Below, in pieces: positions 1 to 64,000 of a stretch of 64,000 nt of DNA. Below the pieces are notes generated by a model. That model was given only the letters and a program-made list of their open reading frames with translations. It ran no database searches and was not told the DNA's origin. Every line of letters begins with the position of its first letter. The stretch's first letter is position 1. The DNA is taken from assembly GCA_011389765.1 (NCBI GenBank), contig JAABTT010000007.1, positions 1 through 64,000 on the forward strand, written 5' to 3'. This DNA comes from Desulfohalobiaceae bacterium S24. Its GTDB lineage: Bacteria; Desulfobacterota; Desulfovibrionia; Desulfovibrionales; Desulfothermaceae. The translations under genes and the position numbers were made by a program.

Positions 1-1
1 C

Positions 2-835
2 GGGCTGCATGTGTACGCCCACTCCAACGGTCAGGGGGTGGATGAGCTGATCGGCGGGGGCTGTGTGGACAGGATTGAAATCGCTTACGGGGCCAACGGG
101 CGATTCGCCCCCACCTGCGTCCGCTTTCGAAAAGCGGTTGAGGCTGGAGAACTCCTGGTGGAGGACTACACGAACTACCAGATGAACCTCAGGTTTCTGG
201 CCGGGGCCATGGGCCTGCCCTATCTGCCCACCCGCTCTTCCCTGGGGACGGACATTATCCGGAAATGGGGCTTTGCAGATGAGCTCAGAAAGAATGAGCC
301 CTTGCTGCCGGACCACAAGCTGGTGGTCCAGGACAATCCCTTTGCCGGCTGGACCGAGGCCACAAAACTCGTCCTGGTCCCGGCCGTCAATCCGGACGTG
401 AGCATCATCCACGTTCAAAAGGCTGATTTACAAGGGAACTGCCGTATTCAAGGCCTGACCTTCTGCGACGTGGAACAGGCCAAGGCGGCCAGACATCTTA
501 TTGTGACCTGCGAGGAACTTGTGGAAAACGGCGTCTTGCGCCGGGAACCGGAACACAACCAGATCCCCTTTCTGCATGTTGACGCCGTGGTTCAGCTCCC
601 CTACGGGGCCTGGCCCACGGCCTGTCACCGCTATTACGACTACGACCCGGAGTACCTTTCCCAATATCTGCAGGAAGCCTGGGATGATCAGCAGTATGAA
701 GCCAACAGAAATCGATACGTCTATCAACCCGAAACACACCGGGACCTCCTGGACCTGCTGGGCCGGGACCGCTTGGAAAGGATCAAGGCCGACCCGGCAA
801 CCGGTTACGCCACCGGACTGAAGCGGGATGTCTGA
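2..835 (+). CDS. CoA-transferase subunit alpha (glutaconate CoA-transferase GctA-like), 5' truncated by window edge
   Basis: Frame open from base 2; GLHVYAHSNGQGVDELIGGGCVDRIEIAYGANGRFAPTCVRF is typical of family I CoA-transferase A subunits. Confidence 0.85.
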   Translation, partial: GLHVYAHSNGQGVDELIGGGCVDRIEIAYGANGRFAPTCVRFRKAVEAGELLVEDYTNYQMNLRFLAGAMGLPYLPTRSSLGTDIIRKWGFADELRKNEPLLPDHKLVVQDNPFAGWTEATKLVLVPAVNPDVSIIHVQKADLQGNCRIQGLTFCDVEQAKAARHLIVTCEELVENGVLRREPEHNQIPFLHVDAVVQLPYGAWPTACHRYYDYDPEYLSQYLQEAWDDQQYEANRNRYVYQPETHRDLLDLLGRDRLERIKADPATGYATGLKRDV

Positions 836-840
836 ATGGA

Positions 841-1091
841 GGTTCCAGGTTCACGGTTCACAGTTCACGGTTAAGATACAAACGAAAGCCGAAATGATTT
901 ACCTCTTCTTTGTCATTTGAACGAGTCTGCCTGTCCAGTTAAATCTCTTTAAGCAAAGCGCATTTAACCGGGGCGAGTAAAGAATCTCTCTGCAATCAGC
1001 CCTGCCAGGACTTATTGAGAAGTTACATGAAACCCGACACCTGAAACCTCGATTTCTTCAACCGTGAACCGTGAACCGTGAACCTGGAACC
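841..1091. repeat. Inverted pair of heptameric tandem repeats (841-872 and 1060-1091)
   Basis: GGTTCCAGGTTCACGGTTCACAGTTCACGGTT vs AACCGTGAACCGTGAACCGTGAACCTGGAACC: reverse complements with one mismatch, built of 7-bp units. Confidence 0.9.
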
Positions 1092-1161
1092 ATCTTCAAT
1101 TCTTCAACTGTGAACCGTGAACCTTTTTAACCTCTTCTTCGTGAACCTGGAACCTCTTCTT

Positions 1162-1926
1162 ATGCAATACTCCTCCAGAGAAATGATGACCATCGCCGCG
1201 GCCAGGGAAATCGATGACGGGGCCACGGTTTTCTGCGGTACAGGCTTGTCCATGCTGGCGGCCGTGGCTGCGAAAAAGATCACCGCCCCCAACAGCGTTA
1301 TCTTTTTCGAAACCGGAGCCATTGACTCCCGCCTGGAGGAAATCCCCATGGCCGTTGCCGACCCCAGGGTCATGCACGGAGCCTGCATTAACACCTCCAT
1401 GCTGGAGGCCTTTGCCTTCATGCAAAACAGGAGCACCGGAAAAAACGTCATCGGCATTCTGGGTGCGGCCCAGATCGATCCCTACGGCAATTTGAACACC
1501 ACCTGCATCGGATCCTATTCAAAGCCGAAGGTCCGTTTTCCCGGCAGCGGCGGGGGCTGCGACGTGACTTCCTTCGTCCCGAAGTCCATCATCTTCATGC
1601 AGCAGGAAAAGAGAAAATTCGTCGAACGCCTGGACTACATGACCAGCCCCGGTTATCTAAGCGGAGGCAACAGCCGGGAACAAGCCGGCCTGCCGGGCGG
1701 AGGCCCCGGGGCCGTGGTCACTAACATGGGCATCCTGCGCTTTGATCCGGACAGCAAGCGGATGTATCTGTCCGGCTGCTATCAAGGGATCACTCCGGAG
1801 ATGATCGAGGCCAAGACCGGTTTCGTCATTGAAACCTCTCAGGCGATCCCTGTGCCGCCGCCCACGGCCGAAGAACTGACCATCCTGCGCACCCGGTGTG
1901 ACCCCCAGCGGCTGATCTGCAATTAA
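1162..1926 (+). CDS. CoA-transferase subunit beta (GctB-like)
   Basis: MQYSSREMMTIAAAREIDDGATVFCGTGLSMLAA; the ORF-track 5' extension (1117-1161) is heptameric repeat, so ATG 1162 is the better start. Confidence 0.85.
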   Translation: MQYSSREMMTIAAAREIDDGATVFCGTGLSMLAAVAAKKITAPNSVIFFETGAIDSRLEEIPMAVADPRVMHGACINTSMLEAFAFMQNRSTGKNVIGILGAAQIDPYGNLNTTCIGSYSKPKVRFPGSGGGCDVTSFVPKSIIFMQQEKRKFVERLDYMTSPGYLSGGNSREQAGLPGGGPGAVVTNMGILRFDPDSKRMYLSGCYQGITPEMIEAKTGFVIETSQAIPVPPPTAEELTILRTRCDPQRLICN

Positions 1927-1930
1927 GAAA

Positions 1931-2140
1931 ATGGAAGAAAGCAGAGGTTTACCCATGGAAAAACTCGCCACCGGATTTCAAATCACGATTATCGGCATGG
2001 CCATTGTCTTTATCATCCTGATCCTGCTCAACCTGGCCATGAACGTCATGAACTGGGTTTTGAACAAGACAGAGGGCTCGGCGCCGGCATCCAAGAAAGA
2101 AAAAGAAGCTTCCGCCCGCTCCAGGACTCCACAATCCTGA
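1931..2140 (+). CDS. OadG-type gamma subunit of Na+-translocating decarboxylase
   Basis: Short protein, one N-terminal TM ([28 protein letters not shown]), next to the beta subunit. Confidence 0.75.
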
Positions 2141-2204
2141 GCATTCGGCTTTCACCCGGACCAACCCGAATAAGCAATGCTCTCAAGCACTGAAAGGCAC
2201 CATC

Positions 2205-3362
2205 ATGTTGGAAAAAATATTTCTCTTTCTCAATTCCACCGGCATCGCGCATCTGACCCTGGGGCACATCGTCATGCTTCTGGTGGCCCTGACCCTTCTC
2301 TATCTCGGTATTTCAAAAAAATACGAGCCGTTGCTCCTGGTACCCATCGGCTTCGGGGTCCTCTTGACCAACATTCCCCTGACCGGACTCATGGCCGAAC
2401 CCGTGCTGCAGTTTGCGGAAAATTCCATCCATGTAGAAAAAATCGGAGGCCTGCTTTACTACCTCTATCAGGGCGATGAACTCGGTATTTTCCCGCCCCT
2501 GATCTTCATGGGCGTCGGAGCCATGACCGATTTCGGCCCTTTGATCGCCAATCCCAAAAGCATTCTTCTAGGGGCCGCGGCCCAGTTCGGGATCTTCACC
2601 ACTTTCCTGGGAGCGATCCTCCTGGGCTTCACCTATCCCGAAGCCGCGAGCATCGGAATCATCGGAGGCGCGGACGGCCCCACCACCATATACCTGGCCT
2701 CCATGCTCGCCCCGCACATGCTGGCCGCCACCGCCGTAGCCGCCTATTCCTATATGGCCCTGGTCCCCCTGATTCAGCCGCCGATCATGAAACTCTTGAC
2801 CACCAAGCAGGAACGGCGCATCAAGATGGCCCAACTCCGGCCGGTCTCCCAGAAGGAAAAAATCATCTTTCCGATCATGGCCACCCTGCTGGTGGTCATG
2901 CTCCTTCCAGCCGCAGCCCCCTTGATCGGAATGCTCATGCTGGGCAATCTCTTCCGGGAATGCGGGGTCACCGGACGGCTCTCCGAAACCGCCCAGAATT
3001 CTCTGGTCAATATCGTGACCATCTTTTTGGGAGTCACGGTTGGGGCCACGGCCACGGCTGAAACTTTTCTCAATCTGAAAACCCTGGGCATTCTGGTCCT
3101 GGGCATCGTGGCCTTTGCCGTGGGCACGGCTACCGGAGTCATCCTGGCCAAAATCATGAACAAGCTCAGCAGGGGCGCCATCAACCCCCTGATCGGCTCG
3201 GCCGGGGTCTCGGCCGTGCCCATGGCCGCCCGGGTCTCCCAGGTGGTTGGGCAGAAGGAGCGCTCGGACAATTTTCTGCTCATGCACGCCATGGGGCCGA
3301 ACGTGGCCGGAGTCATCGGTTCGGCCGTGGCCGCCGGGGTCATGCTCTCGGTCTTTGGCTGA
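2205..3362 (+). CDS. Na+-translocating decarboxylase beta subunit (OadB/GcdB family)
   Basis: Polytopic; [16 protein letters not shown] and [16 protein letters not shown] signatures. Confidence 0.9.
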
Positions 3363-3366
3363 AGGA

Positions 3367-5502
3367 TCAAATTTGCCCGATGTGCGTTTCCGGCAGCAGG
3401 ACGGTTTCCACTATATCCCTGACGTCCTGCACGCAAAAAACTGTCAAATCACGAAGCACATACTCCGGGATCTGCTTCAGGTCCGATTCATTCTTGGCCG
3501 GGAAGACCACCGTCGATACGCCGGAATTCCTGGCAGCCAGCAATTTTTCCCTTATGCCGGACACAGGCAGCACCCGTCCACTCAGGGTCAATTCCCCGCT
3601 GAAGGCCACATCTCTCTTGCAGGCCCGCGACGTGAGCAGAGAAAGCAGGGCCACAGCTATAGTCAAGCCGGCGGAAGGACCGTCCTTGGGGATAGCCCCG
3701 GATGGAACGTGGATATGAATATCTCCGGCGCTGAAAAAATCATCGGCCACCTTAAATAGACCTGTATTGCTCCTGATATAGCTCAATGCCGCCTGTGCAG
3801 ATTCTTTAAGAATGTCGCCAAGGGAACCGGTCAGCAGGAGCTTGCCTGTTCCCGGCATCATGGTGGCTTCCACAAACATGATCTCCCCGCCATACGGAGT
3901 CCAGGCCAGGCCGGTAGCCACCCCGATACGATCTTTGGCCGCAAGCACTTCGGAATAATAGTGCTCCTGCCCGAGCAGTTCTTCAACGACTTCCGGCGTA
4001 ATATGGATGGCCTTCCGGGCTATTTCCTGATTTTGCAGGATGTTTCGGGCGGTTTTGCGGCAGATGGAGGCAATCTGCCGCTGCAGGTTGCGCAGACCGG
4101 CTTCTCTGGTATAGCCGCGAATGATCTTCTGAACAGCCTCCCGCGTCAAACGCAGATCATATTCCTGCAGGGAAGCCTGGGCTTTTTCCCGAGGCAGCAG
4201 ATAATCAAAGACAATACGTTCCTTCTCTTCAATGGTGTAGCCGGAGAGGCGGATGAGTTCCAGCCGGTCAAGCAATGGCGCGGGAATGGTTTCCGTGGTG
4301 TTGGCCGTGACAATGAACATCACTTTGGACAGATCAAAGGGCACTTCCAAATAATGGTCTGCAAACGCACTGTTCTGTTCCGGGTCCAGGATCTCCAGGA
4401 GTGCGGCTGCCGGATCTCCTTTGAAATCCTGACCGAGCTTGTCGATCTCATCGAGCATGAACACCGGGTTTTTAGTTCCAACCTTTTTGATCTCTTGAAC
4501 AATCCTACCGGGAAGCGATCCCACATAGCTTCGCCGGTGTCCGCGGAGCTGGGACTCATCATTGATCCCGGCCAGGGACATTCGTATGAATTTTCGCTCC
4601 AGTGCTCTGGCAATGGACAGACCCAGAGAGGTCTTGCCGGTTCCCGGCGGTCCGACAAAACACAAGATCGGCCCCTGGAGATCCAGCTTGTTCTTTTTTC
4701 TGGACAGGGCCTGGGCCACGGTCGTCCTGACTTCTTCCAACTGGAAGGGCTTGCTTAAAAATTGAAAAGAGCCCTTTTGAATAGCGTCTACAGCCACAGA
4801 AACCGTGGCATAGCCGGTCATGACGATCACTTCCGTATTCGGATCGATCCGTTTGGCTTCCTGGAGAAGCTGCAGCCCGTCGATGGTTTTCATTTTCAAA
4901 TCCGTCAGCACCAGGTCGAATTTGGCCTGCATGATCAGATCCAGGGCCTGCTCTCCGCTATCGGCCTCGACTACGCCGTAGCCTTCTTTTTTCAAAACAT
5001 GAGCCAAAGCTTTGCAGGTTTTGAGTTCGTCGTCGACGATCAAGATCTGGGCCTTTCGGGTATGCTTCAAAATGCGGACGGACAAATGCTCCAGGATGCG
5101 GTCCTTGATTTCCGGCAACCCAAAATGCTCCTGGTCGAGAACAGTCTGAGCGTGCCCAATATCCAGATTATCCTGGGTCATGGAAGTCCAGGGCAGTTGC
5201 AGCAGGTATTGGAGGTGGTTTTTGCTGATGGTGTATTCGGCAGAGCCAAGAGACATATTCTGCATCCGGACCAGTTCTTTGCCTGCAAAATCTCGCACTT
5301 CTTCCGGGAGATCCGACCGGGCGACAGATTCCTGAAGTTCTTCCAGATCTGCATGCGCCTCGGGTGTGTCCTCTTTTGCTTTTTTGAATAACTGCATGGT
5401 CTGAACTCGAATTTGAGGTTCGGGCGTTGTAAAACCGAGCTTCCCCTGAGTGAAGCGATGTTCTGCGGAATAAGGATGCTGATGCGGGATATCTTTCCCC
5501 AA
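3367..5502 (-). CDS. Lon-family ATP-dependent protease with a response-regulator receiver domain inserted before the AAA+ module; N-terminal LON domain mostly missing
   Basis: REC: QILIVDDE...DLVLTDLK...MTGYA...LSKPF; AAA+: GPPGTGKTS, MLDEIDKLG; Lon protease: PKDGPSAG plus GIREK. Listed start is TTG; ATG at 5397 (MQLFKKAKED) is an alternative. Confidence 0.93.
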   Translation of the reverse strand: MGKDIPHQHPYSAEHRFTQGKLGFTTPEPQIRVQTMQLFKKAKEDTPEAHADLEELQESVARSDLPEEVRDFAGKELVRMQNMSLGSAEYTISKNHLQYLLQLPWTSMTQDNLDIGHAQTVLDQEHFGLPEIKDRILEHLSVRILKHTRKAQILIVDDELKTCKALAHVLKKEGYGVVEADSGEQALDLIMQAKFDLVLTDLKMKTIDGLQLLQEAKRIDPNTEVIVMTGYATVSVAVDAIQKGSFQFLSKPFQLEEVRTTVAQALSRKKNKLDLQGPILCFVGPPGTGKTSLGLSIARALERKFIRMSLAGINDESQLRGHRRSYVGSLPGRIVQEIKKVGTKNPVFMLDEIDKLGQDFKGDPAAALLEILDPEQNSAFADHYLEVPFDLSKVMFIVTANTTETIPAPLLDRLELIRLSGYTIEEKERIVFDYLLPREKAQASLQEYDLRLTREAVQKIIRGYTREAGLRNLQRQIASICRKTARNILQNQEIARKAIHITPEVVEELLGQEHYYSEVLAAKDRIGVATGLAWTPYGGEIMFVEATMMPGTGKLLLTGSLGDILKESAQAALSYIRSNTGLFKVADDFFSAGDIHIHVPSGAIPKDGPSAGLTIAVALLSLLTSRACKRDVAFSGELTLSGRVLPVSGIREKLLAARNSGVSTVVFPAKNESDLKQIPEYVLRDLTVFCVQDVRDIVETVLLPETHIGQI

Positions 5503-5603
5503 AAAAGCTTATGGAGCCCCGGGCATGGTCGTCTTATCGATGCGGAGAAAATCGAATGAGTACATGACCGCACTTACCCTGATTCGGGTGAAAAAAGCAA
5601 GTA

Positions 5604-5701
5604 TTGCAAAAAGCAACACCGGGATACAATGTGCAACAAACTTCGAATGCAGATATCATGCCCCCTTTTCGAGCCGCATTGATATATGTTGCACATTGCA
5701 A
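5604..5701. promoter_or_regulatory. Putative enhancer-binding sites TTGC-N5-GCAA (5604-5616, 5689-5701) plus a degenerate copy (5624-5638)
   Basis: TATTGCAAAAAGCAACA, ATACAATGTGCAACA (reverse complement TGTTGCACATTGTAT) and TGTTGCACATTGCAATG between divergent genes. Confidence 0.55.
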
Positions 5702-5766
5702 TGCCTGCGATGACGGGTACGTCGCGAGCAATTGCATAATATATTGAAAAAATTACTTTTTCAATA

Positions 5767-5783
5767 TTGGCACGAAGCATGCA
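5767..5783 (+). promoter_or_regulatory. Putative sigma-54 (-24/-12) promoter
   Basis: TTGGCACGAAGCATGCA: GG-N10-GC spacing, one mismatch to TGGCAC-N5-TTGC; about 54 bp before ATG 5837. Confidence 0.65.
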
Positions 5784-5836
5784 TACCAGGCAGACAGTCC
5801 GGATGAACCACAATGTTTGGAGAAGGAGCAAGACCT

Positions 5837-6019
5837 ATGAACAAAATCTGGGAAAAACTGGAAACCATGGCCCTGGCAGTGGCTTTTGCCGAGGCTGGCG
5901 ACCATGAAAACGCACGCCTGTATTTACAATCAGGAGTGAAAGGAAAAATGAGAAACCTCAAGCTGGAAAAACGGCAGGAACAGCAGTTGAGCCAACAGCA
6001 ACAGGATCTCAGACTTTAG
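5837..6019 (+). CDS. Short protein with 'AFAEAG' helix motif
   Basis: Start ATG 5837 with GGAG SD; KLETMALAVAFAEAGDHENARLYLQ resembles motifs in the next two proteins. Confidence 0.7.
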   Translation: MNKIWEKLETMALAVAFAEAGDHENARLYLQSGVKGKMRNLKLEKRQEQQLSQQQQDLRL

Positions 6020-6054
6020 GGACCACCGGACAGGAACGAGGCAGAGGTATTCTT

Positions 6055-6585
6055 ATGAAAACGGTTCTTTTTGCCACTGACGATATTCAGCCCGGAAAGC
6101 GTCTCTTTGACTATGCCCTGCAGTTCTGTTGCAAAATGAAAGCTGAATTGATCATTTTACAGATTCTTCACCCCCGGACCTATCAGGGCATTGTACAAAC
6201 ACTCAAAAACGGACTCGAAAAAACACAGAGCAGGATTGAGAGCGCTTTGACCGCCGCAACCCTGGCTGAAGCCGGAGAACCGGAATCGGCCAGAGCGGTG
6301 CTGCGGGCAGGCAAACAGAACATCGCCAGGCTTTTGCCCGAACCTGACGAGGCCTGCCTGCTGCGCTGCATCGAACAGAAAATCGGGGAGCCTGATCAGG
6401 AAATATATGCCTATCTCCAGGCCAATCCCGGCATTGTCCTGACCTTCTATGACGGCACCCGGGGCAGATCCCAAAAAGAGAACAGGCAGGGTGGTTTCAA
6501 GCTCTGGGAGCGAATCCCGGCGGAATTGGGGATTCCCTGCGTGATGCGTCCGGAATCGAAAATCAAGACCTGCTCTGAATCGTGA
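6055..6585 (+). CDS. UspA-like protein with inserted 'LAEAG' motif
   Basis: MKTVLFATDDIQPGKRLFDYALQFCCKMKAELIILQIL (Usp-like beta1-alpha1); RIESALTAATLAEAGEPESARAVL. Confidence 0.65.
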   Translation: MKTVLFATDDIQPGKRLFDYALQFCCKMKAELIILQILHPRTYQGIVQTLKNGLEKTQSRIESALTAATLAEAGEPESARAVLRAGKQNIARLLPEPDEACLLRCIEQKIGEPDQEIYAYLQANPGIVLTFYDGTRGRSQKENRQGGFKLWERIPAELGIPCVMRPESKIKTCSES

Positions 6586-6600
6586 AAACAAGGATTCCCT

Positions 6601-7164
6601 ATGAAATTCATCCAAAAATTCAAATCCAAGCAGCAACAGGCCGTCCAAAGGATTGACCAGTACCAGGAAGCCATCAGCTTCGCGCAGGCAGGAGCAGCCA
6701 ATGAAGCCCTAAAAGCACTCCGGGTCAAACAGGCTTCCCCTGAACAGCAAAGCAGCAAACTGCTCGTGCTGGCCCAGGGAGATCATTTTCCGGCCGATAT
6801 ACGGGAGTATGCCCTTGAGATGGCCCAAAGGCTGGGATATGAGATTCTGGCTCTGAATACCGCCCCGGTGAAGAAGGAAGCCTGGCGATTTTTTAATCTG
6901 GAGGGAAAAAAACTTCGCCAGGAATTCAAAGCCGCCTCTTTGGAAAATTTTACCGTATTTCAACAGGAGGCGGAGGAACGAAAGATTCCCATCACCCATT
7001 ATGTAAAATTCATGGATAAAGAGGAAGCCCTTCAAGAACTGCGGCAGGAAGTCAAGGACCTCGATTTTATCATCTCGGATGCTGAGCCGCTCCAACCGAG
7101 ACCTCAGGATGAACAAGCCCTGAATCGCCCCCAACGGGAAATGTGTGTTTACTCATTGACCTGA
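6601..7164 (+). CDS. UspA-like protein with N-terminal 'FAQAG' motif
   Basis: RIDQYQEAISFAQAGAANEALKALR followed by KLLVLAQGDHFPADIREYALEMAQRLGYEILALNTAP. Confidence 0.6.
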   Translation: MKFIQKFKSKQQQAVQRIDQYQEAISFAQAGAANEALKALRVKQASPEQQSSKLLVLAQGDHFPADIREYALEMAQRLGYEILALNTAPVKKEAWRFFNLEGKKLRQEFKAASLENFTVFQQEAEERKIPITHYVKFMDKEEALQELRQEVKDLDFIISDAEPLQPRPQDEQALNRPQREMCVYSLT

Positions 7165-7225
7165 GAGTCGATGCCATATTTGGGATTGCCAATTGCCCAT
7201 TTTCGAATTGAAGACAAGGGGAAAA

Positions 7226-7318
7226 ATGAGTATGGACCTCATCTTTTATCTCGACCTGCTGCTGATTGGTTTCGCTTTTTTTTTGTGCTTCTGGTTTCGC
7301 AAGGAAAACAAAAAGTAG
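7226..7318 (+). CDS. 30-aa single-TM microprotein (not in ORF track)
   Basis: Manual translation MSMDLIFYLDLLLIGFAFFLCFWFRKENKK*, preceded by AAGGGG; hydrophobic helix with basic C-terminus. Confidence 0.6.
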   Translation: MSMDLIFYLDLLLIGFAFFLCFWFRKENKK

Positions 7319-7420
7319 CCCTGGGACTCGGCCCTGAAATCCGGTATCACCGGATCCTGATCTGATAGTTTTTTAAGAAAATGTTTTGGAAATCGCAATT
7401 CGAAAATTGAAAATTCTCTG

Positions 7421-7461
7421 AAAACCCTGCTTGTTCAGCCCAGATTCAAGCAGGGTTTTTT
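7421..7461 (+). terminator. Rho-independent terminator
   Basis: AAAACCCTGCTTG ... CAAGCAGGGTTTTTT. Confidence 0.8.
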
Positions 7462-7500
7462 CAGGAGCAGCCTACAAAATCCAAACATGAAGGACAGGAT

Positions 7501-9312
7501 ATGACCCCTGACATGATTCTCACCGTGACTGTTCTTTGTTTTGTCATTGTACTCTTTGTCTTTGAATGGGTCCGGGTGGATGTGGTGGGCATCCTGATGA
7601 TGGTCCTGCTGCCGCTGCTGGGCCTGGTGACCGGCAAGGAGGCCTTCAGCGGATTGAGCAGCAACGCGGTCTGCTCCATCATAGCGGTGATCATCATCGG
7701 CGCCGGACTGGACAAAACCGGCGTCATGAATCAGGTCGCCTCTCCCATCATCAAATTGGCCGGGAAAAGTGAAAAGCGAATCATTGCCTTGATAGGCGGC
7801 ACAGTGGGGATCATTTCCGGCATGATGCAGAACATTGGGGCCGCGGCCCTGTTCCTGCCGGCCGTCCAGCGGATCTCCAAGAGACTCGATATTTCCAGTT
7901 CCAGGATCCTCATGCCCATGGGCTTTTGCGCCATCATCGGGGGCACTCTGACCCTGGTTGGAGCCAGTCCTACGATCCTGCTCAATGACCTGATGGTCCT
8001 GCAGGGAGAGAAACTCGAGCCCTTTGGCTTGTTCACCCAGACCCCCATCGGATTCTGCCTGCTGGCCACGGCCATCGTCTATTTCGCCCTGTTTGGAAAG
8101 CTCATTCTTCCGGCCGGCAGGGGCAAGGCGGACAAAGGGGCCTCGGATCTGCTCCTGGAAAACTATAAAGGGGTGGAAAACATCCTTGAACTCCACATCC
8201 CGAATGATTTTCACGGACCACGCACCCTGGAGGAGCTGGCCATCAGGGAGAAATTTCTGGTCACCGTGGTCGCTCTGCATCAGGCCGCAAAAAAGGAAAA
8301 AACCTTTGTCCTCCACAGCAGCGATCAGCTCAATCCAGGCGATGATCTGGCGGTGGTTGGACGTCGAGCCAATGTCAGCCAGCTGGCCAGGGAAATGGGA
8401 TGGACCTTGAAAGAATCCCTGGAGGTGTTTTCCGAAAGCCTGGCCCGAACCAATGCCGGGCTGGCGGAAACGATTGTCTCCCCGCGTTCGGAACTCGTGG
8501 GCCAGACCCTGTCGGAGGTCAGCTTCAAGGAACTCTTCGGGCTCAATCCCGTGGCTCTGCTCAAGGGAAACAAGATCTTTTACAGCGGGCTGACCCGCCT
8601 TCGGCTGGAGATGGGGGACACCCTCCTGCTCCAGGGGCCCTGGGCTCGATTTCATATCTTGAAAAATCGACCTCAACCCAGCACCCTGACCTTCAGCACG
8701 CCCTTGGAAGGCGAAATCCTGCGCCCTGAAAAATCCAAGCAGGCCCTTTTCTGGCTGGGCCTGGCCCTGTTTCAGATTATTTTTTTCAAGGTTCAGCTCT
8801 CCGTGGCCTTGATGTCCGGGGCCCTGGGCATGATCATCACCGGCGTGCTGTCCATTGACGAGGCCTATAGGGCCGTGGACTGGATGACGGTCTTCCTGCT
8901 GGCCGGTCTCATCCCGCTGGGGATTGCCTTTGAAAAAACCGGGACGGCCGCCTTTATCGCTGAAAACATCCTGACCCTTCTCGGAGATCCCTCCCCTATC
9001 CTGCTCCTGGCGGTCGTCGGTTTGTTGACCTCCTTTTTTACCCTGGTCATCTCCAATGTCGGGGCCACCGTCCTTCTGGTTCCTTTGTGCATGAACCTGA
9101 CGCTCATGGCCGGGGGGGATCCCAGGATGGCCGCACTGGTTGTCGGATTGTCCGCCTCGAATACCTTTGTTCTTCCCACGCATCAGGTCAACGCCCTGAT
9201 CATGCGGCCTGGAGGCTACCGGACCATGGATTATGCCAAGGCCGGAGCGGTCATGACCGTTTTGTTTCTGAGTGTTGAACTGACCGTGCTTTATTTCTTC
9301 TACGGAATCTGA
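7501..9312 (+). CDS. SLC13 (DASS)-family permease with two RCK_C (TrkA-C) domains
   Basis: Polytopic halves flanking two RCK_C-like segments (ELAIREKFLVTVVALHQ...; SELVGQTLSEVSFKELFGLNPVAL...); GASPTILLNDLMVL. Confidence 0.85.
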   Translation: MTPDMILTVTVLCFVIVLFVFEWVRVDVVGILMMVLLPLLGLVTGKEAFSGLSSNAVCSIIAVIIIGAGLDKTGVMNQVASPIIKLAGKSEKRIIALIGGTVGIISGMMQNIGAAALFLPAVQRISKRLDISSSRILMPMGFCAIIGGTLTLVGASPTILLNDLMVLQGEKLEPFGLFTQTPIGFCLLATAIVYFALFGKLILPAGRGKADKGASDLLLENYKGVENILELHIPNDFHGPRTLEELAIREKFLVTVVALHQAAKKEKTFVLHSSDQLNPGDDLAVVGRRANVSQLAREMGWTLKESLEVFSESLARTNAGLAETIVSPRSELVGQTLSEVSFKELFGLNPVALLKGNKIFYSGLTRLRLEMGDTLLLQGPWARFHILKNRPQPSTLTFSTPLEGEILRPEKSKQALFWLGLALFQIIFFKVQLSVALMSGALGMIITGVLSIDEAYRAVDWMTVFLLAGLIPLGIAFEKTGTAAFIAENILTLLGDPSPILLLAVVGLLTSFFTLVISNVGATVLLVPLCMNLTLMAGGDPRMAALVVGLSASNTFVLPTHQVNALIMRPGGYRTMDYAKAGAVMTVLFLSVELTVLYFFYGI

Positions 9313-9337
9313 AATTCGGCATGCCGAATTTCAGATT
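9306..9337. repeat. Perfect 32-bp palindrome overlapping permease stop codon
   Basis: AATCTGAAATTCGGCA/TGCCGAATTTCAGATT. Confidence 0.95.
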
Positions 9338-9349
9338 ATGGAGAGTTTT

Positions 9350-10201
9350 ATGGCGATCATCACCATATCCAGAGGTTGCTGCAGCCGCGGGCAAATCATC
9401 GCCCAAGCCGTTGCCCGGCAACTCAATTACACCTGCCAGGATCGGGAGATCCTGGTGGACGCCTCACAGCTTTTCGAGGTCTCGGAGAAAAAGCTGGTCA
9501 AGTCCCTGCATGACGCCCCGGGGATTATCGAACGGGTCAAAGGAGGCAAAAGAAAATATCTGAAAATGATCCAGTCCGTTCTCCTGGCCCACGCCAGCGA
9601 AGACAACCTGGTATATTCAGGCCACGCCGGGCATTTGCTCCTGCCGCCGGTTCATCACCTGCTCAAGATCAGAATCAATGTCGACCATGAGGCCAGGGTC
9701 CGATATGTGCAGGAGCGGGAGGGGTGGAACCGGGCCAAGGCCCTGGAATTCATCAAGACCGAAGACCAACACCGGGAAAACTGGACCCGGTATCTGTACA
9801 ACCAGGATTTGAACGATCCGGCCCTGTATGATATGGTCCTGCATATTGATCACCTGAACCTTGAAGATGTCGTGGAGATCATCTGTTCCACGGCCTCCCG
9901 GAAAAGTTTCGAAACCACGGCCAAATCCCGGCAATCGATTGCAGACTATGCGGTCAAAGCCCAGGTAGAGCTGGCCCTTGACGATATCTGCGAAGTGGAA
10001 GTCAGCGCCCGAGATGGGCAGGTCGGCATACGGGTCCTGGCCCCCCGAATCCGGAAAACCAATTTCATCACCCCCAAGCTTCAGAATCACCTGGATTTGA
10101 CCTACAGGGATGAGCTGCTGCAGGAGATCCTTGAGGTGACCCGGGAAATTCCCGGGGTCAAAGGGGTTGCCTGCGATATCGATCATCTCTCCTATTCATA
10201 A
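9350..10201 (+). CDS. Cytidylate kinase-like family protein
   Basis: MAIITISRGCCSRGQIIAQAVARQLNYTCQDREIL: AAK6-like P-loop start of the cytidylate kinase-like family. Confidence 0.75.
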   Translation: MAIITISRGCCSRGQIIAQAVARQLNYTCQDREILVDASQLFEVSEKKLVKSLHDAPGIIERVKGGKRKYLKMIQSVLLAHASEDNLVYSGHAGHLLLPPVHHLLKIRINVDHEARVRYVQEREGWNRAKALEFIKTEDQHRENWTRYLYNQDLNDPALYDMVLHIDHLNLEDVVEIICSTASRKSFETTAKSRQSIADYAVKAQVELALDDICEVEVSARDGQVGIRVLAPRIRKTNFITPKLQNHLDLTYRDELLQEILEVTREIPGVKGVACDIDHLSYS

Positions 10202-10227
10202 ATTGAAAATTATAACAGGGTTCACGC

Positions 10228-11691
10228 GTGAAAATACGCATCAGCATTCGCCGCAAGATCCTGCTGACCTTTGCTCTTTTTTTTCTGGTCAGTCTCCTCC
10301 TGGCTCTCTATGGATATCACAAATACCATGTCCTGAACCAAAAGATCCGCTTGGTGGAGAACAAGGAAATCCTTTTGAATTCCATCCTGGAGGCCAGGCG
10401 ATATGAAAAAAACTTCTTCATCACCCAGGAAGGCCACCATCTTGAAAAAGCCCTGCAGTATACCGAAAAGAGCACCAAGGATCTTATCCGGCTGATTGAA
10501 GGCTTCAATGAAAAGGCCCTGCCCCGCGACATCAAGCGCCAAATGGCCATTCTCAAACAATATCAGGCCTCCCTCCGCTTCCTCCTGGAAAATGACCCGA
10601 ACAGGACAGCCTCTCCCGCCCCCTCCTCCGCAAGCCGGGCCGAGGTCCTGGAAAAAACAGACAGGATTCCCAGTCTGGGCCGGGAGCTGACCATGAGCGT
10701 GGAAGCGGCCCTGCAGCAGGAGCGCACCCAGGTCAAACATCTGGTTTTCCATTCCCGGCAGTATCTTTTTGTTTTTCTGGGACTCATTGCGCTTATTGCC
10801 TGTGTGACGTTTTTGTTCCTCATTCAAAATGTGGATAAACCCTTAAAAACCATCGAAGATGCCATCAACCGGATCGTGGTCGGAGACTACCAGGATATTC
10901 CGGAAATCCGCTCCGGCGATGAGTTTGAAAAGCTGGTGGACAGTCTGAATACCATGCTTATGGAGCTGAGCCGCCGCAATAACCAACTGCTCCAGAATGA
11001 GAAGATGGCCGCCCTGGGGACCCTGACGTCCGGAGTGGCCCATGAGCTGAACAACCCATTGAACAACATCTCCACATCCCTGCAGATCATCCTGGAAGAA
11101 ATCGAGGACGGCGATATCGGCTACCAGCGGGAACTGCTTTCCGAGTCTGAAGAAGAGGTGCGACGGGCCCAGGAAATAGTCAAGGCCCTGCTCGAGTTCT
11201 CCCGGGAGACGGAATTTTCCCTGTCCCGGGAGAATGTTGCGGGATTGGTCCGGAGCACCCTCAAGCTTATTCAGGGGGAAATCCCCAGCCGGGTCCAGGT
11301 CAGCCTGGATATCCCGGAAAAGCTGAATGCGGAAATGGATACCAGGCGCATCCAGCAGGTCCTGCTCAATCTGGTGATCAACGCCTGTCATGCCATGGAG
11401 GAATCAGGAGGGGAGTTGACAATCAAGGCCTTTGAGCGGAAAGATGGCCAGGGTTTCTTTTTACAGGTCCAGGACGCCGGACACGGGATCGGACCCGCCA
11501 AACTCTCCAAGATATTTGACCCCTTTTACACCACCAAAGAGCTGGGCAAGGGCTCCGGTCTTGGCTTGTCCGTCTCCAAAGGGATTGTTGAAAGCCATAA
11601 AGGAAACATCGAGGTCTGGAGCCGGGAAGGCCAGGGGACCGTCTTTACGGTTTTTCTCCCCTATTCTCCCCGGGAATTTCAGGCGGGGTAA
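10228..11691 (+). CDS. Membrane sensor histidine kinase (helical periplasmic domain, HAMP, HisKA, HATPase_c)
   Basis: Two TMs, GVAHELNNPLNNIS H-box, GHGIGPAKLSKIFDPFYTTK, GSGLGLSVS. Confidence 0.92.
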   Translation: MKIRISIRRKILLTFALFFLVSLLLALYGYHKYHVLNQKIRLVENKEILLNSILEARRYEKNFFITQEGHHLEKALQYTEKSTKDLIRLIEGFNEKALPRDIKRQMAILKQYQASLRFLLENDPNRTASPAPSSASRAEVLEKTDRIPSLGRELTMSVEAALQQERTQVKHLVFHSRQYLFVFLGLIALIACVTFLFLIQNVDKPLKTIEDAINRIVVGDYQDIPEIRSGDEFEKLVDSLNTMLMELSRRNNQLLQNEKMAALGTLTSGVAHELNNPLNNISTSLQIILEEIEDGDIGYQRELLSESEEEVRRAQEIVKALLEFSRETEFSLSRENVAGLVRSTLKLIQGEIPSRVQVSLDIPEKLNAEMDTRRIQQVLLNLVINACHAMEESGGELTIKAFERKDGQGFFLQVQDAGHGIGPAKLSKIFDPFYTTKELGKGSGLGLSVSKGIVESHKGNIEVWSREGQGTVFTVFLPYSPREFQAG

Positions 11692-11732
11692 TTTTCGATT
11701 GCCGATTTTCGATTTCTGATTGCCGATTTTTC
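11691..11732. repeat. Heptameric tandem repeat
   Basis: ATTTTCG ATTGCCG ATTTTCG ATTTCTG ATTGCCG ATTTTTC. Confidence 0.85.
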
Positions 11733-11752
11733 AAAATTGGGAAAAGATCCTG

Positions 11753-13153
11753 ATGGATACTCTCATGAGCCGATCCACGAACCACCCCCACAAACAATGG
11801 CAGCTGCTTCTCGTGGAAGACGAGAATCTGGCCCGCCGGAATCTCGAGCATATCCTGAAAAAAGAAGGCTATGCCGTCTTTTCCACAGACAGCGGCCCCA
11901 GGGGCGTCGAACTTCTCCAGGACCGGGAATTCGACCTTGTCTTGACCGATCTCAAGCTGAAAACAGTGGACGGGATGCAGATTCTGAAAAAAAGCAAGAC
12001 TCTGTACCCGGAAACCGAAGTGATCCTGATAACCGGCTACGCCACGGTGAACTCGGCGGTGGCGGCGATGCGGGAGGGAGCCTATTTTTATCTTTCCAAA
12101 CCCTATCAGCTCGATGAAGTCCGAAAAGTCGTTGGCGAGGCCCTGATCAAGCGCGAGCTGACCCTGGAGAATAGACGGCTCAAGGCGGATTACGGCAAGG
12201 AGCTCCCCCTTGCCGGAATCATCGGCAGGAGCCGGGCCATGACCAGGGTTCTCGATCAGGTCTCCCAAGTGTCGCCGACTGATACCAATATCCTGATATT
12301 AGGGGAAAGCGGCACCGGCAAGGAACTTATCGCCAAAGCCATCCACGCTTTGAGCCCGCGGGCCGAACATCGCTTTATGGCCTTCAACTGCGGCTCTTTT
12401 ACGGAAGAACTCATGGCCAATGAACTCTTCGGCCACGAAAAAAGCGCTTACACCGGGGCGGAAAGTCTGAAGAAGGGATTGCTGGAATCGGCGGACCAGG
12501 GAACCGTCTTACTGGACGAGATCGGCGACATGCCTCTCTCCATGCAGATCAAGCTCTTGCGGGTGATCCAGGAGAAGGAACTCCTTCGAGTGGGCGGAGT
12601 GCATCCCGTAAGCGTGGATATCCGCTTTATCGCCGCCACCCACCGGGATTTGAAGCAGGAAGTCGAAGAGGATCGCTTCCGCCAGGATCTCTACTACCGG
12701 CTCAATGTAATCACCATCAGCCTGCCCCCTCTCGTGGACAGGATTGAAGACATTCCTTTGCTGGTCAATCAATTCCTGGCCCGGAAAATGAAAGTCATAA
12801 ACAAGCAGATCCGGGAAATCGCACCGGAAACCATGGACCTGCTCATGGCCTACAGCTGGCCTGGGAATGTAAGGGAACTGGAGAACGTGATCGAACGGGC
12901 AGTGACCCTGGCCAACCAGGAAGTACTCAAACCCGAATTTTTACCCGAACATATCCAGACCCTGTCCCTGGAAACCTATCGCCGCAGTGCCTCCAAAATC
13001 CCTACCCTGGAGGAGCAGGAGATCGAATACATCAGATGGGTCTTGAAAAAATACGATGGAAACAAGACCAAAGCCGCTCAAACCATGGGCATTGACCGTG
13101 TCTCCCTCTGGCGGAAAATGAAGCGGTACCGCCTGAACGGCAGCAGCGACTGA
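11753..13153 (+). CDS. Sigma-54-dependent response regulator (REC-AAA+-Fis HTH)
   Basis: DLVLTDLK receiver; GESGTGKE; SAYTGA in place of GAFTGA; GNKTKAAQTMGIDRVSLWRKMKRY HTH. Confidence 0.93.
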   Translation: MDTLMSRSTNHPHKQWQLLLVEDENLARRNLEHILKKEGYAVFSTDSGPRGVELLQDREFDLVLTDLKLKTVDGMQILKKSKTLYPETEVILITGYATVNSAVAAMREGAYFYLSKPYQLDEVRKVVGEALIKRELTLENRRLKADYGKELPLAGIIGRSRAMTRVLDQVSQVSPTDTNILILGESGTGKELIAKAIHALSPRAEHRFMAFNCGSFTEELMANELFGHEKSAYTGAESLKKGLLESADQGTVLLDEIGDMPLSMQIKLLRVIQEKELLRVGGVHPVSVDIRFIAATHRDLKQEVEEDRFRQDLYYRLNVITISLPPLVDRIEDIPLLVNQFLARKMKVINKQIREIAPETMDLLMAYSWPGNVRELENVIERAVTLANQEVLKPEFLPEHIQTLSLETYRRSASKIPTLEEQEIEYIRWVLKKYDGNKTKAAQTMGIDRVSLWRKMKRYRLNGSSD

Positions 13154-13440
13154 GATCGGCCGGAAGCCCGATCCGACCGAAATTGGCGGGGATATGGTAC
13201 TTGACCACATCAAGGACCGATCGAGATTCACGTCAATAATCATGCCCCTTTTCAACGGTATCATTCCGAACACCCAGAGAGAGATGTTTCCGTAAGTTCT
13301 TTCAGTTCGTCATCTTGAGAATACACTTCTGAATATAAGTCAGCAGACTTCCGAAGGCTTTCATATTCAATTTCCTTCTTGAAACAGTCGGACTTTTTCA
13401 TACCGGCAGGTAAGCAGGCTGTCGGACAGGAAGATATGAT

Positions 13441-13773
13441 ATGCAAATCGCGATCAAAGCCATCCTGAGCGTGGCGATTATCCTGACTGCCACGGCTATC
13501 GGAAAGCGGTTTCCGTCAGCTGCGGGCCTCATCGGGGTCATGCCACTCACCGGCGCCCTTGTACTCGTGTGGATGTATGTAGAAAACAAGGGCAACGCCG
13601 AGATCATGCAGAACTTTGCCAAGGGCGCTCTTTGGGGCATCGTGCCCAGCATCCTCTTTTTCCTTGTGGCCCTCCTATGTTTCAAGAAGCAGATGCCGCT
13701 TGCAATCGTCCTTGTATCGAGTTTTGGGATCTGGACAGCGGCGGCAGTCGTACACCAATGGATATTGAAATGA
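13441..13773 (+). CDS. Small membrane protein, DUF3147-like
   Basis: Four predicted TMs; IGKRFPSAAGLIGVMPLTGALVLVWMY. Confidence 0.6.
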   Translation: MQIAIKAILSVAIILTATAIGKRFPSAAGLIGVMPLTGALVLVWMYVENKGNAEIMQNFAKGALWGIVPSILFFLVALLCFKKQMPLAIVLVSSFGIWTAAAVVHQWILK

Positions 13774-13809
13774 GATTAACCGATAAGACACTAATCCTCC
13801 GAGCAGAGA

Positions 13810-14136
13810 ATGACGTTTCAATTTGGATCACTATTTGAGCAGATCCCTAAGGAGCTTCCTGACGAACTCGTCCAGAGTTTATGTTCTTCAGAACAGGTCA
13901 GAATTGAGCGGATCGTCTCCCGGGGGCAGGCTTCACCTGACGGTTGCTGGTACGATCAGGAGCAGTCAGAGTTTGTGCTGCTGGTATCAGGAAGCGCCGG
14001 TTTGCGGATCGAGGGGCATGACGATATTCTCGTCCTGAAACCGGGCGATTATCTGAACATCGAGGCCCATCTCAAGCATCGGGTCGAATGGACCGCTGCC
14101 GAATGTGATACGGTCTGGCTGGCCGTGCATTATTAA
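13810..14136 (+). CDS. Cupin domain protein
   Basis: FVLLVSGSAGLRIEGHDDILVLKPGDYLNIEAHLKHRVEWT. Confidence 0.8.
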   Translation: MTFQFGSLFEQIPKELPDELVQSLCSSEQVRIERIVSRGQASPDGCWYDQEQSEFVLLVSGSAGLRIEGHDDILVLKPGDYLNIEAHLKHRVEWTAAECDTVWLAVHY

Positions 14137-14168
14137 CGTCATCTCTCAATTTCTGATTACAGGATTAT

Positions 14169-15458
14169 TCATACGGTCCTCCTACAATGAGGAAACAGAT
14201 CTTCCAGAGCATTGACCAGCCGGCTGACCTCTTCTTCTGAGTTGTAATGGACCAGACTGATGCGGATGATACCGTCTTTCGGATCATCAATACTGAGACC
14301 CTCCAGGCAGCGAAGGGCATAGAAATGCCCGTTCCGGACTCCGATCTTTCTTTGAATTAGCTGGCTGACCGCATCGCCTGAACGGACCCCGTCGATGGTC
14401 AAGGCAATAGTGGCGGCCCGCTGACCGGTACGAGCCTGGTCCTGACCTATGATGCGGGCGCCTGGAATGGATTTGATGGCTGACAGGATCCGGTTGGCCT
14501 GGATTGTCTCGTGGGCGGCAAACAGATCAAAGACCCTGGCCGCTCGGGTATGGGCATCGGGCTCCGGGCTCTCGAAATGATGTTTGTCAACAGCCTGGAT
14601 GTACTCTCCAATGCCGGCCAGGGCTGCGATTTCTGCGTGCTGGGGACCGGCCGGATTGAACCTGTAATGGGGCAATTCCGAGTTGAAATAATGGCCCTGG
14701 GGTTGGAGGGTGTCCAGTACGGAGCGACGGCCCCACATGACGCCGACATGGGGTCCAAAGGTTTTATAGGTGGAGAACAGATATAGATCCAGGCCGCTTG
14801 TGTTCACATCCAGCACTTGGTGAGGAGCAAAAGAGACCCCGTCTCCTACAGCCAATGCTCCGGCTTGATGGGCCTTTTCGCAGATCAGAGCGCAATCGTT
14901 CATGGTACCAACGATGTTGGAGCACAAAGTGAAACACACCAGACGGGTTCTCTGACCGATCAAACGGTCAAGATCCTTAAGTGAGAGTTCCCCGGTCTGG
15001 GGATCGATCCGCCATTCCCTGATAACCACTCCGAATTCTTCCAATCGTCGCCAGCAGCCGATGTTGGCTTCGTGGTCCTGATTGGTGAGGACAATCTCAT
15101 CTCCTGGCTTGAGCTGAGGGCGAACAGCCTGGGCCAGGACATAAAAATTCAGGCTCGTGGACGGACCCAGGGTGAGTTCGTCCTCATCGCAATTCAAAAG
15201 ATTCGCCATGGCCTGATAGCCGGCATCCATGGCCTTGCCGGCCTGGATTGAGGATTCGAATCGTCCGTAAGGCTGCACTTTGGTCCAACTGCAAAAATGC
15301 TGAAGCCGGTCGATGACCTGTCGGGGGGCATATGAGCCGCCGGCGTTTTCAAACATAGCCCAACTGGCGGTTTCAGGAGTGTTGAAAACCGGGTATTGGG
15401 CCCGGATGAAATCAACATCAAGGGCTCCGGGTAAACGTTGCTCTGTTTGCTTGTTCAT
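14169..15458 (-). CDS. Class V aminotransferase / cysteine desulfurase-like protein
   Basis: STYKTFGPHVGVMWGR PLP-lysine context; ENAGGSYAPRQVIDRLQ. Confidence 0.85.
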   Translation of the reverse strand: MNKQTEQRLPGALDVDFIRAQYPVFNTPETASWAMFENAGGSYAPRQVIDRLQHFCSWTKVQPYGRFESSIQAGKAMDAGYQAMANLLNCDEDELTLGPSTSLNFYVLAQAVRPQLKPGDEIVLTNQDHEANIGCWRRLEEFGVVIREWRIDPQTGELSLKDLDRLIGQRTRLVCFTLCSNIVGTMNDCALICEKAHQAGALAVGDGVSFAPHQVLDVNTSGLDLYLFSTYKTFGPHVGVMWGRRSVLDTLQPQGHYFNSELPHYRFNPAGPQHAEIAALAGIGEYIQAVDKHHFESPEPDAHTRAARVFDLFAAHETIQANRILSAIKSIPGARIIGQDQARTGQRAATIALTIDGVRSGDAVSQLIQRKIGVRNGHFYALRCLEGLSIDDPKDGIIRISLVHYNSEEEVSRLVNALEDLFPHCRRTV

Positions 15459-15676
15459 ACCTATCCATCCTCAAACCTGTTTCTGTTCGTCAGACAGTCT
15501 CCATATCCAATGATCATACCAACTCCTGCGATAGGCAAAGAAGCGGGCTTTGTCAAGGCAGCACCGGAGGCTGTAAGTTTAAGACCTTGACTTTTTTTCG
15601 TTTGCGGCGTTATCTGTTCAATCACTGCTCGTAATGCCTTCCCATTCATCTCACCTGTAACAGGAGGTCCTGATCC

Positions 15677-17212
15677 ATGAAACGTCTTTTTTTGATTGTC
15701 GTCCTGGGCTGTTTCGGTCTGCTCCTGAACGGAACTGTGTGGGCCGCCGGGCCCGAAACCCTTGTGGTCGGAGTTTCTTCCGATATTCATACCCTTGATC
15801 CCAGTGTTTCCAGCGATAACTACGACTGGCGGCAGATCTATCCCTGCTATGACCGCCTGGTGGCCTACAAAGCCGGTTCGACAGAGGTCGAGCCTTCTGC
15901 TGCCGAGTCCTGGAGCGTCAATGAAGACGGTACAATCTGGACCTTCTCCATTCGGCGGGGAATCGCCTTTGACGACGGGACACCCCTGGATGCCGGGGCC
16001 GTGAAGTTCGCTTTCGAGCGGACTCTGCAGATCGGGAGAGGGCCTGCCGATAACATCGGGGCCATCGACAGCGTCGAGGTCCTGGACGATTACACGGTGC
16101 AAATCACTCTCAAAAACGCTTTTGGCCCCTTTATCCAGACCCTGGCCACTGATGCGGCCTCCATCATGAATCCGAACATAATGAAGCACGAAAAGGACGG
16201 AGACCTGGCGCAGGGCTGGCTGGCTGAAAACACCGACGGGTCCGGTCCCTTCCGCCTGGCGGAATGGACCCGGGGACAGCGGGCCGTACTGGAGGCCAAG
16301 CCGGATTACTGGGGAGGCCCGGCCCAGATCAAACAGGCCGTAATCAGGTTCATGTCTGAATCGGCAGACCGGCGTATGGCTCTGGAGCGCGGGGACATCG
16401 ACATTGCCGAAAATATCCTCATCGACCAGCTGCCGGCCCTGGAGGAGAACCCTGACGTGGAGGTCAACAAATACCCTTCGCAACTGGTGGAATATGTGTA
16501 TATCAACAACCGGAAACCTGGGCTGGATGATCCCCGGGTGCGCCAGGCCCTCTGTTTTGCCGTGGATTATGACGGCATCATACATTACGTGCTTCAGGGC
16601 CAGGGCGTGCAGATGCGTGGTCCCGTGCCCGAAGGCATGTGGGGACACAAGAAAGATCTGTTCCAGCATAAGCGCGATGTGAGCAAAGCCAAGGCTTTGC
16701 TCAAGGAGGCCGGGCAGGAAGATCTGGAATTGACCCTTATTTATTCGGAACGCAGGTCCAGCTGGGAGCAGATCGCCACCATTCTTCAGGCCAATTTCGC
16801 CGACGCCGGGATAACCCTGAACCTGGAACTGATGGCCAATCCCACCCTGCGTGACCAGGTGGACAAGGGCAATTTCGAATTGTGCCTTGGGGCCTGGAGT
16901 CCGGATTATGCCGATCCTTCCATGTTTATGAACTTCTGGTTCGACTCCGACAACTGGGGGCTGCCCGGAAACCGTTCCTTTTACAAGAACGAGCGGGTTG
17001 ATCAACTCATTCGAAAATCAGTGACCCTGAGCGACCAGGAGAAACGGGTCGAACTTTACAATCGGGCACAGGAAATCATCATGGATGAAGCGCCCTACAT
17101 ATTCCTCTATCAGGTCAAGACCATCGTGCCCATGCGCAAAAACGTCAAAGGCTACGTCTACAACCCCATGTTGGAATCCATGTATAATTTCCAGGACATC
17201 TGGAAAAAATAA
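15677..17212 (+). CDS. Peptide ABC transporter substrate-binding protein (SBP_bac_5)
   Basis: Signal peptide; LDPSVSSDNYDWRQIYPCYDRLVAY; SBP_bac_5 pattern. Confidence 0.92.
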   Translation: MKRLFLIVVLGCFGLLLNGTVWAAGPETLVVGVSSDIHTLDPSVSSDNYDWRQIYPCYDRLVAYKAGSTEVEPSAAESWSVNEDGTIWTFSIRRGIAFDDGTPLDAGAVKFAFERTLQIGRGPADNIGAIDSVEVLDDYTVQITLKNAFGPFIQTLATDAASIMNPNIMKHEKDGDLAQGWLAENTDGSGPFRLAEWTRGQRAVLEAKPDYWGGPAQIKQAVIRFMSESADRRMALERGDIDIAENILIDQLPALEENPDVEVNKYPSQLVEYVYINNRKPGLDDPRVRQALCFAVDYDGIIHYVLQGQGVQMRGPVPEGMWGHKKDLFQHKRDVSKAKALLKEAGQEDLELTLIYSERRSSWEQIATILQANFADAGITLNLELMANPTLRDQVDKGNFELCLGAWSPDYADPSMFMNFWFDSDNWGLPGNRSFYKNERVDQLIRKSVTLSDQEKRVELYNRAQEIIMDEAPYIFLYQVKTIVPMRKNVKGYVYNPMLESMYNFQDIWKK

Positions 17213-17244
17213 ACCTCCTTTCAAGGATCTTCATTACTTCGACA

Positions 17245-17277
17245 GCGGGCCGGCGGAGATCTTCACCTCCGGCCCGC
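17245..17277 (+). terminator. Intercistronic hairpin between SBP and permease genes
   Basis: GCGGGCCGG...CCGGCCCGC, no U-tract. Confidence 0.6.
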
Positions 17278-17287
17278 ACGGATATCC

Positions 17288-18298
17288 ATGCGAATTCTGC
17301 GTTACATACTGCGGCGGCTGCTCTACGTTCTCCCGGTGCTGCTGGGGGTGACCATCCTGGTCTTCTTCATTTCCCACGCCATTCCGGGAGATCCGGCCCA
17401 AATGATCGCCGGGCCAAAGGCCAGTCGCCAGGCCGTTGAGGAAATCCGCAGATCCCACGGCCTGGACAAGCCGCTGCCGATTCAATATCTGCGTTTTGTC
17501 TCCGGTCTGGTCCAGGGAGATCTTGGCCGGTCCATTCGCAATCACCGTCCTGTTGTGGAAGACTTAAAGGACTTTTTACCGGCGACTTTAGAGTTGACCC
17601 TGGCTGCGATGATCCTCTGCCTGGGAGTGGGCATCCCCCTCGGCATCCTGGCGGCGGTCAAACGCAACAAACTCACCGATCATTTGACCCGTGTCTTTTC
17701 AGTCTTCGGGGTATCCACACCAGTATTCTGGCTGGGCCTGATGCTGCTGCTTCTGTTTTACCGCAACCTGGGCTGGCTGCCGGGCTCGGGCCGGCTGGAC
17801 ATCATGGTCCAGCCGCCGCCGCAGTTCACGGGCATGTATACCCTGGACGCACTCCTTGCCGGGCAATGGGCTACCTTTGCCAACGCCCTGTGGCACATCA
17901 TCCTGCCGGCTTTTTGTCTGTCCTATGTCTATCTGGCGATCATCACCAGGATCGTTCGGTCTTCGATGATCGGTGTCCTGGGACAGGATTTCATCACCAC
18001 GGCCCGGGCCAACGGCCTGTCCGAAGCCATAATCGTTCTCAAACACGCCTTCAAGAATTCGCTCATCCCTACGGTGACCATCACCGGCCTGTCCTTTGGA
18101 GAACTCATGGGCGGGGCCATCCTGACCGAGACGATCTTTGCCTGGCCGGGCATGGGAAAATATGTGGTGGACTCGGTCAATTATCTCGATTTCCCCGGCA
18201 TCATGGGCTTTACCCTGATGGTTTCCCTGGTCTACGTCCTGGTCAATCTAACTGTGGACGTCATCTACGCTTTTCTCAACCCCACGATACGCTACTGA
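17288..18298 (+). CDS. Peptide ABC transporter permease (DppB-like)
   Basis: MRILRYILRRLLYVLPVLLGVTILVFF; binding-protein-dependent permease signature. Confidence 0.92.
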   Translation: MRILRYILRRLLYVLPVLLGVTILVFFISHAIPGDPAQMIAGPKASRQAVEEIRRSHGLDKPLPIQYLRFVSGLVQGDLGRSIRNHRPVVEDLKDFLPATLELTLAAMILCLGVGIPLGILAAVKRNKLTDHLTRVFSVFGVSTPVFWLGLMLLLLFYRNLGWLPGSGRLDIMVQPPPQFTGMYTLDALLAGQWATFANALWHIILPAFCLSYVYLAIITRIVRSSMIGVLGQDFITTARANGLSEAIIVLKHAFKNSLIPTVTITGLSFGELMGGAILTETIFAWPGMGKYVVDSVNYLDFPGIMGFTLMVSLVYVLVNLTVDVIYAFLNPTIRY

Positions 18299-18301
18299 CA
18301 C

Positions 18302-19174
18302 ATGGACGCCGCCTTTACCTCACGCCATCCCAGATTGCGGGAACTGCTGCTCACGCTGAAAATCCTGTCCCGCAACCCTTCGGCTGTTGCCGGTGCGCTC
18401 ATCATCGGCATCATGGCCTTTATGGGTTTTTCCGCCGACCTCCTGGCCCCTTTCGACCCTATCCGCATCAATTTGTCTGAGCGGCTGAACCCGCCCGGCT
18501 GGGGGCATCTGTTCGGTACGGATGAAATGGGACGGGATATTTTGAGCCGGGTCATGCACGGAGCCAGGATTTCACTGCGCATCGGCTTCATGGTGGTGGC
18601 CGCGGCCGGAATGACCGGTTCATTCATCGGCGCTGCAGCAGGCTTTCTTGGAGGCCGGATCGACAACTTAATCATGCGGGTCATGGATGTGGTGCTCTCT
18701 TTTCCTCCCCTGGTGCTGGCTATGGCTTTAGCTGCGGCCATGGGCCCCAGTTTAAACAACGCCATTATGGCCGTGGCCTTTGTCATGGTTCCCAAATTCG
18801 CCCGTATTGTTCGGGGCGAGGCTCTGGCGGTCAAGGAAATGCCTTATATAGCCGCGGCCCGGGTATCCGGGGCCAAAAATTTCTGGATCATCTTCAATCA
18901 TATACTGCCGAACTGCATGAACTCCGTGGTGGTCCTGGCCACACTGACCCTGGGTGAGACCATTCTTATCGCAGCTTCCTTGTCCTTTATCGGATTGGGG
19001 GCTCAACCTCCGGCACCGGAGTGGGGGGCCATGATCAGTGTCGGCCGGAAATTCGTCATGGACCAGTGGTGGTACGCCACCTTCCCCGGCCTGTTCATCC
19101 TGTTCACGGTTATCGGCTTCAACATCCTGGGCGATGCCCTGCGCGACGTCCTTGATCCGCGGATCAGGAGATAA
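18302..19174 (+). CDS. Peptide ABC transporter permease (DppC-like)
   Basis: HLFGTDEMGRDILSRVMHGARISLRIG. Confidence 0.92.
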   Translation: MDAAFTSRHPRLRELLLTLKILSRNPSAVAGALIIGIMAFMGFSADLLAPFDPIRINLSERLNPPGWGHLFGTDEMGRDILSRVMHGARISLRIGFMVVAAAGMTGSFIGAAAGFLGGRIDNLIMRVMDVVLSFPPLVLAMALAAAMGPSLNNAIMAVAFVMVPKFARIVRGEALAVKEMPYIAAARVSGAKNFWIIFNHILPNCMNSVVVLATLTLGETILIAASLSFIGLGAQPPAPEWGAMISVGRKFVMDQWWYATFPGLFILFTVIGFNILGDALRDVLDPRIRR

Positions 19175-19176
19175 CA

Positions 19177-20184
19177 ATGCTGGACTACGGAAAAACATTG
19201 CTCTCGATCCGTGATCTTTCGGTACGCTTTGCCACCTATCAAGGTCTGGCCCGGGTTCTGGAAAAGGTCTGTCTGGATATCAAAAGCGGCGAGATCCTCG
19301 GTCTGGTCGGGGAAACCGGCTGCGGGAAGTCGGTACTGGCCCGATCGGTGCTGCGGATCATTCCCAGTCCGCCCGGGAAGATTGCGGCCGGAACTATCTC
19401 CTATCAGGGAGAAGACCTTCTGCAGATTTCGGAGACAAGAATGCGCCAGGTTCGCGGAAACCGAATTTCCATGATCTTCCAAGAACCCATGTCCTCCTTG
19501 AACCCGGTATTTTCCGTAGGCAACCAGATGCGCGAGGTTATTCGCCTGCACCAGCAGGTCTCAAAGAAAGAAGCCACCAGAATCGCCCTGGATATGTTGC
19601 GCCAGGTCCAAATGCCGGACCCCGCTGCGGTCCTTGGCAAGTTTCCCCATGAACTGTCCGGCGGCATGCGCCAGCGGGTGATGATCGCCATGGAGCTGTC
19701 CTGCGGACCAGACCTGCTCCTGGCGGATGAGCCGACCACGGCCCTGGATGTGACCGTGCAGGGCCAGGTCCTGGCCATTCTCCGGCGACTGGCCGGGGAA
19801 AAAGGGGTCTCGGTCTTGTTCATCACCCATGACATGGGCGTTGTGGCCCAGATCTGCGACCGGGTGGCGGTGATGTATGCCGGGCAGATGGTGGAAGTGG
19901 CCGAAGTGAAGGAGCTCTTCTCGGCCCCGGCCCACCCCTACACCAGAGGCCTGATCTCGGCCATTCCCGGTGCCGAAGGGGAAAAGGGGGCCGAGCACCT
20001 CTACTCCATTCCGGGCGTCGTGCCCGGGCTCATCGACCCGCCTGAAGGCTGTCGCTACCATCCCCGGTGTGAAAAAAAACGGGCGGTCTGCACCGAACAG
20101 ACCCCGGTCATGGTTAAGCTGCACGCGGACCACGATGTGGCCTGCCACTGCTGCGGCCCGTCCAGAGAGGAGGGAAGGCCTTGA
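19177..20184 (+). CDS. Peptide ABC transporter ATP-binding protein (DppD-like)
   Basis: GETGCGKS, LSGGMRQRVMIAMEL, C-terminal oligo_HPY. Confidence 0.92.
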   Translation: MLDYGKTLLSIRDLSVRFATYQGLARVLEKVCLDIKSGEILGLVGETGCGKSVLARSVLRIIPSPPGKIAAGTISYQGEDLLQISETRMRQVRGNRISMIFQEPMSSLNPVFSVGNQMREVIRLHQQVSKKEATRIALDMLRQVQMPDPAAVLGKFPHELSGGMRQRVMIAMELSCGPDLLLADEPTTALDVTVQGQVLAILRRLAGEKGVSVLFITHDMGVVAQICDRVAVMYAGQMVEVAEVKELFSAPAHPYTRGLISAIPGAEGEKGAEHLYSIPGVVPGLIDPPEGCRYHPRCEKKRAVCTEQTPVMVKLHADHDVACHCCGPSREEGRP

Positions 20185-21161
20185 ACAGGGGTTCGCCGGT
20201 CATCGAGGTGCGGGATCTGATCAAGAATTTTGCCGTCTCATCGGGCTTTTTCGGCCGCCCCGGCACCTTTCTGCGAGCCGTGGACCGGGTCTCGCTTCTG
20301 ATTCGCCGGGGAGAGACCCTGGGGCTGGTGGGTGAATCCGGCAGCGGCAAATCCACCGTGGGCAACTGTATTCTTCGACTGCTGCAACCGGACGGGGGGC
20401 AGATTTTTTTCCGGGGCAGGGATCTTGCGGCCATGAACCGGCGTGAACTGCAAACCATTCGCGGCCGGGTCCAGGTCGTATTCCAGGACCCCTTGTCTTC
20501 ACTGGATCCGCGCATGACGATTAAACGCATCGTGGGCTACCCCCTGACGGTGAGCAAACAGGTCAGGGGCGCGGAAGTGGAAGACAGGGTTCTGGCCATG
20601 CTGCGTGAGGTGGGCCTGGGGAAGGACCACCTGCATCGCTATCCCCATGAATTCAGCGGCGGCCAGCGCCAGCGCATCGGCATGGCCCGGGCTCTGATCA
20701 CCGAACCGGAATGCATCATGCTGGACGAACCGACCAGTGCTTTGGATGTCTCGGTCCAGGCCCAGATACTGAATCTGATACACGACCTTCAGAAGCGACA
20801 CGGCTACGCCTATTTGTTTATCACCCATGATCTGGCCGTGGTCAGACACATCAGCCACCGCATTGCGGTCATGTACCTGGGACTTATCGTGGAGAGCGCT
20901 TCCAAGGACACTCTTTTTGAGAATCCCTGCCATCCCTATACCCGGGCCCTTATGGCCTCGGCCCCCAGACCTGATCCCTTCAATCGCCAGGACCTGGCCG
21001 TCCTGCCCGGTGATCCGCCCAGCCCGGTGCACATTCCTCCGGGATGCCGCTTCCATCCCCGGTGTTCTTCGGTTATGGATGTCTGTCGGCTGGAGGCTCC
21101 GCCGAGGGTCCGGATCGCAGCTGATCACGAAGTGGCCTGCCACTTGTATCCTTCGACGTGA
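20181..21161 (+). CDS. Peptide ABC transporter ATP-binding protein (DppF-like)
   Basis: GESGSGKST, FSGGQRQRIGMARAL, oligo_HPY C-terminus; overlaps previous stop by 4 bp. Confidence 0.92.
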   Translation: MNRGSPVIEVRDLIKNFAVSSGFFGRPGTFLRAVDRVSLLIRRGETLGLVGESGSGKSTVGNCILRLLQPDGGQIFFRGRDLAAMNRRELQTIRGRVQVVFQDPLSSLDPRMTIKRIVGYPLTVSKQVRGAEVEDRVLAMLREVGLGKDHLHRYPHEFSGGQRQRIGMARALITEPECIMLDEPTSALDVSVQAQILNLIHDLQKRHGYAYLFITHDLAVVRHISHRIAVMYLGLIVESASKDTLFENPCHPYTRALMASAPRPDPFNRQDLAVLPGDPPSPVHIPPGCRFHPRCSSVMDVCRLEAPPRVRIAADHEVACHLYPST

Positions 21162-21239
21162 AAGAGGGGCTTCTGTGTTTCTGCAAGGCAGACACAAGCC
21201 GATTTTGTAAACCCAGGTATCGTTTTTGAGGAGATTTGT

Positions 21240-22061
21240 ATGCGTGTCTTTATTTCAGCGGACATAGAAGGCGTGGGCTGTGTGGTCCGGGGAGAGAACT
21301 CATCGCCTGGAGGCCGGGAATACCCCATGGCCAGAAGACTGATGACCGAGGAAGTCAATGCCGCAATCCGGGCCTGTTTCGAGAGCGGCGCCCATTCCGT
21401 CGTGGTGGCCGATGCCCATAATGTCGGCCTGAATCTGTTGCCGGAAGACCTCGATGAGCGGGCTGAATTGATCATGGGGTCACCGCGTCCGCTGAGCATG
21501 ATGCACGGGGTGGAGGAAGCCGACGCCGCCCTGTTTGTGGGTTACCACGCGATGGCCGGTACCGCGGGCGGGTCGATCTGTCACACCTACATGGGACGGA
21601 TCGCTTCTGTAGAGATCAATGGACTGGCTGTGGGTGAAATCGGCCTGAATCTGGCCCTGGCCGGAGCCTACCGGGTTCCGGTCGCCGCCCTGAGCGGAGA
21701 CCGGGCCGCCTGCAATGAAATCCAGGCTCTGGTTCCGGAAATGGAAACCGCCGCCGTCAAAACGTCCATCGGGGCCTATGCCGCTCATTGCCTGCATCCC
21801 AAACGCTGCCGGGACCTGATTTTCAAGGCCGTGCGCAAGGGGCTGGACGGGGTGGAGCAGCGCAGTCCCTATCTGGTCCAGCCCCCGGTGACCCTGGAAG
21901 TGGGTTTGACCACGGCCTCGGGTGCTGACCGCGTGGAAGCGGTGCCAGGCGTCTGCCGCATCGCCGACAAGAGCCTGCGTTTCGATGCGGATGACTTCTT
22001 GACCTGTCACCAGACCTTCGGGGTGATAGCCAATTTGCTGGACGAGGTCCATTTCATATAA
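21240..22061 (+). CDS. M55 family D-aminopeptidase (DppA-like)
   Basis: MRVFISADIEGVGCVV; HSVVVADAHNVGLNLLPEDL; GYHAMAGT. Confidence 0.88.
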   Translation: MRVFISADIEGVGCVVRGENSSPGGREYPMARRLMTEEVNAAIRACFESGAHSVVVADAHNVGLNLLPEDLDERAELIMGSPRPLSMMHGVEEADAALFVGYHAMAGTAGGSICHTYMGRIASVEINGLAVGEIGLNLALAGAYRVPVAALSGDRAACNEIQALVPEMETAAVKTSIGAYAAHCLHPKRCRDLIFKAVRKGLDGVEQRSPYLVQPPVTLEVGLTTASGADRVEAVPGVCRIADKSLRFDADDFLTCHQTFGVIANLLDEVHFI

Positions 22062-22142
22062 ATTCAGAGCTCTTTCCAGTGAGCTGAAATTTTTATCAAT
22101 TTTTGGACACTTTCTTGTGCATTATTTATCAATTCCTCAACT

Positions 22143-23705
22143 TTACCTGTGCGGTCCAGGCAACGAAGGCAAGAGATTCTTGACCTCCTCCGGCCCCCAG
22201 GTTCCGGCCTCGTAAGGATGCAGCCGCTTGCCCTGGTCCGGGCAGTCGCACTCGATGAGGATCGGGGTCAAAAAGCCCCAGCAGAGCTCCACCCCGTCCT
22301 GCCGCCAGAACAGGGTCTGGTCCCCGAGCAGACAGTCCAGGAGGACCTTTTCATACGCCTCCAGGACCGGTCCGGTAAGGCCCTGATTGTAGTCGAAATG
22401 CATCTTCACCGTGCGCAGGCAGACCTTGGGACCGGGGACTTTGGTCTGGAATCTCAGGTGGATCTCTTCCCGGGGCTGGATGCCCAGGGTCAAGCGGTTG
22501 GCGGCAATGTCCTCGCCCAGGACCGCCCGGAACATGGAATTGGGCACCTGCTTGAACTGGACCTTGATCTCGGTCCGCTTCTCCGCCAGCCGCTTGCCCG
22601 AGGTCAGATAGAAGGGCACCCCCTGCCAGCGCCAGTTGTCCACAAAAACCTTCATGGCGGCAAAGGTCGGCGTCAGGGTACCCTGACGCACTTGAGGTTC
22701 CTCCCGATAGCCCTTGACTGCTGCCCCATTGATCCGCCCGGAGGCGTACTGGCCCAGCACCAGAAAGCTGTCCAGTTCCTGGGTTGGAAACGGCCGCAGG
22801 CAGCGGTAGACCTTGGTCTTTTCGTCCCGGACACGGTCCGCCTCGAAATGCGACGGGGGCTCCATGGCGCACAAGGCCAGGAGCTGCATCATGTGGTTCT
22901 GAAACATGTCCCGCAGGACCCCGAAGCGGTCGTAATACCCGGCCCGATGCTCCACCCCGAGCTGCTCGGCTGCGCTGATAGTTACGGAATCGATATAGCG
23001 CCGGTTCCAGAGCGGCTCGAAGATGGAATTGGCAAAACGGAGCATGAGAATGTTCTGCACGGTTTCCTTGGCCAGGTAGTGGTCGATGCGGAAGATCTGA
23101 TGCTCGGCAAAGCTGGAGTGGAGGGCCTTGTCCAATTCACGGGCGCTTTCCAGATCATGGCCAAAGGGCTTCTCCACCACAAAGCGCACCCAGTTCCCGT
23201 TACGCGAATCTTCCTCGGCCAGCCCGGCCCGGCCCAGTTGGCCGGCGATAACTGGGTAGACCGTGGGAGGGACCGCCAGGTAGAATATCCGGTTCCCCCG
23301 GGTGGCATAGCTGCTGTCCAGCCCCTCCAGGAAACGATTCAAGCCGGTGAAACTTTCCGGATCGTCATAGGACACAGGGTTATAGAAAAGACGTCTGGCA
23401 AGCCCAGCCCAGTTCTCAGGCTGCCCCCCAGATTCCGGCTCCACGCTGCGGCGCATGATCTCCCGGAACTCTTCATGGGAGTATTCGGATCTGGAAGCGC
23501 CCACAATACAGACATTCTCGGGCAGGAGCCCGTTCCGGTACAAGGCGAACAGAGAGGGAAAGAGCTTCCGCCGGGTCAGGTCCCCGGAGGCTCCGAAGAT
23601 TACGATCACGGCCGGCTCCTGGACCTGTTCCAGCCGGCACTGGCTCAGATCCGGACTTTCTGTCTCGATCTCGGGCACGTCTGTGTTCTTGGGTTTATCA
23701 GCCAT
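22143..23705 (-). CDS. zwf: Glucose-6-phosphate 1-dehydrogenase
   Basis: IFGASGDLTRRKLFPSLF; RIDHYLAKETVQNILMLRFAN. Confidence 0.95.
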   Translation of the reverse strand: MADKPKNTDVPEIETESPDLSQCRLEQVQEPAVIVIFGASGDLTRRKLFPSLFALYRNGLLPENVCIVGASRSEYSHEEFREIMRRSVEPESGGQPENWAGLARRLFYNPVSYDDPESFTGLNRFLEGLDSSYATRGNRIFYLAVPPTVYPVIAGQLGRAGLAEEDSRNGNWVRFVVEKPFGHDLESARELDKALHSSFAEHQIFRIDHYLAKETVQNILMLRFANSIFEPLWNRRYIDSVTISAAEQLGVEHRAGYYDRFGVLRDMFQNHMMQLLALCAMEPPSHFEADRVRDEKTKVYRCLRPFPTQELDSFLVLGQYASGRINGAAVKGYREEPQVRQGTLTPTFAAMKVFVDNWRWQGVPFYLTSGKRLAEKRTEIKVQFKQVPNSMFRAVLGEDIAANRLTLGIQPREEIHLRFQTKVPGPKVCLRTVKMHFDYNQGLTGPVLEAYEKVLLDCLLGDQTLFWRQDGVELCWGFLTPILIECDCPDQGKRLHPYEAGTWGPEEVKNLLPSLPGPHR

Positions 23706-23717
23706 GAGAGGGCCTCC

Positions 23718-24623
23718 TTATTCGGACTTCTTAACCGCGTGACCGCCGAACTCCCGGCGCAGGGCGGCCAGGATTCGGTTCGGAAAGGTGTCTTCCCGCC
23801 TGGAACGGAAGCGCTCCATCAGGGACAGGGTCAAAACCGGGGCGCTGCTTGCCGTCTCCACCGCCTGCTGGACCGTCCAGCGGCCCTCCCCGGAATCCTG
23901 AACAGAGCCCTGCAAGTCATCCAGTTTGGGACTCCTGGCGAAGGCCAGCTCGGCCAGCTCCAAAAGCCAGGACCTGATCACGCTGCCCTGGTTCCAGAGG
24001 TGGCTGAGCTGAGCATAATCCAGGTGCCGGGCATAGGGTGAATCCTCGAGAATCCCGAAGCCTTCGGCATAGGCCTGCATCATCCCGTACTCGATCCCGT
24101 TGTGGATCATCTTCACGAAGTGGCCGGCTCCGGTGGGACCGCAGTAGAGATAGCCATCTTTCGGAGCCAGGGCGGCCAGGACCGGCTCGATTCGAGAAAA
24201 GGCCTTCTCGTCTCCCCCGATCATGAGGCAGTAGCCGACTTCAAGTCCCCAAATCCCGCCGCTGGTGCCTGCGTCCAGATAATGAACCCCTTTCTCGGCT
24301 GCAGTGTGCGAACGCCGGATATCGTCCTTGTAAAAGGTGTTGCCTCCGTCGATGACCACGTCCCCGGACCCGGCCAGTTCCAGGATCGTCTCCAGATGCC
24401 GGTCCACGATCTCCCCGGCCGGGAGCATCATCCAGAGGATGCGGGGCTGCTCCAGGGCCTGGAGCAGCTCCTCCAGGGAGAAGCAAGCCTCAGCCCCGTG
24501 TTCGGCCAGCTGCTCCGTCTTTTCCGGTGTCCGGTTGTAGGCGGCCACTGTATGTCCATGCTCCAGGAGACGCCTGGCCATATTCATACCCATCCGGCCG
24601 AGTCCGATCATACCGATTTTCAT
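23718..24623 (-). CDS. gnd: 6-phosphogluconate dehydrogenase (short, decarboxylating type)
   Basis: MKIGMIGLGRMGMNMARRLLEHGH; GPTGAGHFVKMIHNGIEYGMMQAYAEGF. Confidence 0.92.
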   Translation of the reverse strand: MKIGMIGLGRMGMNMARRLLEHGHTVAAYNRTPEKTEQLAEHGAEACFSLEELLQALEQPRILWMMLPAGEIVDRHLETILELAGSGDVVIDGGNTFYKDDIRRSHTAAEKGVHYLDAGTSGGIWGLEVGYCLMIGGDEKAFSRIEPVLAALAPKDGYLYCGPTGAGHFVKMIHNGIEYGMMQAYAEGFGILEDSPYARHLDYAQLSHLWNQGSVIRSWLLELAELAFARSPKLDDLQGSVQDSGEGRWTVQQAVETASSAPVLTLSLMERFRSRREDTFPNRILAALRREFGGHAVKKSE

Positions 24624-24650
24624 ATGATTCTCCTTGCTGACTTTAAGCGC

Positions 24651-26102
24651 TTATACATCACAGGCCCTGCCCTTGAAATTGAAAAAGAACTTCAAGGCCT
24701 TCTGCATGGTTTCCGAAAAGATCTTGGGTTCCAGAACCTTGCCCACCACCCGTTTATTAATCTCGGCCAGGGTCGGGTAGGGATGCACCGCTCCGGCAAG
24801 GGTTCTCAGCTTCATTCCCCCGTTCAAAGCGGCCACCCATTCCGAAAGCAGCTCTCCTGCCTGGGGGCCCAAGATCTGCACGCCGACAGGTGTGTCTTTG
24901 GAGTTCAAAAGCAGCTTGATCTGCCCCAGATCTTCGTTTTCAGCCAGGCTGCGGTCGTTTCCGGAAAAATATTCCCGTACCACCCTGAACTCCATTTTTT
25001 TGTCTGCGGCCCGCTTCTCGTTCAGGCCGATGGAAGCCAGCTCCGGCTCGGTATAGGTGCACCAGGGCATCAGGGTGTCGTCCGCCTTGCGTGGCAGATG
25101 AAAGACCGCGTTGGAGACCACGATGCCCCCTTCATATCCGGCTGCGTGGGTGAACTGGTTCCTCCCGGTCACGTCCCCGGCCGCATAGATGTGCTTTTGG
25201 GAGGTGCGCATCCGCTGGTCCACCTGGATCCCTTTGCGAGTAAACTCGACCCCGGTGTTCTCCAGACGCAAATTCCAAACATTGGCCTCGCGCCCCAGGG
25301 CCACCAGGAGCTGCCCGGCCCTGGCGGTCTGCTCCTGTCCGTCGCTGCCGGTGAAGACCACTTCTTTCATCCCGCCCCGGTCTCTGACTTCCTTGACTCC
25401 GGCCCGGAGATGAAAACTGACCCCTTCCGCCTCCAGCCGGGACTGGAGGAGTTCGGCCAGGCCCTCGTCCTCCTTGGACAGGATCTGGCCGCTGCGCTGA
25501 ACCACCTGCACCTCGGTTCCCAGCCGGGCAAAGGCCTGGGCCATTTCGCAGGCGATGGGCCCGGCCCCGAGCACGATCATCGATCCCGGGAGTTCGTCCA
25601 GGGAAAAAATGTCCTTGTTGGTCAAATATGAGGTCTCTTCAAGGCCGGGAATCTTGGGGGCGGACGGGGAGGAGCCCATGGCCAGAACCCAGGTTTTGGC
25701 AGTTACGGTTCGGCCGCCCAGTTTGAGGGCATGCTCGTCCTGGAATTCGGGCTCGCCAAATTCCACCCTGGCCCCCAGATTGCAGAAACGCTCCACCGAG
25801 TCCTGGGCCTGGATCTTCTGGATGACCTCCTGGATGCGCCCGGCAATGGCTTTGAAATCCACTCTGGGAAGCTCCACGGCCGGGAGACCGAATTTTTCAA
25901 GATGCTTCAGCTGCTGATAGACCTGGGCGGTCCGGATCAGGGTCTTGCTGGGCACGCAGCCAAAGTGCAGGCAATCGCCCCCCAGGGCGGGCTCTTTTTC
26001 GATCAGGAGCGTTTTGGCTCCCAATCTGGCGCTGCCCGCGGTGACCGTCAACCCGGCGGCCCCGCCGCCTATGACTCCGATGTCATAATCATAGGCTGTC
26101 AT
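24651..26102 (-). CDS. FAD-dependent pyridine nucleotide-disulfide oxidoreductase (mercuric reductase / dihydrolipoamide dehydrogenase-like)
   Basis: GGGAAGLTVTAGSARLGAKTLLIEKE; GGDCLHFGCVPSKTLI. Confidence 0.88.
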   Translation of the reverse strand: MTAYDYDIGVIGGGAAGLTVTAGSARLGAKTLLIEKEPALGGDCLHFGCVPSKTLIRTAQVYQQLKHLEKFGLPAVELPRVDFKAIAGRIQEVIQKIQAQDSVERFCNLGARVEFGEPEFQDEHALKLGGRTVTAKTWVLAMGSSPSAPKIPGLEETSYLTNKDIFSLDELPGSMIVLGAGPIACEMAQAFARLGTEVQVVQRSGQILSKEDEGLAELLQSRLEAEGVSFHLRAGVKEVRDRGGMKEVVFTGSDGQEQTARAGQLLVALGREANVWNLRLENTGVEFTRKGIQVDQRMRTSQKHIYAAGDVTGRNQFTHAAGYEGGIVVSNAVFHLPRKADDTLMPWCTYTEPELASIGLNEKRAADKKMEFRVVREYFSGNDRSLAENEDLGQIKLLLNSKDTPVGVQILGPQAGELLSEWVAALNGGMKLRTLAGAVHPYPTLAEINKRVVGKVLEPKIFSETMQKALKFFFNFKGRACDV

Positions 26103-26842
26103 GATCTGGCTCCCTGCTTTTTTGGAAATTCGCTTTTCGGATCCACGGCGCCCATCCCGGTCTTGCGGCGGTAGAGGTTGACCAGCTTCTTGGTGATCAG
26201 GGGGAAGACCCCCAGAAGGATGAAGGAGATGATCAGGCTCGGGGAGAGGATGTCTCCCATTTTGGAAATCTGGCCCAGCTCCTTGCCGGCGTTAACGTAC
26301 ACCGCGGTCCCCGGGAGCATGCCCAGCTGGGAGACCCAGTAGAACCGCCGGAGGGGCAATCTGGTCAGGCCCATGACCAGATTGATGACAAAGAAGGGAA
26401 CAACCGGGATCAAGCGCAGGGTGAAGAGGTAGAAACTCCCCTCCTTCTCCACGCCCTGGTTGATTTTGACCAGACGATCCTTGAACCTGGCCTGGACCCA
26501 GCCCTGAAACAGATGCCTGGCCACGAAGCAGGCCAGGGTCGCCCCGATGGAACTGGCGAAGGAGACCACGATCAGCCCGGTGACAAAACCGAACAGAGCC
26601 CCGCCGGCCAGGGTCATGATCGCCGCCCCGGGCAGATTGAGGGCCACCACCACAATGTACAGCAGGGCATATCCCCCGAGGACCAGGACCGGGTGGCCGG
26701 CGAACAGGGCCTGAAAACTCACCCGGGAGGCCTTGAGATAGGACAGGGTCAGGTACTGGTTGAGATCAAACAGAAAGAACAATCCGGCCAGGACCAGAAT
26801 CACCAGGACGATGATGATTTTTTTGAGAGATGTTTTTTTCAC
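26099..26842 (-). CDS. TVP38/TMEM64 (SNARE-associated/DedA-like) membrane protein
   Basis: GAAIMTLAGGALFGFVTGLIVVSFASSIGATLACFVARHLF; RLIPVVPFFVINLVMG. Confidence 0.85.
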   Translation of the reverse strand: MKKTSLKKIIIVLVILVLAGLFFLFDLNQYLTLSYLKASRVSFQALFAGHPVLVLGGYALLYIVVVALNLPGAAIMTLAGGALFGFVTGLIVVSFASSIGATLACFVARHLFQGWVQARFKDRLVKINQGVEKEGSFYLFTLRLIPVVPFFVINLVMGLTRLPLRRFYWVSQLGMLPGTAVYVNAGKELGQISKMGDILSPSLIISFILLGVFPLITKKLVNLYRRKTGMGAVDPKSEFPKKQGARS

Positions 26843-27083
26843 GGTCGTTGCACTTCCACCCTTTTTACAGTAGGTTTGATCATGAGGTTTCAGATGTCAC
26901 GTTTTGGGTTTCAGGAAAAGAAAACAGCAGCAATAACAATACATTAAAGATTGAGACCCGACACCTGACACCTCTTTTTGCAGATAATTAACAATAACGT
27001 GTCAGAAAGTTTATAAAAATTTTAGCTGACTTGTAAGAGCTCTGTATATTATATAATATATTTCAATGCAGCCAGCGGCGGGG

Positions 27084-27232
27084 CTCGTATGAAACTTGAT
27101 TTTTCTTTCTCCGTCACCCCGGTGGAGGCCGGGGTCCAGCTTGTTAAGGCTGGATTCCGGCCTCCGCCGGAATGACGGAGGAGGTGATTCCAAGTTTCTT
27201 TTTCAATCAAACTGGACGTATGCGGCCAGAGG
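27084..27232. repeat. MITE-like repeat unit (inverted relative to copy at 44589-44771)
   Basis: CCGTCACCCCGGTGGAGGCCGGGGTCCAGC...GGATTCCGGCCTCCGCCGGAATGACGG, flanked by CTCGTATGAAACTT and AAACTGGACGTATGCGGCCAGAGG. Confidence 0.75.
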
Positions 27233-28250
27233 CAAAGCTGACATGCGACTCCTGGAGCATCTGCTGCGCCCTGAAAGCGGCCCCCAGCAGGGGAGCCCGG
27301 CTGTCCAGGATCACCCGGACCGGAATGGTCTCGAGCAGGGCCTGGTATCGGCCTTTGGCGCTGAAGGCCTCCAGGAAGGGGCCATCCTCCAGAGCCGCCA
27401 GTATCTTCGGGGGGATTCCCCCGCCCAGATAGATCCCGCCGCTGCTCAGCGCGGTCAGGGCCAGGTTCCCACTGACCGCCCCGAGGATGGCTATAAAGTG
27501 CTCCAGGGCCTGCCGGCAGACCGGATGCTCCTTGGCCAGGGCCGTTTCCGTGATCACCCTGGCCGGATCGCCGGACAGCATTTTTTCCTTCAGCCAGGCC
27601 GGTTCCGGGCTGTTGGCCGAGTGCTGCAGCCAGGTGTAGATGTTCACCAGGCCGTTTCCCGAAAGGACCCGCTCCACACTCACGTGTCCGTACTTGGCTT
27701 GGAGAAACCGCCATAGCTCAAGGTCTGCTTCGCTGTTCGGGGCAAAGTCCACATGACCGCCTTCCGAGGGTACAGCCCGGGGACGTCCGTCTTCAAAAAC
27801 AAGCAGGGCCTGGCCCAGGCCTGTGCCCGGGGCCACCACCCCGATGGTCCCGTTTTTCTCCGCCCGGGCCCGGTTCAGAAACCTGAGGCGGTCTCTTTGC
27901 AGCAGGGGTACGGACAGGGCGGTTGCGCTCAGGTCATTGATCAGCTTCACCCGCTCCCAGCCAAAGCGTTTCCTGAGGCCTGCCTCGGAAACCGTCCAGG
28001 GCAGGTTGGTGGTCTTGGAGCGGCCCCTGACCACCGGCCCGGCAATCCCTAAGCAGACACCGGCCGGGGAGACGCTGTACTTGCGGGTGAAGGCATCGAG
28101 TATGTCCTCCAGGCCTGTGGCATCACGGCTGGCGTAGGTCTCCAGGCAGTGCAGGCGCGGGCGCTGTGGTCCTGCCTCGAAGCAGGCGACATTGGTTTTG
28201 GTCCCGCCGATGTCGGCGGCTAGAAGGGTGTGTGGTGATGATTCAGGCAT
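27207..28250 (-). CDS. glk: Glucokinase
   Basis: LLAADIGGTKTNVACFE; LGIAGPVV; APGTGLGQALLV; C-terminal codons and stop lie in the MITE-like repeat. Confidence 0.9.
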   Translation of the reverse strand: MPESSPHTLLAADIGGTKTNVACFEAGPQRPRLHCLETYASRDATGLEDILDAFTRKYSVSPAGVCLGIAGPVVRGRSKTTNLPWTVSEAGLRKRFGWERVKLINDLSATALSVPLLQRDRLRFLNRARAEKNGTIGVVAPGTGLGQALLVFEDGRPRAVPSEGGHVDFAPNSEADLELWRFLQAKYGHVSVERVLSGNGLVNIYTWLQHSANSPEPAWLKEKMLSGDPARVITETALAKEHPVCRQALEHFIAILGAVSGNLALTALSSGGIYLGGGIPPKILAALEDGPFLEAFSAKGRYQALLETIPVRVILDSRAPLLGAAFRAQQMLQESHVSFASGRIRPV

Positions 28251-28542
28251 TGAAGAAAGTGTACACAATCCCGGCCGGTTTGAAAACCCAGCAAAAGTAT
28301 TGCAAAACACAGATCGCTACGCTTTGTGGGTAGGTCGACTCGGGACGTGTTTCCTTACATCCCTTTCAAGAAATTCTTATTCCTGTGGTCCTGGGGGCGA
28401 ATGCAGCCTTTTGCTGCCGGGTTGGGCGGCACATGAGAGTTTATATACTGAGTCGGATAAAGGATATTGAAAAAAATTTGACAACCTAAAACGCTGTCGA
28501 TAATGTAAAAGCATATTTGAAATATAGAAATGGGAGGTAAAA

Positions 28543-28764
28543 ATGATCCATTGGAAGGAACATATTGAGAGCAAGCCTGAAGTTATGCGTGGTAAGCCAA
28601 GGATCAAAGGGACCAGAATTCCCGTAAGTCTTCTCCTTGGGTATTTTGCCGCCGGAAATTCCATGGAGGAAATTCTCGCAGAATTTGAAGGTCTCAATAG
28701 AGATCAACTCTCAGCATGCTTGGATTATGCTCGAGACTTGGCAGAATTCGAGGTTGCAATTTAA
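28543..28764 (+). CDS. DUF433 antitoxin
   Basis: HWKEHIESKPEVMRGKPRIKGTRIPVSLLLGYFAAGNSMEEILAEF. Confidence 0.9.
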   Translation: MIHWKEHIESKPEVMRGKPRIKGTRIPVSLLLGYFAAGNSMEEILAEFEGLNRDQLSACLDYARDLAEFEVAI

Positions 28765-29102
28765 TGGTCCTCAAATTTTTTACAGATCACTGTATCTCGA
28801 ATTTCATCGTTGAATCGCTTCGTCAAGCTGGGCATAAAGTATTCCGCCTTCAGGATTCTATTCCACCCGACTCTCCAGATGCTTTCGTTATTGCCAAAGC
28901 TCAAGAACTTAATGCTATTCTTGTGTCACTTAACGGTGATTTTGCTGATATTGTCACCTATCCTCCTGAGAAATATGCAGGAATATTTTCTCTTCAGCTT
29001 AAAAACCATCCTGAACTCATCCCTCAGATCTTGAGTCGATTACATGCATTTCTTTCTACCCATCCTCAACCCGAATTTTATAGATGTAACAATTGCTACT
29101 GA
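28764..29102 (+). CDS. DUF5615 PIN-like toxin
   Basis: MVLKFFTDHCISNFIVESLRQAGHKVFRLQD; ATG overlaps antitoxin stop. Confidence 0.85.
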   Translation: MVLKFFTDHCISNFIVESLRQAGHKVFRLQDSIPPDSPDAFVIAKAQELNAILVSLNGDFADIVTYPPEKYAGIFSLQLKNHPELIPQILSRLHAFLSTHPQPEFYRCNNCY

Positions 29103-29186
29103 ACTCAGAACCCTGGCCTTGTACCATTGCTGAACGTATTGGCAACCGGACGAAGCGTGAGTCAGGAAAACAAACAGGAGGTGGCT

Positions 29187-29402
29187 ATGCCAAAGTGTGG
29201 AATTTGCGGAGGAGAGGCTCCCAGGCAACCGAAAGTCACGGATGACGGGCGATGTGATCTGTGTCAGAAACCGATTGTCCTCGAAGAGGACCTGGGCAAA
29301 ACCAAATGCGGTTTGTGCGGCGGCGAGGCGCCGCGGCAACCGGAAATCACCGAAGAGGGGAATTGCGAATTCTGCGGCCGCAAGGCCGTCTTGAAGCAGT
29401 GA
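29187..29402 (+). CDS. Small tandem zinc-ribbon protein (duplicated CxxC...CxxC module)
   Basis: KCGICGGEAPRQPKVTDDGRCDLC ... KCGLCGGEAPRQPEITEEGNCEFC. Confidence 0.7.
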   Translation: MPKCGICGGEAPRQPKVTDDGRCDLCQKPIVLEEDLGKTKCGLCGGEAPRQPEITEEGNCEFCGRKAVLKQ

Positions 29403-29444
29403 TCAGGATTCGGTGTCCGGCAGACCGGATGCCGAATCCTGATG
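29402..29444. repeat. Intergenic hairpin
   Basis: ATCAGGATTCGGTGTCCGG cagac CGGATGCCGAATCCTGAT, near-perfect inverted repeat. Confidence 0.75.
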
Positions 29445-29526
29445 GTTTCGACCTGGAATTCTTCGCCGGCATGCTTGCTGCTCCAGGTTACGGTCGTTCA
29501 AACCTAAACAGGTACAAAGGAGTTTT

Positions 29527-30180
29527 ATGACTCCGCAACTTATCGGAATTTCAGGAAGTCCGATCAAGAACAGCAACACGGATCGGTTGGTCCAGGCCGT
29601 GCTTGAAGCCAGTGGTCTAGAGTATGAATTTGTCAAACTTTGCAAGGTCAATATCAAGCCCTGCATCGCCTGCCTGGGCTGCACCGGGGACAATATCTGC
29701 AAAGTCAAGGATGATTTTCCGGAACTTGCAGAAAAGCTGAAAAAGGCTCATGGACTGGTCATCGGCAGTTACCCCCCCTATGCAGTGGTGGATGGTTTCA
29801 GTAAGGCCTTTTTGGAACGCCTTTTTTCCATGCGCCACCAGAATCATCTCAATCAGGGTAAATTAGCCGTGGTCATCACCACCGGTATCGGGCGCGGAGC
29901 CCCCGGTCTGGATGAGGCCGGACAGCAGGTGAGCATGGCCTTGCAGATGGAAGGTATGGAAATCGTAGGCCAAATCAAGGCTGTCGGCAATGCAGAATGT
30001 CTGGTTTGCGGCTATGGCGAGGTCTGCCCCATGTCTGCCTTGCCATGGGTGTTCGGCAAGGATGTCAGGGTGACACCCGATAAGTTCTGCAACGTGGAAG
30101 ATCAGACAGAGGCTTGGAACCGGACCAGCCAACTGGGGCAGAATCTGGCGGCTCGAATCAAGACGCAGACCAACATGTGA
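29527..30180 (+). CDS. Flavodoxin family / NADPH-dependent FMN reductase
   Basis: LIGISGSPIKNSNTDRLVQAVLEASG; ACLGCTGDNICKVKDDF. Confidence 0.85.
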   Translation: MTPQLIGISGSPIKNSNTDRLVQAVLEASGLEYEFVKLCKVNIKPCIACLGCTGDNICKVKDDFPELAEKLKKAHGLVIGSYPPYAVVDGFSKAFLERLFSMRHQNHLNQGKLAVVITTGIGRGAPGLDEAGQQVSMALQMEGMEIVGQIKAVGNAECLVCGYGEVCPMSALPWVFGKDVRVTPDKFCNVEDQTEAWNRTSQLGQNLAARIKTQTNM

Positions 30181-30218
30181 GTTCTGCTCAACTTTGAATA
30201 ATCAGTAGGAGTGAAACA

Positions 30219-30560
30219 ATGGAAAAAAATCATCTCTATGTCTTATGGACTAACGACAATCCGGTGACAGCAGAAAAAATGGTCTTTATGTATACCATCA
30301 ATTCGCTCAAACGCGGCTGGTGGGAAAAAGTGACGCTCATCATATGGGGTGCAACCACGAGGCTGGTCAGTGTAGATGAGGATATTCAAGAAAAAATCAA
30401 GGAAGCCCTGGATGCGGGCGTGCACATTACTGCCTGTAAAGCTTGTGCAGACCAATTGGGAGTGACGGAGGATCTCGAAAAACAGCAAATTGAAGTCATC
30501 TATTGGGGAACTTCATTGACTGACCTCTTAAAAAACAACGAACCTCTATTAACAATCTGA
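30219..30560 (+). CDS. DsrE-family protein
   Basis: MYTINSLKRGWWEKVTLIIWGATTRLVSVDEDIQEKI; ITACKACADQLGV. Confidence 0.8.
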   Translation: MEKNHLYVLWTNDNPVTAEKMVFMYTINSLKRGWWEKVTLIIWGATTRLVSVDEDIQEKIKEALDAGVHITACKACADQLGVTEDLEKQQIEVIYWGTSLTDLLKNNEPLLTI

Positions 30561-30600
30561 AATCCCGCCCGGCACCGCCTGATTTCAAGAGGAGCCGTCT

Positions 30601-31293
30601 ATGATTCTTGCAATCCATTCAAGCCCGAGTACAGGAGGCAATCTGGAAAGGATGGTCATTCGGGTGGCCCAGGCCTCCGATCTGGCCCACGAAGTCGTCA
30701 GACTCAGCGAATTGAGCCTTTTCCCCTGCCGGGGATGCGTACGTTGTGCGAAGGGCAAGCGGTGTGTTCAGGCAGACGATATGTCCCCTCTTTATGAAAA
30801 ACTGGTGGCAGCAAAAGGTCTTATTTTGGGTGGGGTAAATTATAACGGCCGGGTCAATGCCCTGGCTCATATCTTTCTGGAGCGGCTTTTCCCGCTCTAC
30901 CACCAGGAACCTGCCTTTCGGGACATCCCGGCGGCAGTGGTCGCTGTCGGAGGCGAGGACCCCTGTGCAGCAGCCCGTGATATGGCCGGATATCTGAAGG
31001 ATGTTTACTTCTTTCAACTGATCGGCACGGCCTTGTTTGCCTCCGACACCCCGCCCTGTTTTTCCTGCGGCCTGGGGGCACAATGCACGGTCGGCATGCC
31101 GGCCCTGAACTGGTCCCAAGCCGATTTCAAGGCCTTCACCCGGGTTACAAAAGAGATGTTTCAGCGTTTTGAAGACAACGAGGATGCGGTTCTGGGCTGC
31201 GAGCGGCTGGGCCGGACCTTGAAAACAGCCATTGAAGGCAGCTGGAGCCGGCCCAGACCCGGCGGCGGTGTGTATCTTCCCGCCTCTGGATGA
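30601..31293 (+). CDS. Flavodoxin family protein
   Basis: ILAIHSSPSTGGNLERMVIRVAQ; CRGCVRCAKGKRCVQADDMSPLYEKL. Confidence 0.8.
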   Translation: MILAIHSSPSTGGNLERMVIRVAQASDLAHEVVRLSELSLFPCRGCVRCAKGKRCVQADDMSPLYEKLVAAKGLILGGVNYNGRVNALAHIFLERLFPLYHQEPAFRDIPAAVVAVGGEDPCAAARDMAGYLKDVYFFQLIGTALFASDTPPCFSCGLGAQCTVGMPALNWSQADFKAFTRVTKEMFQRFEDNEDAVLGCERLGRTLKTAIEGSWSRPRPGGGVYLPASG

Positions 31294-31294
31294 A

Positions 31295-31435
31295 AATCGG
31301 CCAATTCACGCAGGTTTTGAATCCAGGACATCGCTCACCTTCTGAAGCAAAGAGGACCTCAGCCTCACCGGAAAACACAACGATTCCCACCGGCGAGGCG
31401 TCCATGATCATTTTCAGCGAAGATTCAGAGGACAC
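31295..31435 (-). pseudogene. PAS-domain fragment
   Basis: SLKMIMDASPVGIVVFSGEAEVLFASEGERC resembles a PAS N-terminus; no complete gene around it. Confidence 0.35.
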
Positions 31436-31461
31436 GGTGTTATTACTGCACTCCCTTTTGT

Positions 31462-32106
31462 TTACCCTTGTTTCTCAAACCGAGCCAACTGGCTCTGGGG
31501 AATGATCATAGATCTTCCAAGAAATTGCAAATTCTTGTCGGTACGTTCCAAACAGAGCAGCCTCAGTTCATTCAAGACTCCGGCCGCCGCTGTCTGCCCC
31601 CAGAACCAGTTCTCCAGCTCGGCCTTGGTCCCCTGCCGGCCGGGCTGCGCGGAAACGGCTTCCAAATAATAGGCCTTGATATCCTGGACCGCCGTTCTAA
31701 GAACCGTAGCCAAAGACTGATCGGCCGGGATGCCGGAATTCTCCCGGCCTCGAATGAAACCAACAATCAAGGCGACGGATTCCTCTGGTGTGAGTCCGCT
31801 TGTACCAACCGTTGTCCGGGAGTTGTGCGCCAGGGACAGATCGTACCAGGTGCGCAACTGCGAGGCCTCCTGCTGAAAAGCCTTCAGGAGTCCTTCAGTC
31901 GGACTCAATCCACGGGTCGCAGAAGGAACAAAGGAAACCGGGCAGGCAAAGGGTTCCGAGCCGGTTTCTTCCCGAGGGGCATCCTCGGGATAATCATCCA
32001 GGACCGGACCGCTTTCAGCCTCCAGGAGCCCCATTACCCGGCGAAGCACCCGCTTTTGAAAATCAGGAATAATGAAAATCGGCCACAGATCCGATGCATT
32101 GCTCAT
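31462..32106 (-). CDS. Hypothetical protein overlapping the upstream GrdB-like ORF by 44 bp
   Basis: 214-aa ORF, MSNASDLWPIFIIPDFQKRVLRRVMGLLE; no family recognised. Confidence 0.5.
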   Translation of the reverse strand: MSNASDLWPIFIIPDFQKRVLRRVMGLLEAESGPVLDDYPEDAPREETGSEPFACPVSFVPSATRGLSPTEGLLKAFQQEASQLRTWYDLSLAHNSRTTVGTSGLTPEESVALIVGFIRGRENSGIPADQSLATVLRTAVQDIKAYYLEAVSAQPGRQGTKAELENWFWGQTAAAGVLNELRLLCLERTDKNLQFLGRSMIIPQSQLARFEKQG

Positions 32107-32422
32107 CTGCCAGTTCCTTGAGCCGGTCCAGGGGAAAAATCACATTGAGATCTTCCTGAAAACCGATGCGGTCGAAATTCGTGGAGATATGGCTCATGAT
32201 CACGTCCTTGGCCGGGGTGTCTCTGGGAATCACCCGGTAATCATTGGCACCGACATCAAACGGCCGGTCTCCCCGCCGATGGATACCGGCCGTGGAGATC
32301 AGGGCGACCCGCCGTTTGGACAGGCAGGCCCCCTGCGCAAAGGGCCTGGTTTCAAACGTTGGGCAGGGGACGGACAACAGATGATCACGTTCTTCGGCCG
32401 GCATGTTTTCCAATCGAGCCAT
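32063..32422 (-). CDS. Glycine/sarcosine/betaine reductase selenoprotein B (GrdB)-family protein, apparently C-terminally truncated
   Basis: VALISTAGIHRRGDRPFDVGANDYRVIPRDTPAKDVIMSHISTNFDRIGFQEDLNVIFPLDRLKELADE...GSVADFHYS, then TGA. Confidence 0.7.
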   Translation of the reverse strand: MARLENMPAEERDHLLSVPCPTFETRPFAQGACLSKRRVALISTAGIHRRGDRPFDVGANDYRVIPRDTPAKDVIMSHISTNFDRIGFQEDLNVIFPLDRLKELADEQCIGSVADFHYS

Positions 32423-32958
32423 AGTGCTGCTCCTTTCTGGTTTGAATTTCTGAGATCAAGGCTGAAGGCTACCTCAGATCATTTTGGGATGCTGTAACAA
32501 AGACTACAAATTGAGATCCTTCAACTTCCCGGCAATCATTTCAATATGTTCAAAAACTTCAGGATCATCCTCCCATCGTTTAAAAGAATGTTCCGTCACC
32601 TTCAGCTGTTTCCTGCCTTTTTCGCCCTAGACCTTTTGCGATGCTCCGATTGCAGACACGGTTCCGTATCCACATGTAAAGCAGGGGAGAATAGATGATT
32701 TGAAGCTGATTCCAAGCAAGGTCATTTTTCACCTCTGTGCTAGATTCCGATCCGACCCCTCACCCTTGTTTGCACCCACCATAAGTCTGAACCGGTAAAT
32801 TACTGTAGCAAAGATTACAAAATCCCTATAAAAAAATTCCGCTTTCTTGACGAATCAGGTCCATTGTGCAAGACTGCCTGGAAATACAACAATTCCAGAA
32901 CAATCCATCCACTGGGGCAGTGACTTTTGATATTTGAAAACCCACTCAAGGCGACCAA

Positions 32959-34062
32959 ATGAAAGAAAGTGAAATCGGCGTCGATGCGGAAACCCTCTGG
33001 CAGGCAGCAGACAAGCTACGTGGCTCAATCGACGCGGCGGAATACAAGCATGTCGTCCTTGGCCTGATCTTCCTGAAGTACATTTCCGACGCGTTTATCG
33101 CCCGCCGGGAAAAGCTGGCCGAAGAGCTCAAGGCCGAGGGGATCGAAGGCAAACAGGCCGAGAATCTCCTGGAGCAGCGTGACGAGTATACGGCCGAGAA
33201 TGTCTTTTGGGTGCCGCCGGAGGCTCGCTGGGACAAAATCCAGGCGCGGGGGAAAGACCCCAATATCGGCAAGCTCATCGACGACAAAATCGAACTGAAC
33301 CGCCAGATGAACCGCACGCTTGAAGCCATGGCACGGGCCATCTTCAAGGCGTGGTTCGTAGACTTTGAGCCAGTGAAGGCCAAGGCGGATGGCGCAACCA
33401 GCTTCCGTGGCATGCCACAGCAAGTTTTCGATCAGTTGCCGGATCGGTTCACCGAGTCCGAGTTGGGGCCGGTGCCGGAGGGGTGGGAAGTTAAACGTTT
33501 GGATGAGTGTGTTCACCTAACAATGGGACAATCGCCACCATCGGAACATTACAACAAGGAAGGTACTGGAAGACCTTTTCATCAAGGGGTGAGCGATTAC
33601 GGACCCCGTTTTCCTACGCACCGGGTTTATTGCACAGTAGATGGCCGCTTAGCAGAGCCTGGGGATGTCCTGGTATCTGTTCGTGCACCAGTTGGGCGTA
33701 TTAACGTCGCTGATAGTCAGTTGGTTCTTGGGCGTGGCCTGGCAGGTTTAAGGCACTGTCGTGAGCGACAATCGTTTCTACTTTATTATCTCTACCACAC
33801 GTTTGCAGTGGAAGACGCTATTGGAGACGGAACAATTTATAAGGCAGTAACCAAGCGATTCTTATCACAAATGCCGATTCTATCGCCTCCCGAAGCAATC
33901 ATTGATACGTTTGATGAATTGGTATGCCCATTTGACGACATGATTGCTTCACTTGCACGCGAATGTCGAACACTTTCTTCACTTCGTGACACTTTACTTC
34001 CAAAATTGATTTCTGGAGAAATCAGGGTGCCAAAGGCCATGGAGGGTGCCAATGACGGATGA
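32959..34062 (+). pseudogene. HsdM N-terminus fused in frame to HsdS C-terminal half (deletion chimera)
   Basis: HsdM-like ETLWQAADKLRGSIDAAEYKHVVLGLIFLKYISDAF...NIGKLIDD joined to HsdS-like KIELNRQMNRTLEAMARAIFKAWFVDF + TRD; no MTase motifs. Confidence 0.85.
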
Positions 34063-34404
34063 AGCCTACTCCGAAGCCTTTCAGCTTTCTGCCTGCCGGG
34101 AGTTGCTGGATGCTTACCCGGAGTCCCTGCGGATTCAAGAGCAGGTAGAGGCGCTGGAAGAGGCCATGCCCGACCGCCCCGGGGTGGTGGTTTCGTTCTG
34201 CCGGATGATCATGGTGATCATCCAGATTTTGACGAATACATTGACAACGACTACGGGCCCTTCGAAGTGCTGGGTGCTTCTCTGCTTGCCAGCGAAGCGC
34301 TGTACCGAATTGACTTTCAGGCATACAGGGTGGCCCTGGTGGAGTTCCATCAGGAGCAGAAGGCAGCACCAGCGGACGATGAGCAAGTGAGAGAATCTGA
34401 ATGA
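34052..34404 (+). pseudogene. RM-locus hypothetical gene with -1 frameshift
   Basis: MTDEAYSEAFQLSACRELLDAYPESLRIQEQVEALEEAMPDRPG | PDFDEYIDNDYGPFEVLGASLLASEALYRIDFQAYRVALVEFHQEQK in shifted frame, ending in ATGA overlap with next gene. Confidence 0.65.
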
Positions 34405-35552
34405 ACCGCGTCGCAATCAATCCAGAGTTGATCACTTGGGCGTGCGAGCGTGCGGGGTTGGACGCGATCGACTTGACAGGGCGTTTCCCCAAGCTTCCCG
34501 AATGGGAAAGCGGCACGTTGCAGCCAACATTGCGTCAGCTTGAGAGCTTCGCGCGGACAGTGCATGTTCCCATCGGCTATCTTTTTCTGCCCGAACCACC
34601 GGCAGAGCCGTTGCCGATTCCGGATTTCCGCACCATCGCTGGACGAGGAGACACCCGGCCAAGCCCGAACCTGCTGGATACGCTGTATCTGTGTCAGCAG
34701 CGGCAAGAATGGTTTTGCAACTATGCCCGTATGCATGGCCTGGAGCCGTTGGCTTTCGTTGGTCACTCGCACATAGTGAATGAGCCTGTCGAGGTGGCGG
34801 ACAGGATTCGCAGAGAACTTGGGCTTTCGATTGCCGAACGGCAGCAACTCCCGAGCTGGACTGAAGGCTTGCGCCAGCTCGTGGCCAAATCGGAAGATGC
34901 TGGCGTGCTGGTGATGGCCAGCTCCATCGTGGGCAGTAATAGTCACCGCAAGCTCGACGTGAACGAGTTTCGCGGTTTTGCACTGGTTGATGATCTCGCA
35001 CCGCTGGTATTCATCAACGCCGCTGACAGCAAGTCTGCGCAGATGTTCACGCTGGTTCATGAACTGGCGCATTTGTGGCTGGGGGAAAGCGGCGTTTCTG
35101 ATGTTGAAGCTGGCCGCCTGCCGGATCAGGCGGTTGAGCGCTGGTGTAACACCGTGGCCGCCGAAGTCCTGATGCCGCTTGAACAGTTCCGGGCGACCCA
35201 TGCGCCGGGTGCACCGGTTCTGGAGGAAATCCAACGGCTTGCGCGACTATTCAAGGTCAGCACCCTGGTCGCCCTCCGTCGTTTGTTTGATGCGGGATTG
35301 ATCGACCAGCCAACGCTTTGGGAATTCTATCGGCAAGAGCTGGCTCGAATACGGGCGCTGGACCGAGGAGGAGCGGGGGGTGGAGACTTTTATCGCACCC
35401 TGGGTGCTCGCACGGGTAAGCGTTTCGCCAGGGCCGTATTGTCCAGCACGCTGGAAGGGCAGACCCTGTTTCAGGACGCGTTTCGCATGCTTGGTATGCG
35501 CAAGACTTCCACGTTCTATGCGGCGGCACGGGAGTTGAGGGTTATGCTGTGA
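34401..35552 (+). CDS. ImmA/IrrE-family metallopeptidase with N-terminal XRE-like segment
   Basis: FTLVHELAHLWLGE zinc motif; HTH-like N-terminus. Confidence 0.88.
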   Translation: MNRVAINPELITWACERAGLDAIDLTGRFPKLPEWESGTLQPTLRQLESFARTVHVPIGYLFLPEPPAEPLPIPDFRTIAGRGDTRPSPNLLDTLYLCQQRQEWFCNYARMHGLEPLAFVGHSHIVNEPVEVADRIRRELGLSIAERQQLPSWTEGLRQLVAKSEDAGVLVMASSIVGSNSHRKLDVNEFRGFALVDDLAPLVFINAADSKSAQMFTLVHELAHLWLGESGVSDVEAGRLPDQAVERWCNTVAAEVLMPLEQFRATHAPGAPVLEEIQRLARLFKVSTLVALRRLFDAGLIDQPTLWEFYRQELARIRALDRGGAGGGDFYRTLGARTGKRFARAVLSSTLEGQTLFQDAFRMLGMRKTSTFYAAARELRVML

Positions 35553-36052
35553 GTTATCTGCTTGACGCCAATGTCTTCATCCAGGCCAAGAATCTTCATT
35601 ACGGCCTGGACTTCTGTCCCGCGTTTTGGGATTGGCTGGTCGAGAACAATGCGGCAGGCCAGGTGTTCAGCATTGACAAGGTGGCGGATGAAATGAGCGC
35701 AGGCGAGGATGAACTGACCGGTTGGATACGGACGCACGGGAAGGATTTATTTTTGAAGACCGATGTAGGCGTTGCGGCCCGTTTCGGAGATGTGAGCAAC
35801 TGGGCCATGGGGCAGAACTATGAGGCGGCGGCCATCAACACCTTTTTGCAGGTGGCGGATTTCTATCTTGTGGCCCATGCATTGGTGGGTGGACACGTCA
35901 TTGTGACGCACGAAGTGCCTGCGAACTCGGTAAAGCGCATCAAGATCCCCAATGCCTGTATCGGTATGGATCTTCGATTCATGACGCCATATGATATGTT
36001 GCGGCGGGAGCGAGCGAGATTTGTCTTGGGGCAAAGGGCTGTAGCGGAGTAG
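35549..36052 (+). CDS. DUF4411 (PIN-like) protein
   Basis: YLLDANVFIQAKNLHYGLDFCPAFWDWL; overlaps upstream gene by 4 bp. Confidence 0.85.
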   Translation: MSYLLDANVFIQAKNLHYGLDFCPAFWDWLVENNAAGQVFSIDKVADEMSAGEDELTGWIRTHGKDLFLKTDVGVAARFGDVSNWAMGQNYEAAAINTFLQVADFYLVAHALVGGHVIVTHEVPANSVKRIKIPNACIGMDLRFMTPYDMLRRERARFVLGQRAVAE

Positions 36053-36078
36053 TCTTCCATTTCCGTATTGAAGGAAAT

Positions 36079-37533
36079 ATGGGAAAAAGTCTGTCAGAAA
36101 AACAAGTCGAACAGGCAGCGCTCGGTTGGTTCGAGGCGCTGGGCTACGATGTACGCAAGGGTGCGGATATCTCGCCAGGGTCGGATACCCCGTTGCGCGA
36201 CAGCCATGAGCACGTGGTGCTGGAGCCCGGGCTGCGGGCGGCACTGCGCAGAATCAATGGCCATTTGCCTGAAGAGGCCATAGAACAGGCCATACGAGTT
36301 GTCGTCCGGCCCCCGGAACCCACGCTCCCACAGAATAATCGCTGGTTTCATCGGCTTCTCACTGACGGTATCGATGTGGAATACCGAAATCAAGGCGATG
36401 AAACGCGAGGCGATAAGGCGTGGCTTGCTGACTTCTCCAGGCCTTCGGCAAATGACTTCCTGATCGCCCGGCAGTTTACGGTCAAGACGGGCAACAGGAC
36501 CCGCCGGGCCGATCTGGTGGTGTTTATCAACGGCTTGCCCATCGCCATCATCGAATTGAAAGATCCAGCCGATGAACAGGCGGATCTGTGGAAGGCGTAC
36601 CGTCAGCTTCAGGATTATAAAGAACAGGTCCCCGGCCTGTTTACCTACAACGAACTGATGGTGATCAGTGACGGGGCGATTACTCGGGTCGGGTCACTGA
36701 CATCAAGCTCGGATCGCTTTTCGCCGTGGCGCTCTATCGAAGATATGGCCCGTCCGGGCGAACCAACACTGGAAGCCCTGGCAACCGGGCTTTTCGCACC
36801 GCAGCGACTGCTGGACTACCTGCACAGGTGTGTGATCTTTGAAGAGAATGACCGGACCGGAGAAATCGGCAAGAAAATCGCCGGATATCATCAATTCCGG
36901 GCCATGAAGAAGGCCCGGGAATCTGTGAAAGCGGCATTGCGACCACCAACCGGGACAGGTGACGGCCGCGGCGGTGTTATCTGGCACACGCAGGGGTCGG
37001 GAAAGAGCCTGACCATGCTGATGCTTTCCGGGGCGCTCATCAGTGAAAAACAGCTCGCCAACCCCACGATAGTTGTCGTAACAGACCGCAATGACCTCGA
37101 CGGACAGCTTTTCGGCACATTTGCCTACGGTCGAGCGCTGTTGCGCCAGGAACCGGAGCAGGCCGACAGCCGCGATGACCTGGCAGCCAGGCTCAACCGA
37201 GCTTCCGGTGGCGTGGTATTTACGACCATTCAGAAATTCGAGGAACGCGACGGTCCGGTCAGCGAACGTTCGAACATTGTCGTGCTGGCTGATGAGGCAC
37301 ACCGCAGCCAATACGGATTTCTGGAAGAATTCTCTGACTTCGCCACGATTATTGGAAAGCAAAATTCCCTGATTGGTCAAGAAGAATATTTTTGGCGCGG
37401 GAAGCCTTTTTGCAGTCATTCGCTCCCGCACCAAGAGAAGAAATTGGGCACCGCTTCCAGCTCTTTATTTGTCGTGTGTCTGAAAATAGCGTTGCCTATT
37501 CGAAACATACTAACCCCCAAATGGAGGAAATAA
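36079..37533 (+). pseudogene. Type I restriction subunit R (HsdR), C-terminally truncated
   Basis: LPIAIIELKDP nuclease motif; TQGSGKSLTM; LADEAHRSQYGF, then unrelated sequence and stop. Confidence 0.85.
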
Positions 37534-37534
37534 T

Positions 37535-37750
37535 ATGCCCACGCTTCCACTTGAACAAATGACTGTAAAGGAGAAGCTGCAAGTCATGGAAGAGCTTTGG
37601 AGTGATCTTTGTTGTAATCAAAACCATATTCCGGTACCTCAATGGCACAAAGACCTATTGGACAAACGGGAAAAACTAGTCAAAGGAGGCAAGGCAACAT
37701 TCGTGGACTGGGAAACCGCAAAAAAACGGATAGCTGATAGAATATCATGA
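37535..37750 (+). CDS. Addiction-module antitoxin
   Basis: LPLEQMTVKEKLQVMEELWSDL...VPQWHKDLLDKREKLVKGGKATFVDWETAKKRI. Confidence 0.85.
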   Translation: MPTLPLEQMTVKEKLQVMEELWSDLCCNQNHIPVPQWHKDLLDKREKLVKGGKATFVDWETAKKRIADRIS

Positions 37751-38043
37751 AAATTCGTATAATTGATCAAGCGGTAGATGATCTTGTTGATGGGTACAAT
37801 TTCTATGAGGATCAAGCACCTGGGCTTGGGACGTATTTTCTGGATTGCCTATATTCGGACGTTGAGTCGCTTGTGTTGTATGCGGGTATACATCGGATCG
37901 TCCATAGTAATTATCATCGTATGCTATCGGAAAAATTCCCTTTCGCAATTTATTATACCATTTCAGGAGATGAGATAAATATTCACGCGATTATCGACTG
38001 TCGCCGAGACCCCGCATGGATTCGAGACCGTCTGAAAATATAG
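37747..38043 (+). CDS. RelE/ParE-family toxin
   Basis: AVDDLVDGYNFYEDQAPGLGTYFLDCLYSDVESL; overlaps antitoxin stop. Confidence 0.88.
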   Translation: MKIRIIDQAVDDLVDGYNFYEDQAPGLGTYFLDCLYSDVESLVLYAGIHRIVHSNYHRMLSEKFPFAIYYTISGDEINIHAIIDCRRDPAWIRDRLKI

Positions 38044-38238
38044 AGAACAAGCCAGTGTACCTGATGCCAAACGTGAGTGAATAATCTCCTTGACGTGAGC
38101 CTTGACGGCACCTTGACGGGATCGGAGCGCGGCAACTATCTGATTATAATTTATAAGACGTTCTGAGAAGGGCAATTTTACATCTTAAACAAACTATTAC
38201 ACCTTGGCTAATGAGAGAAAAAAAACAAGGAGGACATT

Positions 38239-38703
38239 ATGGCCAAAGCAGACGGACCATTGCTGGACACCGGAGATCGGTTCCCAAGCCTCGTATGAAA
38301 CTTCAAATTCCTCTCATCAGGGTCGCTATCGGTATCGGAATCGGTATCGAGAAATGATATGATGAGGATTAAGACTTCGATTCCGATAGCGATAGCGATC
38401 CCGACCGGGATTTCTTTCTGAGGTTTCTTCATTGATCAAACTGACCGGGCCGCCCGGCCAACGGCCGGCGCTGACAATTGAGACAGTCGCCCACGGGCGG
38501 GTCCAAATAGATGAGCATTTCACCAGGGGCTATGGGGTGGTCCTGATCTATCGCGGGCACTGGTGACCGTTCTGCAGTCAGCAGTTGGCTGACTTCCAGC
38601 AGAGCATGGAGGACTTCAGGGCTGAAAACATGGCCCATCGGCCGGCTCAAGGCGGCCAATGTCCTGGCCCTGGTCAGGTATTACAAGCAAAACAGGGATT
38701 AAT
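38239..38703 (+). pseudogene. Disrupted peroxiredoxin-like gene with apparent Sec codon (TGA 38564-38566)
   Basis: MAKADGPLLDTGDRFPSL + inserted repeat + IKLTGPPGQRPALTIETVAHGRVQIDEHFTRGYGVVLIYRGHW(U)PFCSQQLADFQQSMEDFRAEN + out-of-frame PIGRLKAANVLALVRYYKQNRD*. Confidence 0.7.
38321..38407. repeat. Hexameric (GGTATC-like) inverted repeat
   Basis: GGTCGCTATCGGTATCGGAATCGGTATCGA ... TTCGATTCCGATAGCGATAGCGATCCCGACC. Confidence 0.85.
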
Positions 38704-38938
38704 CATGCTCGACTACCAGGGAGTCGCGGCCGAGGACCTCAACCGCCTGGACAGTTATCTCCAGTCCCTGATCGACACTGAGGTTGGATCACTCTCCAGA
38801 GCGTCCCAGAAACCCTTCTGGATCAACGACCGCTACAACTGGTCCCTCAACGAAAAACCGTAGCTGAAACACTGGCAGATGCCTGAGTTTCAGATCTTCC
38901 CATGTTGAATTTCGCCCTTATCAGTGACCGGGACCAAA

Positions 38939-39385
38939 TCAGACCTGTCCAAGACACCCTGAATCAGAAGGGGGTGAAGGATGAGGCTGGCAGCAATGGC
39001 CACAAAGGCCAGGCATCAGAATCTTGTCCTGAAGATCTCCCCAGGCTGTTTCTTTCTGCCAGGACCGGGCAAAGGTCAGCGCAGCCATGAGTACGCAGAT
39101 AACCCCGGAAACCCCCAGGAATTCTTCAGCCAGGACAAAAGATCCATAAGCCAGGATCAGGGACATGCTGGTGGTGAAGAAGACATGATGCTCGTGCCAG
39201 ACACGGAGAAGCCAGGCTCCAAGCCAGCCCATAAACAGTCCAGCGGGCAGGGCCGCCAGCACAGCCCACGCAAACGCTCCGAGTGTCCTGTAAAGGTGCA
39301 GATCAGACCCTTCCAGCACCATTCCGGTGATCACCGAAAAGACCACCACGGTTGTTCCGTCGTTGAACAGGGATTCGCCTTCATG
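38939..39385 (-). pseudogene. Cation:proton antiporter fragment
   Basis: EGESLFNDGTTVVVFSVITGMVLEG...LAYGSFVLAEEFLGVSGVICVLMAALTFARSW; both ends missing. Confidence 0.75.
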
Positions 39386-39604
39386 GATTTGTGTTCTCTA
39401 CCGGCCATGTAGGCCGTAGTCTTTACTGGTTCCTTACACAAAAAGCTTGACTGAATCAAGTCTTTCAGTATTTTTGGATGGCTGTCAACATTCCGGTTTT
39501 CATCCGGATTGCAAATCATTGAGAATCATCCTATACAATAAGCGGAAATGATCTCACTCATCTAAAACCGACTGGTAAGTCTTCTTCTGAACACCAGTTA
39601 TCCC

Positions 39605-40564
39605 ATGGATCTTACACTCAAGCGCATAAACAAGCACTTCAAAGGCAGAACCGTGCTCGAGGATATCAGCTTTGATGTCGGTCCCCGGGAACTCGTATCC
39701 ATTATCGGGCCCTCAGGGGTGGGGAAGACCACCTTGCTGAAAATCATTGCGCAACTCGAGCAACCCACCGGCGGAGAGGTCGTCTTTCCAGAGCCTCCTT
39801 CCAGGAAGCATCCGGTGATCCTGGTCTTTCAGGACTATGTCCTTTTCCCGGGCATGACGGTCCGGGGAAACATCGGTTTCGGTCTGAAATCGAGACGGAT
39901 CAAGAAAGCTGAAATCAGGGAGCGAGTCGACCGGATGCTCGAATATTTTCGTCTTGAGGAGCAAAGCGGGCACTATCCGGCCCAGCTTTCGGCCGGGCAG
40001 AAACAGCGGGTGGCCATCGCAAGGGCCATGATCATCAATCCGGCTGTTCTGCTTTTGGACGAACCCTTTGCCAATCTGGACCGCAGCCTGAAAATGGAGA
40101 CCGCCGGTTTTATCCGAAAGACCCAAAAGGAATTCGGAATCCCCACAATCAGCGTAACCCACGACCTGGAAGAGGCCTTTGCCATGTCGGACCGGATCGG
40201 CATCCTCCTGGACGGCAGGCTCAAACAGTACGATGCCCCCAAGGAAATCTATTTTCATCCCAACTCCTATGATGTGGCCCGGTTTTTAGGTCCGGTGAAC
40301 ATTATTCCCAGAAACCTGTATCAGCTGTTCGGGATCAACGGGGAGCGGGGACAACAGGACCGCATTCTGGCCAGACCTGAGAACCTGGTCCTTGAGCCTC
40401 TGGAGAACGGAGCCGGGAGGATACAGGAGGTGACCTTTGCCGGCCATTACATTGTCTATTCAGTCTCCCTGCAGGACAGGGTGTTCACCGTGTACAGCCA
40501 TCAGGACAGCTTCAGACCGGGGCAGGAGGTCGCCCTGAAAATCAAGCCGTATGGGGAGCAGTAA
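39605..40564 (+). CDS. ABC transporter ATP-binding protein
   Basis: GPSGVGKTTLL; LSAGQKQRVAIARAM; LLLDEPFANLD. Confidence 0.92.
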   Translation: MDLTLKRINKHFKGRTVLEDISFDVGPRELVSIIGPSGVGKTTLLKIIAQLEQPTGGEVVFPEPPSRKHPVILVFQDYVLFPGMTVRGNIGFGLKSRRIKKAEIRERVDRMLEYFRLEEQSGHYPAQLSAGQKQRVAIARAMIINPAVLLLDEPFANLDRSLKMETAGFIRKTQKEFGIPTISVTHDLEEAFAMSDRIGILLDGRLKQYDAPKEIYFHPNSYDVARFLGPVNIIPRNLYQLFGINGERGQQDRILARPENLVLEPLENGAGRIQEVTFAGHYIVYSVSLQDRVFTVYSHQDSFRPGQEVALKIKPYGEQ

Positions 40565-40566
40565 TC

Positions 40567-41784
40567 ATGTTGAGATCCCTTTTTGCATCGGGTGTTCTCC
40601 TGGCGATTCTCGGGACCTCGCCCATCATGCTGCAGGCCGCTGAGGAAAAGCTCCTGGAGGCATCCTTTGAGACGATTGAAGAGCAGGCGGCAGGCACCGC
40701 AGTCCACTGGTACATGTTCGGGGGCTGGGCCCATGTCAATTCCTGGGTGGACGGCTATGTGGCCGCAGAGATGAAAAAACGCTACGACATTGATCTCACC
40801 AGAGTTCCCATGGATGCCGGGGTCTTTGTGAACAAGCTGCTCAATGAAAAAGCCGCGGGCAAACAAACCGGAAGCATTGACCTCTTGTGGATCAACGGGG
40901 AGAATTTCAAAAATGCCAAAGAGGCCGGCCTGCTCTTCGGACCTTTTGCCTCCAGGCTGCCCAATGTGCAGCAGTATGTCGATCCCAATAGTGTGGCCTT
41001 TGATTTCGGCTATCCGGTGGAAGGCTATGAGGCCCCCTTCGGCAAGGCCCAGTTCGTGTTCGAGTATGACAGCGCGGCCATCGACTCGCCTCCCCGGACG
41101 CTGGCTGCCTTGAAAACCTGGATCAAGGCCCACCCCGGACGCTTCACCTATCCCCAGCCCCCTGATTTCACGGGATCGGCCTTCATCCGTCAGGTCTTCT
41201 ATGCCCTCACCGGCGGACATGAGCAGTACCTGCAGGGGTTCGACCGGGAACTCTTCGAGCGGCAGAGCCCCAAGCTCTGGGACTTCCTGAACGCTCTCCA
41301 ACCCTGGCTCTGGCAGAAAGGGCAGACCTACCCCAAGAACAGCGCATCCCTGGACACCCTTTTTTCCCGGGGCGAAGTGGCCTTCGGCATGTCCTATCAC
41401 CCGCCGCACGCCCAGAACAAGATCCTGGAAGGCAGCTATCCGGAGAGCGTGCGGACCTTTGTGCTTGAAGACGGATCCATTTACAACATCCACTATACGG
41501 CCATCCCCTTCAACGCCCCGAATAAAGCCGGGGCCATGGTTCTGGCCAATTTCCTCATTTCCGTGGAAGCCCAGCTCGCCAAGTACCGGCCGCAAGCCTG
41601 GGGTGATTTTCCGGCCCTGGATATCTCCCGGCTGAGCCCGGCGGACCGGAAACGCTTTGCAGAGGTGGATCTCGGTCCGGCCACCCTGAGTTCCGCCGAA
41701 CTGGATCCCGTGGCGGTTCCCGAAATCCCGGCCGCCTATCTCGAGGCCCTGGAACAGGGCTGGGAGGAACATGTTTTGCACTAG
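40567..41784 (+). CDS. ABC transporter substrate-binding protein (YnjB-like)
   Basis: Signal peptide; VHWYMFGGWAHVNSWVDGYVAAEMKKRYDIDLTRVPM; GSIDLLWINGENF. Confidence 0.8.
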   Translation: MLRSLFASGVLLAILGTSPIMLQAAEEKLLEASFETIEEQAAGTAVHWYMFGGWAHVNSWVDGYVAAEMKKRYDIDLTRVPMDAGVFVNKLLNEKAAGKQTGSIDLLWINGENFKNAKEAGLLFGPFASRLPNVQQYVDPNSVAFDFGYPVEGYEAPFGKAQFVFEYDSAAIDSPPRTLAALKTWIKAHPGRFTYPQPPDFTGSAFIRQVFYALTGGHEQYLQGFDRELFERQSPKLWDFLNALQPWLWQKGQTYPKNSASLDTLFSRGEVAFGMSYHPPHAQNKILEGSYPESVRTFVLEDGSIYNIHYTAIPFNAPNKAGAMVLANFLISVEAQLAKYRPQAWGDFPALDISRLSPADRKRFAEVDLGPATLSSAELDPVAVPEIPAAYLEALEQGWEEHVLH

Positions 41785-41845
41785 AGACCAGAAATGTCCT
41801 GATCATGGAAAGAAAGATTGCTTATTCAAGGGTGAACTGTGAACC

Positions 41846-42712
41846 ATGAAAAGCGCCAAGCTTCTCCTCAGGCTGAGCCCTCTGCTCATCCCTTACCTGA
41901 TCCTGTTTTGCGGAGGCGTGTTCTTGACCGTCGGCCAGTCTCTGGGCTTTCTGACCCCACTGCCCTATACAGGCGGAACTTTCGAGGCCTATACGCAATT
42001 ATTCTCGGATCCGCATTTTCTGGCTTCCTTCCTGTTTTCTCTGCAAGTAGCCCTGGCCTCAGCCTTGCTGTCCGTAACAGCCGGAACCCTGCTGGCTTAC
42101 TGGGTCTGGAAGCTTCCTCAGAGATTGCAGACGGCGGCCATCGTCTACAAGATTCCCCTGATCCTGCCCCATATCGCTGTAGCCTTCGTGGTCCTGATCT
42201 TCTGGAGCCGCTCCGGGATTGTGGCTTCCCTGGCCCATTCCCTGGGACTGATCGACGCCATGCAGGAATTCCCCAATCTTCTCTATTCCGGCTGGGGTCT
42301 GGGCATGATTCTGGCATACAGCCTGAAGGGCACTCCTTTTGCCATGCTCCTGATCATGGCCCTGCTGCTGCGTTTTGACTCCAGACAAATCCAGGCCGCT
42401 TACATGCTTGGGGCCTCCAGACTGCAAACCTTCTTCCGGGTCGTCCTGCCCAGAATTGCACCGGCCATGCAAACCGGTTTCATCATCCTCTTTCTGTATA
42501 GTTTCGGAGCCTTTGACATCCCCTATCTCCTGAGTGAAAGCCGCCCCGGCATGTTGAGCGTCAATGTCTACAATCTCTATTTCAAGCGCGATCTGGCCCG
42601 GCGGCCCGAAGCCATGGCCATGCTCACGTTCATGTTCTGTTTCGCGGTTCTGCTCATCGTTGCCTATTCCAAAATCGTAAATCGTCTGGAAGATGCGGAG
42701 CGCAAGATATGA
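41846..42712 (+). CDS. ABC transporter permease
   Basis: Polytopic; AAYMLGASRLQTFFRVVLPRIAPAM EAA loop. Confidence 0.88.
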   Translation: MKSAKLLLRLSPLLIPYLILFCGGVFLTVGQSLGFLTPLPYTGGTFEAYTQLFSDPHFLASFLFSLQVALASALLSVTAGTLLAYWVWKLPQRLQTAAIVYKIPLILPHIAVAFVVLIFWSRSGIVASLAHSLGLIDAMQEFPNLLYSGWGLGMILAYSLKGTPFAMLLIMALLLRFDSRQIQAAYMLGASRLQTFFRVVLPRIAPAMQTGFIILFLYSFGAFDIPYLLSESRPGMLSVNVYNLYFKRDLARRPEAMAMLTFMFCFAVLLIVAYSKIVNRLEDAERKI

Positions 42713-43494
42713 AGCAGCTTGGAGTGCTCCTGCTCTTGCTTGTGCTCTTTGTGCTGCCGGTCATCGTACTCGGCCTGACCAGCCTGGCCCCGGGGTGGCG
42801 ATTTCCGGACCTCTGGCCCAGGACGTTCAGTCTTGCAGGACTGGACTATCTCCTCAAGAATCAGGAAAGGATCCTCGTCTCTTTAGGGTCCTCCTGCCTC
42901 TTTTCTCTTATGACGGTTCTGACAACCTGCGGCATGTGCCTGGCGCCGGCTGCTGTTTTTGCCAGATTTGCTTTCCCGGGCAAGACCCTCCTGGAGGGCC
43001 TGCTGCTCACTCCGGCCCTGGTGCCGCCCATGACTTTTGCCATGGGCCTTCATTTTCTGTTCATCAAATTTTCCCTGTCGGATACAATGCCCGGGGTGGT
43101 TCTCATTCTATCCATGTTCAGCTACCCGTACATGTTCAGAGCCCTGGTGGCCGGATTCCAGAATATGGGGCAGGAGTACGAAATCTGCGCCCGCAATCTG
43201 GGCGCGGGCAATCTGCGGACCCTGCTGTCCGTGGAACTGCCGCTGCTGCTTCCGGCGCTCATCGCCGGCGGCAGCGTGGTCTTTCTGGTGGCCTTTTCCG
43301 AATACTTTCTGGTCTTCCTGATCGGAGGCGGGAGCGTTCCGTCTTTTACCGGCACCCTCTTTCCCCTGCTCAGCTCATCCAATCGCGCTCTGGCCTCCAT
43401 CTTGACCCTAGTTTTTCTGTTTGTGCCAGTTTGCCTCTTCCTGACCCTGGACACCATCCTGGTTCGGGTCTACCGGAGAAGAGGCTTGATCTGA
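42709..43494 (+). CDS. ABC transporter permease
   Basis: EICARNLGAGNLRTLLSVELPLLLPAL EAA loop. Confidence 0.88.
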   Translation: MKQLGVLLLLLVLFVLPVIVLGLTSLAPGWRFPDLWPRTFSLAGLDYLLKNQERILVSLGSSCLFSLMTVLTTCGMCLAPAAVFARFAFPGKTLLEGLLLTPALVPPMTFAMGLHFLFIKFSLSDTMPGVVLILSMFSYPYMFRALVAGFQNMGQEYEICARNLGAGNLRTLLSVELPLLLPALIAGGSVVFLVAFSEYFLVFLIGGGSVPSFTGTLFPLLSSSNRALASILTLVFLFVPVCLFLTLDTILVRVYRRRGLI

Positions 43495-43497
43495 CTT

Positions 43498-44478
43498 ATG
43501 AATACACAAGACATCATCCCCCGGATCAAGGGCTTTCTGACAGCCTCCAACTGGATGCCGAAGGCCTGTTCCGTCTCCTTTTTGGCTGCCGGAGAATACA
43601 ATGCGAATTACCTTATCCAAAGCGAGTCCGGCCGCTTTGTTCTGCGGATCAATCACGGCAGCCAGCTCGGGCTGGGCGATGGGCAGATCAACTATGAATA
43701 TCGGGTGCTCAAGGCCCTGGCTGATACCGGGGTCACCCCCAGACCCTTTGCCTGCGAGCCGAACCCGGCCCCTGAGGATCTCGGAGGCGGGGTGCTGCTC
43801 ATGGAGTATCTGCCGGGCAAGCCCTTGACCTATGCCCGGGATCTGGAGCAGGCCGCGGCGATCTTCGCCCGGGTGCACAGGGTTCAGCCCCCCGAAGGCA
43901 TGGTGATCCAGCCCGATCCGGTTCAGGACATCTCCAGGGAATGTTACGGCCTCATCCAGCGCTATCCCGACCACCCCCTGCGCCGGGAGCGCGAGGCCAT
44001 TGAGGCCTATTTCGAATCCGTCCGGGAACTGGCTGCCGAGACCCGCCCCCTGTTTGCCGATGAAGACTTGTGTCTGGTGAACACGGAAGTCAATGCCAAC
44101 AATTTTCTGATCAGCGAACAGGAAGCCTTTCTCATTGATTGGGAAAAGGCGGTGCTGTCCTCCAGGTACCAGGACCTGGGCCACTTCCTTGTGCCCACCA
44201 CCACGCTCTGGAAAAGCGATACGGTTTTAAGTCAGAAGGAAAAACAGCGTTTCCTAAAGGCCTACAAACAGGAATCCGGCCTGGATATCAGCCTGGATGA
44301 GCTCAGCCGGAAAACCCGGATTCTGGAAAAGACCATCCTCTTGCGGGCCCTGTCCTGGTGTTACATGGCCTATTATGAATACACCCAGACCGAGCGGGCC
44401 ATTCAAAACCGGGACACCTTTGCCAAAATCAGGCAGTACCTGGAGGACATCCCGGGCATTGTGGCCTCGGTGCCCTGA
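43498..44478 (+). CDS. Phosphotransferase (APH/choline kinase-like)
   Basis: CLVNTEVNANNFLISEQEAFLIDWEKAVLSSRYQDLGHFL. Confidence 0.85.
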   Translation: MNTQDIIPRIKGFLTASNWMPKACSVSFLAAGEYNANYLIQSESGRFVLRINHGSQLGLGDGQINYEYRVLKALADTGVTPRPFACEPNPAPEDLGGGVLLMEYLPGKPLTYARDLEQAAAIFARVHRVQPPEGMVIQPDPVQDISRECYGLIQRYPDHPLRREREAIEAYFESVRELAAETRPLFADEDLCLVNTEVNANNFLISEQEAFLIDWEKAVLSSRYQDLGHFLVPTTTLWKSDTVLSQKEKQRFLKAYKQESGLDISLDELSRKTRILEKTILLRALSWCYMAYYEYTQTERAIQNRDTFAKIRQYLEDIPGIVASVP

Positions 44479-44588
44479 GTACAGACTTCGACGCCTTGTG
44501 GCGCATTGAGCACTTAAAGATTTGGAATGCTTGGATTATACTCAAAACTGGACATTCTTGAGGTTTCAGGTTTCACGTTTCAGCCCTA

Positions 44589-44858
44589 CCTCTGGCCGCA
44601 GACGTCCAGTTTGATCGAAAAAAAAAACGAGTCACCTCCTCCGTCATTCCGGCGGCTTGTCACGGCATAGCTTGAAAAGCGACGCCGGAAGGCCGGAATC
44701 CAGACTGAAAAAGCTGGACCCCGGCCTTCGCCGGGGTGACGGAGTAAGAATAATCGAGTTTCATACGAGGTTTTCTTAGAAAACCAAGAGCCGAAAGCGT
44801 TCGAGCGAAAGAGAGCTCTGTGAGCGGTTCGTGGTTTCAGCTGAAGTTTCAGTATGAG
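44589..44858. repeat. MITE-like repeat unit (44589-44771) followed by an 84-bp repeat (44775-44858) shared with 51639-51721
   Basis: Manual comparison with 27084-27232 and 51639-51721. Confidence 0.75.
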
Positions 44859-45033
44859 AGAGCAGAATGAACATCGAACATCGAACGTCCAATGCTGAAT
44901 GATGAATCAAAGAAAAGACATGTTCATATTCCCGAATCGGCCTCTTCTTGCAAGCAATTGGTATTTCATCCATTCCCTCTTTTTTCTTCATTCATAATTC
45001 GATGTTGGACGTTCACATTCTGCCTGCCGGACA

Positions 45034-46371
45034 TCACTTTCGGGCGGTCACCCCCCGATAGAGGCGGTCCAGCCGCTCAACCGGGACGCCGAGAGAATAT
45101 CCCAGGATCATGAGCTGGTTGATAGCAAACGTTCGCAGAACCCCCAGATTTTGCCAGCGCCGGGCCGAGGTCTGGACGGCCTCGGGCAGGGTGACAATCC
45201 GGCCGCGTCCGCGGAGGCGGCGTATCAGCACGAAATCCTCCATGATGGGTATCTCCGGGAATCCGCCCATGGACTCGAATACCCGCTTCTCCAGAAAGAG
45301 CCCCTGATCTCCGTACGGCAGCTGCAACACCGCGGATCGAATATTCGTGCCCCATTCCATGCAACGCATCACTCGGCTGTCCAGGTCTGTTTTGAAGCGG
45401 AAGGCCCCTCCGGCTCTTTCCGGACGGTCCATGGCCCTGCGTATCAGATCGGCGTATCCCTCTGGGGGCAGGGTATCGGCATGCAGAAACAAGAGGATGC
45501 GGCCGCGGGCCGCAGCCGCGCCGGCATTTTGCTGCAAGGCCCGGCCGCCGGAATTTTGCAGCACTCTCGCCCCGCAGCGGGAGGCGATAGCGCGAGTGTC
45601 GTCACTGCTTCCGCCGTCAACCACGATAACTTCGGTATGCTCTGCCGGCAGCAGGCGGGCCAGGAGATCCGCAATGTGATGCGCCTCGTTCAGGGTCGGG
45701 ATAATTACGGAAACCAGGGTCCGGCCCGCAAACAGATCGGCAAAGCGGTGATCCTGGCGAATTTCATCCAGATCTTCCGGGCTATCCATGTCCCGGAGGA
45801 CCGGGAGGTGTTCGCCTTGTAGGCCAAGGCGCTGCATGTTTTTCCGGGTCTGCGCGGCGACCTGTCCGGTGCTCCAGTCAATCCCCTCAAACAGCCCCGG
45901 GGAAAAAACCCGCATCCCAATGAGATAATAGCCTCCGTCAGCCGCGGGCCCCAGGACAACGTCCCGGGTCTGCAAAGCTTGCAGAGCCCGGCCGAGAATG
46001 TCGGAAGTGATCCCGGGGACGTCTGTGCCCATCAAAACAACCGGCGCGGCCCCTTTGCGAAAAGCACTTCCAAAGGCCTGTTGCATCCGGAGGCCCAGAT
46101 CGCCTTGACCCTGCGGCGCATACTGCAGACCGCCACCGAGCCAGTCCCGGAAGCACCTCCGGGCTGCGCCCGTGTAGCAGACACACAGGCGGGAACCAGG
46201 CCAGAATCGGCCGGCTGCCCTGGCCATATCCAGGACGTGTTCCGTCATGCGGCGCTGCAGCCGGGCCGCCCCCTCGGGACCAAGCTCCGGAATCAGGCGG
46301 GTCTTGACCTGTCCCGGCATTGGATAGCGGGTGAAAATCAGGAGCTGGGGCATCTGTTGGTTCATGGCCAT
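45034..46371 (-). CDS. Fused DUF2064/TIGR04282 + TIGR04283-type family 2 glycosyltransferase
   Basis: N-term LLIFTRYPMPGQVKTRLIPELGPEGAARLQ; C-term SVIIPTLNEAHHIADLLARL...PYGDQGLFLEKRVFESMGGFPEIPIMEDF. Confidence 0.88.
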   Translation of the reverse strand: MAMNQQMPQLLIFTRYPMPGQVKTRLIPELGPEGAARLQRRMTEHVLDMARAAGRFWPGSRLCVCYTGAARRCFRDWLGGGLQYAPQGQGDLGLRMQQAFGSAFRKGAAPVVLMGTDVPGITSDILGRALQALQTRDVVLGPAADGGYYLIGMRVFSPGLFEGIDWSTGQVAAQTRKNMQRLGLQGEHLPVLRDMDSPEDLDEIRQDHRFADLFAGRTLVSVIIPTLNEAHHIADLLARLLPAEHTEVIVVDGGSSDDTRAIASRCGARVLQNSGGRALQQNAGAAAARGRILLFLHADTLPPEGYADLIRRAMDRPERAGGAFRFKTDLDSRVMRCMEWGTNIRSAVLQLPYGDQGLFLEKRVFESMGGFPEIPIMEDFVLIRRLRGRGRIVTLPEAVQTSARRWQNLGVLRTFAINQLMILGYSLGVPVERLDRLYRGVTARK

Positions 46372-46481
46372 AAAGACTTTAAGCTCTGCGTAATACGATT
46401 ACTTTGAATTCAAGACAAAGTCTGCTATAGAGCAAGTGGCCGGCAACAGACCGTGAAACCCGCAGATACAACAAACATACA

Positions 46482-48674
46482 ATGCAGACAATGCCAAAAC
46501 TCGAACGCCTTCAGGGCCAGATTGAACGGGTGACCTTCAGCAATGAAGACACCGGCTTTACCGTAGCCAAGGTCAAAGTCAAAGGCCGACGCGATCTGGT
46601 CACCGTTGTGGGAAGCATGACCGCCCCCATGGCCGGACAGGTCCTGCAGATGCAGGGCGAATGGACCCGGCATCCCAAATACGGAGAACAGTTCAATGCG
46701 CACGCCTGCACCTGCTCGGTCCCGGCCACGGCTGCCGGCATTCAGAAATACCTGTCCTCGGGTCTGATCAAAGGCATCGGTCCGGTCATGGCTAAGCGCA
46801 TCGTGACCAGATTTCAGGACCAGACCCTGGAGGTCATTGAGAACGAAACCGAAAAACTGAGCGCCATCGAAGGGATCGGGGACAAACGCATTGCCATGAT
46901 CAAAACAGCCTGGGAAGAGCAGAAAGAAGTCCGGGATGTGATGGTCTTTCTCCAGAGCCACGGGGTTTCAGCAACTTATGCCGCCAAGATCTTCAAGGCT
47001 TACGGCCGGGAGGCCATCGCCGTGGTCCAGGAAAATCCTTACCGGCTGGCCGAGGATATCTTCGGCATCGGCTTCGTCACCGCGGACCGCATCGCCCAAA
47101 AACTAGGTTTTGCCCTGGAATCGGAGTTTCGGATCAAGGCCGGCATCCTCTACGTGCTCCAACAGCTCGCCGACGAGGGCCATGTCTACTTCCCCAGAGA
47201 TCGGCTGGAGATCAAATGCGCCGAGATTCTGGAGGTTGCAGCGGAACTCGTATCCCAAGGCCTGGAAGCCCTCCGGGAGGCACGGGCCGTGGTCCTGGAA
47301 GAACTCGAACATCCGGATGAGGGAGCCCATACCGCGGTCTATCTTGTCAAATACCATTTTTCCGAGACCAGCATCGCCGCGAGACTCCAGGCCCTGATCC
47401 AGGCCCCCAAATCCATCCGTCCGGTGGAAGTGGACAAGGCCCTGGCCTGGGTCCAGGAGGTCCATGCCATGAATCTGGCCGCCAAACAGGCCGAGGCCGT
47501 AGGCAAGGCCCTGCAGGACAAGGTCCTGGTGATCACCGGAGGTCCGGGTACCGGCAAGAGTTTTCTCTTGAACGCCATCCTGAAAATCGTCAACCGGCTC
47601 GGCGCCCGAATCCTCCTGGCCGCTCCCACCGGGCGGGCCGCCAAGCGTATGAATGAGTCCACCGGGCATCAGGCCAAGACCGTCCACCGCCTCCTGGAAT
47701 TCGATTTCAGCAAAGGCGGCTTCAAGAAGGACCAGGCCCATCCCCTGAAGTGCGACCTGCTCATTATCGACGAAATGAGCATGGTGGACACCGTGCTCAT
47801 GCATCACCTGCTCAAGGCCGTGCGCCTGGACACCACCCTGATCCTGGTGGGGGACGTCAATCAGCTGCCCTCGGTGGGGGCGGGCAATGTCTTGAAGGAC
47901 ATCATCGCCTCGGGCAGCGTACCCACGGTGGAGCTGACCGAGATCTTCCGTCAGGCCAGGGAGAGTTCAATCATCGTCAACGCCCATCTGATCAACCAGG
48001 GCAGCTTTCCCTCACTCAAACCGCGGCAGGACAAACTGGACGATTTCTTTTTCATGCAGGAGGAGGATCCGGAGCAGGTCCTGGAGAAGATCACCCGCAT
48101 GGTCACGCAGCGCATCCCCCGGCGTTTCCGGCTGCATCCCGTCCGGGACATCCAGGTCCTCTCCCCCATGAACAAAGGCCTGCTCGGCGTCGCAAACCTG
48201 AACAGCCACCTCCAGGCCACGCTCAATCCCGGCGGCCCGGAACTCAACCGGGGAGGCAGGCTCCTGCGCGCCCGGGACAAAGTCATGCAGATCAAGAACA
48301 ACTACGACAAGGACGTCTTCAACGGCGACATCGGCACCATCCTGAGCATCGACTCCGAACTGCAGGAGGTCAAGATCCGCTTCGAAGACCGGACAGTGAG
48401 CTACGAATCCGGCGATCTGGACGAATTGGTCCTGGCCTATGCCGTGAGCATCCACAAGTCCCAGGGTTCGGACTATCCAGCCGTGATCATGCCCATCCTG
48501 ACCCAGCACTACATCATGCTCCAGCGCAACCTCATCTACACCGGCATCACCCGGGGCAAAAACCTGGTGGTCATGATCGGCACCAAAAAGGCCCTGGCCA
48601 TCGCTGTGAACAACGCCCAGACCCGAAAACGCTACACCGCCCTGGAGGAGCGCTTGCGCCGCAAGAGCAATTGA
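46482..48674 (+). CDS. recD2: RecD2-type SF1B helicase
   Basis: GGPGTGKSFLLNAIL; LIIDEMSMVD; VGDVNQLPSVGAGNVL; AYAVSIHKSQGSDYPAVI. Confidence 0.93.
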   Translation: MQTMPKLERLQGQIERVTFSNEDTGFTVAKVKVKGRRDLVTVVGSMTAPMAGQVLQMQGEWTRHPKYGEQFNAHACTCSVPATAAGIQKYLSSGLIKGIGPVMAKRIVTRFQDQTLEVIENETEKLSAIEGIGDKRIAMIKTAWEEQKEVRDVMVFLQSHGVSATYAAKIFKAYGREAIAVVQENPYRLAEDIFGIGFVTADRIAQKLGFALESEFRIKAGILYVLQQLADEGHVYFPRDRLEIKCAEILEVAAELVSQGLEALREARAVVLEELEHPDEGAHTAVYLVKYHFSETSIAARLQALIQAPKSIRPVEVDKALAWVQEVHAMNLAAKQAEAVGKALQDKVLVITGGPGTGKSFLLNAILKIVNRLGARILLAAPTGRAAKRMNESTGHQAKTVHRLLEFDFSKGGFKKDQAHPLKCDLLIIDEMSMVDTVLMHHLLKAVRLDTTLILVGDVNQLPSVGAGNVLKDIIASGSVPTVELTEIFRQARESSIIVNAHLINQGSFPSLKPRQDKLDDFFFMQEEDPEQVLEKITRMVTQRIPRRFRLHPVRDIQVLSPMNKGLLGVANLNSHLQATLNPGGPELNRGGRLLRARDKVMQIKNNYDKDVFNGDIGTILSIDSELQEVKIRFEDRTVSYESGDLDELVLAYAVSIHKSQGSDYPAVIMPILTQHYIMLQRNLIYTGITRGKNLVVMIGTKKALAIAVNNAQTRKRYTALEERLRRKSN

Positions 48675-48789
48675 CAGACAGGAATTGTAGTATTAATCAC
48701 GCGGGATGTTGGCAGATACAGGCGCTACTTTCCAATAGTGCGCTTGATCAGCCCGGAGTGAAAGGCCGCTTCTCATCCAAGGGGCTTGC

Positions 48790-49737
48790 TCAAGCAAAGA
48801 ACGTCCCGCAGTCTAAGGTCCTGGCCTCCACGGCCAGAGAGGCCATTTCCAGATAGGAATCCGCTTTGTCCGGGAGGGGATAGCGGATATTGTACTGCCG
48901 AAACCGCCATAAAGCAGTGGCCGCAGCAGCATACTCCATGAAATACCCCAACTGGTCCCGCTCCCTGTGGGCGAGTCGCCGCCCCTGCTGATAGCCGCCG
49001 AGGAGCGCTCGGATTCGTTCCGGATCAAAGCGCCCGTTTTTCGAGCAGCAGCCCACAGCGCTCATCCCCAGATCGAACAGGGTGTAATAGGAGCAGGCCT
49101 CCTCAAAATCCAGCACAGCGGCCAGGGCCTCGCCCTCAAACACCAGATTGTCCCAGAACAGGTCCCCGTGGATAAGGCCCTGCTCCAGGTCAGGATCGAT
49201 GTGCCCGCCAAGATAGGCCCGCCTCTCTTCCAGCCAGGGCTGGAAAGGATGCTCCGAATCCAGGGCCAGGAGTTCCTCCATGGCCTGGAACCCATAGGCA
49301 AAGGTTCCGGGCATACCCTCCAGGGGCGGCAGGGTGTGGAGCTCGGCCAGGGCCCGGCCCACCTGAGCCACCATTCCTGATGACAGGTCCTGGACAACCC
49401 TCCCCTGGATATATCCTTTGAGATAGACCGGCTTGCCCTCATGCTCAAGGTACAGCCCGCCCTGTTTGGTTTGCAGCACCCGGCTGGCCGGGAAGCCGTT
49501 TTTCTCCAAATACAGGAGGATCCGGGTCAATATATCGATTTCCTGCAGATTTTTTTCATCACAGACCGAGCAAATAAAGGTCCCGTTTTCCGTGGGGATC
49601 AAAAAGCTGGAATTGGCCTGTCCTCCTTCCATGGGGACTGGGTCTCCGCAGGATTCAAGGCCGTACTGCGCGAGGATGGATTGGGCCTCCGCGCGGGTCA
49701 TGTGTGTATAATTGGCCACGGGATCTCCCTTTTTCAA
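48790..49737 (-). CDS. Homoserine kinase-like phosphotransferase (ThrB type II)
   Basis: GLIHGDLFWDNLVFEGEALAAVLDFEEACSYYTLFDLGM; next to thrC. Confidence 0.82.
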   Translation of the reverse strand: MKKGDPVANYTHMTRAEAQSILAQYGLESCGDPVPMEGGQANSSFLIPTENGTFICSVCDEKNLQEIDILTRILLYLEKNGFPASRVLQTKQGGLYLEHEGKPVYLKGYIQGRVVQDLSSGMVAQVGRALAELHTLPPLEGMPGTFAYGFQAMEELLALDSEHPFQPWLEERRAYLGGHIDPDLEQGLIHGDLFWDNLVFEGEALAAVLDFEEACSYYTLFDLGMSAVGCCSKNGRFDPERIRALLGGYQQGRRLAHRERDQLGYFMEYAAAATALWRFRQYNIRYPLPDKADSYLEMASLAVEARTLDCGTFFA

Positions 49738-49753
49738 AAATGCTGGACTCTTT

Positions 49754-51193
49754 TCATGTCTTTAAGGCCTTCATGCCGGCAATGAGCCTGGGCTTGAGTT
49801 CCTCCAGGCTATGGACGGCGCCTCTTCGCGGCAGATCCGCCGCTGCCTGCAGAGCCGGATGACAGGCCTCCGGCGGCAGATCCTTCCCCCCCAAAGCCCG
49901 GGCCGTGACTCCCGGGAATTTCGCAGGATGGGCCGTGGCCATGCAGAGCACCGGGGCCTCCCTCTTCAGCTGATCCCGCAACTCACGGGCTGCGGCCACA
50001 GCCACCGCCCCGTGCGGATCGAGAAGATACCCGTCGGCCTCCCAGGTTGCTCTGATGGTGGACAGGGTCTGCGCATCAGACACGGAACAGGAAGCATAGC
50101 CTCTTTGAATGGCATCAGCGGTTTCCTGGTCCAGCCGGACCTCGCCTTCTTTATGAAACCGATCCATCCAGGCGGCAAGCTTTTCGGGGTCTCCGCCGGC
50201 CTGGAAGTAGAGGAAACGCCAGAAGTTGTAAGGGACCACGATATCAATGGCCGAGGACACGGTTTGAACGAGATCCCGCTTCTTGAAGACGCCGGTGGAA
50301 AAGGCGGTATGCAGGGCACTGTTGCGGTTGTTGGCGCAGATGAAGGTTGTAATGGGCACCCCCATCTCCCGGGCCAGATACCCGGCAAACAGATTGCCGA
50401 ACGCACCCGAGGGGACCGAAAACACGAGGGGATCGCCAATTCTTCGGCAGACCCTGCAATAGCCATACACATAATGAACCGACTGCATGAGCACCCGGCA
50501 CCAGTTGATGGAATTCACGCTGGACAGACCCAGATCCCGGACCAGAGCTGCATCGGAAAACAGCCCGGCCACAATCAGGTCCAGATCGTCCCCGCCGTCC
50601 GGGCAGTCCGTGACCCCCACGGCATGGATATTCCCTTCGCTCAGGGTGGTCATCTGCCGCTCCTGTTCGTCGGTGATCATACCCTCTGGATAAAGGGGCC
50701 AGCAGTCGATGCTTGATTTTCCTGCTGCGGCATAGGCAGCGGCAGGGCCTGTATCTCCGGTGGTCGCCAGGACCAGATTCAGATGGCCGCCCCGCCGTTT
50801 GAGGATATAGTCCATGGTGTTGATCAAAAATCCCATGGCAATGTCCTTGAAAGACAGGGTCGGACCGCGGAAGAGTTCCAGGACAAACAGGCCCTCATCT
50901 CCCGGCAGGGGAACCACAGGCATGATCTCCGGATGTTCGAAGTCCTGAAAACTGGCTTCTATCAGTTGTTTCAGGTCCTTGGCCGGGACCGTCTCCCTGT
51001 CGATAAATAAAGACAGAATCTCAAAGGCCAGATCGGGATAGGACAAGCCGGCCCAGGCCTTTAGCTGCTCTGGTGAAATCCTGGGGATGGCGGTGGGGAC
51101 AAACAGCCCCCCGTCGTCGGCAAAGCCTTTGAGCACCGCCTCCTCAAAACCGACAGGGGCCACGCCGCCCCTGGTGCTGACATACTGTTTCAT
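49754..51193 (-). CDS. thrC: Threonine synthase
   Basis: YVSTRGGVAPVGFEEAVLKGFADDGGLFVP; GPTLSFKDIAMGFL; ATTGDTGPAA. Confidence 0.93.
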   Translation of the reverse strand: MKQYVSTRGGVAPVGFEEAVLKGFADDGGLFVPTAIPRISPEQLKAWAGLSYPDLAFEILSLFIDRETVPAKDLKQLIEASFQDFEHPEIMPVVPLPGDEGLFVLELFRGPTLSFKDIAMGFLINTMDYILKRRGGHLNLVLATTGDTGPAAAYAAAGKSSIDCWPLYPEGMITDEQERQMTTLSEGNIHAVGVTDCPDGGDDLDLIVAGLFSDAALVRDLGLSSVNSINWCRVLMQSVHYVYGYCRVCRRIGDPLVFSVPSGAFGNLFAGYLAREMGVPITTFICANNRNSALHTAFSTGVFKKRDLVQTVSSAIDIVVPYNFWRFLYFQAGGDPEKLAAWMDRFHKEGEVRLDQETADAIQRGYASCSVSDAQTLSTIRATWEADGYLLDPHGAVAVAAARELRDQLKREAPVLCMATAHPAKFPGVTARALGGKDLPPEACHPALQAAADLPRRGAVHSLEELKPRLIAGMKALKT

Positions 51194-51293
51194 GTACAGA
51201 ACTCCCTATACTTACGCTCGTCATACATTGAGGTTTTGCCTGTTCGAAAATCCTGGCAGCTGATGCTTGAAATTTCGGGTGTCGGGTGTCGGG

Positions 51294-51322
51294 TGTCAGC
51301 GCGGCCGATGGCCACGCTGACA
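51294..51322. repeat. Hairpin adjacent to heptameric repeat, upstream of thrC
   Basis: TGTCAGCGCGGCC GAT GGCCACGCTGACA. Confidence 0.75.
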
Positions 51323-51442
51323 CATAACTATTTAAAATGAACAAAAATACACGATCGGTCTCTTGATCTGATTTTGAATCTAATGCTGCCAGTTTGATCA
51401 ATGCAGAACCTTACAGTGCAAACAAGAGATTACAGGTCAGAG

Positions 51443-51721
51443 AACCGGTCACAGGGTTCTCTTTCGCGACCTCGCTGGGAGGCTCTTTGGTGTTCTTAGG
51501 CTTGCTAGCCGGGGGAAACCGGACCGTGGCTTCAGCTTGCAACTCGAAGAAAGAAAAAGATTTTCATCGAAGAAAAGGCAGTTTGCCAAAGAACAAAACA
51601 AAGAGTCCGGAGGGGGCAAAGATCCCCCGTGAGCAAGCCTTAGAAAACCAAGAGCCGGAAGCGTTAGAGCGAAAGAGAGCTCTGTGATCGGTTCGTGGCA
51701 TCAGCTGAAGTTTCATATGAG
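51443..51721. repeat. MITE-like element with long imperfect inverted repeats (51443-51506 / 51632-51693)
   Basis: Reverse complement AGCAAGCCTAAGAACACCAAAGAGCC...GCGAAAGAGAACCCTGTGACCGGTT vs AGCAAGCCTTAGAAAACCAAGAGCC...GCGAAAGAGAGCTCTGTGATCGGTT. Confidence 0.75.
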
Positions 51722-51980
51722 CGACGCCTCTGGCCGCCGGACCGGCCAGTCTGATCGAGGATGAAACTTCGATATCTTACGTGAAGTTTCACAAGAGGTT
51801 TTAAAATCTTTATATAGATTTATCTTTCTTTTTCTGACACCAGAAACCTGAAACCCCAAAAACATCCAATTTTAGCAACATTCCAAACATTGCCAATTAT
51901 TTTAAAGTCCTAAGATTCAACGTTGTAATGTCGGTACGAGGTCTGAATTATGCTTGGGATTATGAGGAGAGATTAACCGA

Positions 51981-52928
51981 TTAGTCCAAGGCCGCGCAGA
52001 CCGCCGAGGCAATCTGGACATCCTGGACCGCCACACCGGTCAGGTCAACAACACAGATACTATCTGCCTGCAATGCCGCCAGATCGGGACGGGCAATCAC
52101 CCGGCCCAGCTCCAGGATACCCTCTTCGGCAATCGCCCCGGCAGCCAGGGCCTTGGAAATTTCACCCCGTTCCCGGCATTGGCTGAGGCTGTCCGCCACC
52201 AGAACATCCGCTTTTCCTAAAATTTCCGGATCAAGCTCCTGTTTATCCGGCGTATCCGAGCCCACGGCCGTGATCAGGGTCCCGGGACGGATATCCCCGG
52301 CCTGGAGCAGGGGGACAGTGGACGGCGTGGTACTCACAATGAGGTTGGAGGCCGCGGCCACCCGGGCCGGAGTCTCTTCAAGCCGGACCTCGAAACCTTG
52401 GTCCTGCATCTTCTGCCGGTACTTCTCCGCATGTTCCGGGGTCCGGCCCCAGACATGGACCTTTCTGCAATCGCAGACCTTTTGTAAAGCATTCAGCTGC
52501 ATGCCGGCCTGGATCCCGGTGCCGAGAATGCCGATGCCTTCAACAGACCAAGGCTGCAGATATTTGGCCGCAATCCGGCCGGCCAGGGCGGTTCGGACAT
52601 TGGTCAAATAGCCCTCATCCAGAAGAATGGTCTGCAGCATGCCTGTCTTCTGGGAAAACACCAGCATTAGCCCGGAACTGGACGACAGTCCCAATTGCGG
52701 ATTGTTGTAAAAGCCGGAGGCTATTTTAATGACGTAGGAATCCTGATTTTTGATATACCCGTATTTGATATGAGTATCACCCGGCGGATCATCAAACAGC
52801 AGCTCCCCAACCGGAGGCACCACCACCTGATTGTTGGAGTAGGCCACAAATCCCTGTTCAATAGCTTCCGTGGCATCCAGTTGGTCTATGACCGCTTGCA
52901 TTTCCCTCAGTTGCACCACCTTGACCAT
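51981..52928 (-). CDS. Ornithine cyclodeaminase / mu-crystallin family protein
   Basis: IGILGTGIQAGMQLNALQKV; ATG 52928 has an AGGAGG SD. Confidence 0.9.
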   Translation of the reverse strand: MVKVVQLREMQAVIDQLDATEAIEQGFVAYSNNQVVVPPVGELLFDDPPGDTHIKYGYIKNQDSYVIKIASGFYNNPQLGLSSSSGLMLVFSQKTGMLQTILLDEGYLTNVRTALAGRIAAKYLQPWSVEGIGILGTGIQAGMQLNALQKVCDCRKVHVWGRTPEHAEKYRQKMQDQGFEVRLEETPARVAAASNLIVSTTPSTVPLLQAGDIRPGTLITAVGSDTPDKQELDPEILGKADVLVADSLSQCRERGEISKALAAGAIAEEGILELGRVIARPDLAALQADSICVVDLTGVAVQDVQIASAVCAALD

Positions 52929-53166
52929 GTCACCCTCCTTTTTTAACCTGGCAAGCAACCTATCCCGCACCAGGGTATCAGTCAAGCCAAAGCGCAAACG
53001 CAAAGGCGCAGGCAGGGTAAAGCCCTTGACCGGGGATGCACTCAGGGATACAGTGCAGGATCAGACCTGAATAGTCTTGGACGAGGCGCAGCCCGACGAA
53101 TAATGTTTTCGGGTCTCGCCAGGGTCCTTCCGACTCCCTGACTGAATAACCCTCAGCCCTGCACTC

Positions 53167-55260
53167 ATGAAGAAACTCCGTTTGATCATCATCATTCTCG
53201 CCCTGCAGGCCGTGTTGTTCGCCGCCATCGGCGCTTTCCTCCTGTTCAGCTCCTATCAGGGAGCCGCCATCCAGAAAGCCGAACAACAGGTTTTGACCAA
53301 GGCTCTGATGGTCAAAAGAAACCTGAATTCCTTTCTCACCCAGCACATCAAACCGGTTCGCACCCTCTCCAGGATGGAAGAACTCAGCCGGGCCCTGCAC
53401 CGGCCCGACACCCGAACTCTTGAGCAGGCCAATGCCATTCTGGACATTTTTCAAGCCTCTCTTGATGTGGATGTCTGCTACCTAATGGACCGGAATGGCC
53501 GGACCATAGCCACCAGCAACCGCCGGGACCCGGATAGTTTCCTGCATCAGAATTTCGCCTTCCGCCCCTATTTTCAAGAAGCCCTGCACAGGCAGCCCAT
53601 GACCTACCTGGCCCTGGGCACGACCTCCCATAAGCGCGGGGTTTACTCCAGCCATCCCGTGTATGGCCCGGAAGAATCGCCTCCCCTTGGTGTGGCCGTG
53701 ATCAAGGCCTCCATTGAATATATTGAATCCGAACTCCTGAACGCCTCCGAGCAGGTCTTTCTGGTGACCGACCCCAATGGGGTGATCTTTATCACCAACA
53801 AGCAGGAATGGCTCTACCGAACCACGAAGCCACTGACGCAGGCAACCCGTCGAAAACTCCGCGACTCCAAGCAATTCGGCCCCGGACCCTGGCAATGGAC
53901 CGGCCTGCAATTCAATGGGCAAAACGTCCGGGGCCCTGACGACAGTGTCTATGCTTCCTATACCCGGGACATTGAATCCTTTCCCGGCTGGAAGCTTACC
54001 TTTCTGCACAACACGAACAGAATCTCCGGGCTGTTTCAGGCCCCCCTGTTCCGAATCAGCAGCGTCTTCATCCTGGTTTTCTGCTGCCTCATTGCCCTGT
54101 CGGTCTATCTCCTGTACCGGCGGGCCGGGCAGGAGCTGAACACCAGGACCCGTATTGAGGCGGAACTGAGGAAAAGTGAGGACAACTACCGCTCCATCTA
54201 TCACAACACCCCGGCCATGCTCCATTCCATCGACGCCGACTACACACTGATCAGCGTCAGCGATTACTGGCTGGAGGCCACCGGATATGAGCGGGATGAG
54301 GTGATCGGGAAAAAACTGACTGATTTTTTCTCCCCGGAATCAAAAGAACTGGCCGAGCAAACCTTTCTGCCCTCGTTTTTCAAGACCGGAAAAAACCAGA
54401 ACATCCCCTACCAGTTGTTGAAAAAAAACGGGACCATCATGGACATTTCCCTGTCCTGCATCGGCATTCAGGATGAACAGGGCCGGATCGTGAGAAGTCT
54501 GGCCATTTCTGTGGACGTCACCGACCACAACCGGGCCCAGCAGGAACTCAAGGAGGCCAAAGAGGCCTTGAGCGCCTATTCCAAGAACCTTGAGCAGATC
54601 GTCCGGGAGCGGACCCGGGAGCTGAAAAAGCTTTCCTCGGATATCATCTCCAGTCAGGAAAAGGAGCGGGCGGCTATTTCCAGGGAGCTGCACGATGAAC
54701 TCGGACAGATGCTCACCGCCCTGCGCATGGACTCGGTCTGGCTGGAGAAGCAGCTCCGGGCCGGCTTCCCGGAAGCGGCCGAGCGGGCGGCGGTTTTGGG
54801 GCAAAACATCGACAAGACCCTGGATGACGTCCGCACGATGTCCTTTCAACTCAGACCAGGCGTCCTGGATGACTTGGGGCTGGTGGACGCCCTGGAGTCC
54901 CTGGCCCTGTATTATGAAAAACGGGTGGACATGAGTTTTGTCTTTGAACACGACGACTTGTATCATCTGGAAGCCACGGCCTCCACCGCCGTCTACCGTA
55001 TTGTTCAGGAGGCCCTGACCAATGCCGTACGCCATTCCCGGGCCTCCCAGGTGGAGATCAGGCTTTTTGCCGAGAACAGCACCCTCTGTGTGGAGGTCAC
55101 GGACGATGGGCAGGGATTTATTCCGCAGAAGACCCGGCCTAGCGGGTTCGGGATAACCGGCATGCAGGAGCGGGCCGATCTTATCCGGGGCAAGCTCAGC
55201 ATCGACTCCGCTCCCAACCAGGGGACCCGGATCTTTTGTACCCTCCCGCTTGACACATGA
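53167..55260 (+). CDS. Membrane sensor histidine kinase (dCache-like sensor, PAS, HisKA_3)
   Basis: Two TMs; PAS YRSIYHNTPAMLHSID; AAISRELHDELGQMLTAL; DDGQGFIPQKTRPSGFGITGMQER. Confidence 0.92.
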   Translation: MKKLRLIIIILALQAVLFAAIGAFLLFSSYQGAAIQKAEQQVLTKALMVKRNLNSFLTQHIKPVRTLSRMEELSRALHRPDTRTLEQANAILDIFQASLDVDVCYLMDRNGRTIATSNRRDPDSFLHQNFAFRPYFQEALHRQPMTYLALGTTSHKRGVYSSHPVYGPEESPPLGVAVIKASIEYIESELLNASEQVFLVTDPNGVIFITNKQEWLYRTTKPLTQATRRKLRDSKQFGPGPWQWTGLQFNGQNVRGPDDSVYASYTRDIESFPGWKLTFLHNTNRISGLFQAPLFRISSVFILVFCCLIALSVYLLYRRAGQELNTRTRIEAELRKSEDNYRSIYHNTPAMLHSIDADYTLISVSDYWLEATGYERDEVIGKKLTDFFSPESKELAEQTFLPSFFKTGKNQNIPYQLLKKNGTIMDISLSCIGIQDEQGRIVRSLAISVDVTDHNRAQQELKEAKEALSAYSKNLEQIVRERTRELKKLSSDIISSQEKERAAISRELHDELGQMLTALRMDSVWLEKQLRAGFPEAAERAAVLGQNIDKTLDDVRTMSFQLRPGVLDDLGLVDALESLALYYEKRVDMSFVFEHDDLYHLEATASTAVYRIVQEALTNAVRHSRASQVEIRLFAENSTLCVEVTDDGQGFIPQKTRPSGFGITGMQERADLIRGKLSIDSAPNQGTRIFCTLPLDT

Positions 55261-55270
55261 GGATTACAGC

Positions 55271-55933
55271 ATGACACGCCCCGGTTCAAACAAAACCATC
55301 CAGGTCCTCTTGGCCGACGACCACAGCATCGTCCTCAGCGGCCTCAAACGGATCGTAGAAGAATGCCCGGAAATGGAGGTTGTGGCCGAGGCCGACAATG
55401 GGCATGACGCCATGCGGCTTGTCTTCGAAACAGAACTCGATGTCGCGGTCCTGGATATTTCCATGCCCGGCTACGACGGGCTGGAGGTCCTCAGCCAGAT
55501 CCGGGCGGCCAAACCCGAACTCCCGGTTATCATCCTGACCATGCATGAAGAAGAACACTACATCTTTCGGGCCCTGGAGGCCGGAGCCAAAGGCTATATC
55601 ACCAAACGGGCCGCTCCGGAGCAACTGGTTTCCGCCATTCGCCAGACTGCGGCCGGGAAAAGCTACATCCCCGAAGACATTGCCGAGCTGCTGGCCATCA
55701 GGCTGGCCAAAGGCGCCCGGACCAACACCCCCCTGGACAATCTCTCCCTGCGCGAGATGCAGGTCCTGCGCAACCTGGCCCTGGGTCTGACCAATAAGGA
55801 AATCGCCGAGAATTATCATATCAGCGTCAAAACCGTGGACACCTACCGGCTCAGGATCCTCAAGAAACTCAATCTCCGCAACAACGCCGACATCTCCCGT
55901 TTCGCCATCAGCCAGAACCTCATCGAGCATTAA
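55271..55933 (+). CDS. NarL/LuxR-family response regulator
   Basis: VLLADDHSIVLSGLKRIVEE; LSLREMQVLRNLALGLTNKEIAENYHISVKTVDTYR. Confidence 0.93.
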   Translation: MTRPGSNKTIQVLLADDHSIVLSGLKRIVEECPEMEVVAEADNGHDAMRLVFETELDVAVLDISMPGYDGLEVLSQIRAAKPELPVIILTMHEEEHYIFRALEAGAKGYITKRAAPEQLVSAIRQTAAGKSYIPEDIAELLAIRLAKGARTNTPLDNLSLREMQVLRNLALGLTNKEIAENYHISVKTVDTYRLRILKKLNLRNNADISRFAISQNLIEH

Positions 55934-55959
55934 TAATTCAGACGGCCGGCTGAATTATT
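55932..55959 (+). terminator. Hairpin after response regulator
   Basis: AATAATTCAG ACGGCCGG CTGAATTATT. Confidence 0.6.
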
Positions 55960-56088
55960 TGTCAGAAGATTTCCGACACACACTTCAGAAGCATTCCCAC
56001 TATTTTTTTCCGACGAAGACTTGACCTCTTGCTTGGCCCCCGCTATGCTGCGGTATCTTATTAATCATCCAAAGAACAGGAGGAGAAC

Positions 56089-57099
56089 ATGAAAAGATGC
56101 ATCTTTTTCGCAAGCGCACTGGTTCTGTGTCTGGCTCTTTTCGCCCCGCCGGTCATGGCCGACAAAACCTTCAAAATCCGCTTTTCGCATGTGGTTTCGG
56201 AGAACACCCCCAAGGGTTGGGCGGCCAACGAGTTTGCCAAACGGGTCAATGAGGCCCTGGACGGCAAGGTCGAGGTCAAAGTCTTCCCCAACGCCCAGCT
56301 TTACGGGGACAATCAGGCCATTGAAGCCCTGTCCGCCGGATTCATCGAAATGGCCGCCCCCTCTTCCGCCAAATTCGTGGGTTCGGTCCCGGCCCTGCAG
56401 CTCTTTGACATGCCCTTCCTCTTTGCCAATCTCGGGGTGGTCCACGATGTGGTCGACGGGGCCATTGGCGATGAAATCCGCACCATGTTCGAAGAACGCG
56501 GCCTGGGCATCAAGCTCATGACCTTCTGGGACAACGCCTTCAAGCAGTTCAGCTGCAATGTCCGGCCCCTGCTGGAACCCAAGGATTTCGAAGGCGTCAA
56601 ATTCCGAATCATGAGTTCCGACGTGCTCGAAGCCCAGATGAAAGCCCTGGGCGCGGTCGGCCTGAAGCTGCCCTTTTCCGAGGTCTACAACGCCCTGGAG
56701 CAGGGGGTCGTCGACGGCCAGGAGAACACCGCCTCCAACATCTACACCAAGCGCTTCCACGAGGTGCAGAAGTACCTGACCTTTTCCAACCATGGCTATA
56801 TCGGCTACGCCGTGATCATCAACCAGAAATTCTGGAACTCTCTGCCCGCGGAATACCAGGAGACCATCTCCACGATCCTGACCGAGGTCACAGCGGAAGC
56901 CCGCAAAAAAGGGGTTGAGCTGGATAAGGAGCAGTCCGCCCTGATCAGGGAATACGCGGAAAAAGGCGGCGATCTGGAGATCTTTGAACTGAACGAGGAA
57001 CAGACCGACAAACTGCAGGCCGCCATGAAGCCGGTGCACACGCAGTTCTCCGATGTGGTGCCTCCCAGATGGGTCGAAAAAATCAAAACCATGAAATAG
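56089..57099 (+). CDS. dctP: TRAP transporter substrate-binding protein (DctP)
   Basis: Signal peptide; FKIRFSHVVSENTPKGWAANEFAKRVNEALDGKVEVKVFPNAQLYGD. Confidence 0.93.
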   Translation: MKRCIFFASALVLCLALFAPPVMADKTFKIRFSHVVSENTPKGWAANEFAKRVNEALDGKVEVKVFPNAQLYGDNQAIEALSAGFIEMAAPSSAKFVGSVPALQLFDMPFLFANLGVVHDVVDGAIGDEIRTMFEERGLGIKLMTFWDNAFKQFSCNVRPLLEPKDFEGVKFRIMSSDVLEAQMKALGAVGLKLPFSEVYNALEQGVVDGQENTASNIYTKRFHEVQKYLTFSNHGYIGYAVIINQKFWNSLPAEYQETISTILTEVTAEARKKGVELDKEQSALIREYAEKGGDLEIFELNEEQTDKLQAAMKPVHTQFSDVVPPRWVEKIKTMK

Positions 57100-57117
57100 A
57101 TTGCGTCAACCAACTCC

Positions 57118-57145
57118 CCCCGGGCAGCTCCGCTGCTGCCCGGGG
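57118..57145 (+). terminator. Strong intercistronic hairpin between dctP and dctQ
   Basis: CCCCGGGCAGC TCCGCT GCTGCCCGGGG, no U-tract. Confidence 0.75.
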
Positions 57146-57159
57146 AAAAGGGCCGAGCC

Positions 57160-57732
57160 ATGCTGGAAAAAATTATCCGAATCTGGGACCAGACTGAAAA
57201 AATTCTGGTCGTTCTGCTGATCGGGCTGGCTTCCTATCTGACCTTTCAGGAAGTCATAATGCGCTATGTCTTCAATACCGGCTGGAGCGGGTCATACGAG
57301 CTGACCATCATGGCCTTGATCTGGTGCACCTTTATCGGGGTCAGTCTGGGCATCAAGGAAAACATCCATATCGGAGTCGATCTCCTGGTCAATAAATTCT
57401 CTCCAACCGTGCAGCGGATCATTTTGTACATCACCATTGTCCTGTGCATCATTTTCGGCCTCATCCTGGCGGTCAAGGGCTTTCAGTTCTCCCACTTCAT
57501 CAGCCGCGGTCATCTCTTGTCCCGCGACCTGCGCATTCCCATGGAAATCGGCTACCTGGCCATTCCTGTCGGCGGCGTCCTGATCTGCCTGCGTTTCCTG
57601 GAACGCGCCATGTACGTCCTGCAGGGAAAGTCCTTTGTGGCCGACCGGATGCATGAACTCTCAGAGCAGGAAAAGCAGCTGCTCAAGCAAAAGGAAGAAG
57701 AAGCCAAGCGCGGGTCCTCGGCTCGCGACTGA
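57160..57732 (+). CDS. dctQ: TRAP transporter small permease (DctQ)
   Basis: Four TMs; QEVIMRYVFNTGWSGSYELTIMALIW. Confidence 0.9.
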   Translation: MLEKIIRIWDQTEKILVVLLIGLASYLTFQEVIMRYVFNTGWSGSYELTIMALIWCTFIGVSLGIKENIHIGVDLLVNKFSPTVQRIILYITIVLCIIFGLILAVKGFQFSHFISRGHLLSRDLRIPMEIGYLAIPVGGVLICLRFLERAMYVLQGKSFVADRMHELSEQEKQLLKQKEEEAKRGSSARD

Positions 57733-57782
57733 CCCACATCCCCCCTCCAGGAAACGCTGAGCGCTCAAAAAGGAGACACCTG

Positions 57783-59075
57783 ATGGGAATCGGTTTAACC
57801 CTGTTCATCATTTTTTTTATCTTCCTGCTCCTGGGCGTGCCGCTGGCCGTCTGCCTCGGTCTTTCGGTCATCGCCACCTTCTGGATCCATGACGCCCTGC
57901 CTCTCATGGCCGTGGCCCAAAAAATGTACAACGGCCTGGACCATTTTCCACTCATGGCCATCCCCTTTTTCATCCTGGCCAGCTCCATCATGACCCAGGG
58001 CGGGGTCTCCAAGCGGCTCATCGAGGTCTGCAACGCCTTTGTCGGGCATTTCAGCGGCGGCCTGGCCGTGGCCTCCATCATCTCCTGCATGTTTTTCGCC
58101 GCCATTTCCGGCTCCAGCCCCTCCACCGTGGTGGCCATCGGATCGATCATGATTCCGGCCATGATCGCCGCAGGCTACGGCGAGCGCTATACCGTAGGCA
58201 TCGTGGGCTCGGCCGGCTCCCTGGGCATCCTCATCCCGCCGAGCATCCCCATGATCGTGTATGGAGTAGCCACGGAACGCTCCGTGGGCAAACTGTTCAT
58301 GGCCGGCATCGGGCCGGGCATCTTCATGGGGGCCGTCTTTATCCTGACCGCCATCATCGTGGCCAAGGTCAAGCGTTTCGACAAACTCCCCCCTGTCCCC
58401 TGGCCGGACCGCCTCAAGGCCCTCTGGTCGGCTTTGCCCGGCTTGTTTATGCCCTTTCTGGTCCTGGGCGGCATCTACGGGGGGATCTTCACCCCGACTG
58501 AAGCAGCGGCTGTTGCCGTGTTCTACTCTCTGTTCGTGGGCATTTTCGTGTACAGGGATCTTCGCCTGGCCGACATACCCAAGGTCTTTTCCAGGGCAGC
58601 GGTGACCATGTCCATGGTTCTGTTCATCATCACCTCGGCCATGCTCTTTGCCTTCATCCTGACCACCGAAGGCATCCCCGGGGCGGTGGCCGACTTTATT
58701 ATAGAGCATGCCGTATCGCCCTGGATGTTTTTGCTCTTTGTCAATATTCTGCTCTATTTTGTCGGCGATTTCATGGAACCGAGCTCCGCCATCCTCATCC
58801 TGGCGCCCCTGTTTCTGCCCATTGTCCTGGAGTTGGGAATCGACCCCATTCATTTCGGGATAATCATGACCGTAAACATGGAAATCGGCATGATCACCCC
58901 GCCGGTGGGTCTGAACCTCTTTGTGGCCAGTGGAATCTCCGGGCTGTCCCTCTGGGATGTCTTCCGGGGCGCGGCACCTTTCATGGTCATCATGCTCATC
59001 GGCCTGTTGATCATCACCTACGTCCCGGTGATCTCCCTCTGGATTCCCAAGCTTCTCTACGGAGCCCTCTTCTGA
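57783..59075 (+). CDS. dctM: TRAP transporter large permease (DctM)
   Basis: HFPLMAIPFFILASSIMTQGGVSKRLIEVCNAFVGHFSGGLAVASIISC. Confidence 0.93.
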   Translation: MGIGLTLFIIFFIFLLLGVPLAVCLGLSVIATFWIHDALPLMAVAQKMYNGLDHFPLMAIPFFILASSIMTQGGVSKRLIEVCNAFVGHFSGGLAVASIISCMFFAAISGSSPSTVVAIGSIMIPAMIAAGYGERYTVGIVGSAGSLGILIPPSIPMIVYGVATERSVGKLFMAGIGPGIFMGAVFILTAIIVAKVKRFDKLPPVPWPDRLKALWSALPGLFMPFLVLGGIYGGIFTPTEAAAVAVFYSLFVGIFVYRDLRLADIPKVFSRAAVTMSMVLFIITSAMLFAFILTTEGIPGAVADFIIEHAVSPWMFLLFVNILLYFVGDFMEPSSAILILAPLFLPIVLELGIDPIHFGIIMTVNMEIGMITPPVGLNLFVASGISGLSLWDVFRGAAPFMVIMLIGLLIITYVPVISLWIPKLLYGALF

Positions 59076-59099
59076 AAGACGCCCCATTCCGTTATTCAG

Positions 59100-59157
59100 G
59101 GCGGGCACCGGGCGGCGGACTTCCTTCGCGGAGTCTGCAGCCCGGTGTCCGCCTTTT
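59100..59157 (+). terminator. Rho-independent terminator after dctM
   Basis: GGCGGGCACCGGGC ... GCCCGGTGTCCGCC TTTT. Confidence 0.8.
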
Positions 59158-59292
59158 CTGCTTGTCCATCAGGCGGCCTTGGTCTCTTCCTCTTTTAGAG
59201 CGGGGATTGACAAAAGGGCTGAATTCCGGTTACTTCCCCCTGACTGTCAATAACCATCACCTTTCCCGAACAAATGGGAGCCTTTCAGAATC

Positions 59293-61443
59293 ATGCCCAC
59301 CCCCGCAACAAAGCCGGGCACTTCCGCGGTTTGTGTCCACGTTCCCTCGCTTCCTTCTCTGCTGTTGAAGCTGATTGAAACCTGCAATCAGGAAGAAGTG
59401 CCTTTAAAGCAGGTTGCCGGGATCATCGAAAAAGACCCCTCGCTCACCGGAAAGATCCTGAAACTGGTCAATTCATCGATGTTCGGCCTGCCCAGAACCA
59501 TACACACCATCGACCAGGCCACGGCCCTTGTCGGTCTCAACGCCGTCAAAACCATGGCCATCAGTGCCTCCATCCATCAGGTCTTTGGCTGCACCAGGGG
59601 CCAAGGCGCCCTCAATCTGAAAACATTCTGGTATCATTCTCTTTCCTGCGCCATTCTTGCCCGACGTCTCGCCCGGGCCACACAGCACTGCAACCCGGAT
59701 CAGGCCTTTCTCGGCGGCCTGCTGCATGATATGGGCCGACTCGTTCTCCTGAAGGATTCCCCGCAGCCCCCCCCCGGAGCGCGAGACGGGACCGCTGTTT
59801 CACCGCGGCGGCTCCTCGAGGATGAAAAAGAATTCGGAGGCCCCCACACCGACCTCGGGGCCTGCCTGCTGGAAGGCTGGAATCTCGAGACCTCCCTTGC
59901 GGACTGCGCCCGGTATCACCATGAGCCCCTGGATCGGATTCAACAGGCCCTTCCCCTCGTCCAGACCGTATATTGTGCCGATGCCTTGAGCCCCGGCAAA
60001 ATCATCCCCTGCCCGGAGCATCCCAAAGCGCTCCAATCACTTCTGGAGGTCTCCGAAAGCGATATCGAATCCTGCCGCCTCGAAACCGAGGCGGAGCTGC
60101 ATCAGGTTGCCGATTCTTTGAACATATCCATTGAAGAACCTCCTGTTGCTGAACCCCCTCCCCGGTCCAGCCCCAAGCAGCCCGGCGAAGAGGAACTGGA
60201 CCGAATGGTCCGGGATCTCTCCCTTTTGCAGAACAGCCTCCTAAATCTGATCACCGCTACAGACTGTCCAACCATTCTCAGCTTGGCCGGACAGGGACTG
60301 CAACTCCTTTTTGATGTTGACGTTTTTTATTTTTTTCTGTACGACACTCAGAAAAAAGGACTGCTTCAGCAGCGGGCCTCCGGCCCTGAAAACCCTGCAG
60401 GACATCATGAGATGTTCATTCCGACGCAATCCGGGAACAACCTGCTGACCATGGCCATGACCTCGGGAAAACCTCGGGATACCTTTTCAAACCCCGGGCC
60501 TGTGTCCATTCTTGAAGAACAGCTCATCCGCCTGAGCGGCCGGGAGGGTCTTTACTGTCTCCCGATGCACGTGCACGGTGACTTCATCGGGCTCATCGTT
60601 TTGGGCCTCAGCCGGACGCGATATGAGCGGGTGCAGAACAGCTCCCTGCTCCAGATGTTCACCACGCATATCGGACTTGCCCTGCATACCGCCGTGAGCC
60701 GGGAAACCGCCCTTCAAGCCGTCCAGGCCCAGCGCAATGACGCCTCGTCCCGACTGGCCCGAACCATTATCCATGAAGTCAACACCCCGTTGACCGTCAT
60801 GAAAAACTATCTGAAAATTTTGGACGTCAAATTCAAAGAACAGGGGATCGACCAGGACGAACTGGGCATTATCAATGATGAAATCGATCGAATTGCCGGA
60901 CTCATTCAGCAGTTGCACCCGGGCCACCAGGCATCGGAGGGGCATATCGCCGGCGTTGAGCCGAACACGATCCTTAGCGAACTCGTCCGGCTCTTGCAGG
61001 ATTCCTACCTAAAAGACAGACAGGTTCGCATTCATCTGGATCTGAGCCCATCCAGGCCCAAAGTCCGAATCGACAAGAACAGCTTGAAGCAGGTCTTTCT
61101 CAATCTGATGCAGAATGCGGCCGAAGCCATGGACACCGGAGGGAACCTGACCATCCGGAGCCGATGTATTCTCCCGAAAATCATGGGAACAACACTCGGT
61201 CCTGCCGAGGATTGTCCCGGCTATCTGGAAATCACCTTCATTGATGACGGCCCGGGGATTCCTCAGGAATTGCAGGAATCCCTTTTTGATCCCCTCCAGA
61301 CTTCCAAAGGAGAGGGTCACGCCGGTCTCGGCCTTTCGGTCTGCTACGAGATCATCAAAAAATTCAATGGACGTTTGAGCTGCCGAAGCAATCCCGGGGA
61401 GAAGACCCGGTTTCGTATTGAACTGCCTGTCATTGCTTCATAA
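59293..61443 (+). CDS. HDOD-GAF-histidine kinase fusion
   Basis: HDOD: IIEKDPSLTGKILKLVNSSMFGLPRTIHTIDQATALVGLNAVKTMA...GGLLHDMGRLVLL; HK: TIIHEVNTPLTVMKNYL; DDGPGIPQEL; GLGLSV. Confidence 0.88.
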   Translation: MPTPATKPGTSAVCVHVPSLPSLLLKLIETCNQEEVPLKQVAGIIEKDPSLTGKILKLVNSSMFGLPRTIHTIDQATALVGLNAVKTMAISASIHQVFGCTRGQGALNLKTFWYHSLSCAILARRLARATQHCNPDQAFLGGLLHDMGRLVLLKDSPQPPPGARDGTAVSPRRLLEDEKEFGGPHTDLGACLLEGWNLETSLADCARYHHEPLDRIQQALPLVQTVYCADALSPGKIIPCPEHPKALQSLLEVSESDIESCRLETEAELHQVADSLNISIEEPPVAEPPPRSSPKQPGEEELDRMVRDLSLLQNSLLNLITATDCPTILSLAGQGLQLLFDVDVFYFFLYDTQKKGLLQQRASGPENPAGHHEMFIPTQSGNNLLTMAMTSGKPRDTFSNPGPVSILEEQLIRLSGREGLYCLPMHVHGDFIGLIVLGLSRTRYERVQNSSLLQMFTTHIGLALHTAVSRETALQAVQAQRNDASSRLARTIIHEVNTPLTVMKNYLKILDVKFKEQGIDQDELGIINDEIDRIAGLIQQLHPGHQASEGHIAGVEPNTILSELVRLLQDSYLKDRQVRIHLDLSPSRPKVRIDKNSLKQVFLNLMQNAAEAMDTGGNLTIRSRCILPKIMGTTLGPAEDCPGYLEITFIDDGPGIPQELQESLFDPLQTSKGEGHAGLGLSVCYEIIKKFNGRLSCRSNPGEKTRFRIELPVIAS

Positions 61444-61456
61444 AGGATTTTCATTC

Positions 61457-63415
61457 ATGCGAGATCAATTCGAGATTTGTATCGTTGACGACAATCACCG
61501 GGTCTGTGAAAGTATCGAAATCCTTTTAAAAAATCAGGGGCACCAGACACAGACAGCCAATTCCGGCCAAAAAGCCCTGCAAATCCTGAAGAACGACACG
61601 ATCGACCTGGCGCTTCTGGATATGAATCTTCCGGACATGCAGGGGCTAGAAATCATGGATTTTATCAGGGCGCACTGCCCTGAAACACAGATGATCGTTA
61701 TCACCGGAGTGGCTACGATCGATCTGGCGGTAGAAGCCCTCCGCAGGGGGGCCTTTGATTTCCTGCGAAAACCCTTTGAATACGAAGAACTCATCAACAG
61801 GGTGAAAAACGCCCTGCACAAGAAACGCCTGACCGCTGAAAACAGGGCGATCAACGGGCAACTCCGGCAGTCGGAAGACCGCTATCAATTTCTCGTGCAG
61901 TCCTCGCCGGATATAATCTTCACCCTGGATGATCAAGGCCGTTTCACCTTCATCAACCAGGCTGTGGAAACGCTCCTGGGGTATCGCAGTGAAGATCTGA
62001 TCGGCGAACACTATACACAAATCGTCTATGAAGACGATTTGGACACGGCAAAGTACCTCTTTCATGAACGACGAACCGGCACTCGTTCAAACCGTGGAAC
62101 GGAATTCCGGCTCAAGTCATTGAAAAAAACTGCAGAACCGGGAACCTTTGAAGTGAATTACCTGCCTGTGGAAATGAAAGCCACCGGTCTGTACGACACA
62201 GGCAGTTCCAGAAACGGCAGTACCTTTCTCGGGAGCTACGGGGTCGCCCGGGACATCAGTGAAAGAAAGCGGCTGGAAGCGCAATTCAATCAAGCCCTGC
62301 GCATGAAATCCCTGGGCAGTCTGGCCGGAGGCATTGCCCACAACTTCAACAACCTCTTGATGAGTATTCAAGGCAATATATCTTTAATTCTGGCCCAGAC
62401 CCAATCCTCTGCCCCCGGATATAACAGGCTGAAAAGCATTGAGCACTATGTCGATGAAGCCTCCGCCCTGACAGGACAGCTCCTCGGTTTCGCCAGGGGA
62501 GGGAAGTACAATTTAGAGACGCTGGATATGAACCAAGTTCTTAAAAAATCTGCAGAACTCTTTTCCCAGACCAAAAGGGAAATCATGGTTTCCTATTGCC
62601 TTGCAGACACTCTCAAACCGATCGGAGGCGATCAGAATCAATTAAGGCAAGCCCTGCTCAACCTCTTTGTCAATGCCTGGCAGGCCATGCCCGATGGGGG
62701 TGAGCTCGTGCTCAGCACAAGCAATCAGACCCTTGAGGAACGACAGGCCCGACAGCATGCTTTGCCTCCGGGCGAGTATGTAACAATCTGCATTGCCGAC
62801 ACCGGCGTGGGGATGGATGAAACAACACAAGAACGGATCTTTGAACCCTTTTTCTCCTCCAGGGAGGTTGACCAGGGGACCGGACTCGGCCTGGCCTCTG
62901 TATACGGCATCGTCAAAAATCATAAAGGCTCGATCGAGGTTCACAGCCAGCCAAATGAAGGCTCCACGTTTACCCTTCGCTTTCCGGCTTCACAGAACAA
63001 ACTGTCGATTGCCGCTGAAAAAGAAGTGCCGAAAGGGCTCTCCGGGGGTTCGGAAACCATTCTGGTTGTCGACGACCAGGAGATGGTCCTTGATGTCACC
63101 AAGGCCTGCCTTCAGGAGTTGGGCTATGAGGTGTGCACCTCGCAAAGCGGCCGGGAGGCCATTGATGTTTTTTCATCACATCAGAAGAATATCGATTTGA
63201 TCCTCTTGGATCTGATCATGCCGGAAATGGGAGGCAAGGAGACCTTTGAGTCTTTACAGAAAATCGATCCAGGGGTCAAAGTCTTGATCTCAAGCGGCTA
63301 CAGCCTGGACGGTGCAGCCAGGGGTGTCCTTGAAAAGGGCGCCTTGGGGTTTATTCAAAAACCGTTTAAATTGAACGAACTTTCCCAAAAAATTCACACC
63401 ATTCTGCAAAATTGA
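61457..63415 (+). CDS. Hybrid histidine kinase/response regulator (REC-PAS-HisKA-HATPase-REC)
   Basis: ICIVDDNHRVCESIEILL; PAS DRYQFLVQSSPDIIFTLDDQGRFTFIN; GIAHNFNNLLMSIQGNI; ILVVDDQEMVLDVTKACL. Confidence 0.92.
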   Translation: MRDQFEICIVDDNHRVCESIEILLKNQGHQTQTANSGQKALQILKNDTIDLALLDMNLPDMQGLEIMDFIRAHCPETQMIVITGVATIDLAVEALRRGAFDFLRKPFEYEELINRVKNALHKKRLTAENRAINGQLRQSEDRYQFLVQSSPDIIFTLDDQGRFTFINQAVETLLGYRSEDLIGEHYTQIVYEDDLDTAKYLFHERRTGTRSNRGTEFRLKSLKKTAEPGTFEVNYLPVEMKATGLYDTGSSRNGSTFLGSYGVARDISERKRLEAQFNQALRMKSLGSLAGGIAHNFNNLLMSIQGNISLILAQTQSSAPGYNRLKSIEHYVDEASALTGQLLGFARGGKYNLETLDMNQVLKKSAELFSQTKREIMVSYCLADTLKPIGGDQNQLRQALLNLFVNAWQAMPDGGELVLSTSNQTLEERQARQHALPPGEYVTICIADTGVGMDETTQERIFEPFFSSREVDQGTGLGLASVYGIVKNHKGSIEVHSQPNEGSTFTLRFPASQNKLSIAAEKEVPKGLSGGSETILVVDDQEMVLDVTKACLQELGYEVCTSQSGREAIDVFSSHQKNIDLILLDLIMPEMGGKETFESLQKIDPGVKVLISSGYSLDGAARGVLEKGALGFIQKPFKLNELSQKIHTILQN

Positions 63416-63487
63416 TCTTCGGTCAGCGAAAACATAAATGGGTAAAAAAAGAATTTTCTAACCTCAAAAAGCTCGCAGATAATCCGT

Positions 63488-64000
63488 ATGAGTTCGATTG
63501 TCACTGAAACTCACCAGGAAGTTGCCCTGATCAGGCTCAGCAACGGGGTGACCAATCCCATCGGCCTGGATTTGGTCCTGGATTTGGAACAGACCCTGGA
63601 CAGGGTGAAGTCTTCTCATCAGGGACTGATCCTCTCCGGAGGGGAAAAATTTTTTTCCATCGGCTTTGACCTCCCGGGTCTTTTGCAACTTGACAGAGCA
63701 GGCCTGGAGGACTTTTATTCCAGTTTCAACCGGACCCTGTTCAAGCTGCTCACCCTGCCCCTGCCGACCCTGTGCTGCATCACTGGTCATGCCGTGGCCG
63801 GGGGCTGCATCCTGAGCCTGGGCTGCGATTTTCGGATTGCGGCATCGGAAAAAACGAAAATCGGGCTCAATGAAATCGGCATTGGGGTCCCGGTACCCTA
63901 TCTGGCCGACATGCTGCTCAGGCAGATCATCGGCCATCAAGCGGCGTTAAAAATGATGTACAGCGGGGATTTCATCAGCTCAGCGCAGGCTGAAGCCCTG
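63488..64000 (+). CDS. Enoyl-CoA hydratase/isomerase family protein, 3' truncated by window edge
   Basis: MSSIVTETHQEVALIRLSNGVTNPIGLDLVLDLEQTL...ILSGGEKFFSIGFDL...CCITGHAVAGGCILSLGCDFRIAASEKTKIGLNEIGIGVPVP. Confidence 0.88.
   Translation, partial: MSSIVTETHQEVALIRLSNGVTNPIGLDLVLDLEQTLDRVKSSHQGLILSGGEKFFSIGFDLPGLLQLDRAGLEDFYSSFNRTLFKLLTLPLPTLCCITGHAVAGGCILSLGCDFRIAASEKTKIGLNEIGIGVPVPYLADMLLRQIIGHQAALKMMYSGDFISSAQAEAL

Follow-up and report, generated by a model that had tools for sequence, protein, structure and literature searches.

A predicted TPR-like hairpin module shared by three adjacent genes at a Lon-REC and universal stress protein locus of Desulfobacterota

We analyzed a 64,000-nt stretch of DNA from Desulfohalobiaceae bacterium S24, hereafter the window, in which three small genes (P1, P2 and P3) begin an operon that continues with a micropeptide, an SLC13-type transporter, a cytidylate kinase-like protein, a histidine kinase and a sigma54 regulator. 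A gene for a Lon protease with a receiver domain (Lon-REC) is divergent from this operon, and the operon block recurs in several families of the order Desulfovibrionales. The features discussed here are the following.

3367-5502, minus strand: Lon-REC, a Lon AAA+/protease that carries a receiver domain and lacks a Lon N-terminal domain (Pfam); DVU3303 counterpart
5627-5698, plus strand: perfect 12-nt inverted repeat CAATGTGCAACA...TGTTGCACATTG upstream of P1; likely an activator site
5768-5783, plus strand: sigma54-type promoter TGGCACGAAGCATGCA, exact, sole match with at most one mismatch in the 64 kb
5837-6019, plus strand: P1, 60-aa stand-alone module protein, first operon gene, in the ortholog position of D. 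vulgaris DVU3302
5855-5926, plus strand: module copy of P1, KLETMALAVAFAEAGDHENARLYL, P1 residues 7-30 (HMM E = 3.7e-10, profile from other loci only)
6055-6585, plus strand: P2, Usp-like, module within the fold (Pfam Usp at residues 1-85, E = 7e-5, 23.8 bits, under the cut-off of 24)
6232-6303, plus strand: module copy of P2, RIESALTAATLAEAGEPESARAVL, P2 residues 60-83 (HMM E = 1.6e-8, profile from other loci only)
6601-7164, plus strand: P3, predicted divergent Usp-fold protein with an N-terminal module (AF2, Foldseek); orthologs across the order
6649-6720, plus strand: module copy of P3, RIDQYQEAISFAQAGAANEALKAL, P3 residues 17-40; most conserved part of the P3 family, divergent in the window
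7226-7318, plus strand: single-TM micropeptide of 30 aa, MSMDLIFYLDLLLIGFAFFLCFWFRKENKK, between P3 and the transporter, absent from the ORF list; SD AAGGGG
7501-9312, plus strand: SLC13-type anion transporter with TrkA_C domains (Pfam CitMHS, E = 9.5e-76; TrkA_C), conserved in 13 loci
9338-10201, plus strand: cytidylate-kinase-like protein (Pfam Cytidylate_kin2, E = 1e-34)
10228-11691, plus strand: histidine kinase (Pfam HAMP/HisKA/HATPase), DVU3304 counterpart by context
11720-13153, plus strand: sigma54-dependent response regulator (Pfam Response_reg, Sigma54_activat, HTH_8), DVU3305 counterpart by context

The combination of Lon-REC, a kinase, a sigma54 regulator, Usp genes and an anion transporter at one locus is that of DVU3298-DVU3305, and judging by gene content the window locus corresponds to this known D. 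vulgaris system. In the portions of the published accounts available to us, DVU3298-DVU3305 is described as a "three-component" general stress system (PMC3333781, PMC4641369) with both operons regulated by DVU3305 (PMC3333781, PMC4641369, PMC10102598). Its three regulators have common fitness profiles and its transporter, DVU3299, is important under chlorate (PMC10102598). The same portions of these three papers make no mention of the module that we describe here.

Several other features of the locus are worth recording. The inverted repeat is conserved: TGCAACA/TGTTGC elements are found about 130-250 nt 5' of P1 in most Lon-REC loci. Peptides resembling the micropeptide occupy the same position in eight other SLC13-type loci (L021, L022, L023, L024, L139, L141, L143 and L156), with a consensus of about F...LCFxFRxENKK, and the micropeptide is perhaps a small subunit of the transporter. 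At L025 (G010:C2), which belongs to a low-completeness genome, nearly every gene of the locus contains stop codons or frameshifts, reflecting either decay or poor assembly. Lastly, positions 13810-14136 of the window (plus strand) encode a stand-alone cupin that resembles the cupin half of Nif11-domain/cupin proteins and matches NCBIfam TIGR03890 at 9.9e-24, under the cut-off of that model.

P1 is small, and we find that it is a real gene: it is preceded by the Shine-Dalgarno sequence AGGAG, its orthologs stand beside nearly every P3, and its dN lies well below dS, a signature of purifying selection. A preliminary description of this DNA, made by eye, had called P1 a motif followed by a charged, Gln-rich tail; P1 is indeed a stand-alone module, but the Gln-rich tail is peculiar to the window, the orthologs having basic, R-P-rich tails. 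The same description placed the motif inside a Usp-like domain in P2 and ahead of one in P3, and both placements agree with our data. In P2, the module falls within the region matched by Pfam Usp, just under the cut-off of that family. P3 has no match to Pfam Usp, and its sequence has none in the PDB. The core of its AF2 model, however, is mostly at pLDDT 72-95, and nearly all of the best Foldseek matches of the model are Usp proteins (best E = 7e-4, TMq about 0.4); as modeled, the P3 core has a Usp fold. The module of P3 appears in the model as a low-confidence single helix in which the hairpin is not resolved.

The segments of P1, P2 and P3 align without gaps, exactly as first reported. Given that alanine-rich helices are frequent, such a likeness could in principle be due to chance. 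To address homology we used profiles that exclude one another, built from P3 orthologs alone, from P1 orthologs alone, or from other loci alone. The HMM of P3 orthologs, with P1 and P2 left out, matches window P1 (E = 6.4e-5) and window P2 (E = 3.2e-5, in two stretches, one of them the module). Conversely, in other genomes the P1-ortholog HMM picks up P2 and P3 proteins, matching them at the module (E = 6e-8 to 6e-6), and a genome-wide search with it retrieves P2 and P3 proteins at 1.4e-5 to 2.5e-5. When the profile from other loci was run against all 655 ORFs of the window, P1 (3.7e-10), P2 (1.6e-8) and P3 (0.18) ranked first, second and third, and no shuffled sequence reached the score of P1 or P2. 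The window P3 taken by itself is only weakly linked, since 15 of 20,000 P3 shuffles score at least as high with this profile; its orthologs reach 1.6e-5, and of the nine columns that are invariant in the P3 family, four (E23, A24, A28 and G31) fall within the module. A broader profile of 60 copies includes sequences from the window, and for that reason its E-values there were not used as proof.

Of the 298 Desulfobacterota genomes searched with the 60-copy profile, 39 carry the module. The copies are strongly clustered: 107 of the 132 copies in these 39 genomes lie less than 3 kb from another, where random placement predicts fewer than one, although in 25 of 64 clusters a single copy was detected. 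In the genome of the window (G000), the six copies form two runs of three adjacent genes, the second of which is on contig C1 at 88361-89557 (L137). Together, the independent profiles, the shuffles, the conservation in orthologs and this clustering leave chance likeness next to no credibility, the weak score of window P3 notwithstanding; for P1 and P2, it is refuted at the thresholds applied. We conclude from these comparisons of sequence that the segment of about 30 residues in P1, P2 and P3 is a homologous module, as the preliminary description had supposed.

The module occurs in a variety of architectures. It is found as a stand-alone protein, in tandems of two to five, N-terminal to Usp, inside Usp, C-terminal to a receiver domain (REC), and fused to a two-TM domain, the last in two loci (L165 and L171). 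Loci encode two to four copies together, and the neighbors of module genes are SLC13 or TauE/SafE transporters, a kinase and a sigma54 activator. In the L137 run, two of the three genes encode proteins in which a receiver domain is followed by the module. This locus (6353-10857; C1:88352-92856 of the same genome) is a second, REC-type module system, comprising a small module protein, two REC-module proteins, a CBS protein, an SLC13-type transporter and further REC proteins, with a dCache kinase and a PAS-sigma54 activator upstream. In REC-type loci, tandem-module proteins carry another conserved C-terminal motif, roughly FLEDVGLxxVPVxYGxxxx (L138, L139, L140, L142, L145, L147, L160, L166 and others). 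No Pfam or NCBIfam model covers the module at threshold, its profile has no significant match among PDB sequences, and a literature search for motif strings (FAEAGE and the like) returned no occurrence. As far as these libraries and the literature searched show, the module is undescribed.

To infer what kind of structure the module may form, we compared it with known folds. In the AF2 model of P1, a helix at residues 3-19 is followed by a turn and a second helix at 23-31 (pLDDT 80-89). FimV TPR3 heads the Foldseek list for this model and designed TPRs and Tom20 come soon after; no match is significant. TPR families are also the only ones that recur among weak Pfam matches of the module (7 member matches versus 0 for shuffled copies). 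TPRs are helix-turn-helix repeats of about 34 residues with a small residue at position 8, an aromatic at 11, G at 15, A at 20 and a large residue at 24. The conserved columns of the module profile (12, A in 95%; 15, F in 87%; 19, G in 82%; 24, A in 98%; 28, hydrophobic in 98%) are in phase with this general pattern, and equivalents of TPR W4, A27 and P32 are absent from the profile. None of the 60 copies reaches a curated Pfam TPR cut-off, the best single-copy match being to TPR_4 (E = 0.0017), and the P1 copy scores 14.6 bits against TPR_16, for which the cut-off is 32.7. Tandem copies are spaced by a median of 35 residues; most module proteins have one copy, and arrays of three to five are confined to L161, L163 and L164. 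The module is TPR-like without being a TPR by these membership tests.

A different reading is that the module is an amphipathic helix that binds the membrane and brings its proteins there. The hydrophobic run at profile columns 10-16 and the adjoining transporter and TM genes would suit such a helix. We nevertheless consider it unlikely, since hairpin packing accounts better for the invariant columns (A, G and A) and for the second helix conserved past the turn, and the fusion of the module to a TM protein in L165 and L171 would leave a membrane-binding helix with nothing to add there.

The preliminary description had also suggested that the shared element could be an adaptor or degron recognized by Lon-REC. 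As noted there, Lon-REC lacks the usual substrate domain, having no Pfam match to the Lon N-terminal domain. Its Lon motifs are in place (GPPGTGKT at 284 and PKDGPSAG at 605), as are the Asp, Thr and Lys of the receiver, which lies at 153-262 ahead of the AAA domain. Across the 298 genomes, 21 have both the module and Lon-REC, 18 the module only, 13 Lon-REC only and 246 neither. The association is real (odds ratio 22, Fisher p = 3e-13), yet neither requires the other, and the module is found neither in every Lon-REC genome nor exclusively in these. The 18 of 39 module genomes without Lon-REC have ordinary Lon only, and several of them are complete, single-contig genomes; conversely, the module is missing from 13 of 34 Lon-REC genomes. 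In addition, no Lon-REC belongs to the REC-type module loci; at L139 the two systems stand side by side. The co-occurrence and the missing substrate domain are what a Lon-REC degron would lead one to expect, but because of these mismatches the idea is not supported: as a general role of the hairpin it is rejected by the genome table, and in any form we regard it as very improbable. The Lon-REC-only loci also bear on the module itself. Nearly all 13 keep a TauE/SafE transporter and a P3-like Usp gene. Twelve of these Usp genes could be examined: all are fused to a two-TM domain, and in their loci neither P1 nor the module is found. Such joint absence of P1 and the P3 module would be expected if the two bind each other.

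A better candidate for a degron than the hairpin is a basic C-terminal tail. P1 orthologs end in such an R-P-rich tail, of which the window P1 keeps only ...DLRL, and a two-TM protein found in related loci ends in KRPRPxLRLNA and variants, also basic. The tail of the two-TM protein is present in 20 of 20 copies beside Lon-REC versus 1 of 10 elsewhere (p = 7e-7, ignoring kinship of the genomes). The one exception comes from an incomplete genome whose congener has Lon-REC, and a tail-less copy away from Lon-REC within a Lon-REC genome serves as an internal control. For P1-like proteins, 25 of 43 beside Lon-REC have the tail versus 0 of 10 elsewhere and 33 of 1154 in the background, kinship again being ignored. 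Since both groups possess a kinase, a sigma54 regulator and a transporter, it is Lon-REC that the tail tracks and not these genes. In the Lon-REC loci without P1 (L177-L189), the Usp domain is fused to the two-TM domain and the fusion ends in a basic tail. Tentatively, then, Lon-REC may recognize the RPRPxLxA tail of P1 orthologs and the two-TM protein, and phosphorylated Lon-REC would remove them and so reset the transporter system. Weighing on the other side are the relatedness of the genomes counted, a regular expression set after the tails had been inspected, the near absence of the tail in the window's own P1, and the alternative that a basic tail serves to bind nucleic acid or the membrane.

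We return to the hairpin. It is demonstrated that the copies are homologous, conserved and clustered, that tandem copies are spaced close to the period of TPRs, and that the module is fused to Usp, REC and TM domains. From this anatomy we infer that it is most likely a docking hairpin, which would bring the Usp or REC proteins of its locus together in the vicinity of an anion transporter. In part this is the docking or oligomerization helix first suggested: a docking element on Usp, REC and TM proteins fits, but it is a two-helix hairpin and is not confined to Usp proteins. Specifically, we propose, at a probability of roughly 0.55, that the copies in P1-P3 are one mobile, solitary TPR-like hairpin and that copies on co-encoded proteins pack together. 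Because a single TPR-like hairpin leaves its stacking faces exposed, modules on different proteins of a locus could pack against each other. On this view, stand-alone and tandem module proteins would serve as a glue or scaffold by which Usp-like proteins (elsewhere, single-domain receivers) are held in a single complex close to the transporter of the locus. The location at the transporter is suggested by gene neighborhood and by the module-TM fusions in two loci, and the available accounts of TeaD-TeaABC and Rv2623-Rv1747 (PMC5549992) provide precedents for control of a transporter by a Usp. As in D. vulgaris, the histidine kinase and the sigma54 regulator most likely turn on the window operon. 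Lon-REC probably trims the system by way of a different signal, the C-terminal tail, which is carried by P1 and, in relatives, by the TM protein. A still wider proposal is a two-code assembly in Desulfobacterota, in which TPR-like hairpins join Usp, REC and TM proteins at anion transporters while a phosphorylation-gated Lon-REC singles out the membrane subunit and the stand-alone hairpin by their C-terminal RPRPxLxA tail; as a whole, this is doubtful.

The module has the look of an assembly part, as yet unnamed, that snaps onto proteins of Desulfobacterota signaling systems. A single undescribed part ties together two kinds of stress and signaling loci, Usp/Lon-REC and REC/CBS, and through it tiny proteins that resemble nothing on their own would gain a role. 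In addition, what the Lon-REC of sulfate reducers acts on becomes a directly testable question about a named tail.

How does this locus compare with known systems? DVU3298-DVU3305 and the window have in common Lon-REC, the kinase, the sigma54 regulator, Usp-type and hypothetical genes, and an anion transporter. What sets the window apart is that its kinase and regulator come after the transporter genes and that its transporter is an SLC13 protein with a micropeptide; the named Nitratidesulfovibrio and Desulfovibrio loci (L043-L049), all from the Desulfomicrobium/Desulfovibrio side, have instead TauE/SafE and the two-TM protein. Like TPRs (Pfam TPR_4, TPR_6 and TPR_16; FimV TPR3; Tom20), the module is a predicted helix-turn-helix with small, aromatic, G and A positions in phase and a tandem spacing (median 35) near 34; unlike them, it usually occurs as a single copy, has a short second helix and has no match above a Pfam cut-off. 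The P3 core, as modeled, shares its fold with universal stress proteins such as TeaD (3hgm) of the TeaABC transporter, whose genes are likewise grouped with a transporter, whereas the proteins of the P1-P3 locus carry an extra hairpin module and are divergent in sequence. Finally, in systems of the CpdR/ClpXP type, single-domain response regulators are linked to a protease. Lon-REC likewise couples a receiver domain to regulated proteolysis, but in the window the receiver is fused into Lon itself, and module-tailed REC proteins are found in other loci, without Lon-REC.
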